DNA of 64,000 nt from Rhodanobacter sp. OK091 (GTDB lineage Bacteria > Pseudomonadota > Gammaproteobacteria > Xanthomonadales > Rhodanobacteraceae). Shown here piece by piece: positions 1-64,000 of this stretch. The notes under the pieces are model-generated. The model did not search any database. It was not told the DNA's origin and saw only the letters and a list, made by a program, of their open reading frames with translations. The DNA lies in assembly GCF_900142825.1 (NCBI RefSeq), contig NZ_FRCH01000004.1, forward strand, positions 124,001 through 188,000. The letters are read 5' to 3'. A program made the translations under genes and the position numbers. How positions within the stretch are numbered: the first letter of the stretch is position 1; each line of letters starts with the position of its first letter.

Positions 1-2
1 CA

Positions 3-497
3 GCCACCGCCGCGGACTGGGCGCGACTGGGACAGGACTATCTCGCGCGCACGGCACAGGCACGCGAAGGCAAGCCGCGTTTCGTCGATGCCAATCCGCT
101 CAATTGGCGGCTGGCGGGTGCGGCGCTGGCGATGTTGCCCGGTGCGCGCGTGGTGAACAGTCGTGGCGACGCGCTGGAAACCAGCTTCGCCTGTTACCGC
201 CAGCTGTTCGACAGCGGCAACGAGTTCAGTTACGACCTCGACCATATTGCCAGCTACTGGCGCGACTACGACAGGCTTTGCCGACACTGGCAGCGCCTGT
301 TCCCGCAGCGCTTCCTCGATCATGTCCACGAGTCGTCGCAGGCCGACCCCGAAGCCCGGGTCCGGCGCCTGTTGGCGTTCTGCGGCTTTGAATACGATCC
401 GGCCTGCCTGGCGATTCATTGCCCGCAACCCATCGCGCGCAGTGCGCCGTACGGCAGCGAGTTGAATCGATTGCGGATGTTGCTTGGTGCTGCCTGA
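3..497 (+). CDS. Sulfotransferase family protein, C-terminal part (5' end outside window)
   Basis: The frame is open from the window edge to a TGA at 495-497, so only the last 164 or so residues are seen. They match the C-terminal half of bacterial sulfotransferases, which are often fused to N-terminal TPR repeats. Visible marks are RFVDANPLNW, then RVVNSRGDALETSFACY, the PAPS 3'-phosphate-binding type segment (R...RD..(D/E)...S.Y), then SYDLDHIASYWRDY and the terminal LLAFCGFEYDPACLAIH. The family moves sulfate from PAPS to a hydroxyl or tyrosine acceptor; the substrate cannot be inferred. The tail after LAIH is short and lacks the usual R-(T/S)-x-S-x-WQVR segment, so the protein may be divergent or C-terminally trimmed. 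It converges on the epimerase gene 14 bp away. Confidence 0.8.
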   Translation, partial: ATAADWARLGQDYLARTAQAREGKPRFVDANPLNWRLAGAALAMLPGARVVNSRGDALETSFACYRQLFDSGNEFSYDLDHIASYWRDYDRLCRHWQRLFPQRFLDHVHESSQADPEARVRRLLAFCGFEYDPACLAIHCPQPIARSAPYGSELNRLRMLLGAA

Positions 498-511
498 TCG
501 GGTGTTGTCGG

Positions 512-1450
512 TCAGCGCCGCAGCGAACGCGCCGCGGCCAGCCGCCGCTGTCGCGCCGATGGGTTGAGCAGCACCGGCAGCCAGGGAGAGAACGGTTGCG
601 GCGTGATGCCGAGCGCGACGTAACCGTCGACCGTGCCCACCGAATCGGTGTGCAGCGAGCGGAAATTGTCGAGCGAGAAGGGTTTGCCTGGCAGCAGTTC
701 GGCGAACTGCGCCTGCAGCCGGCCGAGGCTGTCGGGCAGCGCGATGATGGGCGTGCGCAAGCCGGCGGCCGTGCGGATTTTCCGCACGATCTCGCCCAGC
801 GTGAGCACTTCGGGGCCGTACAGTTCGAAGCTGCGCCGCCGCCCGAGCTTGTCGCTGCCGACGCAACGTGCAATCGCCTCGGCCACGTCGCCGACGAAGG
901 TGGGCGCCATCCGTGCCTTCGCGCGCGCCAGCGGCAACACCGGCATGCGTCGCAGCAGCGCGGCAAAGCGGCTGACCAGTCCATCGCCCGCGCCGAATAT
1001 CACGCTGGGCTGGTAGATCGTCCAGTCGAGTCCGGATGCCTTGGTCAGCACCTCGGCCTCGCCGCGGGTCTTCAGGTATTGCGACAAACCCTGGCCGGCT
1101 TTCAGCGAGCTCATCTGGTGCAGGCGTGGGATGCCGCTGGCGTGACAGGCTGCGATCAGGCGACGGGTCAGCTCCACGTGGGTGCGCTGGAAGGTATTCG
1201 GACCGCTCGGGTTGAGGATGCCGACCAGATTGATCACCGCGTCCGCGCCGACGAGGTGCCGGCGCAGCGTGTCGTCGTCGTAGACGTTGGCGCTGCGTAC
1301 GCTCACACCGGGCAACACGCCCAGTTCGCGGTGCTGCTCCCGATTGCGCGACAGCAGCACGATGCGATGGCCGTCGGCGGCCAGCCGCGGCAGCAGATGG
1401 CTGCCGACGAAACCGGTACCGCCGAGAATGACGAGTTGCTGTGCGGCCAT
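512..1450 (-). CDS. NAD(P)-binding epimerase, complex I NDUFA9-like
   Basis: This 312-residue short-chain epimerase-type protein has an N-terminal Rossmann nucleotide site, GGTGFVG at residues 10-16. It continues with VINLVGIL and a Tyr-containing RLHQMSSLKA/YLKTRGEAE stretch, as in atypical SDRs of the NDUFA9/NAD-dependent epimerase family. These proteins bind NAD(P) and are often of unknown substrate; some act in quinone or lipid metabolism. I chose the ATG at 1450 because AGGACAG lies about 8 nt upstream and the Rossmann fold follows at once. The upstream ORF extension has no domain. The start is 25 bp after the stop of the lytic transglycosylase on the same strand, so the two are probably cotranscribed. 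The family is clear; the reaction is not. Confidence 0.85.
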   Translation of the reverse strand: MAAQQLVILGGTGFVGSHLLPRLAADGHRIVLLSRNREQHRELGVLPGVSVRSANVYDDDTLRRHLVGADAVINLVGILNPSGPNTFQRTHVELTRRLIAACHASGIPRLHQMSSLKAGQGLSQYLKTRGEAEVLTKASGLDWTIYQPSVIFGAGDGLVSRFAALLRRMPVLPLARAKARMAPTFVGDVAEAIARCVGSDKLGRRRSFELYGPEVLTLGEIVRKIRTAAGLRTPIIALPDSLGRLQAQFAELLPGKPFSLDNFRSLHTDSVGTVDGYVALGITPQPFSPWLPVLLNPSARQRRLAAARSLRR

Positions 1451-1475
1451 GCGGATCTGTCCTGGATAGGCAGCG

Positions 1476-3536
1476 TCAAGGCGACGCGTTGGGCGCGCTG
1501 GATGTCGCTGCCGGAACACTGGCCGGCTCCACGGCCGGACAGCTGATCGCGCGGCGCACCGTCGACGCGTTTGGCAGTCCATACGGCTGGCCGATCGCAC
1601 TCATGCGCGTGGCCAGCGGCACGGCATTGCCATGCAGGCGCCAGTCGTAGATCACGCTGAACGCCATCACCCGCGCCACATACTCGCGGGTTTCCTTGAA
1701 CGGGATGGTCGCCACGAACAGGTCCGGCGTCAACGTGCCGCGCGCGGCCAGCCACTGGTCGACGCGGTTCGGGCCGGCGTTGTAGGCAGCGCTGGCCAGC
1801 CACGGCGAACCGTTGAAACGCTCGGCCATCTGCGCCAGATAGCGGGTGCCCAGCACGATGTTGGTGGCCGGGTCGTACAGCGTGTCGCCACCGCCCCAGT
1901 CGAGGCCATTGCGTTTGGCCACCAGCGCGGCGGTGGCGGGCACCAATTGCATCAGGCCGCGGGCGTCTGCGCCGGAGCGCGCATCGTCCATCCATGCGCT
2001 TTCGGCGCGCACGATGCCATAGGCCCAGACCGGTTCGATGCCGGCCTGTTCGGCCTGCGGCACCACGCCGTCCTGACTGGCCAGCGGGAAGCGCAGGTCG
2101 TACAGCCGCAGCGCATCGCCGCTGCTGAGAGTGAATACGGCGCGGTCGTACCAGCCGCGGCGATGGGCCAGATCGGAGGCGATCTGCAAGGTGGCCTGAT
2201 CGGCGTCCTGCAGCGCGCGGGTCCATTCGCGCCGGGCCAGCTTGGGCAGGCCGACCGCGTACAGCTCGAAGGCGCGCAGCAGGCCGGGGTTGGCCAGCAA
2301 GGCCTGTTCGCCTTGAGGATTGTCGGCGAGGGTCAACGGGCAGATCGCGTACGGCTGGTCAAGCTTGTCGGCGGCGAGAAAACCGTAGAACGTGGACTTG
2401 GTGGCCTGCGCGATGAGCTGCCGGCGTGCCTCGTCGCTGCGGCCCAGCGCGGTCAGCGCGCGGGCGTGGAAGTATTGCCATTCGCCGTCCTGCTGCTGGC
2501 TGGCCGGCATCGCGTCGATCGCCTCCAGCACCGCGGTCCAGTTCTGCCGGGCCAGCGCCACGCGCACGCGCCATTCGCGGCTGACATCGGTCTGCATGGC
2601 GGCGGGCAGCGCGATCAGGCGGGCCAGCGCGCCATCGTCGAAATCGGTGGCGTGGAACAGCGCCAGCGCGTACAGGATCTGGCCGCGCTGCTGTTCGCTG
2701 AAACTGAAGTGCGCTTGAAGTTGCTGCCAGGCCGTGTCGGCGCTGGTGGACTGACGGCGAGCCAGCCGGGTCAATGCCAGCGTGGCGGCCTGCCGGTTGC
2801 GCGAGGTGTCGGGCCAGTCGGCTGCGGTAGTCAGCGCGCCGGCCGGATCGCGCAGCGCCAGCGCGAGTCGTTGCGCGGTGGCGCGATCATCTGCCGGCAG
2901 CCAGTCGGCCAGCTTGGCGATGGTGCCGGGCTGGCCGGCGTCGGCAGCGCGGTCGATGCGCGTCCACAGCCGTGCACTGGTCAGCAAGCCCTGGTCGTGC
3001 GCGGCATCGAGTACTGCATCGCAGGCATCGGGTAGATTCGGTTTGGCCCAGAAGGTGGCCAGGTCCTTGTCGAAATCCAACGTGCCGCCGCTGGCCAGTC
3101 GCGCCTGCAACGCATCGCAGCCGAGCGTGTCGCCGAGGCCGGGCTGGTACAGCGCGAGGAAATGGTTCCAGTCCTGGCGACGCGCCAGTTCCAGCAGGAA
3201 CGAGCGGCGCAGGTCGGCGGCGGGAATCCAGTCGGGATACTGCTTGAGATACGACTCGACGGCGGCGCGGTCGATCTGCTGGATATCGTGTTCCAGCGCC
3301 GCCGCCTGCAGATAAGGGTACAGCGGATAGTCGCGCAGGCCGGCGGCCAGGCTCCGCCAGCCATCGCCACCTTGCTGGGCGGCGGCGTACGCCTGCTTGA
3401 AGGCGGCGCGCTGAGCGGCACTGGGCTCGGCGGCATGCGCGATCGCGGCGATCAGCAAACAGCCGGTCACCGATAACAACCGGGCCAGCAACGGCCGGCT
3501 GAACGAGATGCGCCGAGGTGGGGCGACAACAAACAT
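1476..3536 (-). CDS. slt: Soluble lytic murein transglycosylase
   Basis: The 686-residue periplasmic enzyme cleaves the MurNAc-GlcNAc bond of peptidoglycan and forms 1,6-anhydro-MurNAc. It has a signal peptide (LLARLLSVTGCLLIAAIAHA) and a long alpha-superhelical U/L domain as in Slt70. The C-terminal SLT domain carries catalytic Glu512 in VRAESAWMDD, then GLMQLVPATA and AYNAGPNRVDQWL. Length is close to E. coli Slt70 (645 aa). The ATG at 3536 has AGGAGT 6 nt upstream and leads straight into the signal peptide, so the longer upstream frame is not needed. About 40 residues, rich in Ser, Ala and Pro, follow the SLT domain. It is divergent from the GH17 gene and upstream of the epimerase gene. 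Confidence 0.93.
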   Translation of the reverse strand: MFVVAPPRRISFSRPLLARLLSVTGCLLIAAIAHAAEPSAAQRAAFKQAYAAAQQGGDGWRSLAAGLRDYPLYPYLQAAALEHDIQQIDRAAVESYLKQYPDWIPAADLRRSFLLELARRQDWNHFLALYQPGLGDTLGCDALQARLASGGTLDFDKDLATFWAKPNLPDACDAVLDAAHDQGLLTSARLWTRIDRAADAGQPGTIAKLADWLPADDRATAQRLALALRDPAGALTTAADWPDTSRNRQAATLALTRLARRQSTSADTAWQQLQAHFSFSEQQRGQILYALALFHATDFDDGALARLIALPAAMQTDVSREWRVRVALARQNWTAVLEAIDAMPASQQQDGEWQYFHARALTALGRSDEARRQLIAQATKSTFYGFLAADKLDQPYAICPLTLADNPQGEQALLANPGLLRAFELYAVGLPKLARREWTRALQDADQATLQIASDLAHRRGWYDRAVFTLSSGDALRLYDLRFPLASQDGVVPQAEQAGIEPVWAYGIVRAESAWMDDARSGADARGLMQLVPATAALVAKRNGLDWGGGDTLYDPATNIVLGTRYLAQMAERFNGSPWLASAAYNAGPNRVDQWLAARGTLTPDLFVATIPFKETREYVARVMAFSVIYDWRLHGNAVPLATRMSAIGQPYGLPNASTVRRAISCPAVEPASVPAATSSAPNASP

Positions 3537-3657
3537 GGGGACTCCTGCGGTCGATCTATGTGCAGTGTAGTCGATGGTCCGGATTCGCTTGTCGCGAATC
3601 GGTGAGGGCTCGCCTGCTAAGCTGATGCGCTTCGTCTTCAGTATTTCCGGGATCGGC

Positions 3658-5250
3658 ATGTCGTCAACGCCTTCGCCAGTTTTTCGTCGAGCCGGGTGGG
3701 CGTGGGTAGTGCTGGTGGCGCTGGCTTTGGCCGGTGCGTACTGGTGGTGGGCGATCGGCCGGCCGGTGGCGCTGCCGGATGCGCCGTCGGCGCGGATCGC
3801 CTGCGTGTCGTATGCGCCGTTTCGCAACGCCGGCGAAACGCCGCTGGATGCGCTGGCCTTCATCTCTCCCGAGCGTATCGACGAGGATCTGCGTGCGCTG
3901 TCGCAACGCTTCGATTGCGTGCGGACCTACTCGCAAGGGCAAGGTCTGAGCGCGGTGCCGCAGATCGCCGAACGCTACGGTATGAAGGTACTGATGGGCA
4001 TCTGGCTGGGTGCCGACAAGAAGTCGAACGCGCAGCAGATCGAGCTGGGCATCGCCACCGCGCGCAAGTATCCGCAGGTGCTGCGCGGCGTGATCGTGGG
4101 CAACGAGGTGCTTTTGCGCGGCGATCTGTCGGCGACGCAATTGGAGGGCTATCTGCGTGAGGTGCGCTCGGCGATCAGCGTGCCGGTAACTTATGCCGAT
4201 GTGTGGGAGTACTGGATGCGCCATCCCGAGCTGGCCGGCTCGGTCGATTACCTCACCATCCATGTCCTGCCGTACTGGGAGGACGAGCCGGTATCGCCGG
4301 AGCGCGCGGTGCAGCATGTGGCGACGGTATACGCGACGGTGCAACAGACGTTTCCAGGACGGCGCGTGATGATCGGCGAAACCGGCTGGCCCAGTGCCGG
4401 ACGGCCGCGTCAGGCAGCCAGCGCCAGCCTGGTCAACGAAGCGCGCTACCTGCGCGAATTCCTGGTCTACGCGGCGACTGTGCACATGCCTTACAACGTG
4501 ATCGAGGCATTCGACCAGCCGTGGAAGCGCGTGCAGGAAGGCGCCGCCGGCGGTTACTGGGGCATCTTCGATGTGCAGGCGCAGCCGAAGTTCGCGATGC
4601 AGGGACCGGTCATCGAAGAGTCGCATTGGTGGGCCGGGTGGCTTGCCGGTGTCGCTGGCGCCGGATGGTTTGCATCGATCGGAGCATGGCGGCGGCGCTG
4701 GCGAGGCTGGCGTGGCTGGACGGCGCTGGCGCTGACCGGCGTCGCCAGCGGCTGTGCGCTGGCCTGGCAGTACCGCCAGATGTGGTATGCCTGCGGCAAT
4801 CTGTGGGAATGGACGGAATCGTTCATCGCCTGCGGCGTGGCCTTGCTCACAGCACTGCTGCTGGCGCGCTGGATCGCTGCGCGGCTGGCCGGTGTGACGC
4901 CGCCTTCCGTCTCCGGATGGCTGCGCCTGGGCTGGCTGTTTGCGCTGGCGTTCTACGGCCTGTTGCTCGCATTCAATGGGCGTTATCGGGATTTTCCGCT
5001 GGGCCTGTTCATGCTGCCCAGCGTCGGCTACGCCCTGGTTACCTGGTTGTCCGATCGACGCGACGTGGCGATGCCGCTGCTGGAGGAACGTTTCCTCGCT
5101 GCCTGGTTGCCGTTGCTCGCCGCGATCGTGCTGGTGGGGGAAAACGGCATCACGCCGGTGGCGTGGCTATGGTTGGGATTGAACCTGCTGCTGGCGTTGT
5201 CGGTGTGGTTCGACTGGCGCAACGCGCGCCTGCAGCCGCAGCAGGCGTAG
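3658..5250 (+). CDS. Membrane-anchored glycoside hydrolase family 17 protein
   Basis: The 530-residue protein has an N-terminal membrane anchor (WAWVVLVALALAGAYWWW), a periplasmic GH17 (beta/alpha)8 domain and about six predicted C-terminal membrane segments from residue 325 on. The two GH17 glutamates are visible: acid/base Glu150 in VIVGNEVLLRG and nucleophile Glu241 in MIGETGWPSAG. GH17 enzymes act on beta-1,3-glucans, and some bacterial members are transglycosylases that remodel cyclic or branched glucans. With its membrane-embedded C-terminus, a role in processing periplasmic or surface beta-glucan during export is plausible but inferred. ATG 3658 fits the anchor; ATG 3622 is an alternative, and neither has a strong ribosome site. 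Its last 84 bp overlap the antisense gene ending at 5167. Confidence 0.85.
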   Translation: MSSTPSPVFRRAGWAWVVLVALALAGAYWWWAIGRPVALPDAPSARIACVSYAPFRNAGETPLDALAFISPERIDEDLRALSQRFDCVRTYSQGQGLSAVPQIAERYGMKVLMGIWLGADKKSNAQQIELGIATARKYPQVLRGVIVGNEVLLRGDLSATQLEGYLREVRSAISVPVTYADVWEYWMRHPELAGSVDYLTIHVLPYWEDEPVSPERAVQHVATVYATVQQTFPGRRVMIGETGWPSAGRPRQAASASLVNEARYLREFLVYAATVHMPYNVIEAFDQPWKRVQEGAAGGYWGIFDVQAQPKFAMQGPVIEESHWWAGWLAGVAGAGWFASIGAWRRRWRGWRGWTALALTGVASGCALAWQYRQMWYACGNLWEWTESFIACGVALLTALLLARWIAARLAGVTPPSVSGWLRLGWLFALAFYGLLLAFNGRYRDFPLGLFMLPSVGYALVTWLSDRRDVAMPLLEERFLAAWLPLLAAIVLVGENGITPVAWLWLGLNLLLALSVWFDWRNARLQPQQA

Positions 5251-5580
5251 GCTGCCGATCAACAGTGCCACGGCGCCGATCTCGAAGTCGTAGAGCTCGA
5301 ATGCGAACGCGCCCAGCGCGGCGGCCAGCCATGCCAGCCACGGGCGTTGCGACAACAGCGACAGCGCAGCGGCGAGCAGTGCCGCGACACCATAGGCGTG
5401 ATACAGAAAACCCACTATCAGCCACTGCCGTCCGCTGCACCACGCGGGGGCGTTGACGGCGTCGCACTGCTGTCCGATCGCATGGGATTCGATCAGGCTG
5501 AAACGAAGCCATGCCGTACCCAGCACGACTGCCAGCAGCAGTACCCATGGCCATCCCCATCGCCACGTTGTCGACTTCAT
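5167..5580 (-). CDS. Small membrane protein of unknown function
   Basis: A 137-residue protein with three or four hydrophobic segments: WVLLLAVVLGTAWL near the N-terminus, WLIVGFLYHAYGVAALLAAAL, WLAWLAAALGAFAFEL and IGAVALLIGSLRLL. It ends in a Gln/Arg-rich tail. ATG 5580 overlaps the TGA of the upstream hydrolase gene as ATGA, so translation is probably coupled; a GGAG lies about 9 nt upstream. The last 84 bp run antisense to the end of the GH17 gene, so that overlap must satisfy two reading frames or the true C-terminus is shorter. I do not recognise a family. It is supported by its hydrophobic periodicity and the coupled start. Confidence 0.6.
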   Translation of the reverse strand: MKSTTWRWGWPWVLLLAVVLGTAWLRFSLIESHAIGQQCDAVNAPAWCSGRQWLIVGFLYHAYGVAALLAAALSLLSQRPWLAWLAAALGAFAFELYDFEIGAVALLIGSLRLLRLQARVAPVEPHRQRQQQVQSQP

Positions 5581-6389
5581 TGGCGCCGACTCCGTGAGGT
5601 GTTGCCGCCGACATGTGCCGGCAGGCGGATCTCCGCCGCCAGCGGCAGGTGATCGGAGAACGCCTGCGGCAGCGCCCAGGTCTTGTCCAGGTGGATCGCC
5701 GGGGTGGTCAGGATGTGATCCAGCGCGCGCCGCGGCTTCCAGCTGGGAAAGGTCGGGGTCGATTGCGCCGGTGGCTGCAGATTGCATTTGGCGAACAGGT
5801 GGGCCATCTCGACGCTGTGCGGCTCTGTGTTGAGATCGCCCATCAACACCGCGTGTGGAAAGTCATGCAGCAACTCCGCAATGAAGCCGAGCTGGCGTGC
5901 ACGCGCCGGCGCGCTCAGCGACAGGTGCGCGATCATCACCGCCAGCGCGCTGTCGCCTTCGCCGAACTGCGCCAGCAGTGCGCCGCGGCCGGGGATACGG
6001 CTGGGCAGCGGATAGTCCAGCACCGAGTGCGGCTCCAGTCGGCTGATCAGTCCGTTCGCCGAATGCGCCAGCCGCGCCATCGCCCGGTTCGGCTGGTGGC
6101 TCCAGAACGGCATGCCGGCGGTTTCGGCGAGGTAGCGGGTCTGGTTGAGGAAGCCCGAACGCAGGCTGCCGGCATCGGCCTCCTGCAGGCCGATCACGTC
6201 GAACTGCGGCAGTACCTCGGCGAGCCGGTCGAGGTTGTCCATCTTGCTGCGCCCGGGCAGCACGGCGTTGATGCTGCGAGTGACGTATTCGCTGTAACGC
6301 TGGACGCTGGCGCCGGCCAGGATGTTGCAGCTCAGCAGGCGCAGACGGCGCTCGGCAGGGGCAGCTTGGAGGAGGGCGGCGCGGGTCAT
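5577..6389 (-). CDS. Endonuclease/exonuclease/phosphatase (EEP) family hydrolase
   Basis: The 270-residue protein has the DNase I/EEP fold landmarks: LLSCNILAG at the start, DVIGLQEAD with the metal-binding Glu, MIAHLSLS with the catalytic His, VLMGDLNTEP with the Asp/Asn pair, RRALDHIL with the Asp-His pair, and FSDHLPLAAEI at the end. EEP enzymes are Mg2+-dependent phosphodiesterases; substrates range from DNA to phospholipids and phosphoinositides, so I give no substrate. No signal peptide is visible. ATG 6389 lacks a clear ribosome site; GTG 6398 or 6402 are alternatives. It overlaps the next membrane-protein gene by 4 bp. This gene next to dsbA and cytochrome c4 is a recurring order in xanthomonads. 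Confidence 0.87.
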   Translation of the reverse strand: MTRAALLQAAPAERRLRLLSCNILAGASVQRYSEYVTRSINAVLPGRSKMDNLDRLAEVLPQFDVIGLQEADAGSLRSGFLNQTRYLAETAGMPFWSHQPNRAMARLAHSANGLISRLEPHSVLDYPLPSRIPGRGALLAQFGEGDSALAVMIAHLSLSAPARARQLGFIAELLHDFPHAVLMGDLNTEPHSVEMAHLFAKCNLQPPAQSTPTFPSWKPRRALDHILTTPAIHLDKTWALPQAFSDHLPLAAEIRLPAHVGGNTSRSRRQ

Positions 6390-6520
6390 CGCAACACACA
6401 CTACAGGGAAGGAGGATGCCCACGCTCTTGGACGTGCGCCGGGCAATGCCGCGAAGCATGATCCATCGCATGTGAACAAGACGGCACTCGCGCCACCGGA
6501 GGCGGCACGGTGCGGCCGGC

Positions 6521-7171
6521 TTATTTGCCGCTCAGCTCGCGCTTGACCAGCCAGAGCGTCACCGCAATCATTTCGTCGAACGAGTGGACGGTGGCCACGC
6601 GATACTTGCCGTTGACCACGATGGTCGGCGTGCCGTCCACCTGCCACTTCTGGATCAGCGCCAGATCGTTCTTCAGCTTTTCGGTCGTTTCGGCGGACGT
6701 GGCGATGCCCATGAACGCGGCGCGGTCGACGCCTTCGCGGGCGTAGAAGTCGGCCAGTTCGTCCATCGAATTGATCGGGTAGTTCTGGCCGAATTTGGCG
6801 GCGAACAAGGCCAGGTGCGTGCGGTCGACTACGCCCAGTTGCTTCGCTGCGTAATAGGCGCGCGCATACGGCAGCCACTCGGCGTTGAACGGCGCCGGTA
6901 CCAGCTTGAACTCCGCGCCTGCCGGCAGCTGCTTGCGCAGTTTCTCGGCGGCTGGTGCGAACTGCGCGCAGTGAATGCAGCCGTACGAAAACACCTCGAC
7001 CACTTCCACCTTGCCGGCACTGCTGTAACGCTGCTGCGGAGCAGGCAGGGTCACGTACTCGGTGCCTTCGGTGTACGGGGCCGTGGTGCTGGACTGCGCG
7101 GTGCACGCGCTGGCCAGCAGCAGACCGCCGAACAGGATGAATGCGTGCAGACGGGCAAATCGCTTGAGCAT
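6521..7171 (-). CDS. dsbA: DsbA-like thiol:disulfide interchange lipoprotein (CIHC)
   Basis: The 216-residue DsbA-fold protein introduces disulfides into exported proteins. The redox motif is C65-I-H-C68 in FSYGCIHCAQF, and the cis-proline loop is GTPTIVVNGKYR. The signal sequence ends in LLLASAC, so Cys23 is probably lipidated and the enzyme tethered to a membrane. Ile in place of the usual Pro of CPHC should change the redox potential (inference). ATG 7171 follows a purine-rich GAGAGAA. It sits 43 bp after a second DsbA-type gene, and the pair share extended similarity (GVVDRTH/GVVDKTH, GTPTI/STPTM), so they look like a tandem duplication. No dsbB is nearby. Confidence 0.9.
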   Translation of the reverse strand: MLKRFARLHAFILFGGLLLASACTAQSSTTAPYTEGTEYVTLPAPQQRYSSAGKVEVVEVFSYGCIHCAQFAPAAEKLRKQLPAGAEFKLVPAPFNAEWLPYARAYYAAKQLGVVDRTHLALFAAKFGQNYPINSMDELADFYAREGVDRAAFMGIATSAETTEKLKNDLALIQKWQVDGTPTIVVNGKYRVATVHSFDEMIAVTLWLVKRELSGK

Positions 7172-7214
7172 GGGGTTCTCTCTTCGCTTGGGGGTCGGCA
7201 TCAATCGAGCCGGC

Positions 7215-8099
7215 TTACTTGCCGGCCGCTTCCTTGGACACCAGCCACTGGGTCAGCTCGATCGCCTGCGCGTAGCCACCAGCAGAGGTTGCCGTGAAGC
7301 GGTACTTGCCGTTGATGATCATGGTCGGGGTGCTGTCCACGCCGTAGGCCTTCATCAGGTCGTCGGCACGCTTCATCTGCGTATTGATGGAGAACGAGTT
7401 GGCGATGCCGACGAACTCCTTCGGATCGACGCCGTACTTGGCGTAGAACTTCGCGATGTCGTCGATCGTCGGCCATGCCTCCTTGGGCTTGGGCTTTTCA
7501 GCCTTGAGGTCGTAAGTGGACAGCTCGCCGGTTTTCCAGGCGGCGTCGAACATCGCATCGTGGGTCTTGTCGACGACGCCGAGCGCCTGTGCCGCGTAGA
7601 ACGCGCGCTGGAACACCGGCCAGTTCTCGTCCGGACGGAACGAGGCCGCCAGATAATTCATCACCGCGTTCGGCGGCAGGCTCTTGGCGATCTGGTCGGC
7701 GGTGGCATGGAAGCCGTTGCAGGCCGGGCACGCATACGAGAACACTTCGGTCACTTCGATCTTGCCCGGATGGCTGGTCGGCTGCGCCGGCTCGATCACG
7801 AAGTAGTTCTTGCCCTCGACCCATTTGCCGTTGTCGACAAAGGGCGCCGCCGCTGCGACAGGTGTGGCAGCGGCCGGTGCGGCGCTGCCTGTGGCAGCCG
7901 GCGTTGCGCTGCTGGTGGCTGCCGGTGCGGGGGTTGTGGCGGCGTTGGCCGGGGCAGCGCTGCTTGGTGCGGCTGGCGTGGCCGCGGTGCTGCTGGTTAC
8001 GGGCGCGGCCGGTGGGACGCTGCCGCCGGTGTCGCTGTCATGGCTGCAGGCGGCAAGCGCGAGCAGGGCGGCACACAGGAACGGCAGACGCTTCAACAT
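7215..8099 (-). CDS. Second DsbA-like lipoprotein with Ala/Pro/Thr-rich linker (CPAC)
   Basis: The 294-residue DsbA-family protein has a lipoprotein signal (LLALAAC, lipid Cys18). A low-complexity Ala/Pro/Thr/Ser tether of about 65 residues (roughly 20-95) is followed by the thioredoxin-like domain with CPAC in FSYACPACNGFH and cis-Pro loop STPTMIINGKYR. The tether would hold the catalytic domain well away from the membrane. Start ATG 8099 has GAGG about 8 nt upstream. It lies between cytochrome c4 (upstream, 63 bp) and the CIHC paralogue (downstream), all on the minus strand. Two paralogues with different active sites suggest either two substrate ranges or an oxidase plus an isomerase-like partner; the sequence does not say which. 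Confidence 0.9.
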   Translation of the reverse strand: MLKRLPFLCAALLALAACSHDSDTGGSVPPAAPVTSSTAATPAAPSSAAPANAATTPAPAATSSATPAATGSAAPAAATPVAAAAPFVDNGKWVEGKNYFVIEPAQPTSHPGKIEVTEVFSYACPACNGFHATADQIAKSLPPNAVMNYLAASFRPDENWPVFQRAFYAAQALGVVDKTHDAMFDAAWKTGELSTYDLKAEKPKPKEAWPTIDDIAKFYAKYGVDPKEFVGIANSFSINTQMKRADDLMKAYGVDSTPTMIINGKYRFTATSAGGYAQAIELTQWLVSKEAAGK

Positions 8100-8162
8100 G
8101 GCAGACCTCGAAAGATGGGGCATGGAACCGACAGCGCCGACACGTCGGTCGGCGCAGGTCTA

Positions 8163-8942
8163 TCAGGGCGAGGGCGTGGCGGCCGGCTGGGTATCGGCGC
8201 TGTGCAAACCTTCGATGTAGCTGGACAGTGCGGAGATGTCGTCGGCGTCGAGTTTCTTCGCGATCGCCGGCATGATTTGCGATTGCGCATCGTCACCCCA
8301 GGTGGTGCCGTCGTGCCAGGCCTTCAGCGTGGCTTGGACGTACTGCGCGTGCTGACTGGTCAACTGCGGATACATCGCGCCCGGATTGCCGCGGCCGTCG
8401 ATGCTGTGGCAGGCCATGCAGGCCGGGATGCCGCGTGTGCTGTCACCTTGACGGAATAGGGTCTCGCCCTTTTCGACCAGCGCCTGGTCGGCTACGCCGG
8501 GCAGCGGGGTCTTGCTGGCGAAGTAGGCGCCTACGTCGTGCATGTCCTGGGGGGACAGCGGCGTGGCCATGCCCAGCATGATCGGGTTCTGCCGCTTGCC
8601 GGCCTTGAAGTCGGTCAGCTGGCGAACGATGTACCGCTCGCTCTGGCCGGCCAGCTTCGGGTATTGCGCGTCGCTGGAGTTGCCGTCCATGCCGTGGCAG
8701 GCACCGCAGGCGGCAGCCTTGGCCTGGCCGGCCGCGGCATCGCCGGGTTTGGCGGCTTCAGCCACCGCGGGCGCGACGAGAGGCGCTGCGCTGGCTGGTG
8801 TTGCCGCCGTGGCGGCAGCGGCAGGCGCGGCAGTTTTCGGCTGGGCGTCCTGTGCTGTCACCACACTGGCGGACAGTGCAAACACAAGGGCAATGGCGGA
8901 CCCAAGAACAGCGGGCCGAAAACCAGCGGACCGAAAACTCAT
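8163..8942 (-). CDS. Cytochrome c4-type di-heme protein
   Basis: The 259-residue exported di-heme cytochrome has signal peptide ALVFALSASVVTAQ and then an Ala/Pro-rich spacer. Two homologous class I cytochrome domains follow, with heme sites CGACH and CMACH and distal Met ligands in LGMATPLS and QIMPAI. Cytochrome c4 carries electrons from bc1 to terminal oxidases, so it may feed the aa3 oxidase encoded near 36 kb (inference). ATG 8942 has GGGAG about 9 nt upstream; the longer ORF start adds nothing recognisable. It is divergent from engB across a 116-bp gap that holds a good minus-strand promoter, and it is probably first in a run with both dsbA-type genes. Confidence 0.92.
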   Translation of the reverse strand: MSFRSAGFRPAVLGSAIALVFALSASVVTAQDAQPKTAAPAAAATAATPASAAPLVAPAVAEAAKPGDAAAGQAKAAACGACHGMDGNSSDAQYPKLAGQSERYIVRQLTDFKAGKRQNPIMLGMATPLSPQDMHDVGAYFASKTPLPGVADQALVEKGETLFRQGDSTRGIPACMACHSIDGRGNPGAMYPQLTSQHAQYVQATLKAWHDGTTWGDDAQSQIMPAIAKKLDADDISALSSYIEGLHSADTQPAATPSP

Positions 8943-9019
8943 ACACTTGACTCCCGAGAGACTTGCAAACACTGCCAGTGATTGCGGCCATGCGGCCTGC
9001 AGCAGGCAGAAACCGCAGA

Positions 9020-9049
9020 ATTATCCCTGTGCCACCATAGCTTGGTCAA
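9020..9049 (-). promoter_or_regulatory. Predicted sigma70 promoter of the cytochrome c4/dsbA run
   Basis: Read on the minus strand, TTGACC (9044-9049) and GATAAT (9020-9025) are separated by 18 bp, close to the TTGACA/TATAAT consensus. The expected start near 9012 gives a leader of about 70 nt before ATG 8942. Match to consensus is the only evidence. Confidence 0.5.
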
Positions 9050-9058
9050 ACCATTCCC

Positions 9059-9769
9059 ATGTCGAATCCCTTACAAGGTGCGCAGTTTGTGCTCGCTGCC
9101 CACCGCATCAGCCAGCTTCCCGCCGATCAGGGCGCGGAGGTGGCGTTTGCCGGCCGCTCCAACGCCGGCAAGTCCAGCGCGCTGAATGCGTTGACCAATC
9201 ACAAGGGGCTGGCACGCACTTCCAAGACCCCTGGCCGCACCCAGCAGATGGTCGCGTTCAGCCTGCCGCCGTACAAGGATGTACCAGTGTCGCGGGCGCA
9301 GGATGCGCAGGAGCGACCGCCGCCGGCCCAGGTCGATGGTCAGCCACCGTCGGATGTACGCCTGATCGACTTGCCCGGCTATGGCTACGCCAAGGTGCCG
9401 CTGGAGATGCGCGAACACTGGAAGCTCGAGATCGACGCGTACCTGCATCAGCGCCGCAGCCTGCGTGGGCTGGTGCTGATCGTCGACATCCGCCATCCGC
9501 TGAAGGAGTTCGACCGGCAGATGCTGGAGTTCTGCTTCGCCACCCAGCTGCCATGCCACCTGCTGCTGACCAAGGCCGACAAGCTCTCGCGCGGCCAGGC
9601 CACGCAGGCGCTGGCCACCTTGCGCAAGCAGTTCGCCGCCGAAGGCCTGCATGCCACCGCGCAGATCTTCTCCTCCTCCGCCGGCACCGGCGTGGAGGAA
9701 GCCCGGCAGGCAGTGATGACGCTGCTGCGGCAGCCGCGGGAAGGCGCCCATCAAGACCGCGAACGCTGA
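9059..9769 (+). CDS. engB: Ribosome biogenesis GTPase EngB/YihA/YsxC
   Basis: The 236-residue TRAFAC GTPase is needed for 50S subunit assembly. G1 is GRSNAGKSS (32-40), switch region KTPGRTQQ, G3 DLPGYGYA, G4 TKAD and G5 SSSAGTG. Compared with the usual 200-210 residues it is long, because a Pro/Gln-rich insertion of about 20 residues (SRAQDAQERPPPAQ and after) lies between switch I and G3. The ATG at 9059 is the first Met and fits the family N-terminus. It is divergent from the cytochrome c4 gene, and its 3' end runs into the composite palindromic element that starts 14 bp later. Confidence 0.95.
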   Translation: MSNPLQGAQFVLAAHRISQLPADQGAEVAFAGRSNAGKSSALNALTNHKGLARTSKTPGRTQQMVAFSLPPYKDVPVSRAQDAQERPPPAQVDGQPPSDVRLIDLPGYGYAKVPLEMREHWKLEIDAYLHQRRSLRGLVLIVDIRHPLKEFDRQMLEFCFATQLPCHLLLTKADKLSRGQATQALATLRKQFAAEGLHATAQIFSSSAGTGVEEARQAVMTLLRQPREGAHQDRER

Positions 9770-9936
9770 CAGAGATCATTGTTGTAGGAGCCCGCTGGCG
9801 GGCGACGCCCTTGCTCTTGCTCTTTGGTGGTTGATTTGAAGCGAAGAGCTTTCGTGCGCCGTTGGCGCCCGAGTTACTTTCTCTTTGTGTGGCCAAAGAG
9901 AAAGGTAACCAAAGAGAAAGGCCACCCCGCTTGGCG

Positions 9937-10035
9937 CTTGCCGGGCTCCTGCCCGGCAAGTCCGTGAGCCGGGGCCGGGCTTTTCGACAGGGCATCCTGC
10001 CCTGGCGAAAAGGAGTCGACATCCCTGTCGACTCC
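9937..10035 (-). other. Three adjacent minus-strand hairpins with GGA loops
   Basis: On the minus strand three stem-loops follow one another. 9937-9960: a perfect 10-bp stem with loop AGGA. 9980-10012: 7-bp stem CAGGGCA/TGCCCTG with loop GGA, extended by 7 more pairs (CTTTTCG/CGAAAAG) after one mismatch. 10012-10035: a 10-bp stem with loop GGGA, giving ACAGGGATGT. The stems differ in sequence but each is self-complementary, and the loop is conserved. Known CsrA/RsmA sites are GGA in a hairpin loop within RUACARGGAUGU. RNA would come from read-through of msrC. Confidence 0.55.
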
Positions 10036-10158
10036 CGCTGCGCGGCCTGTCGTCCCCGTCTCACCGCCGCACAGGGGCCCCGGTAGAGCAGCGGGCCTTC
10101 GTGGCCCGCACTCGGTGAAAAGCTGAGGCGAAGCATCGCTCTGGCTCTTCTGAACAGT

Positions 10159-10331
10159 ACGCGCAGGAGGCGCGTTGCTTTACCGGGGCCCCTCTGAAGC
10201 GGCGGGTGGGTGAAGGAAAGCCCGCAGGGTGGTCGGCACGGATGCCGGCCAGTTTGGCGTCAGCACAGGATGTGCTGTCGACAAACCCCGTAACCCACCC
10301 GCGGACTTTGCGGGCAGGGATGCCCGCAAAG
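10159..10331 (+). other. Four plus-strand hairpins with GGA loops
   Basis: On the plus strand: 10159-10175, stem ACGCGC/GCGCGT with loop AGGAG; 10231-10250, 8-bp stem GGTCGGCA/TGCCGGCC with loop CGGA; 10261-10277, stem CAGCACA/TGTGCTG with loop GGA, containing ACAGGATGT; 10306-10331, 11-bp stem CTTTGCGGGCA/TGCCCGCAAAG with loop GGGA. The last three have the form CA-(G/C)GGA-TG closed by different, compensating stems. They would be transcribed by read-through from engB. Confidence 0.55.
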
Positions 10332-10497
10332 CGCGTAAGCGGGGTGCCCCTCTCTTTGGTTACTTTCTCTCGGGCAAGCGAGAGAAAGTGACTCGCCCTC
10401 CGCAGGAGGACGAAAGCTCTTCGCTCTAGCTAATCAAAAGAGCCAGAGCATCGCCCGCGAGCGGGCTCCTACGCACAGTTGAGGAATCGCCGGGCGG

Positions 10498-10989
10498 TCA
10501 GCCGCGCACGGATTCCATGAACACCGTGCACAGCGCCTGCATGCCGGTGCGGTCGTCCTCGTCGAAGCGATCGATCACCGGGCTGTCGACATCCCACACG
10601 CCGAGCAGGCTGCCGTCGGCCTTGATCAGCGGCACCACGATTTCCGACTGCGAGGCGGCATCGCAGGCGATATGCCCGTCGAACGCATTGACGTCGCGCA
10701 CCAGCTGGGTCTCGCGCGTCTGCGCCGCGGTACCGCAGACGCCGCGGCCGAGCGCGATGCGGATGCACGCCGGCTTGCCCTGGAACGGACCGACCACCAG
10801 CTCATTGCCGTCGTACAAATAGAAGCCGGCCCAGTTGAGGTCGGGCAGGCTGTGGTAGATCAGTGCGCCGAAATTCGCCGCGTTCGCGATCAGATCGCGC
10901 TCGCCGGCGAGCAGGCCGCGCGCCTGCTGCGCTAGGTCTTCGTAGTGTTCGCGCTTGCTGGCATATGCGTGGGGCTTCAGTTCGAACAT
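10498..10989 (-). CDS. msrC: Free methionine-(R)-sulfoxide reductase (GAF domain)
   Basis: The 163-residue single GAF-domain enzyme reduces free Met-R-sulfoxide with thioredoxin. The three functional cysteines are present with family spacing: Cys75 in KPACIRI, Cys85 in GRGVCGT and Cys109 in HIACDAAS (10 and 24 residues apart, as in E. coli YebR/fRMsr). The ligand pocket motif VPLIKADGSLLGVWDVDSP is also intact. It is soluble and cytoplasmic, with no signal peptide. ATG 10989 is the only plausible start. It converges on engB across the composite palindromic element, and a TMEM175-like gene is divergent upstream. It probably protects the methionine pool from oxidation. Confidence 0.92.
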   Translation of the reverse strand: MFELKPHAYASKREHYEDLAQQARGLLAGERDLIANAANFGALIYHSLPDLNWAGFYLYDGNELVVGPFQGKPACIRIALGRGVCGTAAQTRETQLVRDVNAFDGHIACDAASQSEIVVPLIKADGSLLGVWDVDSPVIDRFDEDDRTGMQALCTVFMESVRG

Positions 10990-11049
10990 GCGGTGTGTCC
11001 GGCGGCAAAGCCCGTATTATGCGCCGAGCGATCATGACGGGGATGCAGC

Positions 11050-11736
11050 ATGAGCTTGAACGAACAGCGCGAAGGCATCGAGGCGGGGCGGCTGGACATG
11101 TTTGTGGATGGCGCGTTCGCGTTCATCCTGACCTTGCTGCTGATCGGCGGCGAGTCCATTCCCGACAGCACCGGTAAGTTGCTGCTGACGCTCGGCGGCA
11201 TTCCGGCGTTTGCCATGAGCTTTTTCCAGATCGCGTTTTTCTGGCATGGCCATGTGCGCTGGCGCAAGCGTTGCCACGGCGCCACCCCGGCCGGCCGCTG
11301 GCTGTCGCTGCTGCTGGTGTTCTTCGCGATGATTTTCGTCTATCCGCTGCACATGGTGTTTTCCGGGGTATTCAACTGGCTCAGCGGTGGCCTGCTGCCC
11401 AGCGATTTCCACCTGGTCGGCGGCCCGGCGGATATGCGCACGCTGTTCGCCTGCTATGGCTTGTCATATGCCTGCATGGCCGGCACGCTGACCCTGCTGT
11501 TCATGCACGCCGCGAAGACGGCGGCGAAGCACGGGTTCAACAACGTGGATTCGCGCCGCGAGATGCGCATATGGAGTGTGCCGGCCGCGATCGGGCTGGT
11601 CTCGACGCTGACCGCGTTGTTGCTGCCGTTGTCGGCACCGGGGTGGACCTGGTCGATTCCCGGGTTCATGTATTCGCTGCTGTTCCTGATCGGGCCGGTG
11701 GTGAGCCGCTTCAACCGCCGCTACGCATCGGCGTGA
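11050..11736 (+). CDS. TMEM175-like (DUF1211-type) membrane protein, possible K+ channel
   Basis: The 228-residue protein has about six membrane helices. The first contains RLDMFVDGAFAFILTLLLI, which resembles the (R)xxxFSDGVFAIAxTLL signature of bacterial TMEM175 channels. Here FSD is replaced by FVD, so the hallmark Ser is missing. Further helices are IPAFAMSFFQIAFFW, LSLLLVFFAMIFVYPLHMV, ACYGLSYACMAGTLTLLFM, IWSVPAAIGLVSTLTALLL and GFMYSLLFLIGPVV. The family gives constitutive potassium conductance in bacteria; whether this variant conducts is open. The stop overlaps the GTG start of bioD (GTGA), so translation may be coupled, though a functional link to biotin is not obvious. Confidence 0.68.
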   Translation: MSLNEQREGIEAGRLDMFVDGAFAFILTLLLIGGESIPDSTGKLLLTLGGIPAFAMSFFQIAFFWHGHVRWRKRCHGATPAGRWLSLLLVFFAMIFVYPLHMVFSGVFNWLSGGLLPSDFHLVGGPADMRTLFACYGLSYACMAGTLTLLFMHAAKTAAKHGFNNVDSRREMRIWSVPAAIGLVSTLTALLLPLSAPGWTWSIPGFMYSLLFLIGPVVSRFNRRYASA

Positions 11737-12410
11737 CGGCAGCTGTCTTCATCGCCGGCACCGATACCGGCATCGGCAAGACGCATGCGGCGTGCACATT
11801 GCTGCATGCTTTGCGCGCCGCCGGATACAGCGCCTGTGGCATGAAGCCGGTCGCCAGCGGTTGCTTCGAAACGCCTGAGGGCTTGCGCAACGACGATGCG
11901 CTGGCGTTGCAGGCGGCGAGCAGCACGATGCCACCGTATGCATTGATCAACCCGATCGCGTTGCGCGATCCGCTGTCGCCGCACCTGGCTGCTGCACATG
12001 CCGGCGTGGAAATCGCGCTGGCGCCGCTGCGTGCGGCATTCGATCAACTGAGTGGCACCCATCAAAAGGTAGTGGTCGAAGGCGTAGGTGGCTGGCTGGT
12101 GCCGTTGGCGCCGGGATTGCTGGCGGCGGACATCGCGAAGCAGTGGCGGCTGCCGGTGATCCTGGTGGTCGGTTTGCGGCTGGGCTGTCTCAGCCATGCG
12201 CTGCTCACCGCGCGGACGATCGAAGCCGATGGCTGCCGCCTGCTCGGATGGATCGGCAATGGCATCGATCCGGCGATGGACGCGCTGGACGAGAATCTGG
12301 CGACGCTGCGCGAGTTGCTGCCCGCACCGTGTCTGGGCGTGCTGCCACATGGCCTGGCGTCGGTGCGGGCGGCGAGCCGATTGGTGGCGGCGGTCACCGC
12401 CATGGACTGA
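11733..12410 (+). CDS. bioD: Dethiobiotin synthetase
   Basis: The 225-residue ATP-dependent enzyme makes the ureido ring of dethiobiotin from DAPA and CO2, the penultimate step of biotin synthesis. The P-loop is GTDTGIGKTH (residues 9-18), then GMKPVASGC, the substrate loop VVVEGVGGWLVPL, and VVGLRLGCLSHALLT, all standard for BioD. I chose GTG 11733 because the P-loop follows directly and it overlaps the preceding stop by 4 bp; the longer open frame upstream runs out of frame through the TMEM175-like gene. The other bio genes are not in this window, so it is unlinked here. Confidence 0.93.
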   Translation: MTAAVFIAGTDTGIGKTHAACTLLHALRAAGYSACGMKPVASGCFETPEGLRNDDALALQAASSTMPPYALINPIALRDPLSPHLAAAHAGVEIALAPLRAAFDQLSGTHQKVVVEGVGGWLVPLAPGLLAADIAKQWRLPVILVVGLRLGCLSHALLTARTIEADGCRLLGWIGNGIDPAMDALDENLATLRELLPAPCLGVLPHGLASVRAASRLVAAVTAMD

Positions 12411-12462
12411 GCTTCACATCCACTGTGCTTGGATAGGCACTTATCTCGTCGCCGGAGGCAAC

Positions 12463-12810
12463 ATGGCCCGCAATCACTATTATCTTTCGGTCGCCGACCT
12501 GGCCCATGCGCGGGGCGATGATCCGCGGTTTGCCTGGGATGGGGCTGGTCCGGACGGCTTTGCCGCCGCGCTGCAGCAGGCTTTGCGCAATGACGGCCTG
12601 TTCCAGCGCTGGCGCGCGGTGCAGCCCGATCCGGATGCGGTGAACAGCAGTCTGGGCGTCTGCGATCCGGCGGCGCAGGTGACCGCCCAGGTCGCCGACC
12701 TGCGCACCGACGTCGATCTGCTCACCGACCTGCCCATGAGCGTGGTGCGCCATCGGCTTTATCTGCTGATCGGTTCGGCGTGGCAGCTGCGCGACATGCG
12801 CGCGGCCTGA
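12463..12810 (+). CDS. Conserved-looking hypothetical protein, 115 aa
   Basis: A 115-residue soluble protein with no family I recognise. It begins MARNHYYLSVADLAHARGDD, has an acidic, Ala/Gln-rich middle and ends with RHRLYLLIGSAWQLRDMRAA. No signal, membrane segment or metal motif is visible; the single Cys is in LGVCDPAA. A strong ribosome site (GGAGG, 7 nt before ATG 12463) and high GC at third codon positions support a real gene, whereas the longer frame upstream overlaps bioD and is a shadow. It stands between bioD and the M3 peptidase gene, each about 50-120 bp away. Confidence 0.68.
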   Translation: MARNHYYLSVADLAHARGDDPRFAWDGAGPDGFAAALQQALRNDGLFQRWRAVQPDPDAVNSSLGVCDPAAQVTAQVADLRTDVDLLTDLPMSVVRHRLYLLIGSAWQLRDMRAA

Positions 12811-12931
12811 GCTGGCGTCACGCCACTGGCGGCATGACGTATGGGTTTGGAGAAACCGCAGGGGAATGGGTACAGTCGGCAGCTCCGACTTAACTGTGTC
12901 CGGTCACGGACGCGCCACCTTGGGAAGCCCG

Positions 12932-15127
12932 ATGTTCCGTCTCCGCTTGATTGTGATCGCCACCGCGATGGCCCTGGCCGCCTGCTCGCAGCAGCCCAAC
13001 GGCGCCGCCACCTCCCCCGCGACAACCACGTCGAGTACCCCACCGGCCGCCACTGCCATGACCAGCAACCCGTTCTTCAGCGCCAGCACCTTGCCGTTCC
13101 AGGCGCCGCCGTTCGACAAGATCAAGGACACCGATTATCAACCCGCGATCGATGAGGGCATGAAGCAGCAGCTGGCCGAGATCGAGAAGATCGCGAATAA
13201 CCCGGAAGCGCCCACGTTCGAGAACACCTACGTGGCGATGGAGAAGTCCGGTGTCATGCTGAATCGCGTGATGAGCGTGTTCAGTGCGATCACCGGTGCC
13301 AACACCAACGATGCCTTGCAGAAGGTGCAGGAAACCGAGGCGCCTAAGCTGGCCGCGCATCATGATGCGATCTACCTGGACAGCAAGCTGTTTCAGCGTG
13401 TCGAGACGATCTACAACCAGCGCGACACGCTCAAGCTTGATCCGGAATCGGCGCGTCTGGTCGAGGTGGTCTACAAAAACTTTCTGCACGCCGGAGCCAA
13501 GCTGTCGGATGCCGACAAGGCTCGGTTGAAAGATCTCAACAAGGAAGAATCCACGCTCAGCACGGCGTTCACCAACAAGTTGCTGGCGGCGACCAAGGAC
13601 GCCGCGCCCGTGCTCGACGACAAGGCGAAGCTGGCCGGCCTGTCCGACGCCGAACTGGCCGCGGCCGCACAGGCCGCCAAGGATCGCAAGCTGGACGGCA
13701 AGTACGTGCTGTCCCTGCAGAACACCACCCAGCAGCCCGAGTTGCGGGACCTGAGCGACCGCGCCACGCGTCAGGCATTGTTCGATGCCTCGTGGAGCCG
13801 CGCCCAGAAGGGCGACGCCAACGACACCCGCAAGACGATCGAGCGGCTGGCGCAGATCCGCGCCGAGCAGGCCAAGCTGATCGGTTTCCCGAACTACGCG
13901 GCGTGGAAGCTGGACGACCAGATGGCGAAGACGCCGGAGATGGCGATGTCGTTCATGGGCAAACTGGCGCCGGCCGCGGTGGCGCGTGCGAAGCGCGAAG
14001 CGGTCGATATCCAGGCGCAGATCGACAAGGACCAGGCCGCGCTGAAACAGCCCGGCTTCAAACTGGCGCCGTGGGACTGGAACCGTTACGCCGAGGAAGT
14101 GCGCAAGGCCAAGTACGACCTCGACGAAAGCCAGATCAAGCCGTATTTCGAACTCGACAACGTGCTGCAGAACGGCGTGTTCTACGCCGCCAACCAGCTG
14201 TACGGGCTGACCTTCAAGGAGCGACACGACATTCCGGTCTATCAGCCCGATGTGCGCGTGTTCGAAGTGTTCGACAAGGACGGCACCTCGATGGCGCTGT
14301 TCTACTGCGATTACTTCAAGCGCGACAACAAGAACGGCGGCGCCTGGATGGACAACTTGGTCGGCCAGTCGAAGCTGCTCGGCACCAAGCCGGTGATCTA
14401 CAACGTCGCCAATTTCAGCAAACCGGCCGCCGGCCAGCCGGCGCTGCTGTCGTTCGATGACGTGGTCACGATGTTCCATGAGTTCGGCCACGGGCTGCAT
14501 GGCCTGTTCGCCGACGAGCAGTATCCGACCCTGTCCGGTACCAACACCGCGCGCGACTTCGTCGAGTTTCCCTCGCAGTTCAACGAGCACTGGGCGACCG
14601 ACCCGAAAGTGTTCGCCAACTATGCCAAGAACTACAAGAGCGGCGAGCCGATGCCGCAGGCGCTGGTCGACAAGATCAACAAGGCCAACAAGTTCAACTC
14701 GGGCTACGGCATGACCGAACTGGTCGCTGCCGCGCTGCTCGACATGAACTGGCACACGCTGGGCGCCGATGCACCGCTGCAGGATGCCGACCAGTTCGAA
14801 GCCGCTGCCCTGAAGAAGGACAAGATCGACCTCGGCTACGTGCCGCCGCGTTACCGTTCCAGCTACTTCCAGCACATCTGGGGTAACGGCTATGCAGCCG
14901 GCTACTACGCCTACCTGTGGACCCAGATGCTGGCCGATGACGCCTTCGTGGGCTTCGAGGATCACGGCGGCCTGACCCGCGAGAACGGTGATCGTTTCCG
15001 CGCGATGATCCTGTCGCGCGGCAACACCGAAGAACTGGCAAAGCTGTACAAGGACTGGCGCGGCCAGGATCCGGGCATCGAGCCGATGTTGATCAACCGC
15101 GGTCTGAAGGACGCTCCGAAGAAATAA
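12932..15127 (+). CDS. dcp: M3-family peptidyl-dipeptidase (Dcp-like lipoprotein)
   Basis: The 731-residue zinc metallopeptidase removes C-terminal dipeptides from oligopeptides. The zinc motif is HEFGH (His516, Glu517, His520) in MFHEFGHGLHGLF, with the third ligand in the EFPSQFNEHW region; YGMTELVAAALLDMNWH and YFQHIWGNGYAAGYYAYLW are typical M3 segments. Unlike cytoplasmic E. coli Dcp, it carries a lipoprotein signal (ALAACSQQ) and a Thr/Ala/Pro tether, so it works in the periplasm or on a membrane. ATG 12932 begins the signal; the upstream extension from 12866 is not needed. A 15-bp hairpin lies just downstream. Confidence 0.92.
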   Translation: MFRLRLIVIATAMALAACSQQPNGAATSPATTTSSTPPAATAMTSNPFFSASTLPFQAPPFDKIKDTDYQPAIDEGMKQQLAEIEKIANNPEAPTFENTYVAMEKSGVMLNRVMSVFSAITGANTNDALQKVQETEAPKLAAHHDAIYLDSKLFQRVETIYNQRDTLKLDPESARLVEVVYKNFLHAGAKLSDADKARLKDLNKEESTLSTAFTNKLLAATKDAAPVLDDKAKLAGLSDAELAAAAQAAKDRKLDGKYVLSLQNTTQQPELRDLSDRATRQALFDASWSRAQKGDANDTRKTIERLAQIRAEQAKLIGFPNYAAWKLDDQMAKTPEMAMSFMGKLAPAAVARAKREAVDIQAQIDKDQAALKQPGFKLAPWDWNRYAEEVRKAKYDLDESQIKPYFELDNVLQNGVFYAANQLYGLTFKERHDIPVYQPDVRVFEVFDKDGTSMALFYCDYFKRDNKNGGAWMDNLVGQSKLLGTKPVIYNVANFSKPAAGQPALLSFDDVVTMFHEFGHGLHGLFADEQYPTLSGTNTARDFVEFPSQFNEHWATDPKVFANYAKNYKSGEPMPQALVDKINKANKFNSGYGMTELVAAALLDMNWHTLGADAPLQDADQFEAAALKKDKIDLGYVPPRYRSSYFQHIWGNGYAAGYYAYLWTQMLADDAFVGFEDHGGLTRENGDRFRAMILSRGNTEELAKLYKDWRGQDPGIEPMLINRGLKDAPKK

Positions 15128-15146
15128 TCGGCGCACCACTCTTGTG

Positions 15147-15181
15147 TCACGATCAGGCCCGCCGCGCGCGGGCCTGATCGT
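15147..15181 (+). terminator. 15-bp perfect hairpin after the M3 peptidase gene
   Basis: CACGATCAGGCCCGC (15147-15161) pairs perfectly with 15167-15181 around a 5-nt loop, 19 bp after the dcp stop. No T-tract follows, so it could be a Rho-assisted terminator or a 3'-end stabiliser rather than a classic intrinsic terminator. Confidence 0.45.
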
Positions 15182-15275
15182 GCGGGCCCGACCGTTTCCG
15201 GCAGCCGCCGAAGAATGCCGTGCGCGCATCGTGCACGTGGAATAATCGAGCCTCCCCGACCGGAGTGGCCTGCAC

Positions 15276-17105
15276 GTGGACAGCCATCATTTCCTGCGGA
15301 CCGCGGTGGTGTTCCTGCTCGCCACCGTCATCGCGGTACCGCTGACCAAGCGCTTCCGGCTCGGCGCGGTGCTCGGCTACCTGCTGGCCGGCGTGGCGAT
15401 CGGACCGCAGCTGCTTGGCCTGATCAAGGATACCGAAGGGGTCGCTACGATCTCCGAGTTCGGTGTGGTGCTGATGCTGTTCGTGATCGGCCTGGAGCTG
15501 TCGCCGCAGCGACTGTGGGTGATGCGCCGCTCGGTGTTCGGTACCGGCCTGCTGCAGGTGCTGGCCACTAGCGTGGCCATTGGCGCAGCGGCGTATGTCC
15601 TGTTCGGCCTCAGCGGGAAGGCGGCGGTGATCGTCGGCGGTAGCCTGGCGCTGTCGTCCACCGCGTTCGGCCTGCAGATCCTGGCCGAGCGCAAGGAGGC
15701 CGGCGCGGCCTACGGCCGTCAGGTGTTCGCGGTGCTGCTGTTTCAAGATCTGGCGGCAATCCCGCTGATTGCCGCGGTGCCGCTGCTGGCTTCATCGACC
15801 GCTCAGAATTTCGATCCGTTCGCGGTACTGCGCACGGTCGGCGTGATCCTGGCAGTGGTGGTCGGTGGCCGCTATCTGTTGCGGCCGGTGTTCCGTTTCG
15901 TGGCGCGCGCGGATTCGGTGGAAGTGTTCACCGCCACTGCGCTGCTGGTGGTCATGGGCGTCGCGCTGTTGATGGATCTGGCCGGAGTTTCCGCCACGCT
16001 GGGCGCGTTCCTCGCCGGCATGTTGCTGGCCGACTCGGAATACCGGCACGAGATGGAATCGAACATCGAGCCGTTCAAAGGCTTGCTGCTGGGCCTGTTC
16101 TTCATCAGCGTCGGCATGTCGATGGATATCTCGCTGCTGCTGCGCCGGCCGGGGCTGATCTTCGGCCTGTTGGGGGCGTTGCTGCTGCTGAAGAGCGTGC
16201 TGCTGTGGCCGCTGGGACGGCTGCTGGGCGGCCTCAACCGTTCCGACACTTTGCGCATGCTGGTGCTGCTGGCCTGCGGCGGCGAGTTTGCCTTCGTACT
16301 GCTGCGGCAGGCGGCCGAGCAGCGGCTGATCGACGCCGGCCAGCGCGACGCGCTGGTGCTGACCATCACCTTGACGATGGCACTGACGCCTTTGCTGGTA
16401 GTGCTGGCGGCGAAGGCGTTGAACGTGATGCCGAAGAAACCGGTGCGCGAATTCGACACCATCGACACCGCGCCGCCGCGGGTGATCATCGCCGGCTTCG
16501 GCCGGGTCGGGCAGATCATCGCCCGCGTGCTGCGCGCGCAAGGCATCCCGTTCGTGGCGCTGGAGCATTCGGCCGAGCAGGTCGATTTTTCGCGCCGCTT
16601 CGGCACCGTCAACCTGTTCTTCGGCGATCCGGCGCGGCCGGAGTTGCTGCGCGCGGCGCAGGCCGACAAGGCCGAGGTGTTTGTGCTGGCCACCGACGAT
16701 CCGGAGGCGAACCTGCACACTGCGCGGCTGGTAAGGCGGCAGTATCCGCATTTGAAAATCATCGCGCGCGCACGCAATCGCCAACACGTGTTCCGCCTGA
16801 TGGACCTCGGTGTCGAGGAGCCAGTGCGCGAGACGTTCCATTCCGGCCTCAAGATGACGCGCAAGACGCTGGAGGCGCTGGGTCTGTCGCATGAACTGGC
16901 GGTCGATCGGGTCGAACGGTTCCGCCGCCACGACGAGGATTTGCTGAAAAAGCAGGCACTGGTCTACGACGACGAGACCAAGCTGATGCAAAGCACACGC
17001 GATGCGCTGGTCGACCTGCAGCGCCTGTTCGAGGCGGATGCCGAGCCGAGTGCAGAGCGCGAGCGAGGGCGTGATCCGGGGGTGCCGCTGGTCGGCGAGG
17101 AGTGA
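15276..17105 (+). CDS. CPA2 (Kef-type) monovalent cation:proton antiporter with TrkA-N domain
   Basis: The 609-residue protein has about 12 membrane helices, beginning with FLRTAVVFLLATVIAVPLTKR and containing VLLFQDLAAIPLIAAVP, as in KefB/KefC. A cytoplasmic RCK/TrkA-N domain follows from about residue 400, with nucleotide motif IIAGFGRVGQIIARVL and ATDDPEANLHTARLVRR. Such proteins exchange K+ or Na+ for H+ and are gated by NAD(H) or glutathione adducts. The start is GTG 15276, with CGGAGTG about 10 nt upstream; the next residues, MDSHHFLRTAVVF, are typical. No kefF/kefG accessory gene is adjacent, so glutathione gating is uncertain. It is followed by an unrelated glycosyltransferase gene. 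Confidence 0.9.
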   Translation: MDSHHFLRTAVVFLLATVIAVPLTKRFRLGAVLGYLLAGVAIGPQLLGLIKDTEGVATISEFGVVLMLFVIGLELSPQRLWVMRRSVFGTGLLQVLATSVAIGAAAYVLFGLSGKAAVIVGGSLALSSTAFGLQILAERKEAGAAYGRQVFAVLLFQDLAAIPLIAAVPLLASSTAQNFDPFAVLRTVGVILAVVVGGRYLLRPVFRFVARADSVEVFTATALLVVMGVALLMDLAGVSATLGAFLAGMLLADSEYRHEMESNIEPFKGLLLGLFFISVGMSMDISLLLRRPGLIFGLLGALLLLKSVLLWPLGRLLGGLNRSDTLRMLVLLACGGEFAFVLLRQAAEQRLIDAGQRDALVLTITLTMALTPLLVVLAAKALNVMPKKPVREFDTIDTAPPRVIIAGFGRVGQIIARVLRAQGIPFVALEHSAEQVDFSRRFGTVNLFFGDPARPELLRAAQADKAEVFVLATDDPEANLHTARLVRRQYPHLKIIARARNRQHVFRLMDLGVEEPVRETFHSGLKMTRKTLEALGLSHELAVDRVERFRRHDEDLLKKQALVYDDETKLMQSTRDALVDLQRLFEADAEPSAERERGRDPGVPLVGEE

Positions 17106-17187
17106 CCCAGGTCACTACACGGCAGGTTTACGCGGGAATGGAGTAGGTTGCGTCAACCAGCTGTCGATTCCGGCGTTGCCTAGAAAC

Positions 17188-18330
17188 ATGCCTACGACTC
17201 AACTCCCAGCCTTGCCCGGACCCGTCGTGATCCGCTTTGGCCGGCTCGGCGACACCATTTTGCTGCAGCCGCTGCTGCACAAGTTGCATATGCGCTATGG
17301 CAGGCCTTGCCAGTTGCTGGCGCTGGGGGATTGGTCGCCATCGCTCTATTCAGCGCAGCCGGAGGTGGCCGGGTGCATTCCCCTGCACTCGCAGTACGGT
17401 CCGATGTGGATGCATCCGCAGCGTTGGCGCGCGGCGCTGGCGTTACGGCGCCTGCGCGGGTCGCCGTTCTATATCTGCGAACCCGAGTACCGCACACGGA
17501 CCAAGGTACGCCCAATGCTGGCGCTGGCCGGCGTGCCGGCCGAGCATTGCACATTCATCGAAGACATCCCGTCGATCGAAGACGAGCACTGGGTGGACTG
17601 GCTGCTGCGTTTCGGCGACACCACACCCACTGCATTTCGCGCAGATAGCGGGTCGGCAGCACCTCCCGCTCAGGCGGCTGCACCGCAGTTGCGCGTCAGT
17701 GAGGCCGAGCGCGCCGACCGCGACGCATGGCTGCGCACGCAAGGCATGAGCGGGCGCCCGCTGGTGCTGTTGCAGCCGGCCAACAAGCGCACCATGCGGT
17801 GGAACGGAGTGCGCGCCGCCGAGGATGACGACAAGTCCTGGCCGGCGGAGCGCTGGGCCGCGCTGGCGCGCGCCATCAGCTATCGGCAGCCGCAGGCGCA
17901 AGTGTTGTTTTGCGGCTCACCCGCCGAGGCCGGTTATCTCGATACCTTGCTGGCGGTCACCGGGGCGGTGTCGTCCAGCATCAACGCCGCGGTATTGCCG
18001 CTAGCCCGCCTCAAAGCGCTGCTGGAGATCGCCCACAGCATGGTCTCGGTAGACACCGGGCCGGCCCATCTTGCCGCAGCCATGGGCTGTCCGCTGGTGG
18101 TGCTGATGGGCTCCCGCTCGCCGCGGATGTGGACCCCGCGCAGCGGGTCCGGAAGCGAGGTGGTGGTCCTTGGCGGGTTGCCCGCGATTCGACGGGTGGA
18201 CGAGATCGAAACCGCCCAGGTGGTGAGCGCATGGCGCGCATTGCGCTGGCGCAACGCGGAGGCGATCGCCGGCACCGACGCCGAGAGCAGCGCCGGGACG
18301 ACCGCTTATTCGGCCGGCTGCGCCGGTTGA
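17188..18330 (+). CDS. Glycosyltransferase family 9 (heptosyltransferase-like)
   Basis: The 380-residue soluble protein has a GT-B fold. The N-terminal signature VIRFGRLGDTILLQPLLHKL and the C-terminal VSVDTGPAHLAAAMGCPLVVLMG are both diagnostic of GT9, the ADP-heptose:LPS heptosyltransferases. The central PLVLLQPANKR continues the C-terminal Rossmann domain. A role in LPS core or another surface glycan is therefore likely, but no other LPS genes are adjacent and acceptor specificity cannot be read. ATG 17188 leads directly into the first strand; the upstream in-frame extension overlaps the antiporter gene. Its 3' end overlaps the antisense ankyrin gene by 25 bp. Confidence 0.85.
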   Translation: MPTTQLPALPGPVVIRFGRLGDTILLQPLLHKLHMRYGRPCQLLALGDWSPSLYSAQPEVAGCIPLHSQYGPMWMHPQRWRAALALRRLRGSPFYICEPEYRTRTKVRPMLALAGVPAEHCTFIEDIPSIEDEHWVDWLLRFGDTTPTAFRADSGSAAPPAQAAAPQLRVSEAERADRDAWLRTQGMSGRPLVLLQPANKRTMRWNGVRAAEDDDKSWPAERWAALARAISYRQPQAQVLFCGSPAEAGYLDTLLAVTGAVSSSINAAVLPLARLKALLEIAHSMVSVDTGPAHLAAAMGCPLVVLMGSRSPRMWTPRSGSGSEVVVLGGLPAIRRVDEIETAQVVSAWRALRWRNAEAIAGTDAESSAGTTAYSAGCAG

Positions 18331-21300
18331 CGTAGCGTTTGTCGCACGCTCGGGATCGCGCTGCTGCGGGCGGCCAGCTCTAGCGCGATATCGACATAGC
18401 CGAGCTGCCGCGCCACGTCCGCCGCAGTGCGGCCGAACGCATCGGCCGCACTGCGGTCGGCACCGCGCGACAGCAGCACGCGCGCCGGCGGCAGCAGCGC
18501 ATGCATGGCGCAGGCGTGCAGTGCGGTGACGCCACGCTGATCGGCATGTTCGACCTTGGCGCCGGCCTCCAGCAGCAGCGGAACCAGCGCACCGATATGG
18601 GTCGCATCGCATTCGCTGCCGGGGCGCAGTTGGGCGCCGAGCAGCAATAGCAGCGGGGTCTTGCCTTCGCTGTCCGCCCGGTTGATGTCGGCGCCGTGCT
18701 TGAGCAGGCCATCGAACAGGCGGCGTGCGCGCAAGCTGTCGTTGTGTTCGAAGCCGAACTGCGCAGCGGCATGCAATGCGCTGCGGCCGCCCGCGTCGAC
18801 CGCGTTGACGTCGGCGCCGGCGACCAGCAATTGATCGACGATCTCCGGATAGCCCATCGCGGCGGCGACCATCAGCGCAGTGGCATCGTTCGGCAGGCGC
18901 TGGTCGGTGCCGACCTCGTGTTGCAGCAGCAGGGCGACCAAGGCCTCGCGGCGAGCTGCGACTGCGGCGGCCAGCGGGGTCACGCCGCTGCGCGCGGCCA
19001 GCGTGGGGTCGGCGCCGGCGTCGAGCAGACAGGCGGCGATCTCGCGATGGCCGGCGCCGCAGGCGCGCAGCAGGGCCGAAGCACCCTGGTCGTCCTGGGT
19101 GTCGACGGCGAAACCCAGTTCCAGCAGACGCTGCACGGTGGCCAGCGCACCGGCCGCCGCCGCGGCTGGCAGGTCGGTCGGTTGCAGTGGGCGATTCGGC
19201 CGCGCCCAATCGCGCCAGTCCAGCCAGCGTTCCACTGCCGGGTGTTCCAGCGCCAGTCCCAGTGGCGTCTCGCCGTTCGCATCGGCAGCTTCGGGATTCG
19301 CGCCGTAGGCGATCAGCGCACGCACCAGCGGCAGTGCCTGCGCGCCATGTTCGAGCGCGGCAAACAATGGTGTGCGGCCATCGCGATCGCGCGTGTTCGG
19401 ATCGCAGCCGCGCGCCAGCAGAACCTGCAGCAATTCGGGTTGTGCATTGACCACGGCCAGATGCAGCGGCGTGCGCTCGCGCGCATCCGGGCCGAACGGA
19501 TCGGCACCACGTTCGAGTAGGCTGAGCGGCAGCGCAGCCGCTTGCGCCACACCGTTGAGGCGCGACAACGCCTGCGCCAGCAGGCCGGCGCCGGCCGGGC
19601 TGGCGCCGGCTTGCAGCAGGTCGTCCAGTGCTTCGGTCGAGTTCGGCAACTGCTGCAGCAGTGCGTCGAACAGACGCCGGCCCAGCGGCGGCAGGGTGGG
19701 CGCGTCGGCGGTTTCGGCATCGTCGATGCGCGGCGCTTCAAAGCGGGCTTCGGCGTCGAGGCCGTGATCGAGCAGCCAGCGGCGGGCCGCGGCGAGACCG
19801 GGCGTGGCCAGATCCAGATACAGCTGCGCCAGTTGCGGCTGCGGCCATTCGCGCACGCGCTCGGCAAAGCCCGACACGATCGCCCAGTGGCCGAAACGCA
19901 ACGCGTCGAGCAGGTGCGCCGGCGTGTCGGCGCCTTCGGCCAGCACGTCCTGGCTGAGGCTGGCCGGCAGCGGTGTGTCAGGGTCAAGCAGGGCGACCAG
20001 GTCCCAGCGGCCGGCGGCCGCTGCGTGATCAAGCGCGCTGCGGCCGTCGCTGCCAGGCGTCTTCGGTTCGGCGCCCAACGCCAGCAATGCGCGCACGGTT
20101 TCGCCATGCGCATGCGGCGATTGGCACGCCAGGGTCAGCGCATCACGCCCGTACTGGTCGCGTGCGCGCGCATCGGGCTGGGCTTCGGCCAATCGCTGCA
20201 CGATGCCGCAGGCACCGGCGCGGGCCGCTTCCATCAATGCGGTGCTGCCATGCTGGTCGGCCAGGTTGATATCGGCACCGGCCGCGCACAGCGTGCGGGC
20301 GATTTGCTCGTGTCCTTCGGCGGCGGCACTCAGCAGCGCGTGCCGATGACGCGCATCGACCGCGTTGATCGCGGCGCGATGCTTGAGCAACAGCTTGACT
20401 CCTTCGACATCGTCGTCGGCGATGCCGGCGGCGGCGACCAGCGCCGGCTCACCGTCGGCGGGTGCCGGCTTGGCGCCATGTTCCAGCAGGAATTTCGCCA
20501 GCGGCCAGTTGGCGGCGCGGCAGGCGGTGGCCAGCGGGCTGATGCCGGCCTTGTTCAATGCATTGATAGGAGCGGCCGCGTCCAGCAGCATGGCCGCCAC
20601 GCCCGGCTCGGCGCTGAGCACGGCACCGTGCAGGGCGGTATTGCCTTCGGCATCGGCAACCAGCGGGCTGGCGCCATTGGTGAGCAAGGTCAGCACCGCT
20701 TCGGCGCGACCGTGCCAGCTGTCGCGGGTGGCCGCCAGCAGCGGGGTGATGCCGCCGCTCGCGCGATTCACGTCGGCGCCCTTGCCGATCAGCGCGCGCA
20801 GCAGCCGGGTGTCCGGCAGCAAGGCGGCGAGCATCAGCACCGGGCGCTGGTCGCGGTCGTCGTCGGCCGGCGCGGTGTCGGGATCGGCGCCGGCCTCGAC
20901 CAGCGCCAGGGCGCGCTCGATATCGCCGCCGCGGGTGGCTGCCAGCAGCGCTTCGGCCTGCTCGGGCGTGCCGGCCGTGCGTTCCTGTTCGCTCAGCACG
21001 GGGCGCGGAGCGACTGCGGCGCCGGCCGACAGCGCGGCATGGTCGCCGCGTCGGCGCGGCTGATGCCGTTCGCACAACAGCGCGCGCAGCGTGCGGTTGG
21101 CGATGATCAGGCAACCCAGCGGCAGCAGCACGACGCCGTAAATCGCCAAGGCGGCGATACGCGGCTCGGGTGGCAGCACGCCGTACAGTCCGGTCAGCGC
21201 GATCGCGCCGAAGGCCAGCACCAGCAGCGACAGCGCGGCCGGCAGGAAGTGACTGAAGAAACGTTCCTCGTGCGACAGGTGCCGACCGAACGCGATGCTG

Positions 21301-21755
21301 CGCAAGGTGGCGGTGAAGATCCACGAGCCATCGCGCTGGCGCGGATAGGCATCGTCCCAGACGAACACCAGCCCGAACGCCGGCCACAGCCGCCACAGCG
21401 CGGTCAGCGCCAGCACCAGCGCCGCGGCCAGGATCAGGGCCGCGCTGAGGCTGGGTGTCTGACTCAACTGCAGCATCGGCCATGCGACCAGCACGAACAC
21501 CAGCGCGGCGTAGCCGGTGAACATCACCGTATGCGCGGCGCCGCGGCGCAAGACGGTGCGGCCGAAGTGCGGTTCGGGATCGAAGCCGATCGCGTGGCAG
21601 ATCGCGGCCATGGTCAGCGCATTCGCCAGCAGCAGCGGAATCAGGGTCAGCGGATGAGTGGCCAGTCCGGCGGCGGCGACCGCGAGCAGACCTGGAATGA
21701 ACCAGGCGAGAGCCTGCATGAGAGGAGGGCGGCGGCGCGATTTGGGCTGGGTCAT
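18306..21755 (-). CDS. Large membrane-anchored ankyrin-repeat protein
   Basis: The 1149-residue protein has an N-terminal membrane module of about six helices (for example ALAWFIPGLLAVAAAGLA, VMFTGYAALVFVLVAWPML, IYGVVLLPLGCLII). From about residue 265 it is a long solenoid of roughly 20 ankyrin repeats. Clear repeat cores are GITPLLAATRD, GNTALHGAVLS, GSTALMEAARAG, ERTPLHLAVVNAQ, GVTPLAAAVAARR and GRSALHAAAQFG. The non-ankyrin stretch near 640-720 (AHLLDALRFGHWAIVSGF) separates two repeat blocks. Ankyrin solenoids bind proteins; a membrane-bound scaffold is a fair guess, with no partner implied. ATG 21755 begins the hydrophilic lead-in to the first helix. It converges with the GT9 gene (25-bp overlap). 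Confidence 0.85.
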   Translation of the reverse strand: MTQPKSRRRPPLMQALAWFIPGLLAVAAAGLATHPLTLIPLLLANALTMAAICHAIGFDPEPHFGRTVLRRGAAHTVMFTGYAALVFVLVAWPMLQLSQTPSLSAALILAAALVLALTALWRLWPAFGLVFVWDDAYPRQRDGSWIFTATLRSIAFGRHLSHEERFFSHFLPAALSLLVLAFGAIALTGLYGVLPPEPRIAALAIYGVVLLPLGCLIIANRTLRALLCERHQPRRRGDHAALSAGAAVAPRPVLSEQERTAGTPEQAEALLAATRGGDIERALALVEAGADPDTAPADDDRDQRPVLMLAALLPDTRLLRALIGKGADVNRASGGITPLLAATRDSWHGRAEAVLTLLTNGASPLVADAEGNTALHGAVLSAEPGVAAMLLDAAAPINALNKAGISPLATACRAANWPLAKFLLEHGAKPAPADGEPALVAAAGIADDDVEGVKLLLKHRAAINAVDARHRHALLSAAAEGHEQIARTLCAAGADINLADQHGSTALMEAARAGACGIVQRLAEAQPDARARDQYGRDALTLACQSPHAHGETVRALLALGAEPKTPGSDGRSALDHAAAAGRWDLVALLDPDTPLPASLSQDVLAEGADTPAHLLDALRFGHWAIVSGFAERVREWPQPQLAQLYLDLATPGLAAARRWLLDHGLDAEARFEAPRIDDAETADAPTLPPLGRRLFDALLQQLPNSTEALDDLLQAGASPAGAGLLAQALSRLNGVAQAAALPLSLLERGADPFGPDARERTPLHLAVVNAQPELLQVLLARGCDPNTRDRDGRTPLFAALEHGAQALPLVRALIAYGANPEAADANGETPLGLALEHPAVERWLDWRDWARPNRPLQPTDLPAAAAAGALATVQRLLELGFAVDTQDDQGASALLRACGAGHREIAACLLDAGADPTLAARSGVTPLAAAVAARREALVALLLQHEVGTDQRLPNDATALMVAAAMGYPEIVDQLLVAGADVNAVDAGGRSALHAAAQFGFEHNDSLRARRLFDGLLKHGADINRADSEGKTPLLLLLGAQLRPGSECDATHIGALVPLLLEAGAKVEHADQRGVTALHACAMHALLPPARVLLSRGADRSAADAFGRTAADVARQLGYVDIALELAARSSAIPSVRQTLRQPAQPAE

Positions 21756-21826
21756 GGGGACAGTATAGAAATCGTTGGACGTGCAGACGGTAACCAAGTG
21801 TTAACGCCACCGACACAGTGACGCGA

Positions 21827-22120
21827 TCACTCGTCCCGGTCATCCCGCGGAGCATGGGTATAGGCGAGATGGTTGGCGGTGGCCAGGGTTTCCTGCGGCG
21901 GCAGCTGTAGATGCCAGCCTTGCATGCGCAGGTTGGCGAGCACCTGCTCGGTGTTCTCCACCGGCAACTCGCGTTGCCCGTCCAGATGCACTTCCATCAC
22001 GAAGCGCAACTCACCCAGCAGCAGTACCAGCGACTCGGGCAGCACATCGAACGCATCACGCTGCGCCAGCCACAGATAGCTGTCGGCTTTGCGCACGCTG
22101 GCATAGACAAAGCACTGCAT
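21827..22120 (-). CDS. YcgL-domain protein
   Basis: The 97-residue protein begins MQCFVYASVRKADSYLWLAQ and continues DAFDVLPESLVLLLGELRFVMEVHL, as in the YcgL family (UPF0745-type small gammaproteobacterial proteins). Function is not settled; a link to nucleic-acid metabolism has been suggested only from fold. ATG 22120 has a strong GGAGGTG about 6 nt upstream, which rules out the longer frame starting at 22363. The extended C-terminus (ANHLAYTHAPRDDRDE) is acidic and variable. It is cytoplasmic and stands alone between the ankyrin and fadL genes. Confidence 0.85.
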   Translation of the reverse strand: MQCFVYASVRKADSYLWLAQRDAFDVLPESLVLLLGELRFVMEVHLDGQRELPVENTEQVLANLRMQGWHLQLPPQETLATANHLAYTHAPRDDRDE

Positions 22121-22417
22121 GGCGCCACCTCCGGGGACGATGTAAGGACTGATCAGGGTAGCAGCGTGGCCGTCTGCTTGCCCGCCCCGCGATGCCGGTG
22201 GGAGGGTCGCTGGAGTTCGCGCGGAAAGCGCATGGCAGCCAAGTGATGTCTGCCGCACTCGCGTCCATTCGTTAGTTAAATGTTGCGGCTGCACTTGCAA
22301 CGCCTTGGACGAGCGGGCAAAGTGCGCCGCGGGGGCTTCAAACGCGCGTATGAATTTCATCACGATCGCCGCCCCAGCTATCTACCCGAGCCGCATCACG
22401 ATAAGCAGGAGCAAGCG

Positions 22418-23911
22418 ATGTCTATGTCTTTCCGTTCCTTCACGGGCGTTGCCCGTCCGCTCGCGCTGGCTGCACTGAGCGTGGCCATTCTTGGCGCACT
22501 TGCGCCGGGGGCCGCCAATGCCAGCGCCTTCCAGCTCAAGGAAAACAGTGCCAAAGGCCTGGGCCGCGCCTATGCCGGTTCCGCCACCGCCGGTGGCGAC
22601 GTCTCGGTGGTGGTGAACAATCCGGCGGCGATGACCGATCTCAAGGGTACCTACCTGCAGGCCGATGTCACCGCGATCAACTTCAGCACCAAGTTCACCG
22701 GCACGGCCCACGACGTGCTGGGTCGCCCGATCAGCGGCGGCAACGGCGGCGACGGCGGCACCACCATGCCGGTGCCCGCCTTGTTCTTTGCCACCCAGGT
22801 CAACGACCGCGTGCACGTGGGCGCGGGCTTCTCGGTACCGTTCGGCTTCCAGACCGAATACGACAAGAACTGGGTCGGCCGCTACAACGCGGTCAAGTCC
22901 AAATTCGAGTCGCTCGATGCCACGCTGTCGGCGTCGTTCGATGTCACCAGCACCTTCAGCGTCGGCGCCAGCGTCATCGCCCAGAAAACCAGCGCCGAAC
23001 TGAGCAGCGCGATCAACTACAACGCCGTGGGTCTGGGCATCCAGCAGGGCATCGGTGCGAAGACGGCAGCTGGCGTGGCGCAGATCCAGGCCGCGGCTCA
23101 GGCCGGACTGATCCCGCCGGCGCAGGCCGCCGCAATGATTCAGGCGGCTGTGCAGCAGGGCCAGGCTGCGGCGGCCGGTGTAGCCGCTGCAACGCCGGTG
23201 GGCTCCGACGGCCTTGCCCGCATCAAGGGCGACGACTGGGGCTACGGCTGGCAGCTGGGCGGTTACTGGAAGCTGACCCCGAACGACAAGTTCGCGCTCA
23301 ACTATCGTTCCAAGATCAGCCATCGTCTGGAAGGCACGGGCAATTTCACCACCACGCCGGGATACAACGCGTTGCTGGCGAATCCCGCGCTGGCTGCCTC
23401 GATCCCTCCGTTCTCGCACACCACGGGTACGGCTGACTTCACCACGCCGGCCGTGATCAGCGCGAGCTACTGGCACCAGGCGGAGAAGTTCGGTCTGGGC
23501 ATCGATCTGGCGTACACCAAGTGGGACGTGTTCAAGAACCTGACGGTGAATTACGGCAATACGCAGCCGTCGACCACGGAACCGTTCGACTGGCGCAACA
23601 CCGTCTTTGCCTCCATCGGCGGCGATTACTACCTGAACGACAAGGTCACCTTGCGCGCAGGTATCTCGTTCGACACCACGCCGACCCACCTCTCCACGCG
23701 CGACGCGCGGGTGCCCGACTCGACCCGTCAGATGGCCTCGTTCGGCATCGGCTACAAGGCCAGCGAGCACTTCGAGATCAATGCGTCCTACGCGCATATC
23801 TTCGTCAACCAGGCCCATGTCAACTCGACCAGCGGTACCGGCGACGTGTTGACCGGCAACTTCGACGACTACGGCAACCTGCTGAGCTTTTCGGCGCAGT
23901 ACAAGTTCTAA
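22418..23911 (+). CDS. fadL: FadL/OMPP1-type outer-membrane hydrophobic-substrate transporter
   Basis: The 497-residue outer-membrane beta-barrel has signal peptide LALAALSVAILGALAPGAANA and then SAFQLKENSAKGLGRAYAGSA, the FadL hatch sequence. VVVNNPAAMTDL contains the NPA element of the family's N-terminal plug. The barrel ends with Phe in LSFSAQYKF, the sorting signal for the outer-membrane assembly machinery. It takes up long-chain fatty acids or other hydrophobic compounds. An Ala/Gln-rich helical insertion of about 70 residues (210-280) is unusual. ATG 22418 has AGGAG 7 nt upstream. The 297 bp upstream contain no other gene, and a strong terminator follows. Confidence 0.9.
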   Translation: MSMSFRSFTGVARPLALAALSVAILGALAPGAANASAFQLKENSAKGLGRAYAGSATAGGDVSVVVNNPAAMTDLKGTYLQADVTAINFSTKFTGTAHDVLGRPISGGNGGDGGTTMPVPALFFATQVNDRVHVGAGFSVPFGFQTEYDKNWVGRYNAVKSKFESLDATLSASFDVTSTFSVGASVIAQKTSAELSSAINYNAVGLGIQQGIGAKTAAGVAQIQAAAQAGLIPPAQAAAMIQAAVQQGQAAAAGVAAATPVGSDGLARIKGDDWGYGWQLGGYWKLTPNDKFALNYRSKISHRLEGTGNFTTTPGYNALLANPALAASIPPFSHTTGTADFTTPAVISASYWHQAEKFGLGIDLAYTKWDVFKNLTVNYGNTQPSTTEPFDWRNTVFASIGGDYYLNDKVTLRAGISFDTTPTHLSTRDARVPDSTRQMASFGIGYKASEHFEINASYAHIFVNQAHVNSTSGTGDVLTGNFDDYGNLLSFSAQYKF

Positions 23912-23956
23912 CCGCGGCAACACGGTTGCGCCCGTCGAACTGATGGACGTCCAAAC

Positions 23957-23990
23957 AAAAACCTCCCCGCGCGAGCGGGGAGGTTTTTTT
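23957..23990 (+). terminator. Intrinsic terminator of fadL
   Basis: The stem AAAACCTCCCCGC / GCGGGGAGGTTTT with a GCGA loop is followed by a run of T. It lies 46 bp after the fadL stop. The A-rich 5' side means it may also stop the opposing aldehyde dehydrogenase transcript. Confidence 0.85.
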
Positions 23991-24021
23991 GTGCGATCAG
24001 GCATGGCGGAGGGGCCAGTGC

Positions 24022-25431
24022 TCAACCGCGCCTGAGCAACAGCTCCAGCACGCGACGGAAGCGTGCACCGTACGGAGGGTTGAGCAGGCCGGCACCGTTG
24101 AAGCGGGCCTGCCGGAACACCGGCTTCAGATGCGAGAACGTGCGGAAGCCGGCTTCGCCGTGATAGCCGCCCATGCCGGAAGCGCCTACGCCGCCGAACG
24201 GCAGATCGTGCTGGGCGATGTGGTACAGCGTGTCGTTGACACTGACGCCGCCAGCCTGGGTATGCGCCAGCACCTTGTCGATGCTGGCCTGATCCTGCTC
24301 GAACAGATACAACGCCAGCGGATGAGCGTGCGCACCCACATAGGCGATCGCCTCGTCCAGGGTGTCGTAGGGCAGTAGCGGCAGCAATGGACCGAAGATC
24401 TCCTCGCGCATCACCGCCATCTCTTCGCCGACCTCGCTCAGCAGTTGCGGCGGCAGCAGGCGGCGTGTCGCGTCCTCGGCGGCATCGCCGAGCGGATGCA
24501 CGCGGGCGCCGGCGGCCAGTGCGTCATCGCGCAGCGCGACGAGGCGCTGGTACTGGCGGTCGGACACGATGCTGGCGTATTGCGTGCTCTGCCCGAGCTG
24601 GGGGTACATCCGCGCCATCGCGCGACCGGCGATGGCAATGAACTCGGCCATGCGCGCGCGCGGCAGCAGCACGTAGTCGGGCGCGATGCAGGTTTGCCCG
24701 GCATTGACCAGCTTGCCGAACACGATGCGTTCCACCGCATGCTCGAAGCGCGCGCCGGGGCCGACGATGGCCGGCGACTTGCCACCCAGCTCCAGCGTCA
24801 CCGGGGTCAGGTTTGCCGCCGCGGCGCGCATCACCCGATGGCCGACCGCGGTGGAGCCGGTGAACAGCAGGTGGTCGAACGGCAGCGCGGAAAATGTCTG
24901 TGCCACGTCGGCGTCGCCGGTCACCACGACCACTTCGTCGGGCGCGAAATAGTTCGCCATCTGCTCGGCGAGCAGCGCCGAGAAGCGCGGCGTGAACTCG
25001 CTCATCTTCAGCATGGCGCGGTTGCCCGCGACCAGCGCGTCGACCAACGGGCCGACTGCCAGATACAGCGGGTAGTTCCACGGCACGATGATGCCGATCA
25101 CGCCGCGCGGCTGCGGCCGCACCTCGGTACGTGCGGGCAGGAACATCAGGTCGGCCAGACGCCGCTGCGGTCTCATCCAGCGTCGTCCTTTGGACAATGC
25201 GTGCCGGATGGCCGACAGGCTGGGGAAAATTTCCAGCAGATCGGTTTCCTCACGCGGACGGCAGCCGAAGTCGGCATGGATCGCCGCGGCGAAAGCCCCG
25301 CGCTGCTCGCGCAGCATCGTCTCCAGCTGGTGCAGGCGTTTTGCGCGCACCGGCCAGGCCGGCAACGGGTCACGCGAGTGCGCATCGCGCAGGCGTTGCA
25401 AGGTGGCAGGGAGATCGTCGTGGTTGGTCAT
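24022..25431 (-). CDS. Aldehyde dehydrogenase, coniferyl-aldehyde type
   Basis: The 469-residue NAD(P)-dependent aldehyde dehydrogenase has VIGIIVPWNYPLYLAVGPLV for cofactor binding, FTGSTAVGHRVM, catalytic Glu in TLELGGKSPAIV and catalytic Cys in LVNAGQTCIAPDYVL. It ends PFGGVGASGMGGYHG then FSHLKPVF, typical of the membrane-associated or coniferyl aldehyde dehydrogenase branch. The family oxidises aromatic or fatty aldehydes to acids. It begins 7 bp after the TonB receptor stop and is last in that operon, so the aldehyde is probably generated from the imported compound. ATG 25431 fits the family N-terminus; the extended frame reads into the receptor gene. Confidence 0.87.
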   Translation of the reverse strand: MTNHDDLPATLQRLRDAHSRDPLPAWPVRAKRLHQLETMLREQRGAFAAAIHADFGCRPREETDLLEIFPSLSAIRHALSKGRRWMRPQRRLADLMFLPARTEVRPQPRGVIGIIVPWNYPLYLAVGPLVDALVAGNRAMLKMSEFTPRFSALLAEQMANYFAPDEVVVVTGDADVAQTFSALPFDHLLFTGSTAVGHRVMRAAAANLTPVTLELGGKSPAIVGPGARFEHAVERIVFGKLVNAGQTCIAPDYVLLPRARMAEFIAIAGRAMARMYPQLGQSTQYASIVSDRQYQRLVALRDDALAAGARVHPLGDAAEDATRRLLPPQLLSEVGEEMAVMREEIFGPLLPLLPYDTLDEAIAYVGAHAHPLALYLFEQDQASIDKVLAHTQAGGVSVNDTLYHIAQHDLPFGGVGASGMGGYHGEAGFRTFSHLKPVFRQARFNGAGLLNPPYGARFRRVLELLLRRG

Positions 25432-25438
25432 CGCGTTC

Positions 25439-27916
25439 TCAGAGTTTCGCGTGCAGTTCCACACCCCACATGCGTGGCGGCGTGATGTTCGCGTACGGTG
25501 TTCCAAACACGCTTTCGGTGATGTTGTCCACGCCGGTCACGTAGCGTTTGTTGGCGAGGTTGGTCACGTAGAATGCCACGCCCCAGCGATCATCGGCCGC
25601 GCGCCAGTCGAGCCGCGCATCCGCGCGATTCTGCGAGGTGCCGACGCTGAAGTTGGGACTGACCTGGCAGGTGCCTTGCAGTTGCGAATCACGGTTGCAA
25701 CGCGACTTGCCGCGGTATGCGTAACTGAGGTCGAACTCCAGCGCGCCGTTCGCCACGTTCTGCCAAGTGTAGGCCATGGTGGTCGCGAACGAGAACGTCG
25801 GTTCGCCGGTGGGCTGGTTGTTCAGGCTGACACCCGACGGTGCGACGGCATTGCGATAGGTGGCATCGATGTACGCGCCATTCACGCCCAGCCGCAAGGC
25901 CCTGACGGGCTGCCACTGCAGCTCCACTTCCGCGCCCGTGGCCTGCTGGTTGCTGCTGCTGACCAGATAGCGCGGTACGCCAGAGCCCGCGCTGTTGGGA
26001 TCGAGCGTCAGCGCCTGCCGATTGTCGTAGCGGTAGTAGTAGGCCGATGCGTTGAACAGCAGGTTCTGTTCCGGGAATACCGTCTTGATGCCGGCTTCAT
26101 AGTTCAGCACTTTCTCCGGCGCGAAGTGCGAGCCGATCTGCACACTGTTGTAGCCGCCGGCCTTGTAGCCCTTGGTGATCGACACGTAGCCCATCGCCTC
26201 GGGCGTGAACTTGTAGTCCAGCACGGCACGTGGACTCAGGTCGTTCCAGCTGTTCTTGCTTTTCACCAGTACGCCGACCGGGGCGCCGCTGCCCGCGTTG
26301 AAGATCAGGTTCTGACTCAGCGCGTCCAGCGCGCCTTGCGCCTCCGGCGGCAACAGGTCGAAGATCGGCATGCCGAACACCTGGTTGCTCTTGAGCTCGG
26401 CGATGGTCTGGTCGAAGGCTGCAGCCTGGCGCGGCGGGTTGAACCAGGAGAACTCCTTCTGATCGCGCGTGAAGCGTATGCCGGTGGTCAGGTTGAGGCG
26501 GTCGTTCAAGTGCCAGATCACATCACCGAACGCCGCGTAGGCCTTGAAGTGGCCGACGTTGTTTATCTGTTCGCGCCACGGGTCGCCCAGCAAGTTGTAG
26601 GGCAGGCCGAACGAAGCGAGCGCCTGGCTGATATCGGCCAGCGGCGTGCCTCCCCCCATCGCGTTCTGTATCAAGGTGTCGACGCTGTCGGTGAACACGT
26701 TGGTCTGGCTGGTCTGACGCGCTTGTTCCTGGTAGTAGCTGACGCCGCCTACCCAGTCGATCAGGTCGGTGTTGCCGCTCAGCTTGAACTCCTGGTACCA
26801 GCTGTTGTTGTGTTCGATGTTGGTGGTGTCGAGGTAGTCGACGATGTGGTTGGTGCCGTCGTAGTCGCCGCGGTTGAAGGTGTTGAAGTTGCGCCACGCC
26901 GTGGTGGAGGTGAGGCTGCCCCAGCTGAAGGAATGGTCGACGCTCAGCGTGGCGCCGTCGAACCGGCGCGTCTCGGCGCCACCGACGGCATCGTTGTAGA
27001 GCGGCGCGTGCAACGGATTCAGATAGGTCGACGGGTCGGCCGGAAACGGCGCGCGCTGCTGCGGGTCGTTCGACAGTGCGATCAGGCCGAAAGCCGGGTG
27101 CGGCGGCTGGTTGAGCTTCTCGTGATCCCATGACAGCAGTACGCGCGTATCGGGCGTGACATTCCAGCGCCACGCCGCGCGTGTGCCCCAGTCGTTGTCC
27201 TTGCCGTAGGCCTTGCCCGTGGCGGCATCCTTTACCCAGCCATCGCTGTGGTTGTCGAGCACGCTGACGCGCAGCGCCATGTCCTTGTTCAGTGGCATGT
27301 TGAGCAGCGCGTCGCCGTACTGCTTGCCGTAGTTGCCGAAGCGCACGCGCGCCTTCGCCTCGAACTGGTCGCCGGGTTCGTTGGTGATGATCGAGATAGC
27401 GCCAGCGGCCGCGTTGCGTCCGAACAGCGTGCCCTGCGGCCCTTTCAGTACTTCGATCCGCTTGATGTCGTTGAACGCCAGCAGAGCGCCGCCCGAACGC
27501 GCCGCATACACACCATCGATGTACACGCCCACGGCCGATTCGGTGCCGACACCGAAATCGTCGGTGCTGATGCCGCGCAGCTCATAGTTCGGCTGGGTCG
27601 GCTGGTCGGTGCTGACCACCAGGCCCGGCACGAACAGGTTCATCTTGCTGAGGTCGGTGGCGGCCAGTGTGTCGATCTGCTTGGCCGTGATGATCTGCAA
27701 CGGGATCGGCACCGACTGCATTTCCTGGCTGCGGCTCTGCGCGGTGACGGTGATATTGCCGAGCTGGGTTGCCTTGACCGCCGCCGTCGACGGGCTGGAA
27801 TTGTTTTGCGGCGACGTGGCCGTCTGCGCCTGCAAAGAGCCGCCGGACAGCAGAACCCCGCCGCCGAGCAGCAGCGTGTGAAGTGCGATTGAAAGTGGAC
27901 GTTGGCGCATGCTCAT
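25439..27916 (-). CDS. TonB-dependent outer-membrane receptor
   Basis: The 825-residue receptor has signal peptide LLLGGGVLLSGGSLQAQ, a TonB-box-like ITVTAQSR near residue 55, a plug domain (VPIPLQIITAKQID ... GVYIDGVYAARSGG ... IKRIEVLKGPQGTLFGRNA) and a 22-strand barrel ending in GVELHAKL. This plug type (GPQGTLFGRNA) is common in receptors for carbohydrates, aromatics and terpenoid-like compounds as well as siderophores. ATG 27916 has GGGAG 6 nt upstream, better than ATG 27934 or 27910. It lies between the di-heme cytochrome gene (64 bp upstream) and the aldehyde dehydrogenase gene (7 bp downstream), which points to catabolism rather than iron uptake. Confidence 0.93.
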   Translation of the reverse strand: MSMRQRPLSIALHTLLLGGGVLLSGGSLQAQTATSPQNNSSPSTAAVKATQLGNITVTAQSRSQEMQSVPIPLQIITAKQIDTLAATDLSKMNLFVPGLVVSTDQPTQPNYELRGISTDDFGVGTESAVGVYIDGVYAARSGGALLAFNDIKRIEVLKGPQGTLFGRNAAAGAISIITNEPGDQFEAKARVRFGNYGKQYGDALLNMPLNKDMALRVSVLDNHSDGWVKDAATGKAYGKDNDWGTRAAWRWNVTPDTRVLLSWDHEKLNQPPHPAFGLIALSNDPQQRAPFPADPSTYLNPLHAPLYNDAVGGAETRRFDGATLSVDHSFSWGSLTSTTAWRNFNTFNRGDYDGTNHIVDYLDTTNIEHNNSWYQEFKLSGNTDLIDWVGGVSYYQEQARQTSQTNVFTDSVDTLIQNAMGGGTPLADISQALASFGLPYNLLGDPWREQINNVGHFKAYAAFGDVIWHLNDRLNLTTGIRFTRDQKEFSWFNPPRQAAAFDQTIAELKSNQVFGMPIFDLLPPEAQGALDALSQNLIFNAGSGAPVGVLVKSKNSWNDLSPRAVLDYKFTPEAMGYVSITKGYKAGGYNSVQIGSHFAPEKVLNYEAGIKTVFPEQNLLFNASAYYYRYDNRQALTLDPNSAGSGVPRYLVSSSNQQATGAEVELQWQPVRALRLGVNGAYIDATYRNAVAPSGVSLNNQPTGEPTFSFATTMAYTWQNVANGALEFDLSYAYRGKSRCNRDSQLQGTCQVSPNFSVGTSQNRADARLDWRAADDRWGVAFYVTNLANKRYVTGVDNITESVFGTPYANITPPRMWGVELHAKL

Positions 27917-27980
27917 GCCGTGCTCCCCGTGCATGGAATGACCGCGGCGTGCAGGCCGCGGCGGTGTTGGTATCCGGTGT

Positions 27981-29162
27981 TCAGTGCAGCACCACGCAAC
28001 TCCCCGGTTGCGCGGCGATCCAGGCCTTGATCAAGGCGAGCCCTTGCTGGTGCACCGTGCTGCGGCCGATCTCCGGCATCATCGTGCCCGGCTCGGTGGA
28101 CGACAGCCGATAAGCGATGATCGAGTCATCCGGTTTGCCCGGCACGATGTCGAAGAAGCGGTCGCCCGTGCCCTGGCCGGCCGCGGTCGGTGGCTTGCAG
28201 ATGCCGAGGTGACGATCCTCCGGCGTGTCGTTGGTCAGCGACAGGCCGGTAGTGTTGGCCGCGCCACGCGGGTTATGGCAATGCCCGCAGTTGATGTCGA
28301 GGTAGGCGCGCGCGCGTGCATCCAGCGGTGCGCGAGTATCTTCCCAGTTCGCGTCACGCGGTACTTCGGCCGGCGCCGGCAGGCCGTCGAGGTATCCGAT
28401 TTTCACCAGGTGTTGGAGCTGGTTCTGCGTGCCGTCGGCGTAGTGGTAGTCCTTGTTGATGTGGCGCGCTTTCGGACCGATCGGATGGATCTTGCGGTCG
28501 ACCCAGTCCTGCGCGTGGCAGCTGGCGCACTGGCTTTCGTCCGGCACCACGTAATTGAAATCCTCGCGGGCGGGCTGTCCTACAGCCGGCTGTGCATCGA
28601 CCAGGGTCAGCGGCAACACGGCGCCGGTGCGTACCAGCGTGGCTTCGGTCTGCGCGTCGTTCCATAGGTACGGGATCGCCGCCCAACCATCCTGGCGATG
28701 CACCAGGATGCGCGTCTCGATCAGGTGCATACGTGACATGTCCAGACCCTGGCCGGCGAAATCGTGCGAGTAGTCGTCGGTGCGCGCCACGTCGGCGGGC
28801 TTGCCGTCGGCCGTGCGGCCTTTATCGGGTCTGGGGTAATAGAAGGTCTTGCTGATCACCGTGCCGACCGGGAAATCGAAGGTGTCGGTGGGGTGGTATT
28901 TCGCCGAGCTGCCCTTCGGCATCCAGATCGTGCGCAGTTTGTGCGCATAGTCGGAGAACAGCGGCGTGTTGAGGTCGTACGGCACCACGCCGTCGTTGAG
29001 CTGCAACTTGCCGTCGCGTACCTCGACCACATGCCAGTCGCTGAGTTTCGGCGGCCGGCCGTCGGCGTGGAACGTCACCGGCGGCATGTCGCGCTGGCAG
29101 CCGACCAGCAGCATCAGCGCCAGCAGCACCGAGGCGTACTTCGCGAATTTCACGACCGACAT
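27981..29162 (-). CDS. SO2930-family di-heme c-type cytochrome lipoprotein
   Basis: The 393-residue lipoprotein (LMLLVGC lipobox) has heme sites CASCH and CGHCH and the family blocks TPLFSDYAHKLRTIWMPKG, FPVGTVISKTFYYPR and NYVVPDESQCASCHAQD. This family (TIGR03806 type) is regularly encoded next to a parallel beta-helix lipoprotein, as here, where only 1 nt separates the genes. Function is unknown; a periplasmic electron acceptor for an oxidation step is inferred from the hemes and the adjoining aldehyde dehydrogenase. The C-terminal half resembles cytochrome c domains with GTMMPEIGRSTVH as a possible Met-ligand region. Confidence 0.88.
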   Translation of the reverse strand: MSVVKFAKYASVLLALMLLVGCQRDMPPVTFHADGRPPKLSDWHVVEVRDGKLQLNDGVVPYDLNTPLFSDYAHKLRTIWMPKGSSAKYHPTDTFDFPVGTVISKTFYYPRPDKGRTADGKPADVARTDDYSHDFAGQGLDMSRMHLIETRILVHRQDGWAAIPYLWNDAQTEATLVRTGAVLPLTLVDAQPAVGQPAREDFNYVVPDESQCASCHAQDWVDRKIHPIGPKARHINKDYHYADGTQNQLQHLVKIGYLDGLPAPAEVPRDANWEDTRAPLDARARAYLDINCGHCHNPRGAANTTGLSLTNDTPEDRHLGICKPPTAAGQGTGDRFFDIVPGKPDDSIIAYRLSSTEPGTMMPEIGRSTVHQQGLALIKAWIAAQPGSCVVLH

Positions 29163-29163
29163 G

Positions 29164-30399
29164 TCAGACCTTCGGTTCGGGATTCAGTATGACCGGCGGC
29201 AGCTTCGGCAGCGCGCACTGGTAGGGCTTGGTATCGGTGCTGGGGCTCTTGTAGTCGTGCGCGCCGTCGGCATTGAGCACGCCGTTGATGTCCTGGATGC
29301 AGATCCGGTCATTCGCCGGTGGCAGCCCGTTGACCAGATCCTTGGGATCGCTGTAGCCATCCCACAACACATCGGGGAAATGACCGCCGAGTCCGTATAC
29401 CGCCGTCTTCAAAGTCTTCAGCTTGAGCCCGTCCGGCGAATCGCCGCCGCCCTTGAGCCGGTTGCCGTAGACGTAGATGCCCTTCGGATACGGGTTGTAG
29501 TCGGCAGCCACGCCGCGGGTGTTGTAGTAATTGGTGGAGAAGTAGCTGGCGATGATGATGTTGCTGGTCTTGTTGTCGGCGATGTCGTTGTCGAAGATCT
29601 CGACCTTGTCGTTGGAGTTCACCACCACGCCCGAGCCGGCCGGCACACTGGCCACGGCGGCACCCTTGGCGGCGAAGTTGTCGTTGTTGTTCTCGAACAC
29701 TTTGTTCTTGAACACGCGCGTGGCGTGGCCGGCCTGCGACAGGTTGGGCATGTTGAACACCAGGATGCCGCCGGTGTTCTTCGTTGCGGTGTTCTCGTAG
29801 ACATCGGCATTGACCGAGTTCTCGATCTCGATGCCGGCCACGTTGTGCTCGGCGCGGTTGCGCCGCACGATGATGTTGTTCGACTGGCCGACGTAGATGC
29901 CGGCATCGGAGGCACCGATCACCACCGAATCCTCGACCAGCACGTTCTGCGTCTTCACCGGATACAGGCCATAGGCGCCGTTGGTGGTCTTCGGGCCATC
30001 GGTCCACTCGATGCGCACGCCGTGGATGGTGATGTTCTTGCCCTGGTTGATCTTCAGCGCGTCGCCCTTGGTGTCCTCGATCGCCAGGTTCGCGATGGTG
30101 AAGTCATTGGCGTTGACCAGCAGGCCTTCGGGGCCGACCAGCTGGCCTTTGAACGACAGCACGGTCTTGTCCATGCCGGCGCCCTTGATGGTGACGCCAT
30201 CGGTGCGCAGGCTGAGGCCTCGCTTGAGCGCGTAGTGGCCGGCGGGGATGTCGATCACGCTGCCGGGTTTGGCGTCCAGCAGTTGCTCCTGCAGCTTCGC
30301 CTCGAAGCTGGCGTCGGCGGCGTTCTGTGCTGGCGCCTCGTGCTTGCCGCAGCCGGCGAGCGCCGCGCCGAGCGCGACGGTGATGAACAGCTTGCGCAT
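29164..30399 (-). CDS. Parallel beta-helix lipoprotein paired with the di-heme cytochrome
   Basis: The 411-residue lipoprotein (ALAGCGKHE, Cys17) contains right-handed parallel beta-helix repeats: VTIKGAGMDKTVL, FTIANLAIEDTKGDALKI, ITIHGVRIEW, VLVEDSVVIGASDAGIYV, IIVRRNRAEHNVAGIEI and DVYENTATKNTGGILV. This is the NosD/pectate-lyase-like fold, and it matches the TIGR03805 family that accompanies SO2930-type cytochromes. Such helices bind or cleave polysaccharides or scaffold cofactors; no catalytic set is evident. It is the first gene of the operon. Upstream, a 150-bp gap separates it from the AraC-type gene on the same strand and holds two direct repeats. Confidence 0.85.
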   Translation of the reverse strand: MRKLFITVALGAALAGCGKHEAPAQNAADASFEAKLQEQLLDAKPGSVIDIPAGHYALKRGLSLRTDGVTIKGAGMDKTVLSFKGQLVGPEGLLVNANDFTIANLAIEDTKGDALKINQGKNITIHGVRIEWTDGPKTTNGAYGLYPVKTQNVLVEDSVVIGASDAGIYVGQSNNIIVRRNRAEHNVAGIEIENSVNADVYENTATKNTGGILVFNMPNLSQAGHATRVFKNKVFENNNDNFAAKGAAVASVPAGSGVVVNSNDKVEIFDNDIADNKTSNIIIASYFSTNYYNTRGVAADYNPYPKGIYVYGNRLKGGGDSPDGLKLKTLKTAVYGLGGHFPDVLWDGYSDPKDLVNGLPPANDRICIQDINGVLNADGAHDYKSPSTDTKPYQCALPKLPPVILNPEPKV

Positions 30400-30490
30400 G
30401 ATCGTGAACTCCCCATTCGAACGAAATCGGCGGATGCCGCGCCTGGCGCAGCCCGAACCCGACTGTCGCGCAATCCATCGGCAAGGGGGA

Positions 30491-30527
30491 GGGTAAAACG
30501 GCCACGCGAAGGGGGGTAAATCGGCCA
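30491..30527 (-). promoter_or_regulatory. Tandem direct repeats, candidate AraC-type operator
   Basis: Two 14-bp sites, GGGTAAAACGGCCA (30491-30504) and GGGTAAATCGGCCA (30514-30527), differ at one base and are offset by 23 bp, about two helical turns. They lie 92-128 bp upstream of the beta-helix start and just after the AraC gene. Direct repeats at this offset are typical of AraC-family operators. Confidence 0.5.
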
Positions 30528-30549
30528 GTCTGCGACGAATCGTCCCCGC

Positions 30550-31635
30550 TCAGGCCGCGCCGCGGCGTGCTTCCTGGGGGGCCATGCCGGTCCAGCGCTT
30601 GAACGCGCGGCGGAACTCGCGCGGATCGTCGAAGCCCACTTCGCCGCCGATCTCCGCCACGCTCAGCGTGCCGGCCTGCAGCAATTGCAGCGCGCGCTCG
30701 GCGCGCACGCGATCGTGGATCTCGCGGAAGATGCGACCGCTCTCGGCCAGCTTGCGGCGCAGCGAACGTTCGCTGAGGTTGAGCGTGCGCGCCACGTCGT
30801 TGAGTCTGGGCTGCTCGCGCAGCTGGCTGCGCAGCAGCCGTTCCACCGCGGCGACGATTTCCTGGTGCGGCTCGCCACCGTCGGGCGTGCGTTGCTGCGC
30901 GCACAGCGCCAGCGCCTGTTTCGCGGTGAGCGGGTTGTAGCCGGGCAGCGGATGGGCCAGCCAGCGGGTGTCGATCAGCATGCGGTTCCGTGGCATGCCG
31001 AACTGCAGCTCGCACTGGAACAGTTCGGTGTAGGCGTCGGCATAGCCCGGACGTGGATAGCTCAGTTCCACTCGCAACGGCCGCAGTTCGGGGCCGACCA
31101 GTTCGCGCGAGATCATCACCGAACTGGCAAACAGTTCTTCACAGAAGAACGGCAGCAGCTCGATATCGCCGAACTGCGGCGTGGCGACCAGCGCCACCGC
31201 CTGTTCGCTGATCGCCTCGAACGTCAGATCGAGCAGGCAGCCACAGATCTTGTGATAGTGGATGCCCGACTGCATCGCCTCACCGAAGGTGCGCGAGGTC
31301 ATCATCGCCAGTCCGAGCAGGCCGAAGCCGCCGACAGTGCCCTCGCGGCCGATGCGCAGGCCGGCGTCAGGTACGCCCAGCGCCTGCAGCGCACGTCGCA
31401 CGAAGGTGCTGGCCTGGCGGTATGACACGCGCAGCGCCGGGTCGGCGATCTGCGTGCGGGAAAGCGCCAGGCCGGCGAACCATGCGCGGCTGTCGACACC
31501 ATGGGCATCGGCCAGCTGCACCAGATAGAGCAGCTTGTTCGAAGGAAACTCGGCGGCGGTGTAGCGCGGATCGTCCGTTGCCAGCGCGGTCGGGTTGCCG
31601 TGGCTCAGGTCGATCAGGGCGGCAGGACGTGCCAT
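30550..31635 (-). CDS. AraC-family transcriptional regulator
   Basis: The 361-residue regulator has an N-terminal effector domain of the Arabinose_bd type (QASTFVRRALQALGVPDAGLRIG ... GGFGLLGLAMMTSRTFGEAM). The C-terminal double helix-turn-helix spans about 255-355: LNDVARTLNLSERSLRRKLA, then SVAEIGGEVGFDDPREFRRAFKRWTGMAPQEARR. This architecture is shared with regulators of hydrophobic-compound and amino-acid catabolism. ATG 31635 has CGGAGC about 10 nt upstream; ATG 31668 is possible but lacks a site. It precedes the beta-helix/cytochrome/receptor/dehydrogenase operon on the same strand and probably activates it through the 30491-30527 repeats (inference). Confidence 0.88.
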   Translation of the reverse strand: MARPAALIDLSHGNPTALATDDPRYTAAEFPSNKLLYLVQLADAHGVDSRAWFAGLALSRTQIADPALRVSYRQASTFVRRALQALGVPDAGLRIGREGTVGGFGLLGLAMMTSRTFGEAMQSGIHYHKICGCLLDLTFEAISEQAVALVATPQFGDIELLPFFCEELFASSVMISRELVGPELRPLRVELSYPRPGYADAYTELFQCELQFGMPRNRMLIDTRWLAHPLPGYNPLTAKQALALCAQQRTPDGGEPHQEIVAAVERLLRSQLREQPRLNDVARTLNLSERSLRRKLAESGRIFREIHDRVRAERALQLLQAGTLSVAEIGGEVGFDDPREFRRAFKRWTGMAPQEARRGAA

Positions 31636-31751
31636 CGTGCGATTGCTCCGGTGCAGCGGGCCGGTCATCGTGCCAGCGTCGCTGCCTGTTCTATCACGCG
31701 AGCACCGCCGACCGCTTGCGCATTGCACAAGCGGCCAGTAGGCGGCGAAGC

Positions 31752-34700
31752 CTACTCGCCGATCGTCAGCAACGACGCATTGCCACCCGCCGCGGTGGTG
31801 TTGATGGTGAGCGTGCGCTCGCCGGCGAAGCGCAGCAGGTAGTGCGGACCGCCGGCCTTGGGGCCGGTGCCGGACAGGTTCTCGCCGCCGAACGGCTGCA
31901 CGCCGACCACCGCGCCGATCTGGTTGCGGTTGACGTAGCAGTTGCCGACGCGGGCGTGGCTGGCGATGTAGTCGACGGTGTCGTTGATACGGCTGTGGAT
32001 GCCCAGGGTGAGGCCGTAGCCGGTGGCGTTGATCTGATCGACCACTTGCACCAGCTCGCTACCCTTCCAGCGGATAACGTGCAGCACCGGGCCGAACACT
32101 TCGCGGGTCAGCGTGGCGAGTGAGGGAATCTCGTAGGCGCGCGGGGCAAAGAAGGTGCCGTTGGCGGTGGTGGCCGGATCGAGCGCGACCTCGCCGATCT
32201 TCTTCGCTTCCTTGTCCATGCGGGCAGCGTGGTCGACCAGGATTTTCTTCGCGTCCTCGTCGATCACCGGGCCGACGTCGGTGGACAGCTGGCCCGGGTC
32301 GCCCACCTTCAGCTCAGCCATCGCGCCGGCGAGCATGGCGCAGACCTTGTCGGCGATGTCTTCCTGCACGAACAGCACGCGCGCAGCCGAGCAGCGCTGG
32401 CCGGCGGACTGGAACGCGGAGGCGATCACGTCCTTGACGATCTGCTCGGGCAGCGCGGAGGAGTCGGCGATCATCGCGTTCTGGCCGCCGGTCTCGGCGA
32501 TCAGCGCGGCGATCGGCGCGTTGCGCGCGGCCAAGGCGCGGTTGATCGCCCAGGCGGTGTCGGTGGATCCGGTGAAAGCCACGCCGGACACGCGTGGATC
32601 CTTGGTCAGGGCGGCGCCGACGGTGGCGCCGTCGCCCGGCAGGTATTGCAGCACGTCGGCGGGCACGCCCGCGTCGTGCAGCAGCTTCACCGCGGCATGG
32701 CCGATCAGCGACGTCTGCTCGGCAGGCTTGGCGATCACGGCATTGCCGGCGGCCAGCGCGGCGCTGACCTGGCCCAGGAAGATCGCCAGCGGGAAGTTCC
32801 ACGGGCTGATGCAGACGAACACACCGCGACCATTGAGGAACAACTGGTTGCTCTCGCCGGTCGGGCCCGGCAACTGCTCGGGTTGGCCGAACAGACGCCG
32901 TGCCATGGTGGCGTAATAGCGCAGGAAATCGGCTGCCTCGCGGATCTCGGCGATCGCATCGGGCAGGCTCTTGCCGGCCTCGCGCACGCAGAGCGCGATG
33001 AATTCGCCGCGGCGCGCTTCGAGCTGCTCGGCGGCATGCTCGAGGATCGCGGCACGGCTGGCCGCGGGCAGGCGATCCCAGCCGTGCTGCGCAGCGACGG
33101 CGTTGCTCAGTGCCTTGTCGACGATGGCGCTGTCGGCGGCGATGTAGCTGCCGACAGTCTGGCGGCGATCGGCCGGGTTGGTGACGGCGATCGCGGCTGA
33201 AGCCGCTCCCACAACCGCGCCCGGTACCAGCGGAGCTGCTGTCCAGGGGCCGGGATTCGCGTTGACCGCGTCGGCCATCGCCTTCAGTTCGTTGTCGTTG
33301 GAGAAGTTGACGCCCATGGAATTCTTCCTGGATACCGAATTTGAATTCTGCGCAAGCGCAGAATTGTCCACGTAGATGTTGACCGGCAGCGGGATGCGCG
33401 GATGAGGGATCGAAGCAAAGGAGCGCACCGTTTCGCAGGGGTCGGCGACCAGCGTGCGCACCGGCACGCTCTCGTCGACGACGCGGTTGACGAAACTGGT
33501 GTTGGCGCCGTTCTCGAGCAGGCGGCGCACCAGGTACGGCAGCAGGTCTTCGTGCGTACCGACCGGCGCGTATACGCGGCAGGGCACGTTGAGCCCGCCC
33601 TTATTGACGTCGGGCGGACCGATCACTTCGGCGTACAGGTCGGTGCCCATGCCGTGCAGGCGCTGGTATTCGTATGGGCGGCCTTGTGCGATGTGATGCA
33701 CGGCGGCGATGGTGTGCGCATTGTGGGTGGCGAACTGCGGATAGATCAGCTCGGCGCCGGCGTTGAACAGGCGCCTGGCGCAAGCCAGGTACGACACGTC
33801 GGTATTCGGCTTGCGCGTGAACACCGGGTAGCCGGCCAGGCCGTTTTCCTGCGCGCGCTTGATCTCGGCGTCCCAATAGGCACCCTTGACCAGGCGCACA
33901 TACCAGCGGCGATTGGCGGCACGGGCGGTCTCGATCAGCCAGTCGATCACGAAGGGGGTGCGCTTGGCATACGCCTGCACCACGATGCCCAGGCCATTCC
34001 AGCCTTGCAGCGAAGGATGCGCGAAGACGTCGCCGATGATGTCCAGCGACAGCTCGAGGCGCTCGGCCTCTTCGGCATCGACCGACAACGCGATGCCGTA
34101 CTTCATCGCCAGCTGCGACAGCTCCAGCAGCTTTTCGCTGAGCTGGCGGTGGGCGAGCTCGCGCTTGGCCACTTCGTAGCGCGGATGCAGCGCGGACAGC
34201 TTCACCGAGATCGACGGTGCGTCGGTGTGATTGGCGAACGGACCGCGCGCGCCGATCGCGGCGATCGCGTTGCGGTAATCCTGCTGGTAGCGCTCGGCGG
34301 TTTCGCTGGTCAGCGCCGACTCGCCCAGCATGTCGTAGGAATAGCGGTAGACCGCATATTCCTTCTTCGCGCAGCGGTCCAGCGCCTCGTTGATGGTCTG
34401 TCCCATCACGAACTGGTAGCCCATGATGCGCATGGCCTGACGCACGGCGAGGCGGATTGCCGGTTCGCCGGCGCGGCCGACCAGTCGCTTCAGAGCGCCG
34501 GTGAAATCGTGACGGGTGTCTTCAGCGAGGTTCACCAGATGCCCGGTGAGCATCAGACCCCAGGTGGAGGCGTTGACGAACAACGACTCGCTCTGGCCCA
34601 GATGCTTCTTCCAGTCCGCATCGCCGAGCTTGTCGCGGATCAGCTTGTCGGCGGTAGCCTTGTCCGGAATGCGCAGCAGCGCCTCGGCCACGCACATCAG

Positions 34701-34961
34701 CAGCACGCCCTCCTCGGAGGAGAGATCGTACTGGCGCATGAAGGACTCGACCGCGCTCTGGTCCTTGGCGCGCAGGCGCACGCGGCTGACCAGGTCGGCG
34801 GCGAGGTCGATCACTTTCTCGCGTTCGACCGGCGGCAAGGTGGCCTGGGCGAGCAGGTCGTTGACCGCTTCGGTTTCGTCGCGCAGCCAGGCGGCGGTGA
34901 TGCGTGCGCGCGCCGGCGTGCTGTCGAGGGGGAGTTCGGAACTGAGAATGGGCTGGGTCAC
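31752..34961 (-). CDS. putA: Bifunctional proline dehydrogenase / P5C dehydrogenase
   Basis: The 1069-residue PutA oxidises proline to glutamate through P5C, passing electrons from FAD to quinone. The PRODH barrel has WYVRLVKGAYWDAEIKRAQ and the distal SFVNRVVDE. The P5CDH domain has FVCISPWNFPLAIFLGQV, GFTGSTDT-type VAFTGSTDTAW, Glu in LIAETGGQNAM and catalytic Cys in FQSAGQRCSAAR. There is no N-terminal ribbon-helix-helix domain, so unlike E. coli PutA it should not repress its own gene. The start is GTG 34961, with only a weak ribosome site. Two palindromic repeats are embedded in frame, both between the PRODH barrel and the P5CDH domain, and seem to add residues there. Confidence 0.93.
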   Translation of the reverse strand: MTQPILSSELPLDSTPARARITAAWLRDETEAVNDLLAQATLPPVEREKVIDLAADLVSRVRLRAKDQSAVESFMRQYDLSSEEGVLLMCVAEALLRIPDKATADKLIRDKLGDADWKKHLGQSESLFVNASTWGLMLTGHLVNLAEDTRHDFTGALKRLVGRAGEPAIRLAVRQAMRIMGYQFVMGQTINEALDRCAKKEYAVYRYSYDMLGESALTSETAERYQQDYRNAIAAIGARGPFANHTDAPSISVKLSALHPRYEVAKRELAHRQLSEKLLELSQLAMKYGIALSVDAEEAERLELSLDIIGDVFAHPSLQGWNGLGIVVQAYAKRTPFVIDWLIETARAANRRWYVRLVKGAYWDAEIKRAQENGLAGYPVFTRKPNTDVSYLACARRLFNAGAELIYPQFATHNAHTIAAVHHIAQGRPYEYQRLHGMGTDLYAEVIGPPDVNKGGLNVPCRVYAPVGTHEDLLPYLVRRLLENGANTSFVNRVVDESVPVRTLVADPCETVRSFASIPHPRIPLPVNIYVDNSALAQNSNSVSRKNSMGVNFSNDNELKAMADAVNANPGPWTAAPLVPGAVVGAASAAIAVTNPADRRQTVGSYIAADSAIVDKALSNAVAAQHGWDRLPAASRAAILEHAAEQLEARRGEFIALCVREAGKSLPDAIAEIREAADFLRYYATMARRLFGQPEQLPGPTGESNQLFLNGRGVFVCISPWNFPLAIFLGQVSAALAAGNAVIAKPAEQTSLIGHAAVKLLHDAGVPADVLQYLPGDGATVGAALTKDPRVSGVAFTGSTDTAWAINRALAARNAPIAALIAETGGQNAMIADSSALPEQIVKDVIASAFQSAGQRCSAARVLFVQEDIADKVCAMLAGAMAELKVGDPGQLSTDVGPVIDEDAKKILVDHAARMDKEAKKIGEVALDPATTANGTFFAPRAYEIPSLATLTREVFGPVLHVIRWKGSELVQVVDQINATGYGLTLGIHSRINDTVDYIASHARVGNCYVNRNQIGAVVGVQPFGGENLSGTGPKAGGPHYLLRFAGERTLTINTTAAGGNASLLTIGE
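33189..33214 (-). repeat. REP-like palindrome inside putA
   Basis: On the minus strand this reads TTGTGGGAGCGGCTTCAGCC then GCGATC. The stem is GCGGCT/AGCCGC (33193-33206) with a 2-nt loop, preceded by a GTGGGAG foot. It is read through in frame as VVGAASAAIA, in the linker before the P5CDH domain of PutA. Confidence 0.65.
33344..33365. repeat. Perfect 10-bp inverted repeat inside putA
   Basis: AATTCTGCGC and GCGCAGAATT are separated by AA. The stretch is AT-richer than its surroundings and encodes part of NSALAQNSNSVS, which interrupts what looks like the normal IY(G..)RKNSMGVNF segment of PutA. Confidence 0.65.
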
Positions 34962-35100
34962 GGGCTTGTCGAAGGATTCGCCGCGGCGAAGGGGAGCGCG
35001 GGATTGTACGCTGGACTCCGCGGATTTGGGGCGGCGCAGCCGCTGCGCAAGCCGTTTGCCGGCGGCCTTGCGGCGCCATTCGCCGGGCTTCCATGCAGGT

Positions 35101-35158
35101 CTGATCCGGATCAGTCGGGTGCAACATTCTTGCCCGCTGCCTCGCCGCGGCCTATCAT
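35101..35158 (+). promoter_or_regulatory. Palindrome and predicted promoter of the cytochrome oxidase cluster
   Basis: CTGATCCGGATCAG (35101-35114) is a perfect 14-bp palindrome. It is followed by TTGCCC (35130-35135) and TATCAT (35153-35158) at 17-bp spacing. Transcription would start near 35165, which favours ATG 35187 over ATG 35163 for the first gene. The palindrome would lie near -58, suitable for a regulator. Confidence 0.45.
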
Positions 35159-35186
35159 TCCGATGTTCCAGGCACGCCGGATCCCC

Positions 35187-35672
35187 ATGATCGTGCTTCG
35201 ACCAGCTACCGCCGGCTTGCCGTGCGTGACGATGTGGCTCAAGCCCAATCGCGCGCTAAGCCGGCGCGGTCTGCGTCGATTGATCGTGGTTCTGGTGGCG
35301 CTGGTGCTGATAACGGCGGGACTGGGTGCGTGGCAGGGGAACGTGTTTGCTCCGCTGTTCGCCTTGGTCGAATCCGCCGCCGTGGCCGTAGCCTTGAGCG
35401 TGGCCTGGCGGGCCGGCGATCGCAGTGAGCGCATCACCCTCGACGCTTCGTCGCTGGAGGTGCGGTCGCTGCCGGGCCGGCGCCGCATGCGTTTCCAGGC
35501 GTACTGGGTGCGCGTGCTGCTGGAGCCGGGTGACGGGCGTCAGCGCCTGTTGCTGTCATCGCACGGGCGTGAATTGGAGATTGGCGCTTTTCTGGCGGAA
35601 CAGGAACGCGTCGAGCTGTCGAGAAAACTCATGGTGCTGCTGGCCGATCTCAACGGCCCGTCGCGCAAGTAG
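35187..35672 (+). CDS. DUF2244-family membrane protein
   Basis: The 161-residue protein has two adjacent helices (LIVVLVALVLITAGLGAWQ and FAPLFALVESAAVAVALSVAW) and a C-terminal cytoplasmic strand-rich domain (SLEVRSLPGRRRMRFQAYWVRVLLE ... LLLSSHGRELEIGAFLAEQERVE), matching DUF2244 (COG5488). Members are commonly encoded near cytochrome oxidase or membrane-protein genes; their role is unknown. ATG 35187 is preferred because the predicted transcription start is at about 35165 and the DUF begins at MWLKPNRALS (35232). It lies 20 bp before ctaC, so it is probably cotranscribed with the oxidase. Confidence 0.75.
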   Translation: MIVLRPATAGLPCVTMWLKPNRALSRRGLRRLIVVLVALVLITAGLGAWQGNVFAPLFALVESAAVAVALSVAWRAGDRSERITLDASSLEVRSLPGRRRMRFQAYWVRVLLEPGDGRQRLLLSSHGRELEIGAFLAEQERVELSRKLMVLLADLNGPSRK

Positions 35673-35692
35673 GTTCAACAAAGGTGCAAGAC

Positions 35693-36634
35693 ATGACATC
35701 TGGCGGCATCAGGCGATCATTCACGGCAGCGGCGACACTCGCCCTTGCATCGTTCGGCAGCGTGGTGCACGCCGCACCCGGTCCGTGGCAGCTGAACATG
35801 CAGCGCGGCGAGAGCACCTGGTCGCAGGTGCCGTACCACCTGAACAACATTTCGCTCGCCGTGTGCACGGTGATCGGCATCCTGGTGTTCGGCGCGATGT
35901 TCATCGCGATGTTCCGCTTCCGCAAATCGCGCGGTGCCGTGGCCGAGAAGTGGTCGCACAACACCATGGTGGAAGTCGTCTGGACCACCATCCCGGTGGT
36001 CATCCTGGTCGTGCTGGCCTACCTGGCCACCGGCGGCCTCACCTCCTGGGCCGACACCACCGGTTCGCAGATGACCGTCAAGGTCACCGGCTACCAGTGG
36101 AAGTGGCGCTACGACTATGTCGACTACCAGGGCAAGCCGATCGACAAGGTCGGCTTCATGTCCAAGCTCGATACGCAGAGCGACCGGACCCGCCAGCTCG
36201 GTTCGGGCATGGATCCGTTTGCGGTCAAGGTCGGTGACGAGAGCACGTATCTGCTGAACGTCGACAACCCGCTGGTCGTGCCGGTCGACACCAAGATCCG
36301 CTTCGTGATCACCAGCGGCGACGTGATCCATTCCTGGTGGGTGCCGGCGACCGGCTGGAAGCTCGACGCGATCCCCGGAATCATCAACGCCGCCTGGGCC
36401 AACTTCCAGACGCCGGGTACCTATCGCGGCCAGTGCGCCGAGTTGTGCGGTCAGGATCACGGCTTCATGCCGATCGTGGTGGTGGTCAAGTCGAAGGCGG
36501 ATTTCGCCGCGTGGCTGGCCGGGCAGCAGGCGAAGTCCGCCGCGCCCGCCGCTGCACCGGCGGCAGCTTCCAGCGCCGCCGCGCCGCAAACCAGCCAGGC
36601 CGCTCCGGTAGCGGATACGGCCAAGCAGGGCTGA
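35693..36634 (+). CDS. ctaC: Cytochrome c oxidase subunit II
   Basis: The 313-residue subunit carries the CuA centre, which receives electrons from cytochrome c. It has signal peptide ATLALASFGSVVHA, two membrane helices (ISLAVCTVIGILVFGAMFIAMF and VVWTTIPVVILVVLAYLATG), the conserved aromatic stretch GYQWKWRYDY and CuA ligands in DVIHSWWVP and CAELCGQDHGFMPI. The tail of about 45 residues is Ala-rich and low-complexity, with no heme site, so this is the caa3-less aa3 form. ATG 35693 has AAGGTG 7 nt upstream and is preferred over GTG 35684. It starts the structural block ctaC-ctaD-ctaE. Confidence 0.95.
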   Translation: MTSGGIRRSFTAAATLALASFGSVVHAAPGPWQLNMQRGESTWSQVPYHLNNISLAVCTVIGILVFGAMFIAMFRFRKSRGAVAEKWSHNTMVEVVWTTIPVVILVVLAYLATGGLTSWADTTGSQMTVKVTGYQWKWRYDYVDYQGKPIDKVGFMSKLDTQSDRTRQLGSGMDPFAVKVGDESTYLLNVDNPLVVPVDTKIRFVITSGDVIHSWWVPATGWKLDAIPGIINAAWANFQTPGTYRGQCAELCGQDHGFMPIVVVVKSKADFAAWLAGQQAKSAAPAAAPAAASSAAAPQTSQAAPVADTAKQG

Positions 36635-36713
36635 TCCGACCCGGTCGGGCCGTTCCCGGCACACGTTTTTTCACGCAGTCGCATTCAATATTTCAGGTTA
36701 GAGGTGCAAGGCC

Positions 36714-38330
36714 ATGTCCTACGCAGCCACCCATGATCATCACGATGATCACCACGGCGCGCCGAAAGGTTTCTTCCAGCGTTGGTGCATGTCCACCAAC
36801 CACAAGGACATCGGCACGCTGTATCTGGTTTTCGCGCTGACGATGTTCTTCATCGGCGGCAGCTTTGCGATGCTGATCCGTGCCGAGCTGTTCAAGCCCG
36901 GCATGCAGCTGATGCAGCCGTACTTCTTCAACCAGCTGACCACCATGCATGCGCTGGTGATGATCTTCGGCGCGATCATGCCGGCCTTCGTCGGCCTCGG
37001 TAACTGGATGATCCCGCTGATGGTGGGCGCGCCGGACATGGCGCTGCCGCGCATGAACAACCTGTCGTTCTGGATCCTGCCGTTCGCCTTCCTGTTGATG
37101 CTGTCCACGCTGTTCATGCCCGGCGGCGGCCCGGCCGGCGGCTGGACGCTGTATCCGCCGCTGTCGCTGCAGAGCGATTCGCTCGCCTACGTGGTGTTCG
37201 CGGTCCATCTGATGGGCATCAGCTCGATCATGGGCGCGATCAACATCATCGCGACCATCCTCAACATGCGCGCGCCGGGCATGGAACTGCTGAAGATGCC
37301 GGTGTTCGTATGGAGCTGGCTGATCACCGCGTTCCTGCTGATCGCCGTGATGCCGGTGCTGGCTGGCGCGGTGACGATGCTGCTCACCGACAAGTACTTC
37401 GGCACCAATTTCTTCAACCCGGGCGGCGGCGGTGACCCGGTGCTGTATCAGCACATCTTCTGGTTCTTCGGTCATCCCGAGGTCTACATCATGATCCTGC
37501 CCGCATTCGGGATCATCTCGGAAATCGTGCCGACCTTCGCGCGCAAGCCGATCTTCGGCTACAAGGCGATGGTGTTCGCGATCGCCTCGATCGCATTCCT
37601 GTCGTTCATCGTGTGGGCTCACCACATGTTCGCGGTGGGCCTGCCGCTGGGCGCCGAGATCTTCTTCATGTACGCCACGATGCTGATCGCGGTACCGACC
37701 GGCGTGAAGGTGTTCAACTGGGTCGCCACCATATGGGGCAGCTCGATGACGTTCGAGACGCCGATGCTGTTCGCGATCGCGTTCATCATCCTGTTCACCA
37801 TCGGCGGCTTCTCCGGTCTGATGCTGGCGCTGGTGCCGGCGGACTTCCAGTACCACGACACCTACTTCGTGGTGGCGCATTTCCACTATGTGCTGGTGAC
37901 CGGTGCGCTGTTCGCGATCATTGCGGCCAGCTATTACTGGCTGCCGAAGTGGACCGGCAACATGTACAGCGAGTTCTGGGGCAAGGTGCATTTCTGGAAC
38001 AGCGTGATCTGGGTCAACGTGCTGTTCTTCCCGCAGCACTTCCTGGGTCTGGCTGGCATGCCGCGCCGCATTCCCGACTACAACGTGGCGTTCGCCAACT
38101 TCAACATGATCAGCTCGATCGGCGGCTTCCTGTTCGGCGCCACCCAGCTGATCTTCATCGGCGTGCTGATCCATTGCGCGTTCTTCTCGAAGAAGAAGGC
38201 CACCGACCGCGTGTGGGAAGGCGCCAGGGGTCTGGAATGGACGGTGCCGTCGCCGGCGCCGCACCACACCTTCGAAGTGCCGCCGGTGATCCACGACGAC
38301 GAGCTGGCGCACGGCCACGTCAACGATTGA
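36714..38330 (+). CDS. ctaD: Cytochrome c oxidase subunit I
   Basis: The 538-residue catalytic subunit has twelve helices. Heme a His is in TMHALVMIFGAIMPAF. CuB and the Tyr cross-link region are in HIFWFFGHPEVYIMILP, the CuB histidines follow in IVWAHHMFAVG, and the heme a/a3 histidines are in HDTYFVVAHFHYVL. EVYI carries the Glu of the D-channel, so this is an A1-type proton pump. It catalyses reduction of O2 to water coupled to proton pumping. ATG 36714 has a GAGGTG 8 nt upstream. A stable hairpin (38343-38370) follows, before the small assembly-protein gene. Confidence 0.97.
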   Translation: MSYAATHDHHDDHHGAPKGFFQRWCMSTNHKDIGTLYLVFALTMFFIGGSFAMLIRAELFKPGMQLMQPYFFNQLTTMHALVMIFGAIMPAFVGLGNWMIPLMVGAPDMALPRMNNLSFWILPFAFLLMLSTLFMPGGGPAGGWTLYPPLSLQSDSLAYVVFAVHLMGISSIMGAINIIATILNMRAPGMELLKMPVFVWSWLITAFLLIAVMPVLAGAVTMLLTDKYFGTNFFNPGGGGDPVLYQHIFWFFGHPEVYIMILPAFGIISEIVPTFARKPIFGYKAMVFAIASIAFLSFIVWAHHMFAVGLPLGAEIFFMYATMLIAVPTGVKVFNWVATIWGSSMTFETPMLFAIAFIILFTIGGFSGLMLALVPADFQYHDTYFVVAHFHYVLVTGALFAIIAASYYWLPKWTGNMYSEFWGKVHFWNSVIWVNVLFFPQHFLGLAGMPRRIPDYNVAFANFNMISSIGGFLFGATQLIFIGVLIHCAFFSKKKATDRVWEGARGLEWTVPSPAPHHTFEVPPVIHDDELAHGHVND

Positions 38331-38342
38331 TCATTCACTATG

Positions 38343-38370
38343 TCGCCCCAGCCCTTCCGGGCCGGGGCGA
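38343..38370 (+). other. Stable hairpin in the ctaD 3' region
   Basis: TCGCCCC-a-GCCC pairs with GGGC-c-GGGGCGA around a TTCC loop, 12 nt after the ctaD stop and 18 nt before the next gene. There is no T-run, so it is more likely an mRNA-stabilising or processing site that lets subunit genes be expressed at different levels than a terminator. Confidence 0.45.
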
Positions 38371-38388
38371 TGCAAGAAGCCGATCTAC

Positions 38389-38520
38389 ATGAAACAGCAG
38401 ACAATGAACACGGAAATCGCGGCACGCCGCAAAGGTGTACGACGCACCCTGGCGGTGACGGTTTCGATCGCGCTGGCGTTTTTCCTGGTGTCGTTTCTGC
38501 AGATCCTGCTGATGAAATAG
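38389..38520 (+). CDS. Cytochrome oxidase small assembly protein-like ORF (43 aa)
   Basis: The 43-residue ORF has a basic N-terminus (MNTEIAARRKGVRRTLAV) and one membrane helix (TVSIALAFFLVSFLQILLMK). Single-helix proteins of this kind with an N-terminal basic patch are regularly found between ctaD and ctaG and are annotated as cytochrome oxidase small assembly protein. Start choice is open: ATG 38389, or ATG 38404, which gives 38 residues. The stop is TAG 38518. Support is position, size and topology. It sits just upstream of the place where ctaG would be expected. Confidence 0.62.
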   Translation: MKQQTMNTEIAARRKGVRRTLAVTVSIALAFFLVSFLQILLMK

Positions 38521-38652
38521 CGGTACCGCGGTTGCTGTACGGTTTCCTTCAATTACGTCTCCTTCAACCGGTCGGGTTCGACGATCGGCATGCAGTTCCC
38601 CGGTCGGCGTGACGGGGCAAAAGTCATCAAGAGAAATCCACGGGGTCTCACC
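38521..38652 (+). pseudogene. Possible C-terminal remnant of ctaG (Cox11)
   Basis: This 132-bp gap stays open in the frame of ctaE without a start codon until 38590. It encodes TVSFNYVSFNRSG, whose VSFNYVSFN resembles the last conserved strand of Cox11 (of the type VTLxYTxF). In related clusters ctaG lies exactly here. The match is short and may be chance. Confidence 0.2.
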
Positions 38653-39540
38653 ATGGGTCAGCAGCACGACGCTTACTTTGTTCCGGCCAAGAGCTATTGG
38701 CCGATCGTGGCCGCAGTGGTCATGTTCACCACCGTGTTCGGTGCCGCGCACTGGCTGAACGCGGAGCCCGGCGACGCCGGCTTCGGCAAGACCGTGCTGA
38801 TCGTCGGCGTGGTCGGCGTGCTGGGCATGTTCTTCGGCTGGTTCCGTTCGGTCATCAACGAATCGCTGTCCGGCAGCTACAACCACCAGGTGGACGTCTC
38901 GTTCCGCATGGGCATGATGTGGTTCATCTTCTCCGAGGTGATGTTCTTCGGCGCGTTCTTCGGTGCGCTGTTCTACATCCGCATGTTCTCGGTGCCGTGG
39001 CTCGGTGGCACCGGCCATGGCACGTTGACCCATCAGTTCCTGTGGAGCGATTACGCTGCCGCATGGGGCGCCAATGGCGGCAACGGTCCGGAGCGTGTCG
39101 GCGGCAGCTTCAGCACCGTGCCGGCGTGGGGCCTGCCATTGCTGAACACGCTGATCCTGCTGAGCTCCAGCGTCACCGTGACGATTGCGCACCATGCGCT
39201 GCGTGCCGGTCATCGGGGCAAGATCCTGGTGTTCCTGGGCCTGACCGTGCTGCTCGGTGCGCTGTTCCTGAATTTCCAGGCGCATGAGTACGTCGAGGCT
39301 TACAAGGAGCTGAACCTGACCCTGCACAGCGGCGTCTACGGTTCGACCTTCTTCCTGCTGACCGGCTTCCACGGCCTGCACGTGACGCTGGGCACGATCA
39401 TGCTGGCGGTGATCTGGCTCCGCGTGCTGAAGGGCCACTTCAACAAGGATCACCACTTCGGTTTCGAGGCGGTGGCGTGGTACTGGCACTTCGTCGACGT
39501 GGTCTGGCTCGGCCTGTTCATGTTCGTCTACATTCTTTAA
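38653..39540 (+). CDS. ctaE: Cytochrome c oxidase subunit III
   Basis: The 295-residue seven-helix subunit starts MGQQHDAYFVPAKSYWP, typical of proteobacterial subunit III. It contains FIFSEVMFFGAFFGALFYIR with the conserved Glu, LNFQAHEYVEA, YGSTFFLLTGFHGLHVTLGTI and the final AWYWHFVDVVWLGLFMFVY. It stabilises proton uptake in the oxidase. ATG 38653 fits the family start; the in-frame extension to 38590 is not conserved-looking. It is the last structural subunit gene; a strong bidirectional terminator lies about 120 bp further, so the biogenesis genes beyond need their own promoter. Confidence 0.96.
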   Translation: MGQQHDAYFVPAKSYWPIVAAVVMFTTVFGAAHWLNAEPGDAGFGKTVLIVGVVGVLGMFFGWFRSVINESLSGSYNHQVDVSFRMGMMWFIFSEVMFFGAFFGALFYIRMFSVPWLGGTGHGTLTHQFLWSDYAAAWGANGGNGPERVGGSFSTVPAWGLPLLNTLILLSSSVTVTIAHHALRAGHRGKILVFLGLTVLLGALFLNFQAHEYVEAYKELNLTLHSGVYGSTFFLLTGFHGLHVTLGTIMLAVIWLRVLKGHFNKDHHFGFEAVAWYWHFVDVVWLGLFMFVYIL

Positions 39541-39603
39541 GACGCGGCGTCGGTTCCGCGAGGAGCAAAACCGGCCATTGGCGACTGCTCTGCATTGCTT
39601 CAA

Positions 39604-39623
39604 CTTGGGCATCCATGCCCAAG
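39604..39623. repeat. Solitary palindrome related to the composite element
   Basis: CTTGGGCAT and ATGCCCAAG flank CC. On the minus strand this is GGGC-ATGGAT-GCCC, the same kind of core (GGAT in the loop, GGGC/GCCC stem) as the hairpin at 10306-10331. It lies between ctaE and its terminator. Confidence 0.4.
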
Positions 39624-39658
39624 CCATGGCCGGACCCTTCACAAGGACCATGACACGT

Positions 39659-39699
39659 CCGCAACAAAAAGCCCGCCATCGGCGGGCTTTTTGTTGCGG
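39659..39699. terminator. Bidirectional intrinsic terminator between ctaE and the twin-TM gene
   Basis: A perfect 19-bp stem (39659-39677 with 39681-39699) has loop ATC. It includes AAAAAGCCCGCC/GGCGGGCTTTTT, so there is a T-run on either strand. It suits both ctaE (plus) and the convergent twin-TM gene (minus). Confidence 0.82.
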
Positions 39700-39790
39700 T
39701 GACACCGGGCGATTCAATCGTTACCGGAACTCGCGGCCACGTAGCGCGATTTGTCGCGGCCGGGGCGCGCGGCGGGCGCAGCCGCTACAA

Positions 39791-40024
39791 TCACTGGCCG
39801 ACATCGTGCGGATGCAGCCAACCCATCCAGATGCCGAGTGCGACCATGCCGATCAGCAACAGCGACAAGCCGATGCGGCGGGTCAGGGCCCACACCGTGC
39901 GCTTGTCGTCGTCCTTGTCGGTCATCATGAAATACAGCGCCTGGCCGAGGCTGAAGATCACCACCAGCAGCACCACCACCAGCGCACCTTTGTAGACGGT
40001 TTCCACGTGATTGATCCGATCCAT
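39791..40024 (-). CDS. Twin transmembrane (DUF2909) protein
   Basis: The 77-residue protein has two helices, YKGALVVVLLVVIFSLGQALYFMM and RIGLSLLLIGMVALGIWMGWL, joined by a charged loop TDKDDDKRTVWALTR. This is the twin transmembrane DUF2909 family that sits, often in opposite orientation, between subunit III and SURF1 genes. It is probably an oxidase assembly or accessory factor; no mechanism is known to me. ATG 40024 is 41 bp from the divergent SURF1 start, so the two promoters overlap. It reads toward the shared terminator at 39659-39699. Confidence 0.83.
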   Translation of the reverse strand: MDRINHVETVYKGALVVVLLVVIFSLGQALYFMMTDKDDDKRTVWALTRRIGLSLLLIGMVALGIWMGWLHPHDVGQ

Positions 40025-40065
40025 TACGACCTGGGCAGTATAGCGACCACCGGCGGGCTCGCCGC

Positions 40066-40809
40066 GTGAGCGGATTTCGCCGTCCGTCGTGGTGGGCGTT
40101 GCTGCTGACGGCGGCCGGAGCCTTGCTGTTCATACGTTTGGGCATCTGGCAGCTGCATCGCGCCGACTTCAAGGAAGCACTTCTGCGGCGGTATGCCGCA
40201 TCGTCGACCGCGCCCCGGCAGGACTTCGCCAAGGTAGCCGCCGCGCCGCCGGCCGACAGCTTTCCGCGCGTGCAGGTGAGCGGCCGCTATCTTGCCGACC
40301 GGCTGTACCTGCTGGACAACCCGAACCACGACAGCCGCGGCGGCGTGGAAGTGTTCGCGCCGTTCGTGCTGCACGGCGTGCTGCGCGATCAGTCGCCGTT
40401 GCTGCTGGTGGACCTGGGCTTCCTGCCGGGCAATGGCGATGGCAAGACGCCGCAACTGCCGCCGTTGCCGACCACCGAGATCAGCCTGCAGGGTTTGTAC
40501 GTGCCGCCACCGCCGACCGGTTTCGAGATGGGCGGCAATGCACTGGCGCGACAGACTCGCTGGCCGAAGAACACCATTTTCCTGGACCCGGCGGAAATCG
40601 CCCGCGATCTCGGCCGTCCGCTGTATCCGCGGATGCTGGCGCTGGACGCCGATCCCGCCTCGATCTATGTGCGCGTGCACACTCTCGATTTCTCTTCCAT
40701 GCCGCCGGCGCGGCACCGCGCCTATGCGTTCCAGTGGTTCACCTTCGCGCTTGCCGCGGTGGTGATCCTGCTGGTCGTGCATCGCAAGCGCAAACCGCGC
40801 AAATCCTGA
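40066..40809 (+). CDS. SURF1-family oxidase assembly protein
   Basis: The 247-residue SURF1/Shy1 protein has an N-terminal helix (WWALLLTAAGALLFIRLGIWQLHRA, with the family's GxWQxxR-like GIWQLHR) and a C-terminal helix (YAFQWFTFALAAVVILLVVH). Between them lies the periplasmic domain with GRYL, LLDNPNHDSRGGVEVFAPF and VDLGFLPG. It helps deliver heme a to subunit I. The start is GTG 40066; no strong ribosome site is visible. It heads the biogenesis block SURF1, CxxxC protein, ctaA, ctaB, whose genes are 23 bp apart or overlap. Confidence 0.9.
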   Translation: MSGFRRPSWWALLLTAAGALLFIRLGIWQLHRADFKEALLRRYAASSTAPRQDFAKVAAAPPADSFPRVQVSGRYLADRLYLLDNPNHDSRGGVEVFAPFVLHGVLRDQSPLLLVDLGFLPGNGDGKTPQLPPLPTTEISLQGLYVPPPPTGFEMGGNALARQTRWPKNTIFLDPAEIARDLGRPLYPRMLALDADPASIYVRVHTLDFSSMPPARHRAYAFQWFTFALAAVVILLVVHRKRKPRKS

Positions 40810-40832
40810 TATCACGAAGGTCACGAAGTCCG

Positions 40833-41405
40833 ATGAAGCCAGTCGATCCCGTTGCGTTGCGCAAGAGCCGGATGTCTCTGCTGCTGATTGCGCTGGTGTT
40901 TGCGGCGCCGATGATCATTGCCGGCCTGCTCAGTTTTACCGGCTGGCAGCCGGGCGTGAAGGGCAATGGCCACGCGATCCTGCCGCAGCGCAATTTCGTC
41001 GATGAGAAGCTGCAGGTGAAACTGGACAATGGTCAGGCGTGGCCGTGGCGCGACAGCGAGCCGCGGCTGACCCTGGTCACGCTGGCCGGGCCGGACTGCG
41101 CCGCGCGCTGCTTCGAGACATTGACCGGGATCGCCAAGGCGCGCGTCATGCTCAACCGCAACCAGATGCGCCTGCGCCTGCTGTACGTCGGCGCGCCGCC
41201 GGCGGATGCGGGCCGACGCGACGCCATACGCACCTATTGGTCGCTGGGCCGCGATGTCGACGGCAAGCTGGCCGCGTACGCACCGACCACGCCGGACAGC
41301 GTCAGCGCGGTGTTGGTGGAATCCAATGGCACGGCGCTGTCGCTGTATCCGGCCGGCTTCGATGTTCCCGGTTTGGCGCGGGATCTGCAGAAGGTGGTCA
41401 AGTGA
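40833..41405 (+). CDS. Membrane-anchored CxxxC protein of the oxidase cluster
   Basis: The 190-residue protein has one N-terminal helix (SLLLIALVFAAPMIIAGLLSF) and a periplasmic domain. The domain contains TLVTLAGPDCAARCFETLTGI, a CxxxC placed as in SCO/SenC copper proteins, then RLRLLYVGAPP and AVLVESNGTALSLYPAGFDV, consistent with a thioredoxin-like fold. It occupies the place of the uncharacterised protein between SURF1 and ctaA in other proteobacterial clusters. A role in CuA or CuB maturation is a reasonable inference, but the conserved distal SCO His is not obvious. The stop overlaps the ctaA start (TGATG). Confidence 0.72.
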   Translation: MKPVDPVALRKSRMSLLLIALVFAAPMIIAGLLSFTGWQPGVKGNGHAILPQRNFVDEKLQVKLDNGQAWPWRDSEPRLTLVTLAGPDCAARCFETLTGIAKARVMLNRNQMRLRLLYVGAPPADAGRRDAIRTYWSLGRDVDGKLAAYAPTTPDSVSAVLVESNGTALSLYPAGFDVPGLARDLQKVVK

Positions 41406-42580
41406 TGACGGCGCGCTCGCTGAAAATCCTGCGCGGCCTGTCCCTGCTCGCCGCGGTGTTCGCATTCGGGCTGGTGATGTTCGGCGCGTTCGTGCGGTTG
41501 TCGAATGCCGGGCTGTCGTGCCCGGACTGGCCTACCTGCTACGGCCAGGCGACCTGGCCGCATCACGCGCAGGCGGTGGCGCATGCCGACGCAGCATTCC
41601 CTGATCGCCCGTACGAGGCGCACAAGGCCTGGCGCGAACAGGTGCACCGCTTCCTTGCCGGCACCCTCGGTGTGATGGTGTTGCTGCTGGCGCTGATCGC
41701 GAGCGCGCGCAGACGCAGTGCGCTGCTGGCCGTCATTGCCGGCGCGGTGTTTGCGGTGGTCGGCGTGGCTCTGTACATGCGCGGCGAACACATGTGGTCG
41801 TCGTTGCTGGCGGTATGTGCGATGGGTTTGCCGCTGTTCGCCGCGATCCAGTTGCCACAACCCGGCGCCTGGAAGATCAGCGTGCTGACACTGGCGGTGA
41901 TCATCTTCCAGGCGATGCTCGGCATGTGGACGGTGACCCTTCTGCTGAAGCCAATCGTGGTGATGGGGCATCTGCTCGGGGGCATGACCACGTTCGCGCT
42001 GCTGGCGTACGCCGCACTGCGTTTCGTCGGCGTAGCTGCGCCGGACGAGCGCATGGCCGACCTGCGCCGGTTGGTGACGATCGGCCTGGTGCTGTTGTTT
42101 TGCCAGATCGCGTTGGGTGGCTGGACCTCGGCGAACTATGCCGCGCTGGCCTGCGGCTACGGCCCCGGCGCGTTCCCGCAGTGCCTCAATCAGTGGGCAC
42201 CACCGACGGATTTTCACCAGGGCTTCGTGCTGTGGCGCGGGATCGGCGTCAACTACGAAGGCGGCGTGCTGGACATGGCGGCGCGCAGTGCGATCCAGCT
42301 CGTGCATCGGTTCGGCGCGCTGGTGGTGTTCTGCTACCTCGGCTGGTTGTCGCACAAGCTGGCCCGGCGTGGCCTGCGCGTCTTTGGCATCGCGATCGCG
42401 GTGGCGTTGGTGAGCCAGGTATTGCTGGGCATCAGCAATGTGTACTTCGGTTTGCCGCTGGCGGTAGCGACCGCGCACAATGGTGTGGCCGCACTCTTGC
42501 TTTTCACCTTGCTGGCCGCGTTGGCGCGTACCCAGCGTCGGCATGACGAGCCGATGTCCCTGTCGCTGGAGTCACGTTGA
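41405..42580 (+). CDS. ctaA: Heme A synthase
   Basis: The 391-residue COX15/CtaA membrane enzyme oxidises the C8 methyl of heme O to give heme A. It has eight helices in two similar halves. The first has [22 protein letters not shown] and [10 protein letters not shown]; the second has [11 protein letters not shown] and [12 protein letters not shown], with the heme-binding histidines in [20 protein letters not shown] and ATAHNGVA. The cysteine pair in the first outer loop (SCPDWPTC) is present. ATG 41405 overlaps the preceding stop by one base. It lies immediately upstream of ctaB, so heme O and heme A synthesis are cotranscribed. Confidence 0.95.
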
Positions 42581-42581
42581 G

Positions 42582-43484
42582 ATGGAGCTGTTCCACGAAT
42601 ACCTGCAACTGACCAAGCCGCGCGTCGTCGCGCTGCTGGTGTTCTGTGCGGTGATCGGCATGTTCCTCGCTGTGCCGGGCATCCCGCCGTGGCGCGCGTT
42701 GGTGTTCGGCACGCTGGGCATCTGGATGGCCTCAGGTTCAGCGGCCGCGTTCAACCACCTGGTCGACGAGCGCATCGACAAGCTGATGGCGCGCACCGCA
42801 CGGCGTCCACTCGCCACCGGCAAGCTCACGCCGCGCCAGGTGCTGGTGTTCGCGGTGCTGCTTGGCATCGCCTCGATGCTGGTGCTGGCGCTGCTGGTCA
42901 ACCCGCTCACCGCGCTGCTCACCTTCGGCGGCCTGATCGGCTACGCGCTGGTCTACACCGCGTACCTGAAGCGTGCGACGCCGCAGAACATCGTGATCGG
43001 CGGTCTCGCCGGTGCGATCCCGCCGGTGCTGGGCTGGACCGCGGTGACCGATGCCTTGCATCCGTTCGCGCTGCAGTTGTGCCTGATCATCTTCGTGTGG
43101 ACGCCGCCGCATTTCTGGGCGCTGGCGATCTTCCGCCGCGACGACTACGCGCGCGCGCAGGTGCCGATGCTGCCGGTCACCCACGGCGTGGTCTACACGC
43201 GCTGGCAGGTGCTGTTCTACACCGTGCTGCTGGTGCTCGTGACGCTGCTGCCGGCGCTGACCGGGATGAGCGGTCTGATCTATCTGGGCGGCGCGATCGT
43301 GCTGGGCGTGGGCTTTCTGTACTACGCCGTGCGACTGCTGAATCCGCCGGACGAGCTGTTCCCGATGAAGGTGTTCAAGTACTCGATCGTGTATCTGATG
43401 GCGCTGTTTGCCTTCCTGCTGGCCGACCACTGGCTGGTCGGACCGATCGTGCAGCAGGGGCTGGCGCTGCAGCATGCGAGTTGA
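42582..43484 (+). CDS. ctaB: Protoheme IX farnesyltransferase (heme O synthase)
   Basis: The 300-residue UbiA-family prenyltransferase has the Asp-rich motif [19 protein letters not shown] and the second site [24 protein letters not shown], then [20 protein letters not shown]. Nine helices are predicted. It adds farnesyl to heme B, giving heme O for CtaA. ATG 42582 begins 1 bp after the ctaA stop. It ends the biogenesis block; no senC/SCO1 gene follows, unlike many related clusters. A weak hairpin (CGGTT.CGG/CCG.AACCG, near 43506-43523) may mark the transcript end. Confidence 0.95.
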
Positions 43485-43570
43485 AACCTGATCGGTAAGC
43501 CTGGTCGGTTTCGGCCGAACCGGCATGGCGGTTTCCGACAGATTTCATCCATCCACTCAGCCCTTATGGG

Positions 43571-43599
43571 TTGACACTTCCGCAGCGCAGCACGACAAT
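43571..43599 (+). promoter_or_regulatory. Strong sigma70-type promoter of the mgtA leader
   Basis: A perfect TTGACA (43571-43576) is followed after 17 bp by GACAAT (43594-43599). The predicted start near 43606 gives an unusually long leader of about 645 nt before mgtA. Confidence 0.62.
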
Positions 43600-43657
43600 G
43601 CGCGCGCTTGCCGGCGCATCGCGTCGACGGGCTCCCAGTCCTGACAAACCAAGGCAT

Positions 43658-43777
43658 ATGGACGTTTACCCTAGTCGCAACGTCGACATCCGCAAGCATC
43701 GGATGCCGGCGACGCATAACAACAAGTTGAACGCCTGCGGCGACCGCGAGCGGTCGGCTGGTGCTTTCCTCGACTAG
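43658..43777 (+). CDS. Possible leader peptide in the mgtA 5' region (39 aa)
   Basis: A 39-codon ORF starts at ATG 43658, with AAGG 4-7 nt upstream, and ends at TAG 43777. It begins MDVYPSRNVDIRKHR and is basic and hydrophilic. Its last codons run through the hairpins at 43741-43782, so ribosome position could alter their folding, as for other attenuator leaders. No homologue is recognised, and a chance ORF is possible. Confidence 0.28.
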   Translation: MDVYPSRNVDIRKHRMPATHNNKLNACGDRERSAGAFLD

Positions 43778-43834
43778 GGAAAGTCCGGCCCACCCCTGAC
43801 GACGCCATAGGCGTCGTTACGAGGAGATGGGCCC
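43741..43834 (+). promoter_or_regulatory. Structured segment of the mgtA leader RNA
   Basis: Three stacked hairpins occur: CGACCGC/GCGGTCG with loop GA (43741-43756); CTTTCC/GGAAAG (43764-43783); and a 9-bp stem GACGACGCC/GGCGTCGTT with loop ATA (43798-43818). Around the last, GGCCCA (43787-43792) can pair with TGGGCC (43828-43833), burying the AGGAG ribosome site of the next ORF. It does not match a riboswitch class I know. A switch controlling the 86-aa ORF and mgtA is inferred. Confidence 0.4.
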
Positions 43835-44095
43835 ATGAAGCTCCTTCGCGATTCCCTTCTGTTGCGCGCACTGCGCCGGCTACTGGCTGGCCGTCGCGAC
43901 GTCGTGCGCCGCCCTTACGCCGTCACCGTGCCCGCTCCGCTCGAACACACCCCATTGGGGCAGACCCCATTGGAGCAGGCGACCGGCAACAACGTGGTCG
44001 AACTGCATCGCCGGAACTCGAGCCATGCGTCGGCACCGGCCCAGGACAATGCGCTGCCATCGTCCGTACATCGTGCTGTGGTATCCAGTCGCTGA
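43835..44095 (+). CDS. Small basic protein upstream of mgtA (86 aa)
   Basis: The 86-residue ORF begins MKLLRDSLLLRALRRLLAGRR, an amphipathic Leu/Arg helix, and continues with a Pro-containing middle that has the duplicated unit TPLGQTPLEQ (two 15-nt direct repeats, 43949-43978). It has a strong ribosome site (AGGAG 9 nt before ATG 43835) within a hairpin that could mask it, and high GC at third positions. It could be a regulatory leader protein or a small membrane-associated partner of MgtA. I know no homologue. The 156 bp from its stop to mgtA hold further GC-rich inverted repeats and a repeated CGCACCGGCGA (near 44169 and 44211), but no gene I can support. Confidence 0.48.
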   Translation: MKLLRDSLLLRALRRLLAGRRDVVRRPYAVTVPAPLEHTPLGQTPLEQATGNNVVELHRRNSSHASAPAQDNALPSSVHRAVVSSR

Positions 44096-44251
44096 TGGTC
44101 GCCATCACGTCATGCAAGGGGTGGCCTCCGCCAGTGGCGGCATGGTTCCGGCCGCGTATGCGGCCGTGCGCACCGGCGATGATGCGGTTCGCGGATTGAT
44201 TCCGCAGACTCGCACCGGCGACAGGTATCAGCGAATTCACGGAAGCGAGTC

Positions 44252-46915
44252 ATGAACAAGCAATCCAATCAGACCACCGCAGTCAAGGCGGCGGGCAAGG
44301 GTGCGGCAGCAGTGCATGCGGCGGTTGCGCAGGAGGCGTTTCGCGCAAACGACGAGCTGCTGGCGGCGCTGGAAACCACCCTGGCGGGTCTCGATGAAGA
44401 ACAAATCGAGACGCGGCTGCATCGCGACGGCGTGAACGAGGTATCGCACGAGAAGCCGCCGCACTGGACGCTGCAGCTGCTGCACGCCTTCAAGAACCCG
44501 TTCATCGTCGTGCTGCTGGTGCTGGCCTGCGTGCAGTTGGCCACGGATCATACGAACCTGACTGGTCCGACCATCATCTCGGTGATGGTCGGCATCAGCG
44601 TGTTCCTCAGCTTCACCCAGGAATACCGTTCATCAAGGGCCGCCGAGAAGCTGAAGGCGATGGTGCGCAACACCGCCACGGTGACGCGTCGCGCATCGGA
44701 CGGCCACAGCGAGCGCATCGAAGTACCCGTGGCCGAGCTCGTCGCCGGCGACATCGTGCATCTCGCCGCGGGCGACATGGTGCCCGCCGATCTGCGTCTA
44801 CTGAGCGCCAAAGACCTGTTCATCAGTCAGGCCATCCTCACCGGCGAATCACTGCCGGTGGAGAAGTCCGCGCCGTCGCATATGCCTGCGGCGAACGCGC
44901 CGGGGGCGAATGATGCCGATAATCCGCTGGATCTGGCATCGGTTTGCTACATGGGCACCAACGTGGTCAGCGGCACGGCCACCGCAGTGATCGTAGCCAC
45001 CGGCTCGCGCAGCTATCTGGGTTCGCTGGCGCGCACCGTAGCGGGTCAGCGCGTGCAGACCAGCTTCGATCGCGGCGTGAAGAGTGTCAGCTGGCTGCTG
45101 ATCCGCTTCATGGCGGTGATGGTGCCGATTGTTTTCGTGATCAACGGCCTGGACAAGCACGACTGGCTGCAGGCGTTCCTGTTCGCGTTGTCGGTGGCGG
45201 TGGGCCTGACGCCGGAAATGTTGCCGCTGATCGTCACCGCGAATCTGGCCAAGGGCGCCATTGCCATGTCGCGCCGGAAAGTGGTGGTGAAGCGCCTCAA
45301 CGCGATCCAGAACCTCGGCGCGATGGACGTTCTGTGCACCGACAAGACCGGTACGCTGACCTTGGACAAGATCGTGCTGGAGCGGCATCTCGACCTGTAT
45401 GGCGAGGAGTCCGAGGAGGCGCTGGAATATGGCTACCTCAATAGCCGTTTCCAGACCGGCTTGAAGAACCTGATGGACAAGGCGGTGCTGGAGCATCGCA
45501 ACCTTGAACCCACCGCGGCGCACTACCGTATCGTCGACGAGATCCCGTTCGACTTCCAGCGCCGCCGCATGTCGGTGGTGGTGAGCAACGGCGAGGGCCC
45601 CGAGCTGCTGGTATGCAAGGGCGCGGTGGAGGAGATGCTGTCGATCTGCGCGTACGCGAAGGCCGGCGACGAGATCCTGCCGATGACCGACGAGCAGCGG
45701 GCCGAGATCAAGGCGACCACCCGCCATCTCAACGAGGATGGTCTGCGTGTGCTGGTGGTGGCGATCAAGCGCCAGCCGCCGTCCAATCGTGCCTACAGCG
45801 TTGCCGACGAGAGCGACCTGATCGCCGTGGGCTGCCTGGCCTTCCTCGATCCGCCGAAGGATACCGCGGGCACCGCCATCGCGGCGCTGCGCCATCACGG
45901 GGTCGAAGTGAAGGTGATCACCGGCGACAACGAAGCGGTGACGCGCAAGATCTGCCGTGAAGTGGGCCTGGACGTGGAGCACTCCGCGCAGGGCAAGCAC
46001 ATCGAGCCGCTGGACGACGCCGAGTTGGACGAGCTGGTCAAGCGCACCACGGTGTTCGCCAAGATGTCGCCGCTGCAGAAAGCCCGCGTAGTGAAGTCGC
46101 TGCAGCGTCAGGGACACACCGTCGGCTTTCTCGGCGACGGCATCAACGACGCGCCGGCACTGCGCGAGGCGGACGTGGGCATATCGGTGGATACCGCCAC
46201 CGATATCGCCAAAGAATCGGCCGACATCATCTTGCTGGAAAAGAACCTGATGGTGCTGGAGGAGGGTGTGATCGAAGGACGCATCACCTTCGGCAACATC
46301 ATCAAGTACATCAAGATGACCGCCAGTTCCAACTTTGGCAACATGTTCTCGGTGCTGGTGGCGAGCGCGTTCCTGCCGTTCCTGCCGATGCTGCCGTTGC
46401 AGCTGCTGGTGCTCGACCTGCTGTATCACACCTCGCAGCTGTCGATCCCGTTCGACCGCATGGACGAGGAATACCTGCGCAAGCCGCGCAAGTGGGACGC
46501 CAGCGACATCGGGCGCTTCATGGTGTGGATCGGCCCGGTCAGCTCGATCTTCGACATCACGACGTACTGGCTGTTGTGGCATGTGTTTGGTGCGAACTCG
46601 CCCGAGCACCAGGCGTTCTTCCAGACCGGCTGGTTCGTCGAGAGTCTGCTCACGCAGACCCTGATCGTGCACATGATCCGCACGCGCAAGATCCCGTTCC
46701 TGCAGAGCATCGCCTCGGCGCCGGTGCTGGCCTTGACCGTTGCCGCCATCCTGGTCGGCATGGCGCTGCCTTTCACCGTATTGGGCGCGAAGTTCGGCAT
46801 GGTGGCGTTGCCGCCGGTGTACTTCGGCTGGGTGGCGCTAACCGTGTTCACGTATTGTGTGCTGACCCAGCTGATGAAATTGCTTTACATGCGCCGCTAC
46901 GGGCGCTGGCTGTAA
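44252..46915 (+). CDS. mgtA: Magnesium-translocating P-type ATPase
   Basis: The 887-residue P3B-type ATPase imports Mg2+. The phosphorylated Asp364 is in LCTDKTGTLTLD; the actuator has ILTGESLPVEK, the nucleotide domain LVCKGAVEEM, and the hinge GDGINDAPALREADVGIS. Ten helices are predicted, with VGLTPEMLPLIVTANLAKGA carrying the family's helix-4 residues and SSNFGNMFSVLVA in helix 5. ATG 44252 has GGAAGCGAG about 5 nt upstream. The leader from about 43606 is long, structured and ORF-containing, as is known for enteric mgtA, so Mg2+ or translation-sensing control is likely. The 3' end overlaps the antisense GTPase gene by 19 bp. Confidence 0.95.
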   Translation: MNKQSNQTTAVKAAGKGAAAVHAAVAQEAFRANDELLAALETTLAGLDEEQIETRLHRDGVNEVSHEKPPHWTLQLLHAFKNPFIVVLLVLACVQLATDHTNLTGPTIISVMVGISVFLSFTQEYRSSRAAEKLKAMVRNTATVTRRASDGHSERIEVPVAELVAGDIVHLAAGDMVPADLRLLSAKDLFISQAILTGESLPVEKSAPSHMPAANAPGANDADNPLDLASVCYMGTNVVSGTATAVIVATGSRSYLGSLARTVAGQRVQTSFDRGVKSVSWLLIRFMAVMVPIVFVINGLDKHDWLQAFLFALSVAVGLTPEMLPLIVTANLAKGAIAMSRRKVVVKRLNAIQNLGAMDVLCTDKTGTLTLDKIVLERHLDLYGEESEEALEYGYLNSRFQTGLKNLMDKAVLEHRNLEPTAAHYRIVDEIPFDFQRRRMSVVVSNGEGPELLVCKGAVEEMLSICAYAKAGDEILPMTDEQRAEIKATTRHLNEDGLRVLVVAIKRQPPSNRAYSVADESDLIAVGCLAFLDPPKDTAGTAIAALRHHGVEVKVITGDNEAVTRKICREVGLDVEHSAQGKHIEPLDDAELDELVKRTTVFAKMSPLQKARVVKSLQRQGHTVGFLGDGINDAPALREADVGISVDTATDIAKESADIILLEKNLMVLEEGVIEGRITFGNIIKYIKMTASSNFGNMFSVLVASAFLPFLPMLPLQLLVLDLLYHTSQLSIPFDRMDEEYLRKPRKWDASDIGRFMVWIGPVSSIFDITTYWLLWHVFGANSPEHQAFFQTGWFVESLLTQTLIVHMIRTRKIPFLQSIASAPVLALTVAAILVGMALPFTVLGAKFGMVALPPVYFGWVALTVFTYCVLTQLMKLLYMRRYGRWL

Positions 46916-48378
46916 TCCACGCTGTTGCGTTCGCGCGCAGCGTCCACGGTCAGCGCGGCCAGTTGGCGCAAGCGGGTGCTGCCGGTATCGGCGAGCAGTT
47001 CCTTCAATCGGGCGCCGGCATCGAGCTGGTCGAGCGTGTGGCGTTCGGCCAGCGAGGCGGCGAGGGCGCGGCCCATCGAATCGAAGATCAGCGCGTAGGC
47101 GAAGGCGTGCAGCACGCCGCCGCCGAGGGTGCCGAGGCCGGGGAAGGCCTTCAATGCATTGCCGGCGACAGCCAGTACGATCGACGTGCCGGTGCGCAAG
47201 GTGAGCCTGGCCTGTTGCACGAAGTCGTCGATCTGCACGTCGCTGACTTTCACGCCGTATAGCTCGGCGAGTGCGCGGGTGAGGCCGGTGGCGAGTACGC
47301 CCTGGATCACCAGGTCGCTGCCCGGCGCCACCGCGGCGAGCGCGCCGACGATCGCGCGACGCGCATATTTGCGCACGATGCGCTCGGCCTCCTCGGCGCG
47401 GGTCCGCGTTTCCAGTGTGCCTGTGCGTTGGTGCAGTCCGGCCAGCACGGCGTTTTCGCGCAGGTTTTCGAGGCCTTCGGCACCGGGTGCTGTGAGCCGG
47501 GCCAGCGCTTGCAGCAGCGGTTCGATCGCGGGCTTCCGCTGGCGCTCGACCGATTCGGTGCTGCCGTCGGCGAGCAGGCGTTGATAGCGCTCGCTGCCGC
47601 CGGCGCTGATCGCCAGTACCGCATTGGCGATGCCGCGCGACTGCTGGCGCAGGCGGGCCAGCAGCTGTTCGCGCTCCACCGATGTCCACTGATCGGCCTT
47701 GTTCAAGACCAGCAGCAGCGGCTTGCCGAAATCGGCGAGCCAGCGCAGCTCGTCGCCTTGGCCGCGGTTGAGATCGCCGGCGCATAGATAGATGACGGCA
47801 TGCGCGCGCAGTGCTTCCTCGCGCGCCATGGTTTCGTGGGTTTCACCACCGGCTTCCCGGCTGCCGGGTACGTCGGCCAGCACCAGTGTGCGACCGTCGG
47901 GAAGTTGGCTGTCGTAATGGCCGACTTCCCGGGTAGTGCCGCCGCGCGCGTCGCTGGCGACCTGGGCGTGCGGCGCCAGTGCGCGGATCAGGCTCGATTT
48001 GCCGGTGGAGATTTCGCCGAACAACGCGACGTAGACGCGCGCGCTGGCGCGGCGTCGATCGAGTTCGCCCAGTTCGGTCGTCAGCACGCCGGTATCGGCA
48101 CCGCGTTCGCGCAACTGGTGGATGCGTTGCTCCAGACTGCCGCGGTCGGGCGCCGGCATCGGCCGCCGTTTGCGTCGCGGCCGCAGCAGCCACCACAGCA
48201 CACTCAATCCGGCCGCCGCAAAGATCGCCAGGATGCCGCCAAGCGTCCATTGCAACCACGTCGGCAACGCGAGAAAGCGTTGCGCCAATGCCAGCGCACG
48301 TTCGGCGGCCGCGAACAGCAGCCATAGCAACGCGGCCATGGCTAGCGCGGAGAACAGCAATCGCAGGCGTCGGGACAT
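46897..48378 (-). CDS. Membrane GTPase with DUF697 (YcjF-like) domain
   Basis: The 493-residue protein has two N-terminal helices (LLFSALAMAALLWLLFAAAE and WTLGGILAIFAAAGLSVLWWLL). An Era/dynamin-like G domain follows, with G1 GEISTGKSS (121-129), G3 DVPGSREAGG and G4 NKAD. A C-terminal DUF697/YcjF region has ARRAIVGALAAVAPGSDLVIQG and KAFPGLGTLGGGVLHAFAYALIFDSMG. Such proteins are linked to envelope stress in enterics, but the role is unknown. ATG 48378 fits the basic MSRRLRLLF start. It is divergent from the first hybrid kinase gene and overlaps mgtA tail-to-tail by 19 bp. Confidence 0.85.
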   Translation of the reverse strand: MSRRLRLLFSALAMAALLWLLFAAAERALALAQRFLALPTWLQWTLGGILAIFAAAGLSVLWWLLRPRRKRRPMPAPDRGSLEQRIHQLRERGADTGVLTTELGELDRRRASARVYVALFGEISTGKSSLIRALAPHAQVASDARGGTTREVGHYDSQLPDGRTLVLADVPGSREAGGETHETMAREEALRAHAVIYLCAGDLNRGQGDELRWLADFGKPLLLVLNKADQWTSVEREQLLARLRQQSRGIANAVLAISAGGSERYQRLLADGSTESVERQRKPAIEPLLQALARLTAPGAEGLENLRENAVLAGLHQRTGTLETRTRAEEAERIVRKYARRAIVGALAAVAPGSDLVIQGVLATGLTRALAELYGVKVSDVQIDDFVQQARLTLRTGTSIVLAVAGNALKAFPGLGTLGGGVLHAFAYALIFDSMGRALAASLAERHTLDQLDAGARLKELLADTGSTRLRQLAALTVDAARERNSVDYSQRP

Positions 48379-48515
48379 GCACGCATTCTAGCGAGCTTCT
48401 TCGGGCCGACTCCGCTCGCACCGGTGTCACGGTTTTGGCACTATCGTGAATTGGAGTGACACAGCTTCGACCGGAGCTGTGCGGGTTTCGCGACAGCGGT
48501 TCGTGGGGAAGCTGG

Positions 48516-51500
48516 ATGGGGAGCGGTTTCAGGTGGTCGGCATGGCTGTTGGGCATGGCTCTGGTCGTGCTCGCGCTCGCGCCGGATACCCGGGCTGCGC
48601 CGGTGGTGCGCGGCGCACAGATGCCCGGTCCGCTGCCGACGCCGCAGTTCCGGCGCTACGAGACGACGGATGGTTTGCCCAGCGGGGCGATCTACGCCGT
48701 GGCACAGGACCACAACGGCTTGATGTGGTTTGGTTCGGCCGGTGGTCTGGTACGTTTCGACGGGGTCGGCTTCAAGGTGTTCCGGCATGCGACGGATGAT
48801 CCGAACTCCTTGCCTGCCAACCCCACGTATTCGCTTCTGATCGATCGCGACAACCGGGTCTGGACCGGCGGCATTTCGACCGGCCTGATTGCCTATGACC
48901 AGAAGAGTGGGCGCTTCCGGCAGTGGACCCATGACGACAAGCAGGCGGCCAGCCTTGCCAGCGACGAAGTCTGGGGCATGGCGCAGACGGCCGACGGCAG
49001 CTTGTGGGTGGCCACCGAAAGCGGCCTTGATCGCATGCGACCGGATGGAAGCGGGTTCGACCACGTGCCGCTGGATGTTGGTGGGAAACGCTCCGCCTCG
49101 TTCGGCCAGACGCGGGCGCTGTTTGCCGGGGCCGATGGTCGCCTGTGGATCGGCGCGGAAAGTGGCTTGTACCTGCGCGAGCCCGACGGCGCTACGCATC
49201 AGGTGCCGGTGGATCCCTCGTTTCGCGGCGACCTGAGCAAGACCTGGCGCATCGACGGTGGGCACGGCGAGATCAGGGTGTCGCTGACCGGCGGTCTGCT
49301 GATCATCGGCGCCGATGGCGTGGCGCGACCGCTGGCGAGCCGGCAGCTCTCATCGCAACGGATCATGAGCAGTACCCGTGACGCATCGGGGCGGTTGTGG
49401 ATCGGGACGGCCGATGGCGTGCTGCTGGGCCGCGCCGATATGGGCCTCGCCGATGTGGATCAGGGCGATGGACAGCTGCAGCGGATCGCCGGTCAACCGC
49501 TGCTGTCGGGTGGGTTGCCGGGCAACAAGACATGGCAGACCGCGCTCGATGGCGAAGGCGGGCTATGGATTACCTTCGAGCAGTCCAGCATCGCCTACCT
49601 GCCGCCGGGATGGAGCGGGTTCTCCCGCTTCACCCACATTCCGGACGATCCCGGCAGCCTGACCGGTATTGCGGCGTCGACGATTCTCATGGGTCGCGAC
49701 GGCAAGTTGTGGCTGGGTGGCAACGATGGCTGGATCGACAAGCTGGATGCGGCTACCGGCCGGGTGCAGCATGTCGTGCAGGGCGTACAAGGGCAGGTCG
49801 TGTCACTGGCAGAGGATTCGCGGGGTCGCCTGTGGATCGACAACCCGCCGCAACTCAACTTGTTTGATCAGAGCCGGTTTGATCAGGGCAGGCTTGATCA
49901 GAGCCGGCTCGAGCAGGGCATGCTCAATCGGGGCAAGCTCACTTCGATCGATCTCGGCCATGCTCGGGTGACGCGGCCGGTGTTGCTTTGTGCCGGTGAC
50001 GATGGACGGATATATATCGCTTCATGGAACGAAGGTGTATTCGTCGTCGACCCCGACAGCCTGGCGATTGCGCCGGTGGCGATGGAGCAGGGCGGCGACG
50101 GCATTTTGCGTCCCGATCAACTCACCTTCCATGCCGGCGGCCTCTGGTATGCGAGCGAGGGCGGCTTGTTGCACCGGGACGACAAGGACGGGAAGCTGCT
50201 TTTCGTACAAGGCGTGCCGCGACAGGAGATCGTTGCTTTCGCCTTCGATGCGACGGGCTTCTGGCTGGCCACCAATGGCTCGGCGCTCGAACACTATCGG
50301 TATGCCGACGGGCGTGCGGTGCGCGATGACAGCGTCGACCTCAGTCACGAGCAGCTCAAATCCGATCTGCGCGACTTGCGGGTGGATAGTCGGGGCCGGT
50401 TATGGGTGTTTGCCAATCCGGGCCTATGGCAGTTCGATCAGCACACGCGCCGCTTCCAGTCGTTTGGCCCTGCGCATGGTCTGTCGAATGCAAATTTCGA
50501 CGGAGCCGCGACCGCCATGGCGCCCAGCGGAATGATGTTTGCCACCAGCAGCGGCGGCGTCGTGGCGTTCCAGCCCGAACGGTTGCTGCAAACCGAGAAG
50601 GCCGGCTCGTTACCGGCGTTGTCGCTGGCGTATCTCAGCGTGCAGCGTGCCGGCGAAGTGCGCGCCATCGCCCTCGACAGCAAGGTAGTGCAGCTGGGCT
50701 GGCGCGATCGTGATCTGCGCGTGGGTGTACGGCTCGCTTCGTTCATCAATCCCGCGGCCAACCGCTACCGCTTTCGATTGAACGGATTCGACAGCGGCTG
50801 GGTCGATGCGGGCAACCGCGGTGAGCGGGACTTTGCGGGACTTGCCGCGGGCGACTATGCGCTAGAAGTCCAGGCAGCCGGCGCAGATGATCGCTGGGTC
50901 GGGCTGGCCACACCGATCAGCATCCATGTGCAGGCCCCGCCTTGGGTACGCTGGTGGGCGTGGATCATCTATGCGCTGTTGTTTGCTGCCGTGGTGGGTC
51001 TGATCCTGCGCCATTGGCGCCGACGCTTGGCGCAGCGGCATCACATGCAAATGGTCGAACAGCAGCGGCAGATGGCCGAAGCGGCGAGCGCGGCGAAGAC
51101 GCAGTTCCTGGCCACGCTGAGCCACGAGATCCGCACGCCGATGACCGGCGTGATGGGCATGGCCGAGCTGTTGCTGAGCACGCCGCTGAGTCCGCTGCAG
51201 CACGACTACACCCAGGCCATGCAGCGCTCCGGTGGCATGCTGCTGAAGTTGCTCAACGACGCGCTGGACCTGGCCCGCATCGAGGCCGGCAAGCTGGAAC
51301 TGGAGCCGGCCGTGTTCGATCCGCGCCAGCTGCTCGACGACGTGACGCAGCTGGAGCAGGGGCTGGCCCATGCCAAGGGCATCCGCTTCGTACTGGACGT
51401 GGCGGACGACTTGCCCAGACACCTGCTGGGCGATGCGTTGCGGATCAAGCAAGTGTTGTTGAACCTGGCGAACAACGCCTTGAAGTTCACCGAGCACGGC

Positions 51501-52202
51501 CACGTCACCTTGCGCGCGCAGCGCACTCCCGACGGCTTGCTGTTCAGCGTGAGCGATACCGGTCCGGGCATTCCCGAAGCCAGCCAGGCGCGCCTGTTCG
51601 AGCGCTTCGAGCAGGCGGACGGTCCGCAGCGTCGTGCCGGCAGCGGACTGGGTCTGGCGATCTGCCGCGAGCTGGTCGACATGATGGGCGGCAGCATCGA
51701 GCTGGAATCGCGTCTCGCGCACGGCAGCACGTTCCGGGTGCGGCTGCCGCTGGCCGAACCGGCGACGGCTGCGCCGCCGCCCTCGACAGACGCCACCACG
51801 GACCGGCGCTACCGGCTGCTGCTGGTGGAGGACGACACCATCGTGGCGGCGGTGATCCGCGGCCTGCTCGAACGCGAAGGCCACCGCGTGGTGCACGTCA
51901 CCAACGGGCTGGCGGCGCTGGCCGAGCTGGCGCAGGCGAGCTTCGAGGCGGTGCTGCTGGATCTGGATCTGCCTGGTGTCGATGGCTTCCAGATCGCGCG
52001 GCTGATCCGGCAGCGCGAACAGGCCGGCACACACCTGCCGATCATCGCGGTGACCGCGCGCTCGGGCAGCGAGGACGAGACACGCGCCCGGGCCGCGGGA
52101 ATGGACGACTTCCTGCGCAAGCCGCTCAGTGGCGAGCAGCTGAGCGCGGCACTGGCGCGAAACGTGAGCAACGACGAATCACCGGTGGACAATTGCGCGT
52201 GA
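48516..52202 (+). CDS. Hybrid sensor histidine kinase with two-component propeller sensor (copy 1)
   Basis: The 1228-residue protein has a signal peptide (LLGMALVVLALAPDTRA), then periplasmic reg_prop beta-propellers from about 45 to 730 (repeats such as GLPSGAIYAVAQDHNGLMWF) and a Y_Y_Y domain (NRYRFRLNGFDSGWV). A membrane helix follows at about 812-832, HisKA with His870 (LSHEIRTPMTG), HATPase (NNALKFTEHG, SDTGPGIP, GSGLGLAIC) and a receiver with Asp1149 (LLDLDLPGVDG). This is the design of Bacteroidetes hybrid two-component systems, but with no DNA-binding domain; no Hpt or regulator gene is adjacent. ATG 48516 has GGGGAAG 5 nt upstream and is preferred to GTG 48456. A 7-bp inverted repeat (CACAGCT/AGCTGTG, 48460-48481) lies before the start. 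Residues 450-474 are a 5 x 5-residue repeat. Confidence 0.92.
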   Translation: MGSGFRWSAWLLGMALVVLALAPDTRAAPVVRGAQMPGPLPTPQFRRYETTDGLPSGAIYAVAQDHNGLMWFGSAGGLVRFDGVGFKVFRHATDDPNSLPANPTYSLLIDRDNRVWTGGISTGLIAYDQKSGRFRQWTHDDKQAASLASDEVWGMAQTADGSLWVATESGLDRMRPDGSGFDHVPLDVGGKRSASFGQTRALFAGADGRLWIGAESGLYLREPDGATHQVPVDPSFRGDLSKTWRIDGGHGEIRVSLTGGLLIIGADGVARPLASRQLSSQRIMSSTRDASGRLWIGTADGVLLGRADMGLADVDQGDGQLQRIAGQPLLSGGLPGNKTWQTALDGEGGLWITFEQSSIAYLPPGWSGFSRFTHIPDDPGSLTGIAASTILMGRDGKLWLGGNDGWIDKLDAATGRVQHVVQGVQGQVVSLAEDSRGRLWIDNPPQLNLFDQSRFDQGRLDQSRLEQGMLNRGKLTSIDLGHARVTRPVLLCAGDDGRIYIASWNEGVFVVDPDSLAIAPVAMEQGGDGILRPDQLTFHAGGLWYASEGGLLHRDDKDGKLLFVQGVPRQEIVAFAFDATGFWLATNGSALEHYRYADGRAVRDDSVDLSHEQLKSDLRDLRVDSRGRLWVFANPGLWQFDQHTRRFQSFGPAHGLSNANFDGAATAMAPSGMMFATSSGGVVAFQPERLLQTEKAGSLPALSLAYLSVQRAGEVRAIALDSKVVQLGWRDRDLRVGVRLASFINPAANRYRFRLNGFDSGWVDAGNRGERDFAGLAAGDYALEVQAAGADDRWVGLATPISIHVQAPPWVRWWAWIIYALLFAAVVGLILRHWRRRLAQRHHMQMVEQQRQMAEAASAAKTQFLATLSHEIRTPMTGVMGMAELLLSTPLSPLQHDYTQAMQRSGGMLLKLLNDALDLARIEAGKLELEPAVFDPRQLLDDVTQLEQGLAHAKGIRFVLDVADDLPRHLLGDALRIKQVLLNLANNALKFTEHGHVTLRAQRTPDGLLFSVSDTGPGIPEASQARLFERFEQADGPQRRAGSGLGLAICRELVDMMGGSIELESRLAHGSTFRVRLPLAEPATAAPPPSTDATTDRRYRLLLVEDDTIVAAVIRGLLEREGHRVVHVTNGLAALAELAQASFEAVLLDLDLPGVDGFQIARLIRQREQAGTHLPIIAVTARSGSEDETRARAAGMDDFLRKPLSGEQLSAALARNVSNDESPVDNCA
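49863..49937 (+). repeat. Five 15-bp tandem repeats inside kinase copy 1
   Basis: Five in-frame units encode FDQSR, FDQGR, LDQSR, LEQGM and LNRGK. The first three are nearly identical DNA (TTTGATCAGAGCCGG type) and the last two have diverged. The paralogous kinase has no such block at the matching site, so it is a lineage-specific expansion in a propeller loop. Confidence 0.85.
51051..52160 (+). repeat. Near-identical 1110-bp kinase/receiver module, copy 1
   Basis: This segment aligns without gaps to 54763-55872. I count about 18 base differences by eye, all silent: the 370 encoded residues are the same. Identity begins at the MVEQQRQMAEAA coiled segment after the membrane helix and stops 9 codons before... 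the end of the receiver domain region, where the C-terminal tails differ. Confidence 0.9.
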
Positions 52203-52269
52203 AGGCATGGTGGCTGCGCCGCGCTCGCGCCAAGACAGGGGTTTTGGCATCATCAACCCCGTCGGGACA

Positions 52270-52311
52270 GCCACCGGCACCGTCTACGCGATTGCGCAGG
52301 ATCACGACGGG
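52270..52311 (+). pseudogene. Decayed propeller blade between the two kinase genes
   Basis: In the frame of kinase copy 2 but before its signal peptide, the DNA encodes TATGTVYAIAQDHDG. This matches the first blade of both kinases (GLPSGAIYAVAQDHNG and GLPSSTVYAVAQDRDG); the nucleotide match to copy 2 is close (GTCTAyGCG.T.GCGCAGGAT). No signal peptide precedes it and it leads nowhere, so it looks like a relic of a third copy or of an unequal crossover. Confidence 0.4.
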
Positions 52312-52344
52312 TCGGAGACGGAGAGCTCGGGGGGAGCGCAGCGG

Positions 52345-55300
52345 ATGTTTTCAGCAGTATGGCTGAGTGTGGCCCTGGGCCTGACCGCTCCGGCATCGGC
52401 TGCATCCGTGTCGCCGCCGGCTGTCACCACCTCGTCCGCCAGCCTGTTGCCGACGCCGCAATTCCGACGTTACGGCACGGCCGACGGCCTGCCCAGCAGT
52501 ACCGTCTATGCGGTCGCGCAGGATCGCGATGGGGCAATGTGGTTCGGCACCAAGGGCGGCATCGCCCGCTACGACGGCGTCGACTTCAAGGTGCTTCGCC
52601 ACTCCGCCGATGATCCTGGCTCGCTGTACGAAAACGGCATCGCCTCATTGCTGTTCGATCGCGATGGCCGGCTCTGGGCGACCGGGCTGGAAGCCGGGCT
52701 GAATCGTTACGACCCGGCTACGGGCAACTTCACGCATTGGGCGCACGATGCGAAGGATCCGTCCAGCCTGAGCAGCGACAAAGTCTGGACGATCGCACAG
52801 AGCGCCGACGGCAGCGTGTGGGTCGGCACGGTCAAGGGGCTGGATCGCATGCGGCCGGACGGTGGCAGCTTCGACCATGTGGCCAATGAATTGCTGGGCA
52901 GCGATCCGGCCGCGTTCGGCCTGGTCGCCGCGTTGTATGTCGATGCCCGACAGCAGCTGTGGATCGGCAGCGGTCGTGGCGTGTTCCGCCGCGACCGCGA
53001 CGGCCACATGCATCGCGTGTCGCAGCTGGGCACGTCCGTGCCGATCGACTCCTGGTACATCAACGGCAATGGCGACGAGGTGCGCATCGCCACCACCAGC
53101 GGCTTGTTGCTGGTGGGCAAGGACGACGTGGCGCGTCCGCTCGCCGCGGCCGGGCTTCCACAGGGCAACATATTCAGCAGTGTCCGCGACGCCGCCGGCC
53201 GGCTGTGGGTCGGCACGCAGCATGGCCTGTATCTGCAGAATCAGCCGGACGCCCCGCTGCTGGCGGTGACCAACCAGCCGGTGCTGAACGGCAACCTGCC
53301 CGGCACCTGGATATGGTCGATGCTGACCGATCACGAGGGCGGTCTGTGGGTGACTCTGCTGGATGGCGGCGTGGCCTATCTGGCACCGACCTGGGACGAC
53401 ACCAGCCGTTTCACGCATATTCCCGATGACCCGGCCAGCCTGCGCGACTCGATCGTCACGGCGATGGCGCGTGGCCGCGACGGGCGGGTCTGGGTCGGCG
53501 AGCGCGATGGCCGTATCGACAAGCTCGACCCGCGTACCGGCAAGGTCGAGCACGTGCTGTCCGGTCTGCGCGGCGACGTATTGGGAATGACCCAGGACGA
53601 GCACGAGCGACTGTGGATCGCCGTGCGAGGCGCACTCTATCGTTACACCAACGGCAAGCCGCCGGAGCAGGCCGATCCGAATAACCAGCAGTTGAAACAT
53701 CCGCTGGAAGTGGAACTGGGGCCTGACGGCCAGATGTATGCACGCAGCTTCGGCGAGGGCGTATTCCGGGTCGATCAGGACACGCTCGCGGTCACCCGGG
53801 TACCGATGGAACAGCCCAATCAGCGAGTGCTGTGGGGTAACCAGCTGACCCTGCACGGCGGCGTCTTCTGGTATGCCAACGATGGCGGCATGTTGCGCAT
53901 GAACGCGCAGCATGATCGCTTCGAGGCGGTCCCCGGCGTGCTCAACGACCGTACCGTGAATGCTTTCGATTTCGCGCCCGACGGGCTGTGGATGGTGCGC
54001 TCCGACGGACTGGAGCATTACCGCTATCGCGGCGACGGCCTGGTGCTCGATCGCACGGTCGATGCGGCAGCTGGCTGGCCGTCGATCAACGTGGTCGACG
54101 TGCAGGTGGACGCGCTGCAACGGGTGTGGCTGCTCGGCCGCGACGGGCTGTGGCGGTTCGATCCGGAGCATGGCCGGTTCCAGTCGTTCGGCTTGCAGAA
54201 TGGCCTGGCCAACGGCGAGTTTTCGCGCGGTTATGCCTTGATGCCCGATGGCAACCTGTATGCGCCCACGCTCGGGGGCGTGGTGGGCTTCAATCCGGAC
54301 CGGATACGCGATCACTCCATCATGTCGCCGCTGGCGATCACCCAGATCAGTGTGCGCCGCCACGGCCGATTGCAGACGCTGCCGTTCGGACAAGAGGCGG
54401 TCCGGCTGGACTGGAAGGATCGCGGCTTCAATGTGGCGGCGCGGCTGTTTTCGTATGTCGATCCGGCCGCCAATCGCTACCGTTTCAAGTTGCGCGGTTT
54501 CGATACGGCATGGGTGGCCACCGGCAATCATGGCGAGCGCGAATTCGCCGGACTGAGTGCGGGCAGCTACACGCTGGAAGTGCAGGCAGCCGGCGCCAAT
54601 GGCCGGTGGGTGAGTCTGCCGCAGCCGTTGGAGATCGAGGTGGAGGCGCCGCCGTGGACGCGCTGGTGGGCATGGCTGGGTTATGTATTGCTGCTGCTTG
54701 CGGCGGTATGGCTCGGCCTCGGAATCTGGCGCCGCCGGCTGGCGCGACGCCACCATGTGGAGATGGTCGAACAGCAGCGGCAGATGGCCGAAGCGGCGAG
54801 CGCGGCGAAGACGCAGTTCCTGGCCACGCTGAGCCATGAGATCCGCACGCCGATGACCGGCGTGATGGGCATGGCTGAGCTGTTGCTGAGCACGCCGCTG
54901 AGTCCGCTGCAGCACGACTACACCCAGGCCATGCAGCGCTCCGGCGGCATGCTGCTGAAGTTGCTCAATGACGCGCTGGACCTGGCCCGCATCGAGGCCG
55001 GCAAGCTGGAGCTGGAGCCGGCCGTGTTCGATCCGCGCCAGCTGCTCGACGACGTGACGCAGCTGGAGCAAGGCCTGGCCCATGCCAAGGGCATCCGCTT
55101 CGTGCTGGACGTGGCGGACGACCTGCCCAGACACCTGCTGGGCGATGCGTTGCGGATCAAGCAAGTGTTGTTGAACCTGGCGAACAACGCCTTGAAGTTC
55201 ACCGAGCACGGCCACGTCACCTTGCGCGCGCAGCGCACTCCCGACGGCTTGCTGTTCAGCGTGAGCGATACCGGTCCGGGCATTCCCGAGGCCAGCCAGG

Positions 55301-55914
55301 CGCGCCTGTTCGAGCGCTTCGAGCAGGCGGACGGTCCGCAGCGTCGCGCCGGCAGCGGACTGGGTCTGGCGATCTGCCGCGAGCTGGTCGACATGATGGG
55401 CGGCAGCATCGAGCTGGAATCGCGTCTCGCGCACGGCAGCACGTTCCGGGTGCGGCTGCCGCTGGCCGAACCGGCGACGGCTGCGCCGCCGCCCTCGACA
55501 GACGCCACCACGGACCGGCGCTACCGGCTGCTGCTGGTGGAGGACGACACCATCGTGGCGGCGGTGATCCGCGGCCTGCTCGAACGCGAAGGCCACCGCG
55601 TGGTGCACGTCACCAACGGGCTGGCGGCGCTGGCCGAACTGGCGCAGGCGAGTTTCGAGGCGGTACTGCTGGATCTGGATCTGCCTGGTGTCGATGGCTT
55701 CCAGATCGCGCGGCTGATCCGGCAGCGCGAACAGGCCGGCACACACCTGCCGATCATCGCGGTGACCGCGCGCTCGGGCAGCGAGGACGAGACACGCGCC
55801 CGGGCCGCGGGAATGGACGACTTCCTGCGCAAGCCGCTCAGCGGCGAGCAACTGAGTGCGGCGCTGGCGCGACTGCAGTCGGCCGCCTCGTCGCCGGTGA
55901 CCGATCCGGTCTGA
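52345..55914 (+). CDS. Hybrid sensor histidine kinase with two-component propeller sensor (copy 2)
   Basis: The 1189-residue paralogue of the preceding gene has the same order: signal peptide (MFSAVWLSVALGLTAPASA), reg_prop propellers, Y_Y_Y domain (NRYRFKLRGFDTAWV), membrane helix (about 772-793), HisKA with His831, HATPase and receiver with Asp1110. The sensor half differs widely from copy 1 (roughly half the residues by eye), while the cytoplasmic module is identical, so two stimuli may feed the same partners. ATG 52345 has GGGGGAG 8 nt upstream and begins the signal peptide. An earlier in-frame ATG at 52207 would bury the signal and is rejected. The gene converges with holC. Confidence 0.92.
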   Translation: MFSAVWLSVALGLTAPASAASVSPPAVTTSSASLLPTPQFRRYGTADGLPSSTVYAVAQDRDGAMWFGTKGGIARYDGVDFKVLRHSADDPGSLYENGIASLLFDRDGRLWATGLEAGLNRYDPATGNFTHWAHDAKDPSSLSSDKVWTIAQSADGSVWVGTVKGLDRMRPDGGSFDHVANELLGSDPAAFGLVAALYVDARQQLWIGSGRGVFRRDRDGHMHRVSQLGTSVPIDSWYINGNGDEVRIATTSGLLLVGKDDVARPLAAAGLPQGNIFSSVRDAAGRLWVGTQHGLYLQNQPDAPLLAVTNQPVLNGNLPGTWIWSMLTDHEGGLWVTLLDGGVAYLAPTWDDTSRFTHIPDDPASLRDSIVTAMARGRDGRVWVGERDGRIDKLDPRTGKVEHVLSGLRGDVLGMTQDEHERLWIAVRGALYRYTNGKPPEQADPNNQQLKHPLEVELGPDGQMYARSFGEGVFRVDQDTLAVTRVPMEQPNQRVLWGNQLTLHGGVFWYANDGGMLRMNAQHDRFEAVPGVLNDRTVNAFDFAPDGLWMVRSDGLEHYRYRGDGLVLDRTVDAAAGWPSINVVDVQVDALQRVWLLGRDGLWRFDPEHGRFQSFGLQNGLANGEFSRGYALMPDGNLYAPTLGGVVGFNPDRIRDHSIMSPLAITQISVRRHGRLQTLPFGQEAVRLDWKDRGFNVAARLFSYVDPAANRYRFKLRGFDTAWVATGNHGEREFAGLSAGSYTLEVQAAGANGRWVSLPQPLEIEVEAPPWTRWWAWLGYVLLLLAAVWLGLGIWRRRLARRHHVEMVEQQRQMAEAASAAKTQFLATLSHEIRTPMTGVMGMAELLLSTPLSPLQHDYTQAMQRSGGMLLKLLNDALDLARIEAGKLELEPAVFDPRQLLDDVTQLEQGLAHAKGIRFVLDVADDLPRHLLGDALRIKQVLLNLANNALKFTEHGHVTLRAQRTPDGLLFSVSDTGPGIPEASQARLFERFEQADGPQRRAGSGLGLAICRELVDMMGGSIELESRLAHGSTFRVRLPLAEPATAAPPPSTDATTDRRYRLLLVEDDTIVAAVIRGLLEREGHRVVHVTNGLAALAELAQASFEAVLLDLDLPGVDGFQIARLIRQREQAGTHLPIIAVTARSGSEDETRARAAGMDDFLRKPLSGEQLSAALARLQSAASSPVTDPV
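54763..55872 (+). repeat. Near-identical 1110-bp kinase/receiver module, copy 2
   Basis: This is the partner of 51051-52160. The flanks diverge sharply on both sides: the sensor and membrane helix upstream, and the last codons downstream (LQSAASSPVTDPV here, NVSNDESPVDNCA in copy 1). Confidence 0.9.
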
Positions 55915-55915
55915 G

Positions 55916-56338
55916 TTACATGTCGTTCTTGTGTAGCTCGAAACCGAGCCGCTGGTACTCGCGCCAGCGCAGGCGTGAGCCGTCGCGTTCGGCCGGGTCG
56001 GCCGCGACCACTTCCAGCACGCGCTGATAGCGACCTGCAGGGCAGGTCTCGCGCAGGTTGATCAGCAGCGGGCGGTCGGTCGTGTCGATGCCCGGCGGCA
56101 CGATCAGCACGGCGGTCGCCGCATCGTCGTCGTCACCGGCCAGCTGGTGTGGAATCATCACGTCTTCGTCGAACGCCCACAGCAGCTCGTCGATCGCTTC
56201 GGCCTGGGCGTAGTCGCGGGTCAGGATCAGGGTCGGCTGCTGCGCCGCGAACGCCTTCTTCGTCAGCTCGCAGACCAGCAGCAGCGGCTCCTCGCGAAAG
56301 CGTGGCTTGTCGATCAGGTAGAAGTCGGCTCGGGGCAT
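55916..56338 (-). CDS. holC: DNA polymerase III chi subunit
   Basis: The 140-residue HolC begins MPRADFYLIDKPRFREEPLLLVCELTKKAF and has ILTRDYAQAEAIDELLWAFDEDVMIPHQL and PLLINLRETCPAGRYQRVLEVV, all typical of chi. It binds SSB and, through psi, the clamp loader. It follows pepA on the minus strand as in many gammaproteobacteria, but the usual next gene, valS, is replaced by the convergent kinase gene. ATG 56338 is the family start. A long inverted repeat occupies the gap from pepA. Confidence 0.93.
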   Translation of the reverse strand: MPRADFYLIDKPRFREEPLLLVCELTKKAFAAQQPTLILTRDYAQAEAIDELLWAFDEDVMIPHQLAGDDDDAATAVLIVPPGIDTTDRPLLINLRETCPAGRYQRVLEVVAADPAERDGSRLRWREYQRLGFELHKNDM

Positions 56339-56350
56339 AGGGCAAGGAGC

Positions 56351-56417
56351 GAGTGGAGAGGAGTGAGAAACGAGTGTAGCGGCTCGATGCTTACTCGCTT
56401 CTCACTCCTCTCGACTC
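56351..56417. repeat. Long inverted repeat between pepA and holC
   Basis: Two 25-nt arms (56351-56375 and 56393-56417) match with two mismatches around a 17-nt spacer. Each arm is purine- or pyrimidine-biased (GAGAGGAGTGAGAA). It covers most of the 77-bp gap and reaches the pepA stop codon. It could attenuate holC or stabilise pepA mRNA, and it resembles a dispersed repeat. Confidence 0.7.
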
Positions 56418-57900
56418 ACTGCTGATTTATGAGCCACTGCGCCAGCAACGCGACCGGCCGGCCGGTGGCCAGGCCCTTGCGGCCTTCATCCCAGGCGGTG
56501 CCTGCGATGTCCAGATGCGCCCAGCGCTGGCCTTCGGTGAAGCGCGACAGGAAGCAGGCGGCAGTGATCGCGCCGGCGCTCTTGCCGCCGATGTTGGCGA
56601 CGTCGGCGAAACCGGATTCGAGTTGCGCCTGATAGTCGTCCCACAACGGCAGGCGCCAGGCGCGATCGAGCGTCTCTTCGCCGGCGGCGAGCAGTTCGGC
56701 GGCGAGGTCGTCGTGCTTGCTCATCAGGGCGGTGGCATGTTTGCCCAGCGCGATCACGCAGGCGCCGGTGAGCGTGGCGGCGTCGATCAGCGCCCGCGGC
56801 TGGAAAGTCTGCGCGGTCCAGGTTAGCGCGTCGCACAGGATCAGCCGGCCTTCGGCATCGGTGTTGAGCACCTCGATGGTGAGGCCCGAAAGGCTGGTCA
56901 GCACGTCGCTGGGACGGTAGCTGTCGCCGTCGGGCATGTTCTCCACGCTCGGCACCACGCAGACCAGGTTGAGCCTGAGGCCCATCTTCACGGCGGCGAC
57001 GAATGCGCCAAGCACGCCGGCCGCGCCGCCCATGTCGAACTTCATCTCCTCCATGCCGGCGCCGGGCTTCAGGCTGATGCCGCCGGAGTCGAAGGTGACG
57101 CCCTTGCCGACGAATGCGTACGGCTTGTCGCCGTCGTTGCCGCCCTTGTACTCGAGCGCAATCAGCCGCGGCTTGTTGATCGAGCCGCGCGCCACGGCAA
57201 GCAGCGAACCGAAGCCGAGCTTCTCCATCGCGACTTCATCGAGCACGCTGCAGCTAACCTTGTCCTGCGCGTCGGCGAAGGCCTGCGCCTGCGCCGCGAT
57301 ATAGGCCGGGTTGCAGATGTTCGGCGGCAGGTTGGCCAGTTCGCGGGCGAAGCGCACGCCCTCGGCAATGGCTACGGCCTGGTCGAGGCCGGCCTGCGCG
57401 TCGGCTCCAGAGGCGAAGGTGAGCGCGGCCAACTCCGGCTGCTTGCTCTTGTCGCGTGGCTTGAACGTGGCGGTGTAGCGATAAGCGGCGTAGTCGCTGG
57501 CCAGTGCGGCGATCCGCACGCGCCACGCGCTGTCGCGACCCGGCACATCCACTTCGGTCAGATAAGACACCGCATCGGCCACAGGCAGGCGGCCCAGCGC
57601 GCGTGCCGCTTCGATGTTCACCTTCTGGAAACGTGCCGCATCAAACGATTTCTGGGTGCCCAGGCCCACCACCAGCACGCGTTTGGCGGTGACCCCGGCA
57701 GGCGCAAAGAGCAGCGTGCTGCTGCCGGCCTTGCCGCTGATGTCGCCGCTCTCCACCTGGTGCTTGATCAGTCCGCCGGCCGCGCTGTCCAGTTGTGCCG
57801 CGGCACTGGTCAGCATGCCGTGTTCGTACACGCCTACCAGCACGCAGGCGGTATCGACGGTTTCAGGAGCGGCAGTGCCGAGGCTGAACTGGAGTGTCAT
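56416..57900 (-). CDS. pepA: Leucyl aminopeptidase (M17)
   Basis: The 494-residue M17 aminopeptidase has the two-metal site motifs [17 protein letters not shown] (Lys and Asp), [11 protein letters not shown] and the signature [14 protein letters not shown], then [20 protein letters not shown]. It trims N-terminal residues from peptides; in some bacteria PepA also binds DNA at xer and carAB sites. ATG 57900 has AGGA about 9 nt upstream, and the long open frame before it overlaps lptF and is a shadow. It is divergent from lptF, the classic order, with 99 bp between the starts. Confidence 0.96.
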
Positions 57901-57999
57901 CGGGGTAATTCCTGTATGGGCCCGGCAGCGGCCGGACAGGCTAGACTTGCGGTTTGCCGGCCCGACCGGGTGCGGTGGGTAAGCGGACAAGTTTATCGC

Positions 58000-59115
58000 A
58001 TGCTGAGCATTCTCGACCGCTATTTCCTGCGCGAGCTGGCGCAGACCGTGGCCGCCACTGTGGTGGTCTTGCTGGTGATCGTGGCTGGCAGCGCGTTTGC
58101 CAAGGTGCTGCAGCAGGTCGCCAACGGCAGTTTTCCGGCCAGTGTGATGTTCCAGGTGCTGGGTCTGCGCACGCTGGACGGATTGACCAACATGATGCCG
58201 CTGGCCAGCTTCATCGGCGTGCTGATGGGGCTGGGCCGGATGTATCGCGAGAGCGAGATGCACGTGCTGGCCTCCTCCGGCATGGGGCCGCGCGGCCTGC
58301 TGCGGCCGGTGCTGATCCTGGGCGTGGTGCTGGTGTCGATCACCGCGCTGGTATCGCTGTGGCTGGGGCCGTGGGCCGTGCGCACCAGCGACGCGATGGT
58401 GGCCGCGGCGAACCGTTCGGTGATCGCCGCCGGTCTGGATGCGGGTCGTTTCACCAACCTGCCGGGCAAGGGCGGCATCATCTTCGTCGACAGCCTGAGC
58501 CGCGATGGCAGCAAGCTGGGTCGCACGTTTGTCGCCACCCAGAGCGAAGACAAGAAAGGGCCGCCGCATCTGAAAGTCGTCAACGCGACCAATGGCGAGC
58601 TATATCAGGAGAGCAATGGCGACGGCCGTTTCATCGCGTTCAAGAACGGCTGGCAATACGAAATTCCGCTGGGCACCGACAATTGGCGGCAGATGCGGTA
58701 CGAGCGCAACGACACCTCGCTCTCCAGCGTGCAGGCCGACGACGATGACGACCCGGCGCATTCCAAGGGCAGCTGGACCCTGGCCCAGTCGAACGATCCG
58801 GATGATCAGGCCGAGTTTGCCTGGCGCGCGAATGCGCCGCCGCTGACCCTGGTGTTGCTGCTGCTGGCATTGCCGCTGTCGCGGCAGAGTCCGCGCGAGC
58901 CGAAGTACGGTCGCCTGCTGCTGGCGGTCGTCAGCTTCTATCTTTATTACCTGCTGCTGGCGCTCGGCCGCGCGCAAATCGGCAAGGGCCACTGGCACAG
59001 CGAAGCGCCGTTGTGGGCGCTGCATGCGCTGGTGCTGGCGATGGCCGGCTGGATGCTGTGGAAGCAGTACTCCCCGCGCAAGGTGCGGCAGCCGAAAGCG
59101 GGCGCGTGGATATGA
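58000..59115 (+). CDS. lptF: LPS export permease LptF
   Basis: The 371-residue inner-membrane permease of the LptB2FG transporter lifts LPS out of the membrane. It begins [20 protein letters not shown] and has three N-terminal helices. A periplasmic beta-jellyroll follows ([24 protein letters not shown]), then three C-terminal helices after [28 protein letters not shown], the LptF coupling segment. An acidic stretch (DDDDD near residue 250) lies between the jellyroll and the last helices. ATG 58000 is the family start. The TGA overlaps the lptG start as ATGA. Confidence 0.93.
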
Positions 59116-60212
59116 GCGTGTTCAACATCAAGCGGGTCGACCGGCTGGTGGCGATGAGCGTGCTCGGTTCGCTGCTGATGGTATGGCTGGTGCTGACCGG
59201 CTTCGATGCGGTGACCCAATTCCTGCGCCAGCTCGGCAGCGTCGGCAAGCATGGCTACACGCTGAGCAATGCGGTCGTCTATGTGCTGGTGACGTTTCCG
59301 CGCCGCGCCTACGAGATGTTCGGCAATGCCGCGTTGATCGGCGGCCTGCTCGGCCTGGGCGGCCTGGCCGGCACCGGCGAACTGACCGCGCTGCGCGCGG
59401 CCGGGATGTCGCGGCTGCGCATCGCGGGATCGGCGGTCGGCGTGGTGGCGGTGTTGATCGTCGGCGTGGTGATCCTCGGCGAGACGGCGGCACCCTGGGG
59501 CGATCAGCAGGCGCAGACGATGCAGCTGCGGATGAAATCTGCCGACCTCGGCATGGGCACCAACAGCGGCTTGTGGGCGCGCGACGGCAACAGCTTCATC
59601 AACGCCCGCGGCACGTCGCTGAAACGGCATGATGGCCTGAGCACGGTGCAGTTGAGCGACGTGCGTGTGTTCACCTTCACCGACGATGGCCAGCTCAGTC
59701 GCTTCGAATGGGCGAAGACCGCCGAACACGACGGCCGGCAATGGATCTTGCGAGACGTACGCAGCACCACGCTCGATGTGCAGGGCACGCATACCACTCT
59801 CCTGGCCAGCCAGCCCTGGCAGTCCAGTCTCAATCCGCAGGTGCTGGCGCAGTCGGTGATCCAGCCGCAATACCTTTCCATGCGCGACCTGCGCCGCAAC
59901 ATGCATTATCTGGAAAGCAACGGCGAAAGCCCCGGCAGTTACGCGGTGGCTTTCTGGGGCCGAGCGCTATATCCGCTCAACGTGCTGGTGCTGGTGTTGT
60001 GCGCGATGCCGTTCGCGTTCGGCACGCTGCGCTCCGGTGGCCTGGGCAAGCGCATGTTCATCGGCATGCTGCTGGCGATCGGCTGGTATTTCCTGCAGCA
60101 GGCGATGGTGAATTTCGGTACGGTCTACGGCATGCCGCCGCTGCTGGCCAATCTGCTGCCGGCCTCGATACTGGCGCTGGCGGCGTGGCTGTATTTCCGA
60201 CGAAGCGCCTGA
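59112..60212 (+). CDS. lptG: LPS export permease LptG
   Basis: The 366-residue partner of LptF has N-terminal VDRLVAMSVLGSLLMVWLVLTGFD, the coupling region FPRRAYEMFGNAALIGGLLGLG and GELTALRAAGMS. A periplasmic jellyroll follows (GLWARDGNSFINARG), and C-terminal helices start at LYPLNVLVLVLCAMPFAFG. Translation is coupled to lptF by a 4-bp overlap. The final helix and short RRSA tail are typical. lptABC are not in this window, as is usual, since they lie elsewhere. Confidence 0.93.
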   Translation: MSVFNIKRVDRLVAMSVLGSLLMVWLVLTGFDAVTQFLRQLGSVGKHGYTLSNAVVYVLVTFPRRAYEMFGNAALIGGLLGLGGLAGTGELTALRAAGMSRLRIAGSAVGVVAVLIVGVVILGETAAPWGDQQAQTMQLRMKSADLGMGTNSGLWARDGNSFINARGTSLKRHDGLSTVQLSDVRVFTFTDDGQLSRFEWAKTAEHDGRQWILRDVRSTTLDVQGTHTTLLASQPWQSSLNPQVLAQSVIQPQYLSMRDLRRNMHYLESNGESPGSYAVAFWGRALYPLNVLVLVLCAMPFAFGTLRSGGLGKRMFIGMLLAIGWYFLQQAMVNFGTVYGMPPLLANLLPASILALAAWLYFRRSA

Positions 60213-60290
60213 GCGAGACGGCCGGTGCGACATCGGCCGGCCGCCGCCATATCGAGGCACCGGGTTCAGACAGAGACTAAAGGATCGGCA

Positions 60291-61310
60291 ATGCACGTGA
60301 TTGATCTGCGCAGCGACACGGTAACCCGGCCCACCACGGCGATGCGCGCGGCGATGCTGGCGGCGGAGGTGGGCGACGACGTCTACGGCGAAGATCCCAC
60401 GGTCAACGCGTTGCAGCAGCGACTGGCCGACGAGCTCGGTTTCGACGCCGGGCTGTTCGTGCCCAGCGGCACCCAGTCCAACCTGCTGGCGCTGCTGGCG
60501 CATTGCGAACGCGGCGACGAATACCTGGTCGGCATGGACGCGCACACCTACAAGTTCGAGGGTGGCGGTGCGGCGGTGCTCGGCTCGATCCAGCCGCAAC
60601 CCATCGTGCATGCCGCCGACGGCACGCTGCCGCTGCAAAGCATCGAGGCGGCGATCAAGCCGGTCGATCCGCACTTCGCGCGAACCCGCGTACTGGCGCT
60701 GGAAAATACCTGGCACGGCCGCACGCTGCCGTTGGATTACCTCTCCGCCGCGCACGACGTGGCACGTTCGCACGGGCTGGGCCTGCACCTGGACGGCGCC
60801 CGCCTGTACAACGCCGCGGTGGCGTGCGGTGTGCCGGCGCGCGAGATTGCACGGCATTTCGACACGGTGTCGATATGCTTGTCGAAGGGACTCGGGGCGC
60901 CGGTGGGTTCGGTGCTGGTCGGTTCGCACGCGTTGATCGACAAGGCACGCCGCTGGCGCAAGGTCGCCGGCGGTGGCTGGCGCCAGGCCGGCATCCTCGC
61001 GGCGGCCGGTCTGTATGCGCTGGATCATCACGTGGCGCGGCTGGCGGACGACCATCATCGCGCGGAATATCTGGCGGGCCGCCTGCGCGAGATTGCCGGC
61101 ATCGACCTGCTTGGCCAATACACCAACATGGTCTTCATCGACGTGCCGGCCGAACGCCTGCGCGATCTGGACGTCCATCTGCGCGAGGCCGGCATCCGCA
61201 TCAGCATCGGCTACCTGCCCACACTGCGGCTGGTAACGCATCTGGACATCGGCGACGACGATATCGAACGCACGGTCCAGGCATTCGCCGCCTTCTTCGG
61301 CCGCGGCTGA
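60291..61310 (+). CDS. ltaE: Low-specificity L-threonine aldolase
   Basis: The 339-residue PLP enzyme cleaves L-threonine or allo-threonine to glycine and acetaldehyde. It begins IDLRSDTVTRPTTAM with the family's DxRSDTVT, then GDDVYGEDPTVNALQ, FVPSGTQSNLLAL, LHLDGARLYNAAVA and the PLP Lys199 in SICLSKGLGAPVGS. ATG 60291 has AAGGA 6 nt upstream. It stands 78 bp after lptG and converges on the symporter gene with 11 bp between stops. It supplies glycine and one-carbon units. Confidence 0.92.
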   Translation: MHVIDLRSDTVTRPTTAMRAAMLAAEVGDDVYGEDPTVNALQQRLADELGFDAGLFVPSGTQSNLLALLAHCERGDEYLVGMDAHTYKFEGGGAAVLGSIQPQPIVHAADGTLPLQSIEAAIKPVDPHFARTRVLALENTWHGRTLPLDYLSAAHDVARSHGLGLHLDGARLYNAAVACGVPAREIARHFDTVSICLSKGLGAPVGSVLVGSHALIDKARRWRKVAGGGWRQAGILAAAGLYALDHHVARLADDHHRAEYLAGRLREIAGIDLLGQYTNMVFIDVPAERLRDLDVHLREAGIRISIGYLPTLRLVTHLDIGDDDIERTVQAFAAFFGRG

Positions 61311-61321
61311 GCGGAGCCTGC

Positions 61322-62326
61322 TCAATCGGCTTCGCGACTGTCCTGCGCGATGGGATGATCGCCTTGCGCGGCATAGCGCCGCGCCACTACCGCGCACACC
61401 ATCAGTTGCAACTGATGGAAGATCATCAGCGGCAATACCAGCGCGCCCAGGCCGCCGAGCTGGCCGGCGAACAGGATCCTGGCCATCGGAATGCCGCTGG
61501 CCATGCTCTTCTTCGAGCCGCAGAACACGATGGCGATTTCATCTTTGCGGCGAAAACCGAGCTGGCGTGCGCTCCAGCGTATCGTCGTCATCACCAGTGC
61601 CAGCAGCAGTGCGCACACCGCCAGCGTGCACAACAACGCTGAAACCGGTGTGTTGCGCCACAGCCCTTCGACCACCGCCGCGCTGAATGCGGTGTAGACC
61701 ACCAGCAAGATGGTGCCCTGATCGGTGAATCCCAGCAGCGGCTTGTGCCGGTCCACAAAGCCGCCGATCCAGCGCCGCGCGAGATGGCCCAGCACGAACG
61801 GCAGCAGCAACTGCAGCACGATATCCAGCACGCCCCGCCACGATGTGCCGATTTCGCCATGGCTGGCCAGCAGCGCGCCCACCAGCAAGGGTGTCAGCAC
61901 GATGCCGATCAGGTTCGACATCGAGGCGCTGACCACCGCGGCCGACACATTGCCACCGGCGATCGAAGTGAACGCGATCGACGACTGCACCGTCGATGGC
62001 AGCGCGCAGACGAACAGCACGCCGAGATAAAGCTCAGGCGTCAGCAACGCGTGCCCGATGGGTTGCAGCGCCAACCCGAACAGCGGAAACAGCACGAAGG
62101 TGCTGGCCAATACGGTCAGGTGCAGCCGCCAGTGCGCGATGCCCTGCACGATCGCCGCGCGCGGCAGCTTGGCGCCGTGCAGGAAGAACAGCAGCGCGAT
62201 CGCGGCGTCGGTGATCCAGTCGAATACCCGCGCCGCCTCGCCGCGACACGGCAACAGCGAGGCCAGTATCACGGTGGCGAGCAGGGTGAGGGTGAAATTG
62301 TCCGGGCGAAAGCGCTGCAACGACAT
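61322..62326 (-). CDS. Bile acid:sodium symporter-like (SBF-like/YfeH) transporter
   Basis: The 334-residue protein has about ten helices of the BASS fold, in the SBF_like branch (YfeH/P7). It starts LTLLATVILASLLPCRG and has ALLFFLHGAKLPR, LFVCALPSTVQSSIAFTSIAGGN (the broken helix that binds substrate and Na+), ASMSNLIGIVLTPLL and a second crossover near FCGSKKSMASGIPMA. Bacterial members carry organic anions or keto acids; the substrate is unknown here. ATG 62326 fits. It is 9 bp after the DedA gene on the same strand, so the two form an operon. Confidence 0.9.
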   Translation of the reverse strand: MSLQRFRPDNFTLTLLATVILASLLPCRGEAARVFDWITDAAIALLFFLHGAKLPRAAIVQGIAHWRLHLTVLASTFVLFPLFGLALQPIGHALLTPELYLGVLFVCALPSTVQSSIAFTSIAGGNVSAAVVSASMSNLIGIVLTPLLVGALLASHGEIGTSWRGVLDIVLQLLLPFVLGHLARRWIGGFVDRHKPLLGFTDQGTILLVVYTAFSAAVVEGLWRNTPVSALLCTLAVCALLLALVMTTIRWSARQLGFRRKDEIAIVFCGSKKSMASGIPMARILFAGQLGGLGALVLPLMIFHQLQLMVCAVVARRYAAQGDHPIAQDSREAD

Positions 62327-62335
62327 GCGGGTAAC

Positions 62336-62956
62336 TCAATCCTGCTCGCAGCGCGCGCGGCGCCGATGCCGCCACCACAACACCAGCAGGGTCAGCGAAA
62401 GGACGCCGACGAGCGCCCACAGGCTGCTCTGGCCGCGCTGGATCCACATCACCAGCCACTCGTGGTTGTCCGCGCCGAAGTAACCCAGATACACCCAGAA
62501 CGGCACGCTGATCAGCGCGGCCAGGGTGTCGATCAACAGGAAGCGCAGGAACGACACGCGATGGGTGGTGCCGGCGGTGAGGTAGATCGTGGTACGCATG
62601 CCGGGCAGGAAGCGCGCGAAGAACAGCATGCGGTTGCCGTACCGGGCGAATTTTTCCTGCACCATGGCATAGCGCGAAGGGGTCAGCACGCGCGCCACGA
62701 AGCGCCACTGCAGGATGCGCGCACCGTAATGATGGCCAAGCAGGAAGATGCCGGCGTCGCCCAGCAGCACGCCGAACATCGCCAGTGCGAACATCGCATG
62801 CACGTTCGCGTAGCCGAGTCCGGCGATCACGCCGCCGGCGACCAGGGTGATGTCCTCCGGCAACGGCAGGCCGGCGCCGCAGATCATCAGCGCGATGAAC
62901 ACCGCGATGTAGCCGTTCTCGGCGAAGATCGTGATCAGATGCTGCAGCAGATCCAT
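62336..62956 (-). CDS. DedA/SNARE-associated family membrane protein
   Basis: The 206-residue DedA protein begins MDLLQHLITIFAENGYIAVF. It has the family core GLPLPEDITLVAGGVIAG with the membrane-embedded acidic pair, LLGDAGIFLLGHHYG, and FARFLPGMRTTIYLTAGTTH with the conserved RFxPGxR arginines. DedA proteins are half-transporters or lipid scramblases tied to undecaprenyl-phosphate recycling and envelope integrity. The tail (RHRRRARCEQD) is basic. It precedes the BASS-type gene and follows dnaG on the same strand, 80 bp apart. Confidence 0.9.
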   Translation of the reverse strand: MDLLQHLITIFAENGYIAVFIALMICGAGLPLPEDITLVAGGVIAGLGYANVHAMFALAMFGVLLGDAGIFLLGHHYGARILQWRFVARVLTPSRYAMVQEKFARYGNRMLFFARFLPGMRTTIYLTAGTTHRVSFLRFLLIDTLAALISVPFWVYLGYFGADNHEWLVMWIQRGQSSLWALVGVLSLTLLVLWWRHRRRARCEQD

Positions 62957-63036
62957 CTATGTCCATGCCTCATGTGCGGAGTTCCCTGCGTCGGCCGCGA
63001 AGTGTGACGGCCGACGATTCGCCGTGACGCTGCAAA

Positions 63037-64000
63037 TCATGATTTGCTGCTCATCTGTTCGCGAAGCGGCAATAGCGTGCGCAACTCCGCCTTCTCAGCA
63101 TCGCTGAGCTGATCGCGCCGAGCGCTGAGGGAGTTGCGGCGCTGGATCAGCGATTGGTGCTCCATGCGCTCGAGTGCCGACATGAACTCCAGCCGCTGGA
63201 TTTCCGGTTCACCCACCGACAACGCCGCCATCAGTTTCTGCAGCGACGGATATTCCGGCCGCTCGGCGAAGTGTTCCACCAGCACTGCGGAATTGATGCC
63301 GGGGCGCGATCGCGCAATGTCGAGCAGTTCGGCCAGCAGTCCCACGCCGGGCTTGTCCAGGCCCAGGAAGCGATAAGGCTTCTCCACCAGATCGGCCAGC
63401 CCGGGTTGCGCCAGCAGCAGCGAGATCGCGCTGCGGACCAGGCTGCGCTGCACCGCCACCGGGCGTTGCACGGCGCGATGCGCGGCCGGGTCGGCCTGCA
63501 GCATGGCGCGGGCACCGCTGCGTTTTTCGAGTTCCTGCGCCATAAGGTCGCGGAACGCACCGTCAGGCAGTTTCGCGATCAGCGGACGGGCGCGTTCGGC
63601 CAGCCGCGCGCGGCCGTCGAGGCTGCCCATCTCCACGTCGTGCGACAGCTCGTTGAAAAAGTAATCCGACAGTGGCATCGCCTGCTTGATGCGTTGTTCG
63701 AAGCCATCTCTGCCTTCCTTGCGCACCAGCGAATCCGGGTCCTCGCCATCGGGCAGGAACAGGAAATACGCCTGGCGGCCATCGCGCAGCCGCGGCAGCG
63801 CGGACTCCAGCGCCTTCCACGCGGCAGCGCGGCCTGCACGGTCGCCGTCGAAACAGAACACCACGTCGGGCGCGGCGCGGAACAGCACCTCGGTGTGCTC
63901 CGGCGTGGTCGCCGTGCCCAGCGTGGCCACCGCAATCGGCAGCCCGGCCTGGTGCAGCGCGATCACATCCATGTAGCCCTCGACCACCACGATCCGCTGC
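63037..64000 (-). CDS. dnaG: DNA primase, C-terminal part (5' end outside window)
   Basis: About 320 residues of DnaG are present. They begin in the TOPRIM domain, RIVVVEGYMDVIALHQAG with the catalytic Glu, then CFDGDRAGRAAAWKALE (the DxD-type metal site) and LPDGEDPDSLVRKEG. The C-terminal helicase-binding domain follows (ALERMEHQSLIQRRNSLSARR), ending LLPLREQMSSKS. The zinc-binding and most of the polymerase domain lie beyond the window. Primase makes RNA primers for replication. The usual neighbours rpsU upstream and rpoD downstream cannot be judged upstream; downstream is dedA, not rpoD. Confidence 0.95.
   Translation of the reverse strand, partial: QRIVVVEGYMDVIALHQAGLPIAVATLGTATTPEHTEVLFRAAPDVVFCFDGDRAGRAAAWKALESALPRLRDGRQAYFLFLPDGEDPDSLVRKEGRDGFEQRIKQAMPLSDYFFNELSHDVEMGSLDGRARLAERARPLIAKLPDGAFRDLMAQELEKRSGARAMLQADPAAHRAVQRPVAVQRSLVRSAISLLLAQPGLADLVEKPYRFLGLDKPGVGLLAELLDIARSRPGINSAVLVEHFAERPEYPSLQKLMAALSVGEPEIQRLEFMSALERMEHQSLIQRRNSLSARRDQLSDAEKAELRTLLPLREQMSSKS

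Follow-up and report, generated by a model that had tools for sequence, protein, structure and literature searches.

The window analysed here is a 64,000-nt stretch of the genome of Rhodanobacter sp. OK091 (4.42 Mb in 11 contigs; G000). Within it, engB (9059–9769, plus strand) and a putative msrC (10498–10989, minus strand, named as in the original prediction) are open reading frames in convergent orientation, and the intergenic space between them holds a 689-bp imperfect palindrome (9784–10472), 15 nt before which engB ends. The palindrome is a single nested inverted repeat, with the left half approximating the reverse complement of the right half. Its outermost layer consists of two GTAG-type REP palindromes at 9784–9818 (GTAGGAGCCCGCTGGCGGGC...) and 10438–10472, which are 89% complementary; further in lie the layers 9840–9884/10381–10425, 9902–9946/10322–10366, 9948–9983/10283–10318, 9977–10007/10258–10288 and 10044–10098/10168–10222. 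From these nested repeats (I1–I6) and a family alignment, we delimited a left arm (A, alpha-ended; 9840–10118) with four hairpin positions, a right arm (B, beta-ended; 10146–10425) and a centre (10119–10145), which comparison with long-form copies marks as the site of cargo genes. The left arm also contains an outer hairpin (9856–9868), whose loop varies freely among copies in the comparison of Rhodanobacter arms and which served as an internal control, and an anchor hairpin (GTTACTTTCTCTTTG...CAAAGAGAAAGGTAAC; 9873–9909), the part that was found most widely when a 78-base query around it was used.

The original prediction had placed an array of seven GGA-loop hairpins at 9937–10331, between the convergent genes. 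All seven are there, each on the strand given for it, and the convergence of the genes holds; the true unit is larger, extending over 9784–10472, and the full palindrome had been overlooked, as had the repeat family, insertion behaviour and gene-carrying forms described below. On the minus strand, the left arm carries GGA hairpins at position 1 (9937–9960, loop C-AGGA-G) and position 2 (9980–10012, CA-GGA-TG), both seen in sequence, fold and family alignment, and at position 3 (10012–10035, CA-GGGA-TG), seen in the fold and belonging to the loop class tested for covariation; its position 4 hairpin (10091–10109, minus strand) has the loop CACGAAG, with CGA and without GGA, at a position that bears GGA or CGA in the family. 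On the plus strand, the right arm carries GGA hairpins in sequence and fold at position 4 (10159–10175), position 3 (10231–10250, CA-CGGA-TG), position 2 (10261–10277, CA-GGA-TG) and position 1 (10306–10331, CA-GGGA-TG; also matched by the hairpin model). In five of the seven, the loop is flanked by CA on its 5′ side and TG on its 3′ side, as predicted. Because the arms form one inverted repeat, the GGA loops lie on the minus strand at the left and on the plus strand at the right, in both arms on the strand that runs outwards from the centre; the two-strand arrangement is a consequence of the palindrome and not an independent feature. The stems had been called unrelated, but the hairpins of the two arms oppose each other at four homologous positions and so do not represent seven independent origins.

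The seven hairpins have energies of about −8 to −20 kcal/mol when each is folded alone. When the full-length RNA is folded (minimum energy −457 and −447 kcal/mol for the two strands), five of the seven form on each strand, as read by eye from the dot-bracket notation, and the outermost two (9937–9960 and 10306–10331) are lost to arm-to-arm pairing. Counting on both strands of 9937–10331, with stems of at least five Watson–Crick pairs, gave seven GGA loops against a mean of 0.18 and a maximum of 2 in 500 dinucleotide shuffles, none of which reached seven. With stems of at least six pairs, the element had six such loops, and 157 tiles of 395 nt from elsewhere in the window had a mean of 0.02 and a maximum of 1.

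Copies of the element are numerous. The genome of the window contains 17 near-full-length copies, the window’s included (at least 88% of a 697-base query). A further copy pairs two A-type arms around a different centre, and there are also three single arms and some fragments; by eye, most of the 17 aligned copies terminate in the GTAG-type REP or in a second REP type. Family matches were found in 44 of 45 genomes of the genus and in 55 of 199 genomes of the order, and the 78-base anchor query matched in 20 of 377 genomes of the class, the home genome being included each time. Only part of the candidates was scored per genome (16 for the genus, 3 for the order and at most 2 for the class), so copy numbers are lower bounds. 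The plasmid collection gave one match, in an Aeromonas caviae record (NZ_AP026896.1, 394353–397444; L277) that is 4.9 Mb long and labelled as a plasmid; the arm there is related and has one or more GGA-type loops.

Loop conservation was surveyed in 335 distinct arms (247 from Rhodanobacter and 88 from other genera, identical arms removed), using hairpins with stems of at least six Watson–Crick pairs on the centre-to-end strand. A GGA loop was present in 160 of the 203 distinct hairpins of Rhodanobacter arms, 152 of them as A(N)GGA, with TCC in none and CGA only in 18. For other genera the corresponding figures were 97 of 144, 93 of them A(N)GGA, with TCC in none, CGA only in 7 and TCG in 1; the two sets of hairpins may overlap in members and no sum was taken. 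The base N between A and GGA was absent, G, T, A or C, and GGA loops were borne by 46 different six-base stems in Rhodanobacter and 52 in the other genera. A 700-kb background, made up of the remainder of the window and 79 EngB loci, had GGA in 66 and TCC in 53 of 1132 distinct hairpins. Low divergence does not explain the constant GGA, since the outer-segment hairpin of the Rhodanobacter arms varies freely in its loop (45 distinct hairpins in 27 loop classes, one with GGA). CGA loops made up 4 of 134 at position 1 and 6 of 130 at position 2; at the innermost position, about 70 GGA and about 50 CGA loops among 171 binned hairpins (top 25 classes) indicate that GGA is not kept there. In distant genera, the interior of the element differs. 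A GGA-loop hairpin occurred in 8 of 18 distant anchor-bearing genomes and was absent from 10, by our own count in the stretches examined, and distinct hairpins of distant loci had GGA in 17 of 33 and TCC in 4 of 33, some of the TCC loops falling where the stretch enters the opposite arm. Motif finding missed several of these distant loci, and BLAST was used for a second look.

The stems under these loops compensate. Among 123 distinct 24-mers around CANGGATG, gathered with no demand on the stem, the inner five pairs were Watson–Crick in 116, 119, 121, 107 and 114. Covariation was judged by five measures on 30 hand-picked, mostly well-paired hairpins, drawn from 60 of the 123. Their covariation score reached 0.879, whereas shuffles gave 0.184 and slid controls no more than 0.178, and 111 cells against 37 were changed on both sides; two measures did not exceed shuffles in these 30 hairpins, namely pairs changed on both sides (8 against 7.5) and further pair types (20 against 18.2). 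Searching the home genome with a covariance model of the picked hairpins, with 150 of 2745 candidates scored, returned 64 matches with E up to 1, and 54 of the 55 with E < 0.05 lay inside family copies. The one outside (G000:C2:565868; L278) is a small hairpin pair 3′ of an open reading frame, with a GGA motif on the minus strand before a terminator-like hairpin. Comparison of the copies thus demonstrates A(N)GGA loops held constant on covarying stems at three of the four hairpin positions. Protein-coding constraint on the arms is unlikely; short open reading frames do cross the element, but the stem changes compensate.

The original prediction had taken conserved loops with compensating stems as a sign of selection on RNA structure. 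The conservation and compensation are there, but a wobble-pair test did not tell selection on RNA from selection on DNA: G·U would be favoured over A·C if selection acted on the GGA-strand RNA, and in GGA-strand stems the two mismatches were counted at 15:15, 27:16 (p = 0.13) and 20:13 (p = 0.30), showing no significant asymmetry and hence no proof of such selection.

Comparison of orthologous sites bears on how the copies arose. Relatives of the locus were collected by tblastn with EngB (159 loci, best 80 retained); in named genomes, the best EngB relatives belong to Rhodanobacter. The engB–msrC gap is often below 100 nt in these relatives and is 15 nt in L031, which has the closest EngB (97%); among the best 80, an arm match was found in L060 only. 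By eye, the gap of L037 is occupied by a bare pair of GTAG REPs in inverted orientation. At a second site, that of L153, a 2.5-kb form has a gene between two arms; the orthologous site is empty in L378, L380 and L382, with the flanks joined within about 30 nt, holds a closed palindrome in L372 and, by eye, a remnant in L377. Since one orthologous site is empty, closed or gene-carrying in different species, the element inserts. The flanks at the engB–msrC and L153 sites are too diverged for a target-site duplication to be defined by eye. The element is best explained as belonging to a palindromic repeat family, dispersed and able to insert, of Rhodanobacteraceae and their relatives, of which we recognised no description in the titles and abstract openings of a mainly open-access literature.

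Ten arm pairs with 1.1–3.9 kb between them were typed after duplicate loci had been dropped (two further pairs, L198 and L251, stand outside this count). In nine of them an alpha inner end faces a beta one, which is also how the closed form is oriented, and the exception, L147, has two beta ends; this shared polarity indicates that arms and cargo behave as a unit. Varied genes lie between the inverted arms of the long-form copies (L146–L153, L170 and L179). A scan of ten cargo proteins from eight loci (L146 and L152 left out) detected no transposase among them, and for six of the ten Pfam gave no match. Some of the cargo matches defence families, candidate or known: PDC-S19 in L179, PDC-S35/TIR in L151 and, in L147, Abi_C (with a weak match to AbiJ) and a NERD domain. 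By eye, the alpha ends of long forms (for example L148, L150 and L153) share a hairpin like CGCAACCGC-TGC-GCGGTTGCG, often with a motif like GTCTGCTATCGGCCAGAAGCGGCCGTT further in. At the locus of L151, which is conserved in the genus, arms or fragments were seen in many of 20 loci (L350–L369), including one in the home genome at C2:593.6 kb, which suggests an insertion hot spot or shared descent.

The home genome has a single CsrA gene, whose translation looks canonical on our own reading and has an arginine at position 44, which we take to be the critical position. CsrA was present in all 18 distant anchor-bearing genomes and in all 21 genomes of the relatives search, so that no element-bearing genome lacking CsrA was met among these. 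An arginine at the beta5/H1 interface is described as strongly conserved, and CsrA/RsmA-titrating RNAs as having several short hairpins that expose ANGGA (PMC7366521); the loop consensus of the family, A(N)GGA with N free, matches this published target. Of the interpretation originally proposed, the reading of the hairpins as CsrA/RsmA sites gains much from the conserved loops, the covarying stems, the consensus and the presence of CsrA; transcription and decoy action are inferred. No sigma-70-like promoter was found in 9600–10650 and no Rfam family reached its gathering threshold in the window, where the best CsrA-type lead, RsmW, scored 19.3 bits and would have needed 52, so that the element does not look like an RsmY/Z-type sRNA gene. 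We know of no classical Csr/Rsm sRNA in the lineage of this gammaproteobacterial family, for which our own scan covered the window.

Gene directions around closed copies (defined by inverted arms separated by under 350 nt, with duplicate loci dropped) were called with a home-made codon-usage scorer. The 87 closed copies comprised 29 in convergent, 36 in tandem and 5 in divergent settings and 17 without a call. With both neighbours called, 65 of 70 lay 3′ of at least one gene.

The best explanation, which we hold with moderate confidence, is a mobile palindrome whose read-through RNA would bind CsrA/RsmA. Read-through of a flanking gene, in this case engB on the left or msrC on the right, would yield a transcript bearing several CsrA/RsmA sites, since the plus strand has four GGA hairpins and the minus strand three; in long-form copies outward transcription of the cargo would do the same. 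CsrA dimers would then bind the hairpins, and the copies would jointly constitute a distributed CsrA sink, a CsrA-responsive 3′ UTR of the neighbouring gene, or both, each role being possible. The match to the A(N)GGA target, the CsrA gene, the placement 3′ of genes and the parallels with RsmU and Pseudomonas putida set out below point to CsrA binding as the likeliest cause of the conservation of the loops. Sequence evolution strongly suggests that copies, where transcribed, may soak up CsrA/RsmA.

The main rival is a role in mobility at the DNA level, whereby the hairpins would be extruded from single-stranded or supercoiled DNA and their A(N)GGA loops read by a recombinase or transposase, with RNA irrelevant. 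Hairpins guide IS200/IS605-type and integron recombinases, and several of our results suit such a role: the element inserts with its inverted arms as bounds, nine of ten cargo-bearing arm pairs enclose their genes with one alpha end and one beta end, and the wobble counts have no significant RNA-strand asymmetry. Yet no candidate enzyme emerged from the search for Y1_Tnp genes, of which the genome has one, and a link between this gene and the element would be conjectural. The way the loops vary, in length and in N while A(N)GGA stays, is also better fitted by a known RNA-binding protein than by a defined DNA site, and we consider the DNA-level role rather unlikely.

Less probable still, and in our view doubtful, is that the element is an ordinary REP/BIME-like 3′-end palindrome acting as terminator, RNase barrier or stabiliser of mRNA 3′ ends, its loops shared only through descent and gene conversion among copies. 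The GTAG REP ends, the very stable RNA fold and the mainly convergent or tandem placement, which is also that described for REPs (PMC3733652), would agree with this, but terminator-like sites number 2 against 1.0 expected, and descent leaves unexplained both the constant loops beside stems changed in both partners and the free loop of the neighbouring hairpin. That chance or base composition alone produced the array of GGA loops we reject as next to impossible, given that none of the 500 shuffles reached its count and that it is conserved in the genus and in other genera.

If, as we favour, CsrA binds RNAs of this family, a global post-transcriptional regulator would be under the influence of a mobile repeat with dozens of sites scattered over the genome. 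This would give a reason for conserved loops on drifting stems in an intergenic palindrome and a function to intergenic palindromes that are commonly regarded as junk, and the Rsm binding of ISPpu8-associated palindromes in Pseudomonas would become part of a wider pattern. A broader version, in which gammaproteobacterial mobile palindromes, some with candidate anti-phage cargo, form a distributed and transposable CsrA sponge with GGA on the transcripts that leave the element, we put forward tentatively, as a possibility well short of an even chance.

Among known systems, CsrB/C, RsmX/Y/Z and RsmU of Xanthomonas share with the element the possession of several hairpins with A(N)GGA loops. They are discrete RNAs, whereas the element is a multi-copy inserted palindrome with no recognisable promoter, no Rfam match and GGA hairpins on both strands. 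Xanthomonas is reported to have no homologues of the known Csr/Rsm sRNAs and to have RsmU, a 3′UTR-derived RNA that sequesters RsmA; RsmU has three or four GGA motifs, and altering all of them left RsmA binding not abolished (PMC7694677). A second parallel comes from P. putida KT2440, in which the RNAs bound by RsmA, RsmE and RsmI include those of ISPpu8-adjacent intergenic regions and of a ‘long palindromic region’ (PMC7937890). That region is, like the element, long, palindromic and linked to a mobile element; the likeness is one of description, and we saw no GGA array described there.

REP, BIME and REPIN sequences, which are mobilised by RAYT (PMC2817692 and PMC3733652), resemble the element in their GTAG palindromes in inverted end pairs and in their location on the 3′ side of genes, REPs being described as mainly convergent or tandem and 3′-sided (PMC3733652). 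In keeping with this feature, matches of 25–60 nt to the element’s ends are many elsewhere in the genome, often as inverted pairs. By eye, no GTAGGAGC was seen in the inspected parts of the surroundings of the one Y1_Tnp gene of the genome. REP-type sequences differ from the element in that its interior is a structured palindrome of about 600 bp with GGA hairpins. In many of the listed copies from other Rhodanobacter genomes, the match begins at about query position 55–60, without REP ends. REPs with a short spacer were rejected as a description of the whole unit, which has about 600 bp of arms inside that are also found REP-free. MITEs and other non-autonomous inverted-repeat elements share with it the inverted arms, the lack of a visible transposase and the occurrence of occupied and empty sites; compared with these, the element has arms of about 280 bp with several hairpins each, and forms that carry 1.1–3.9 kb of cargo.
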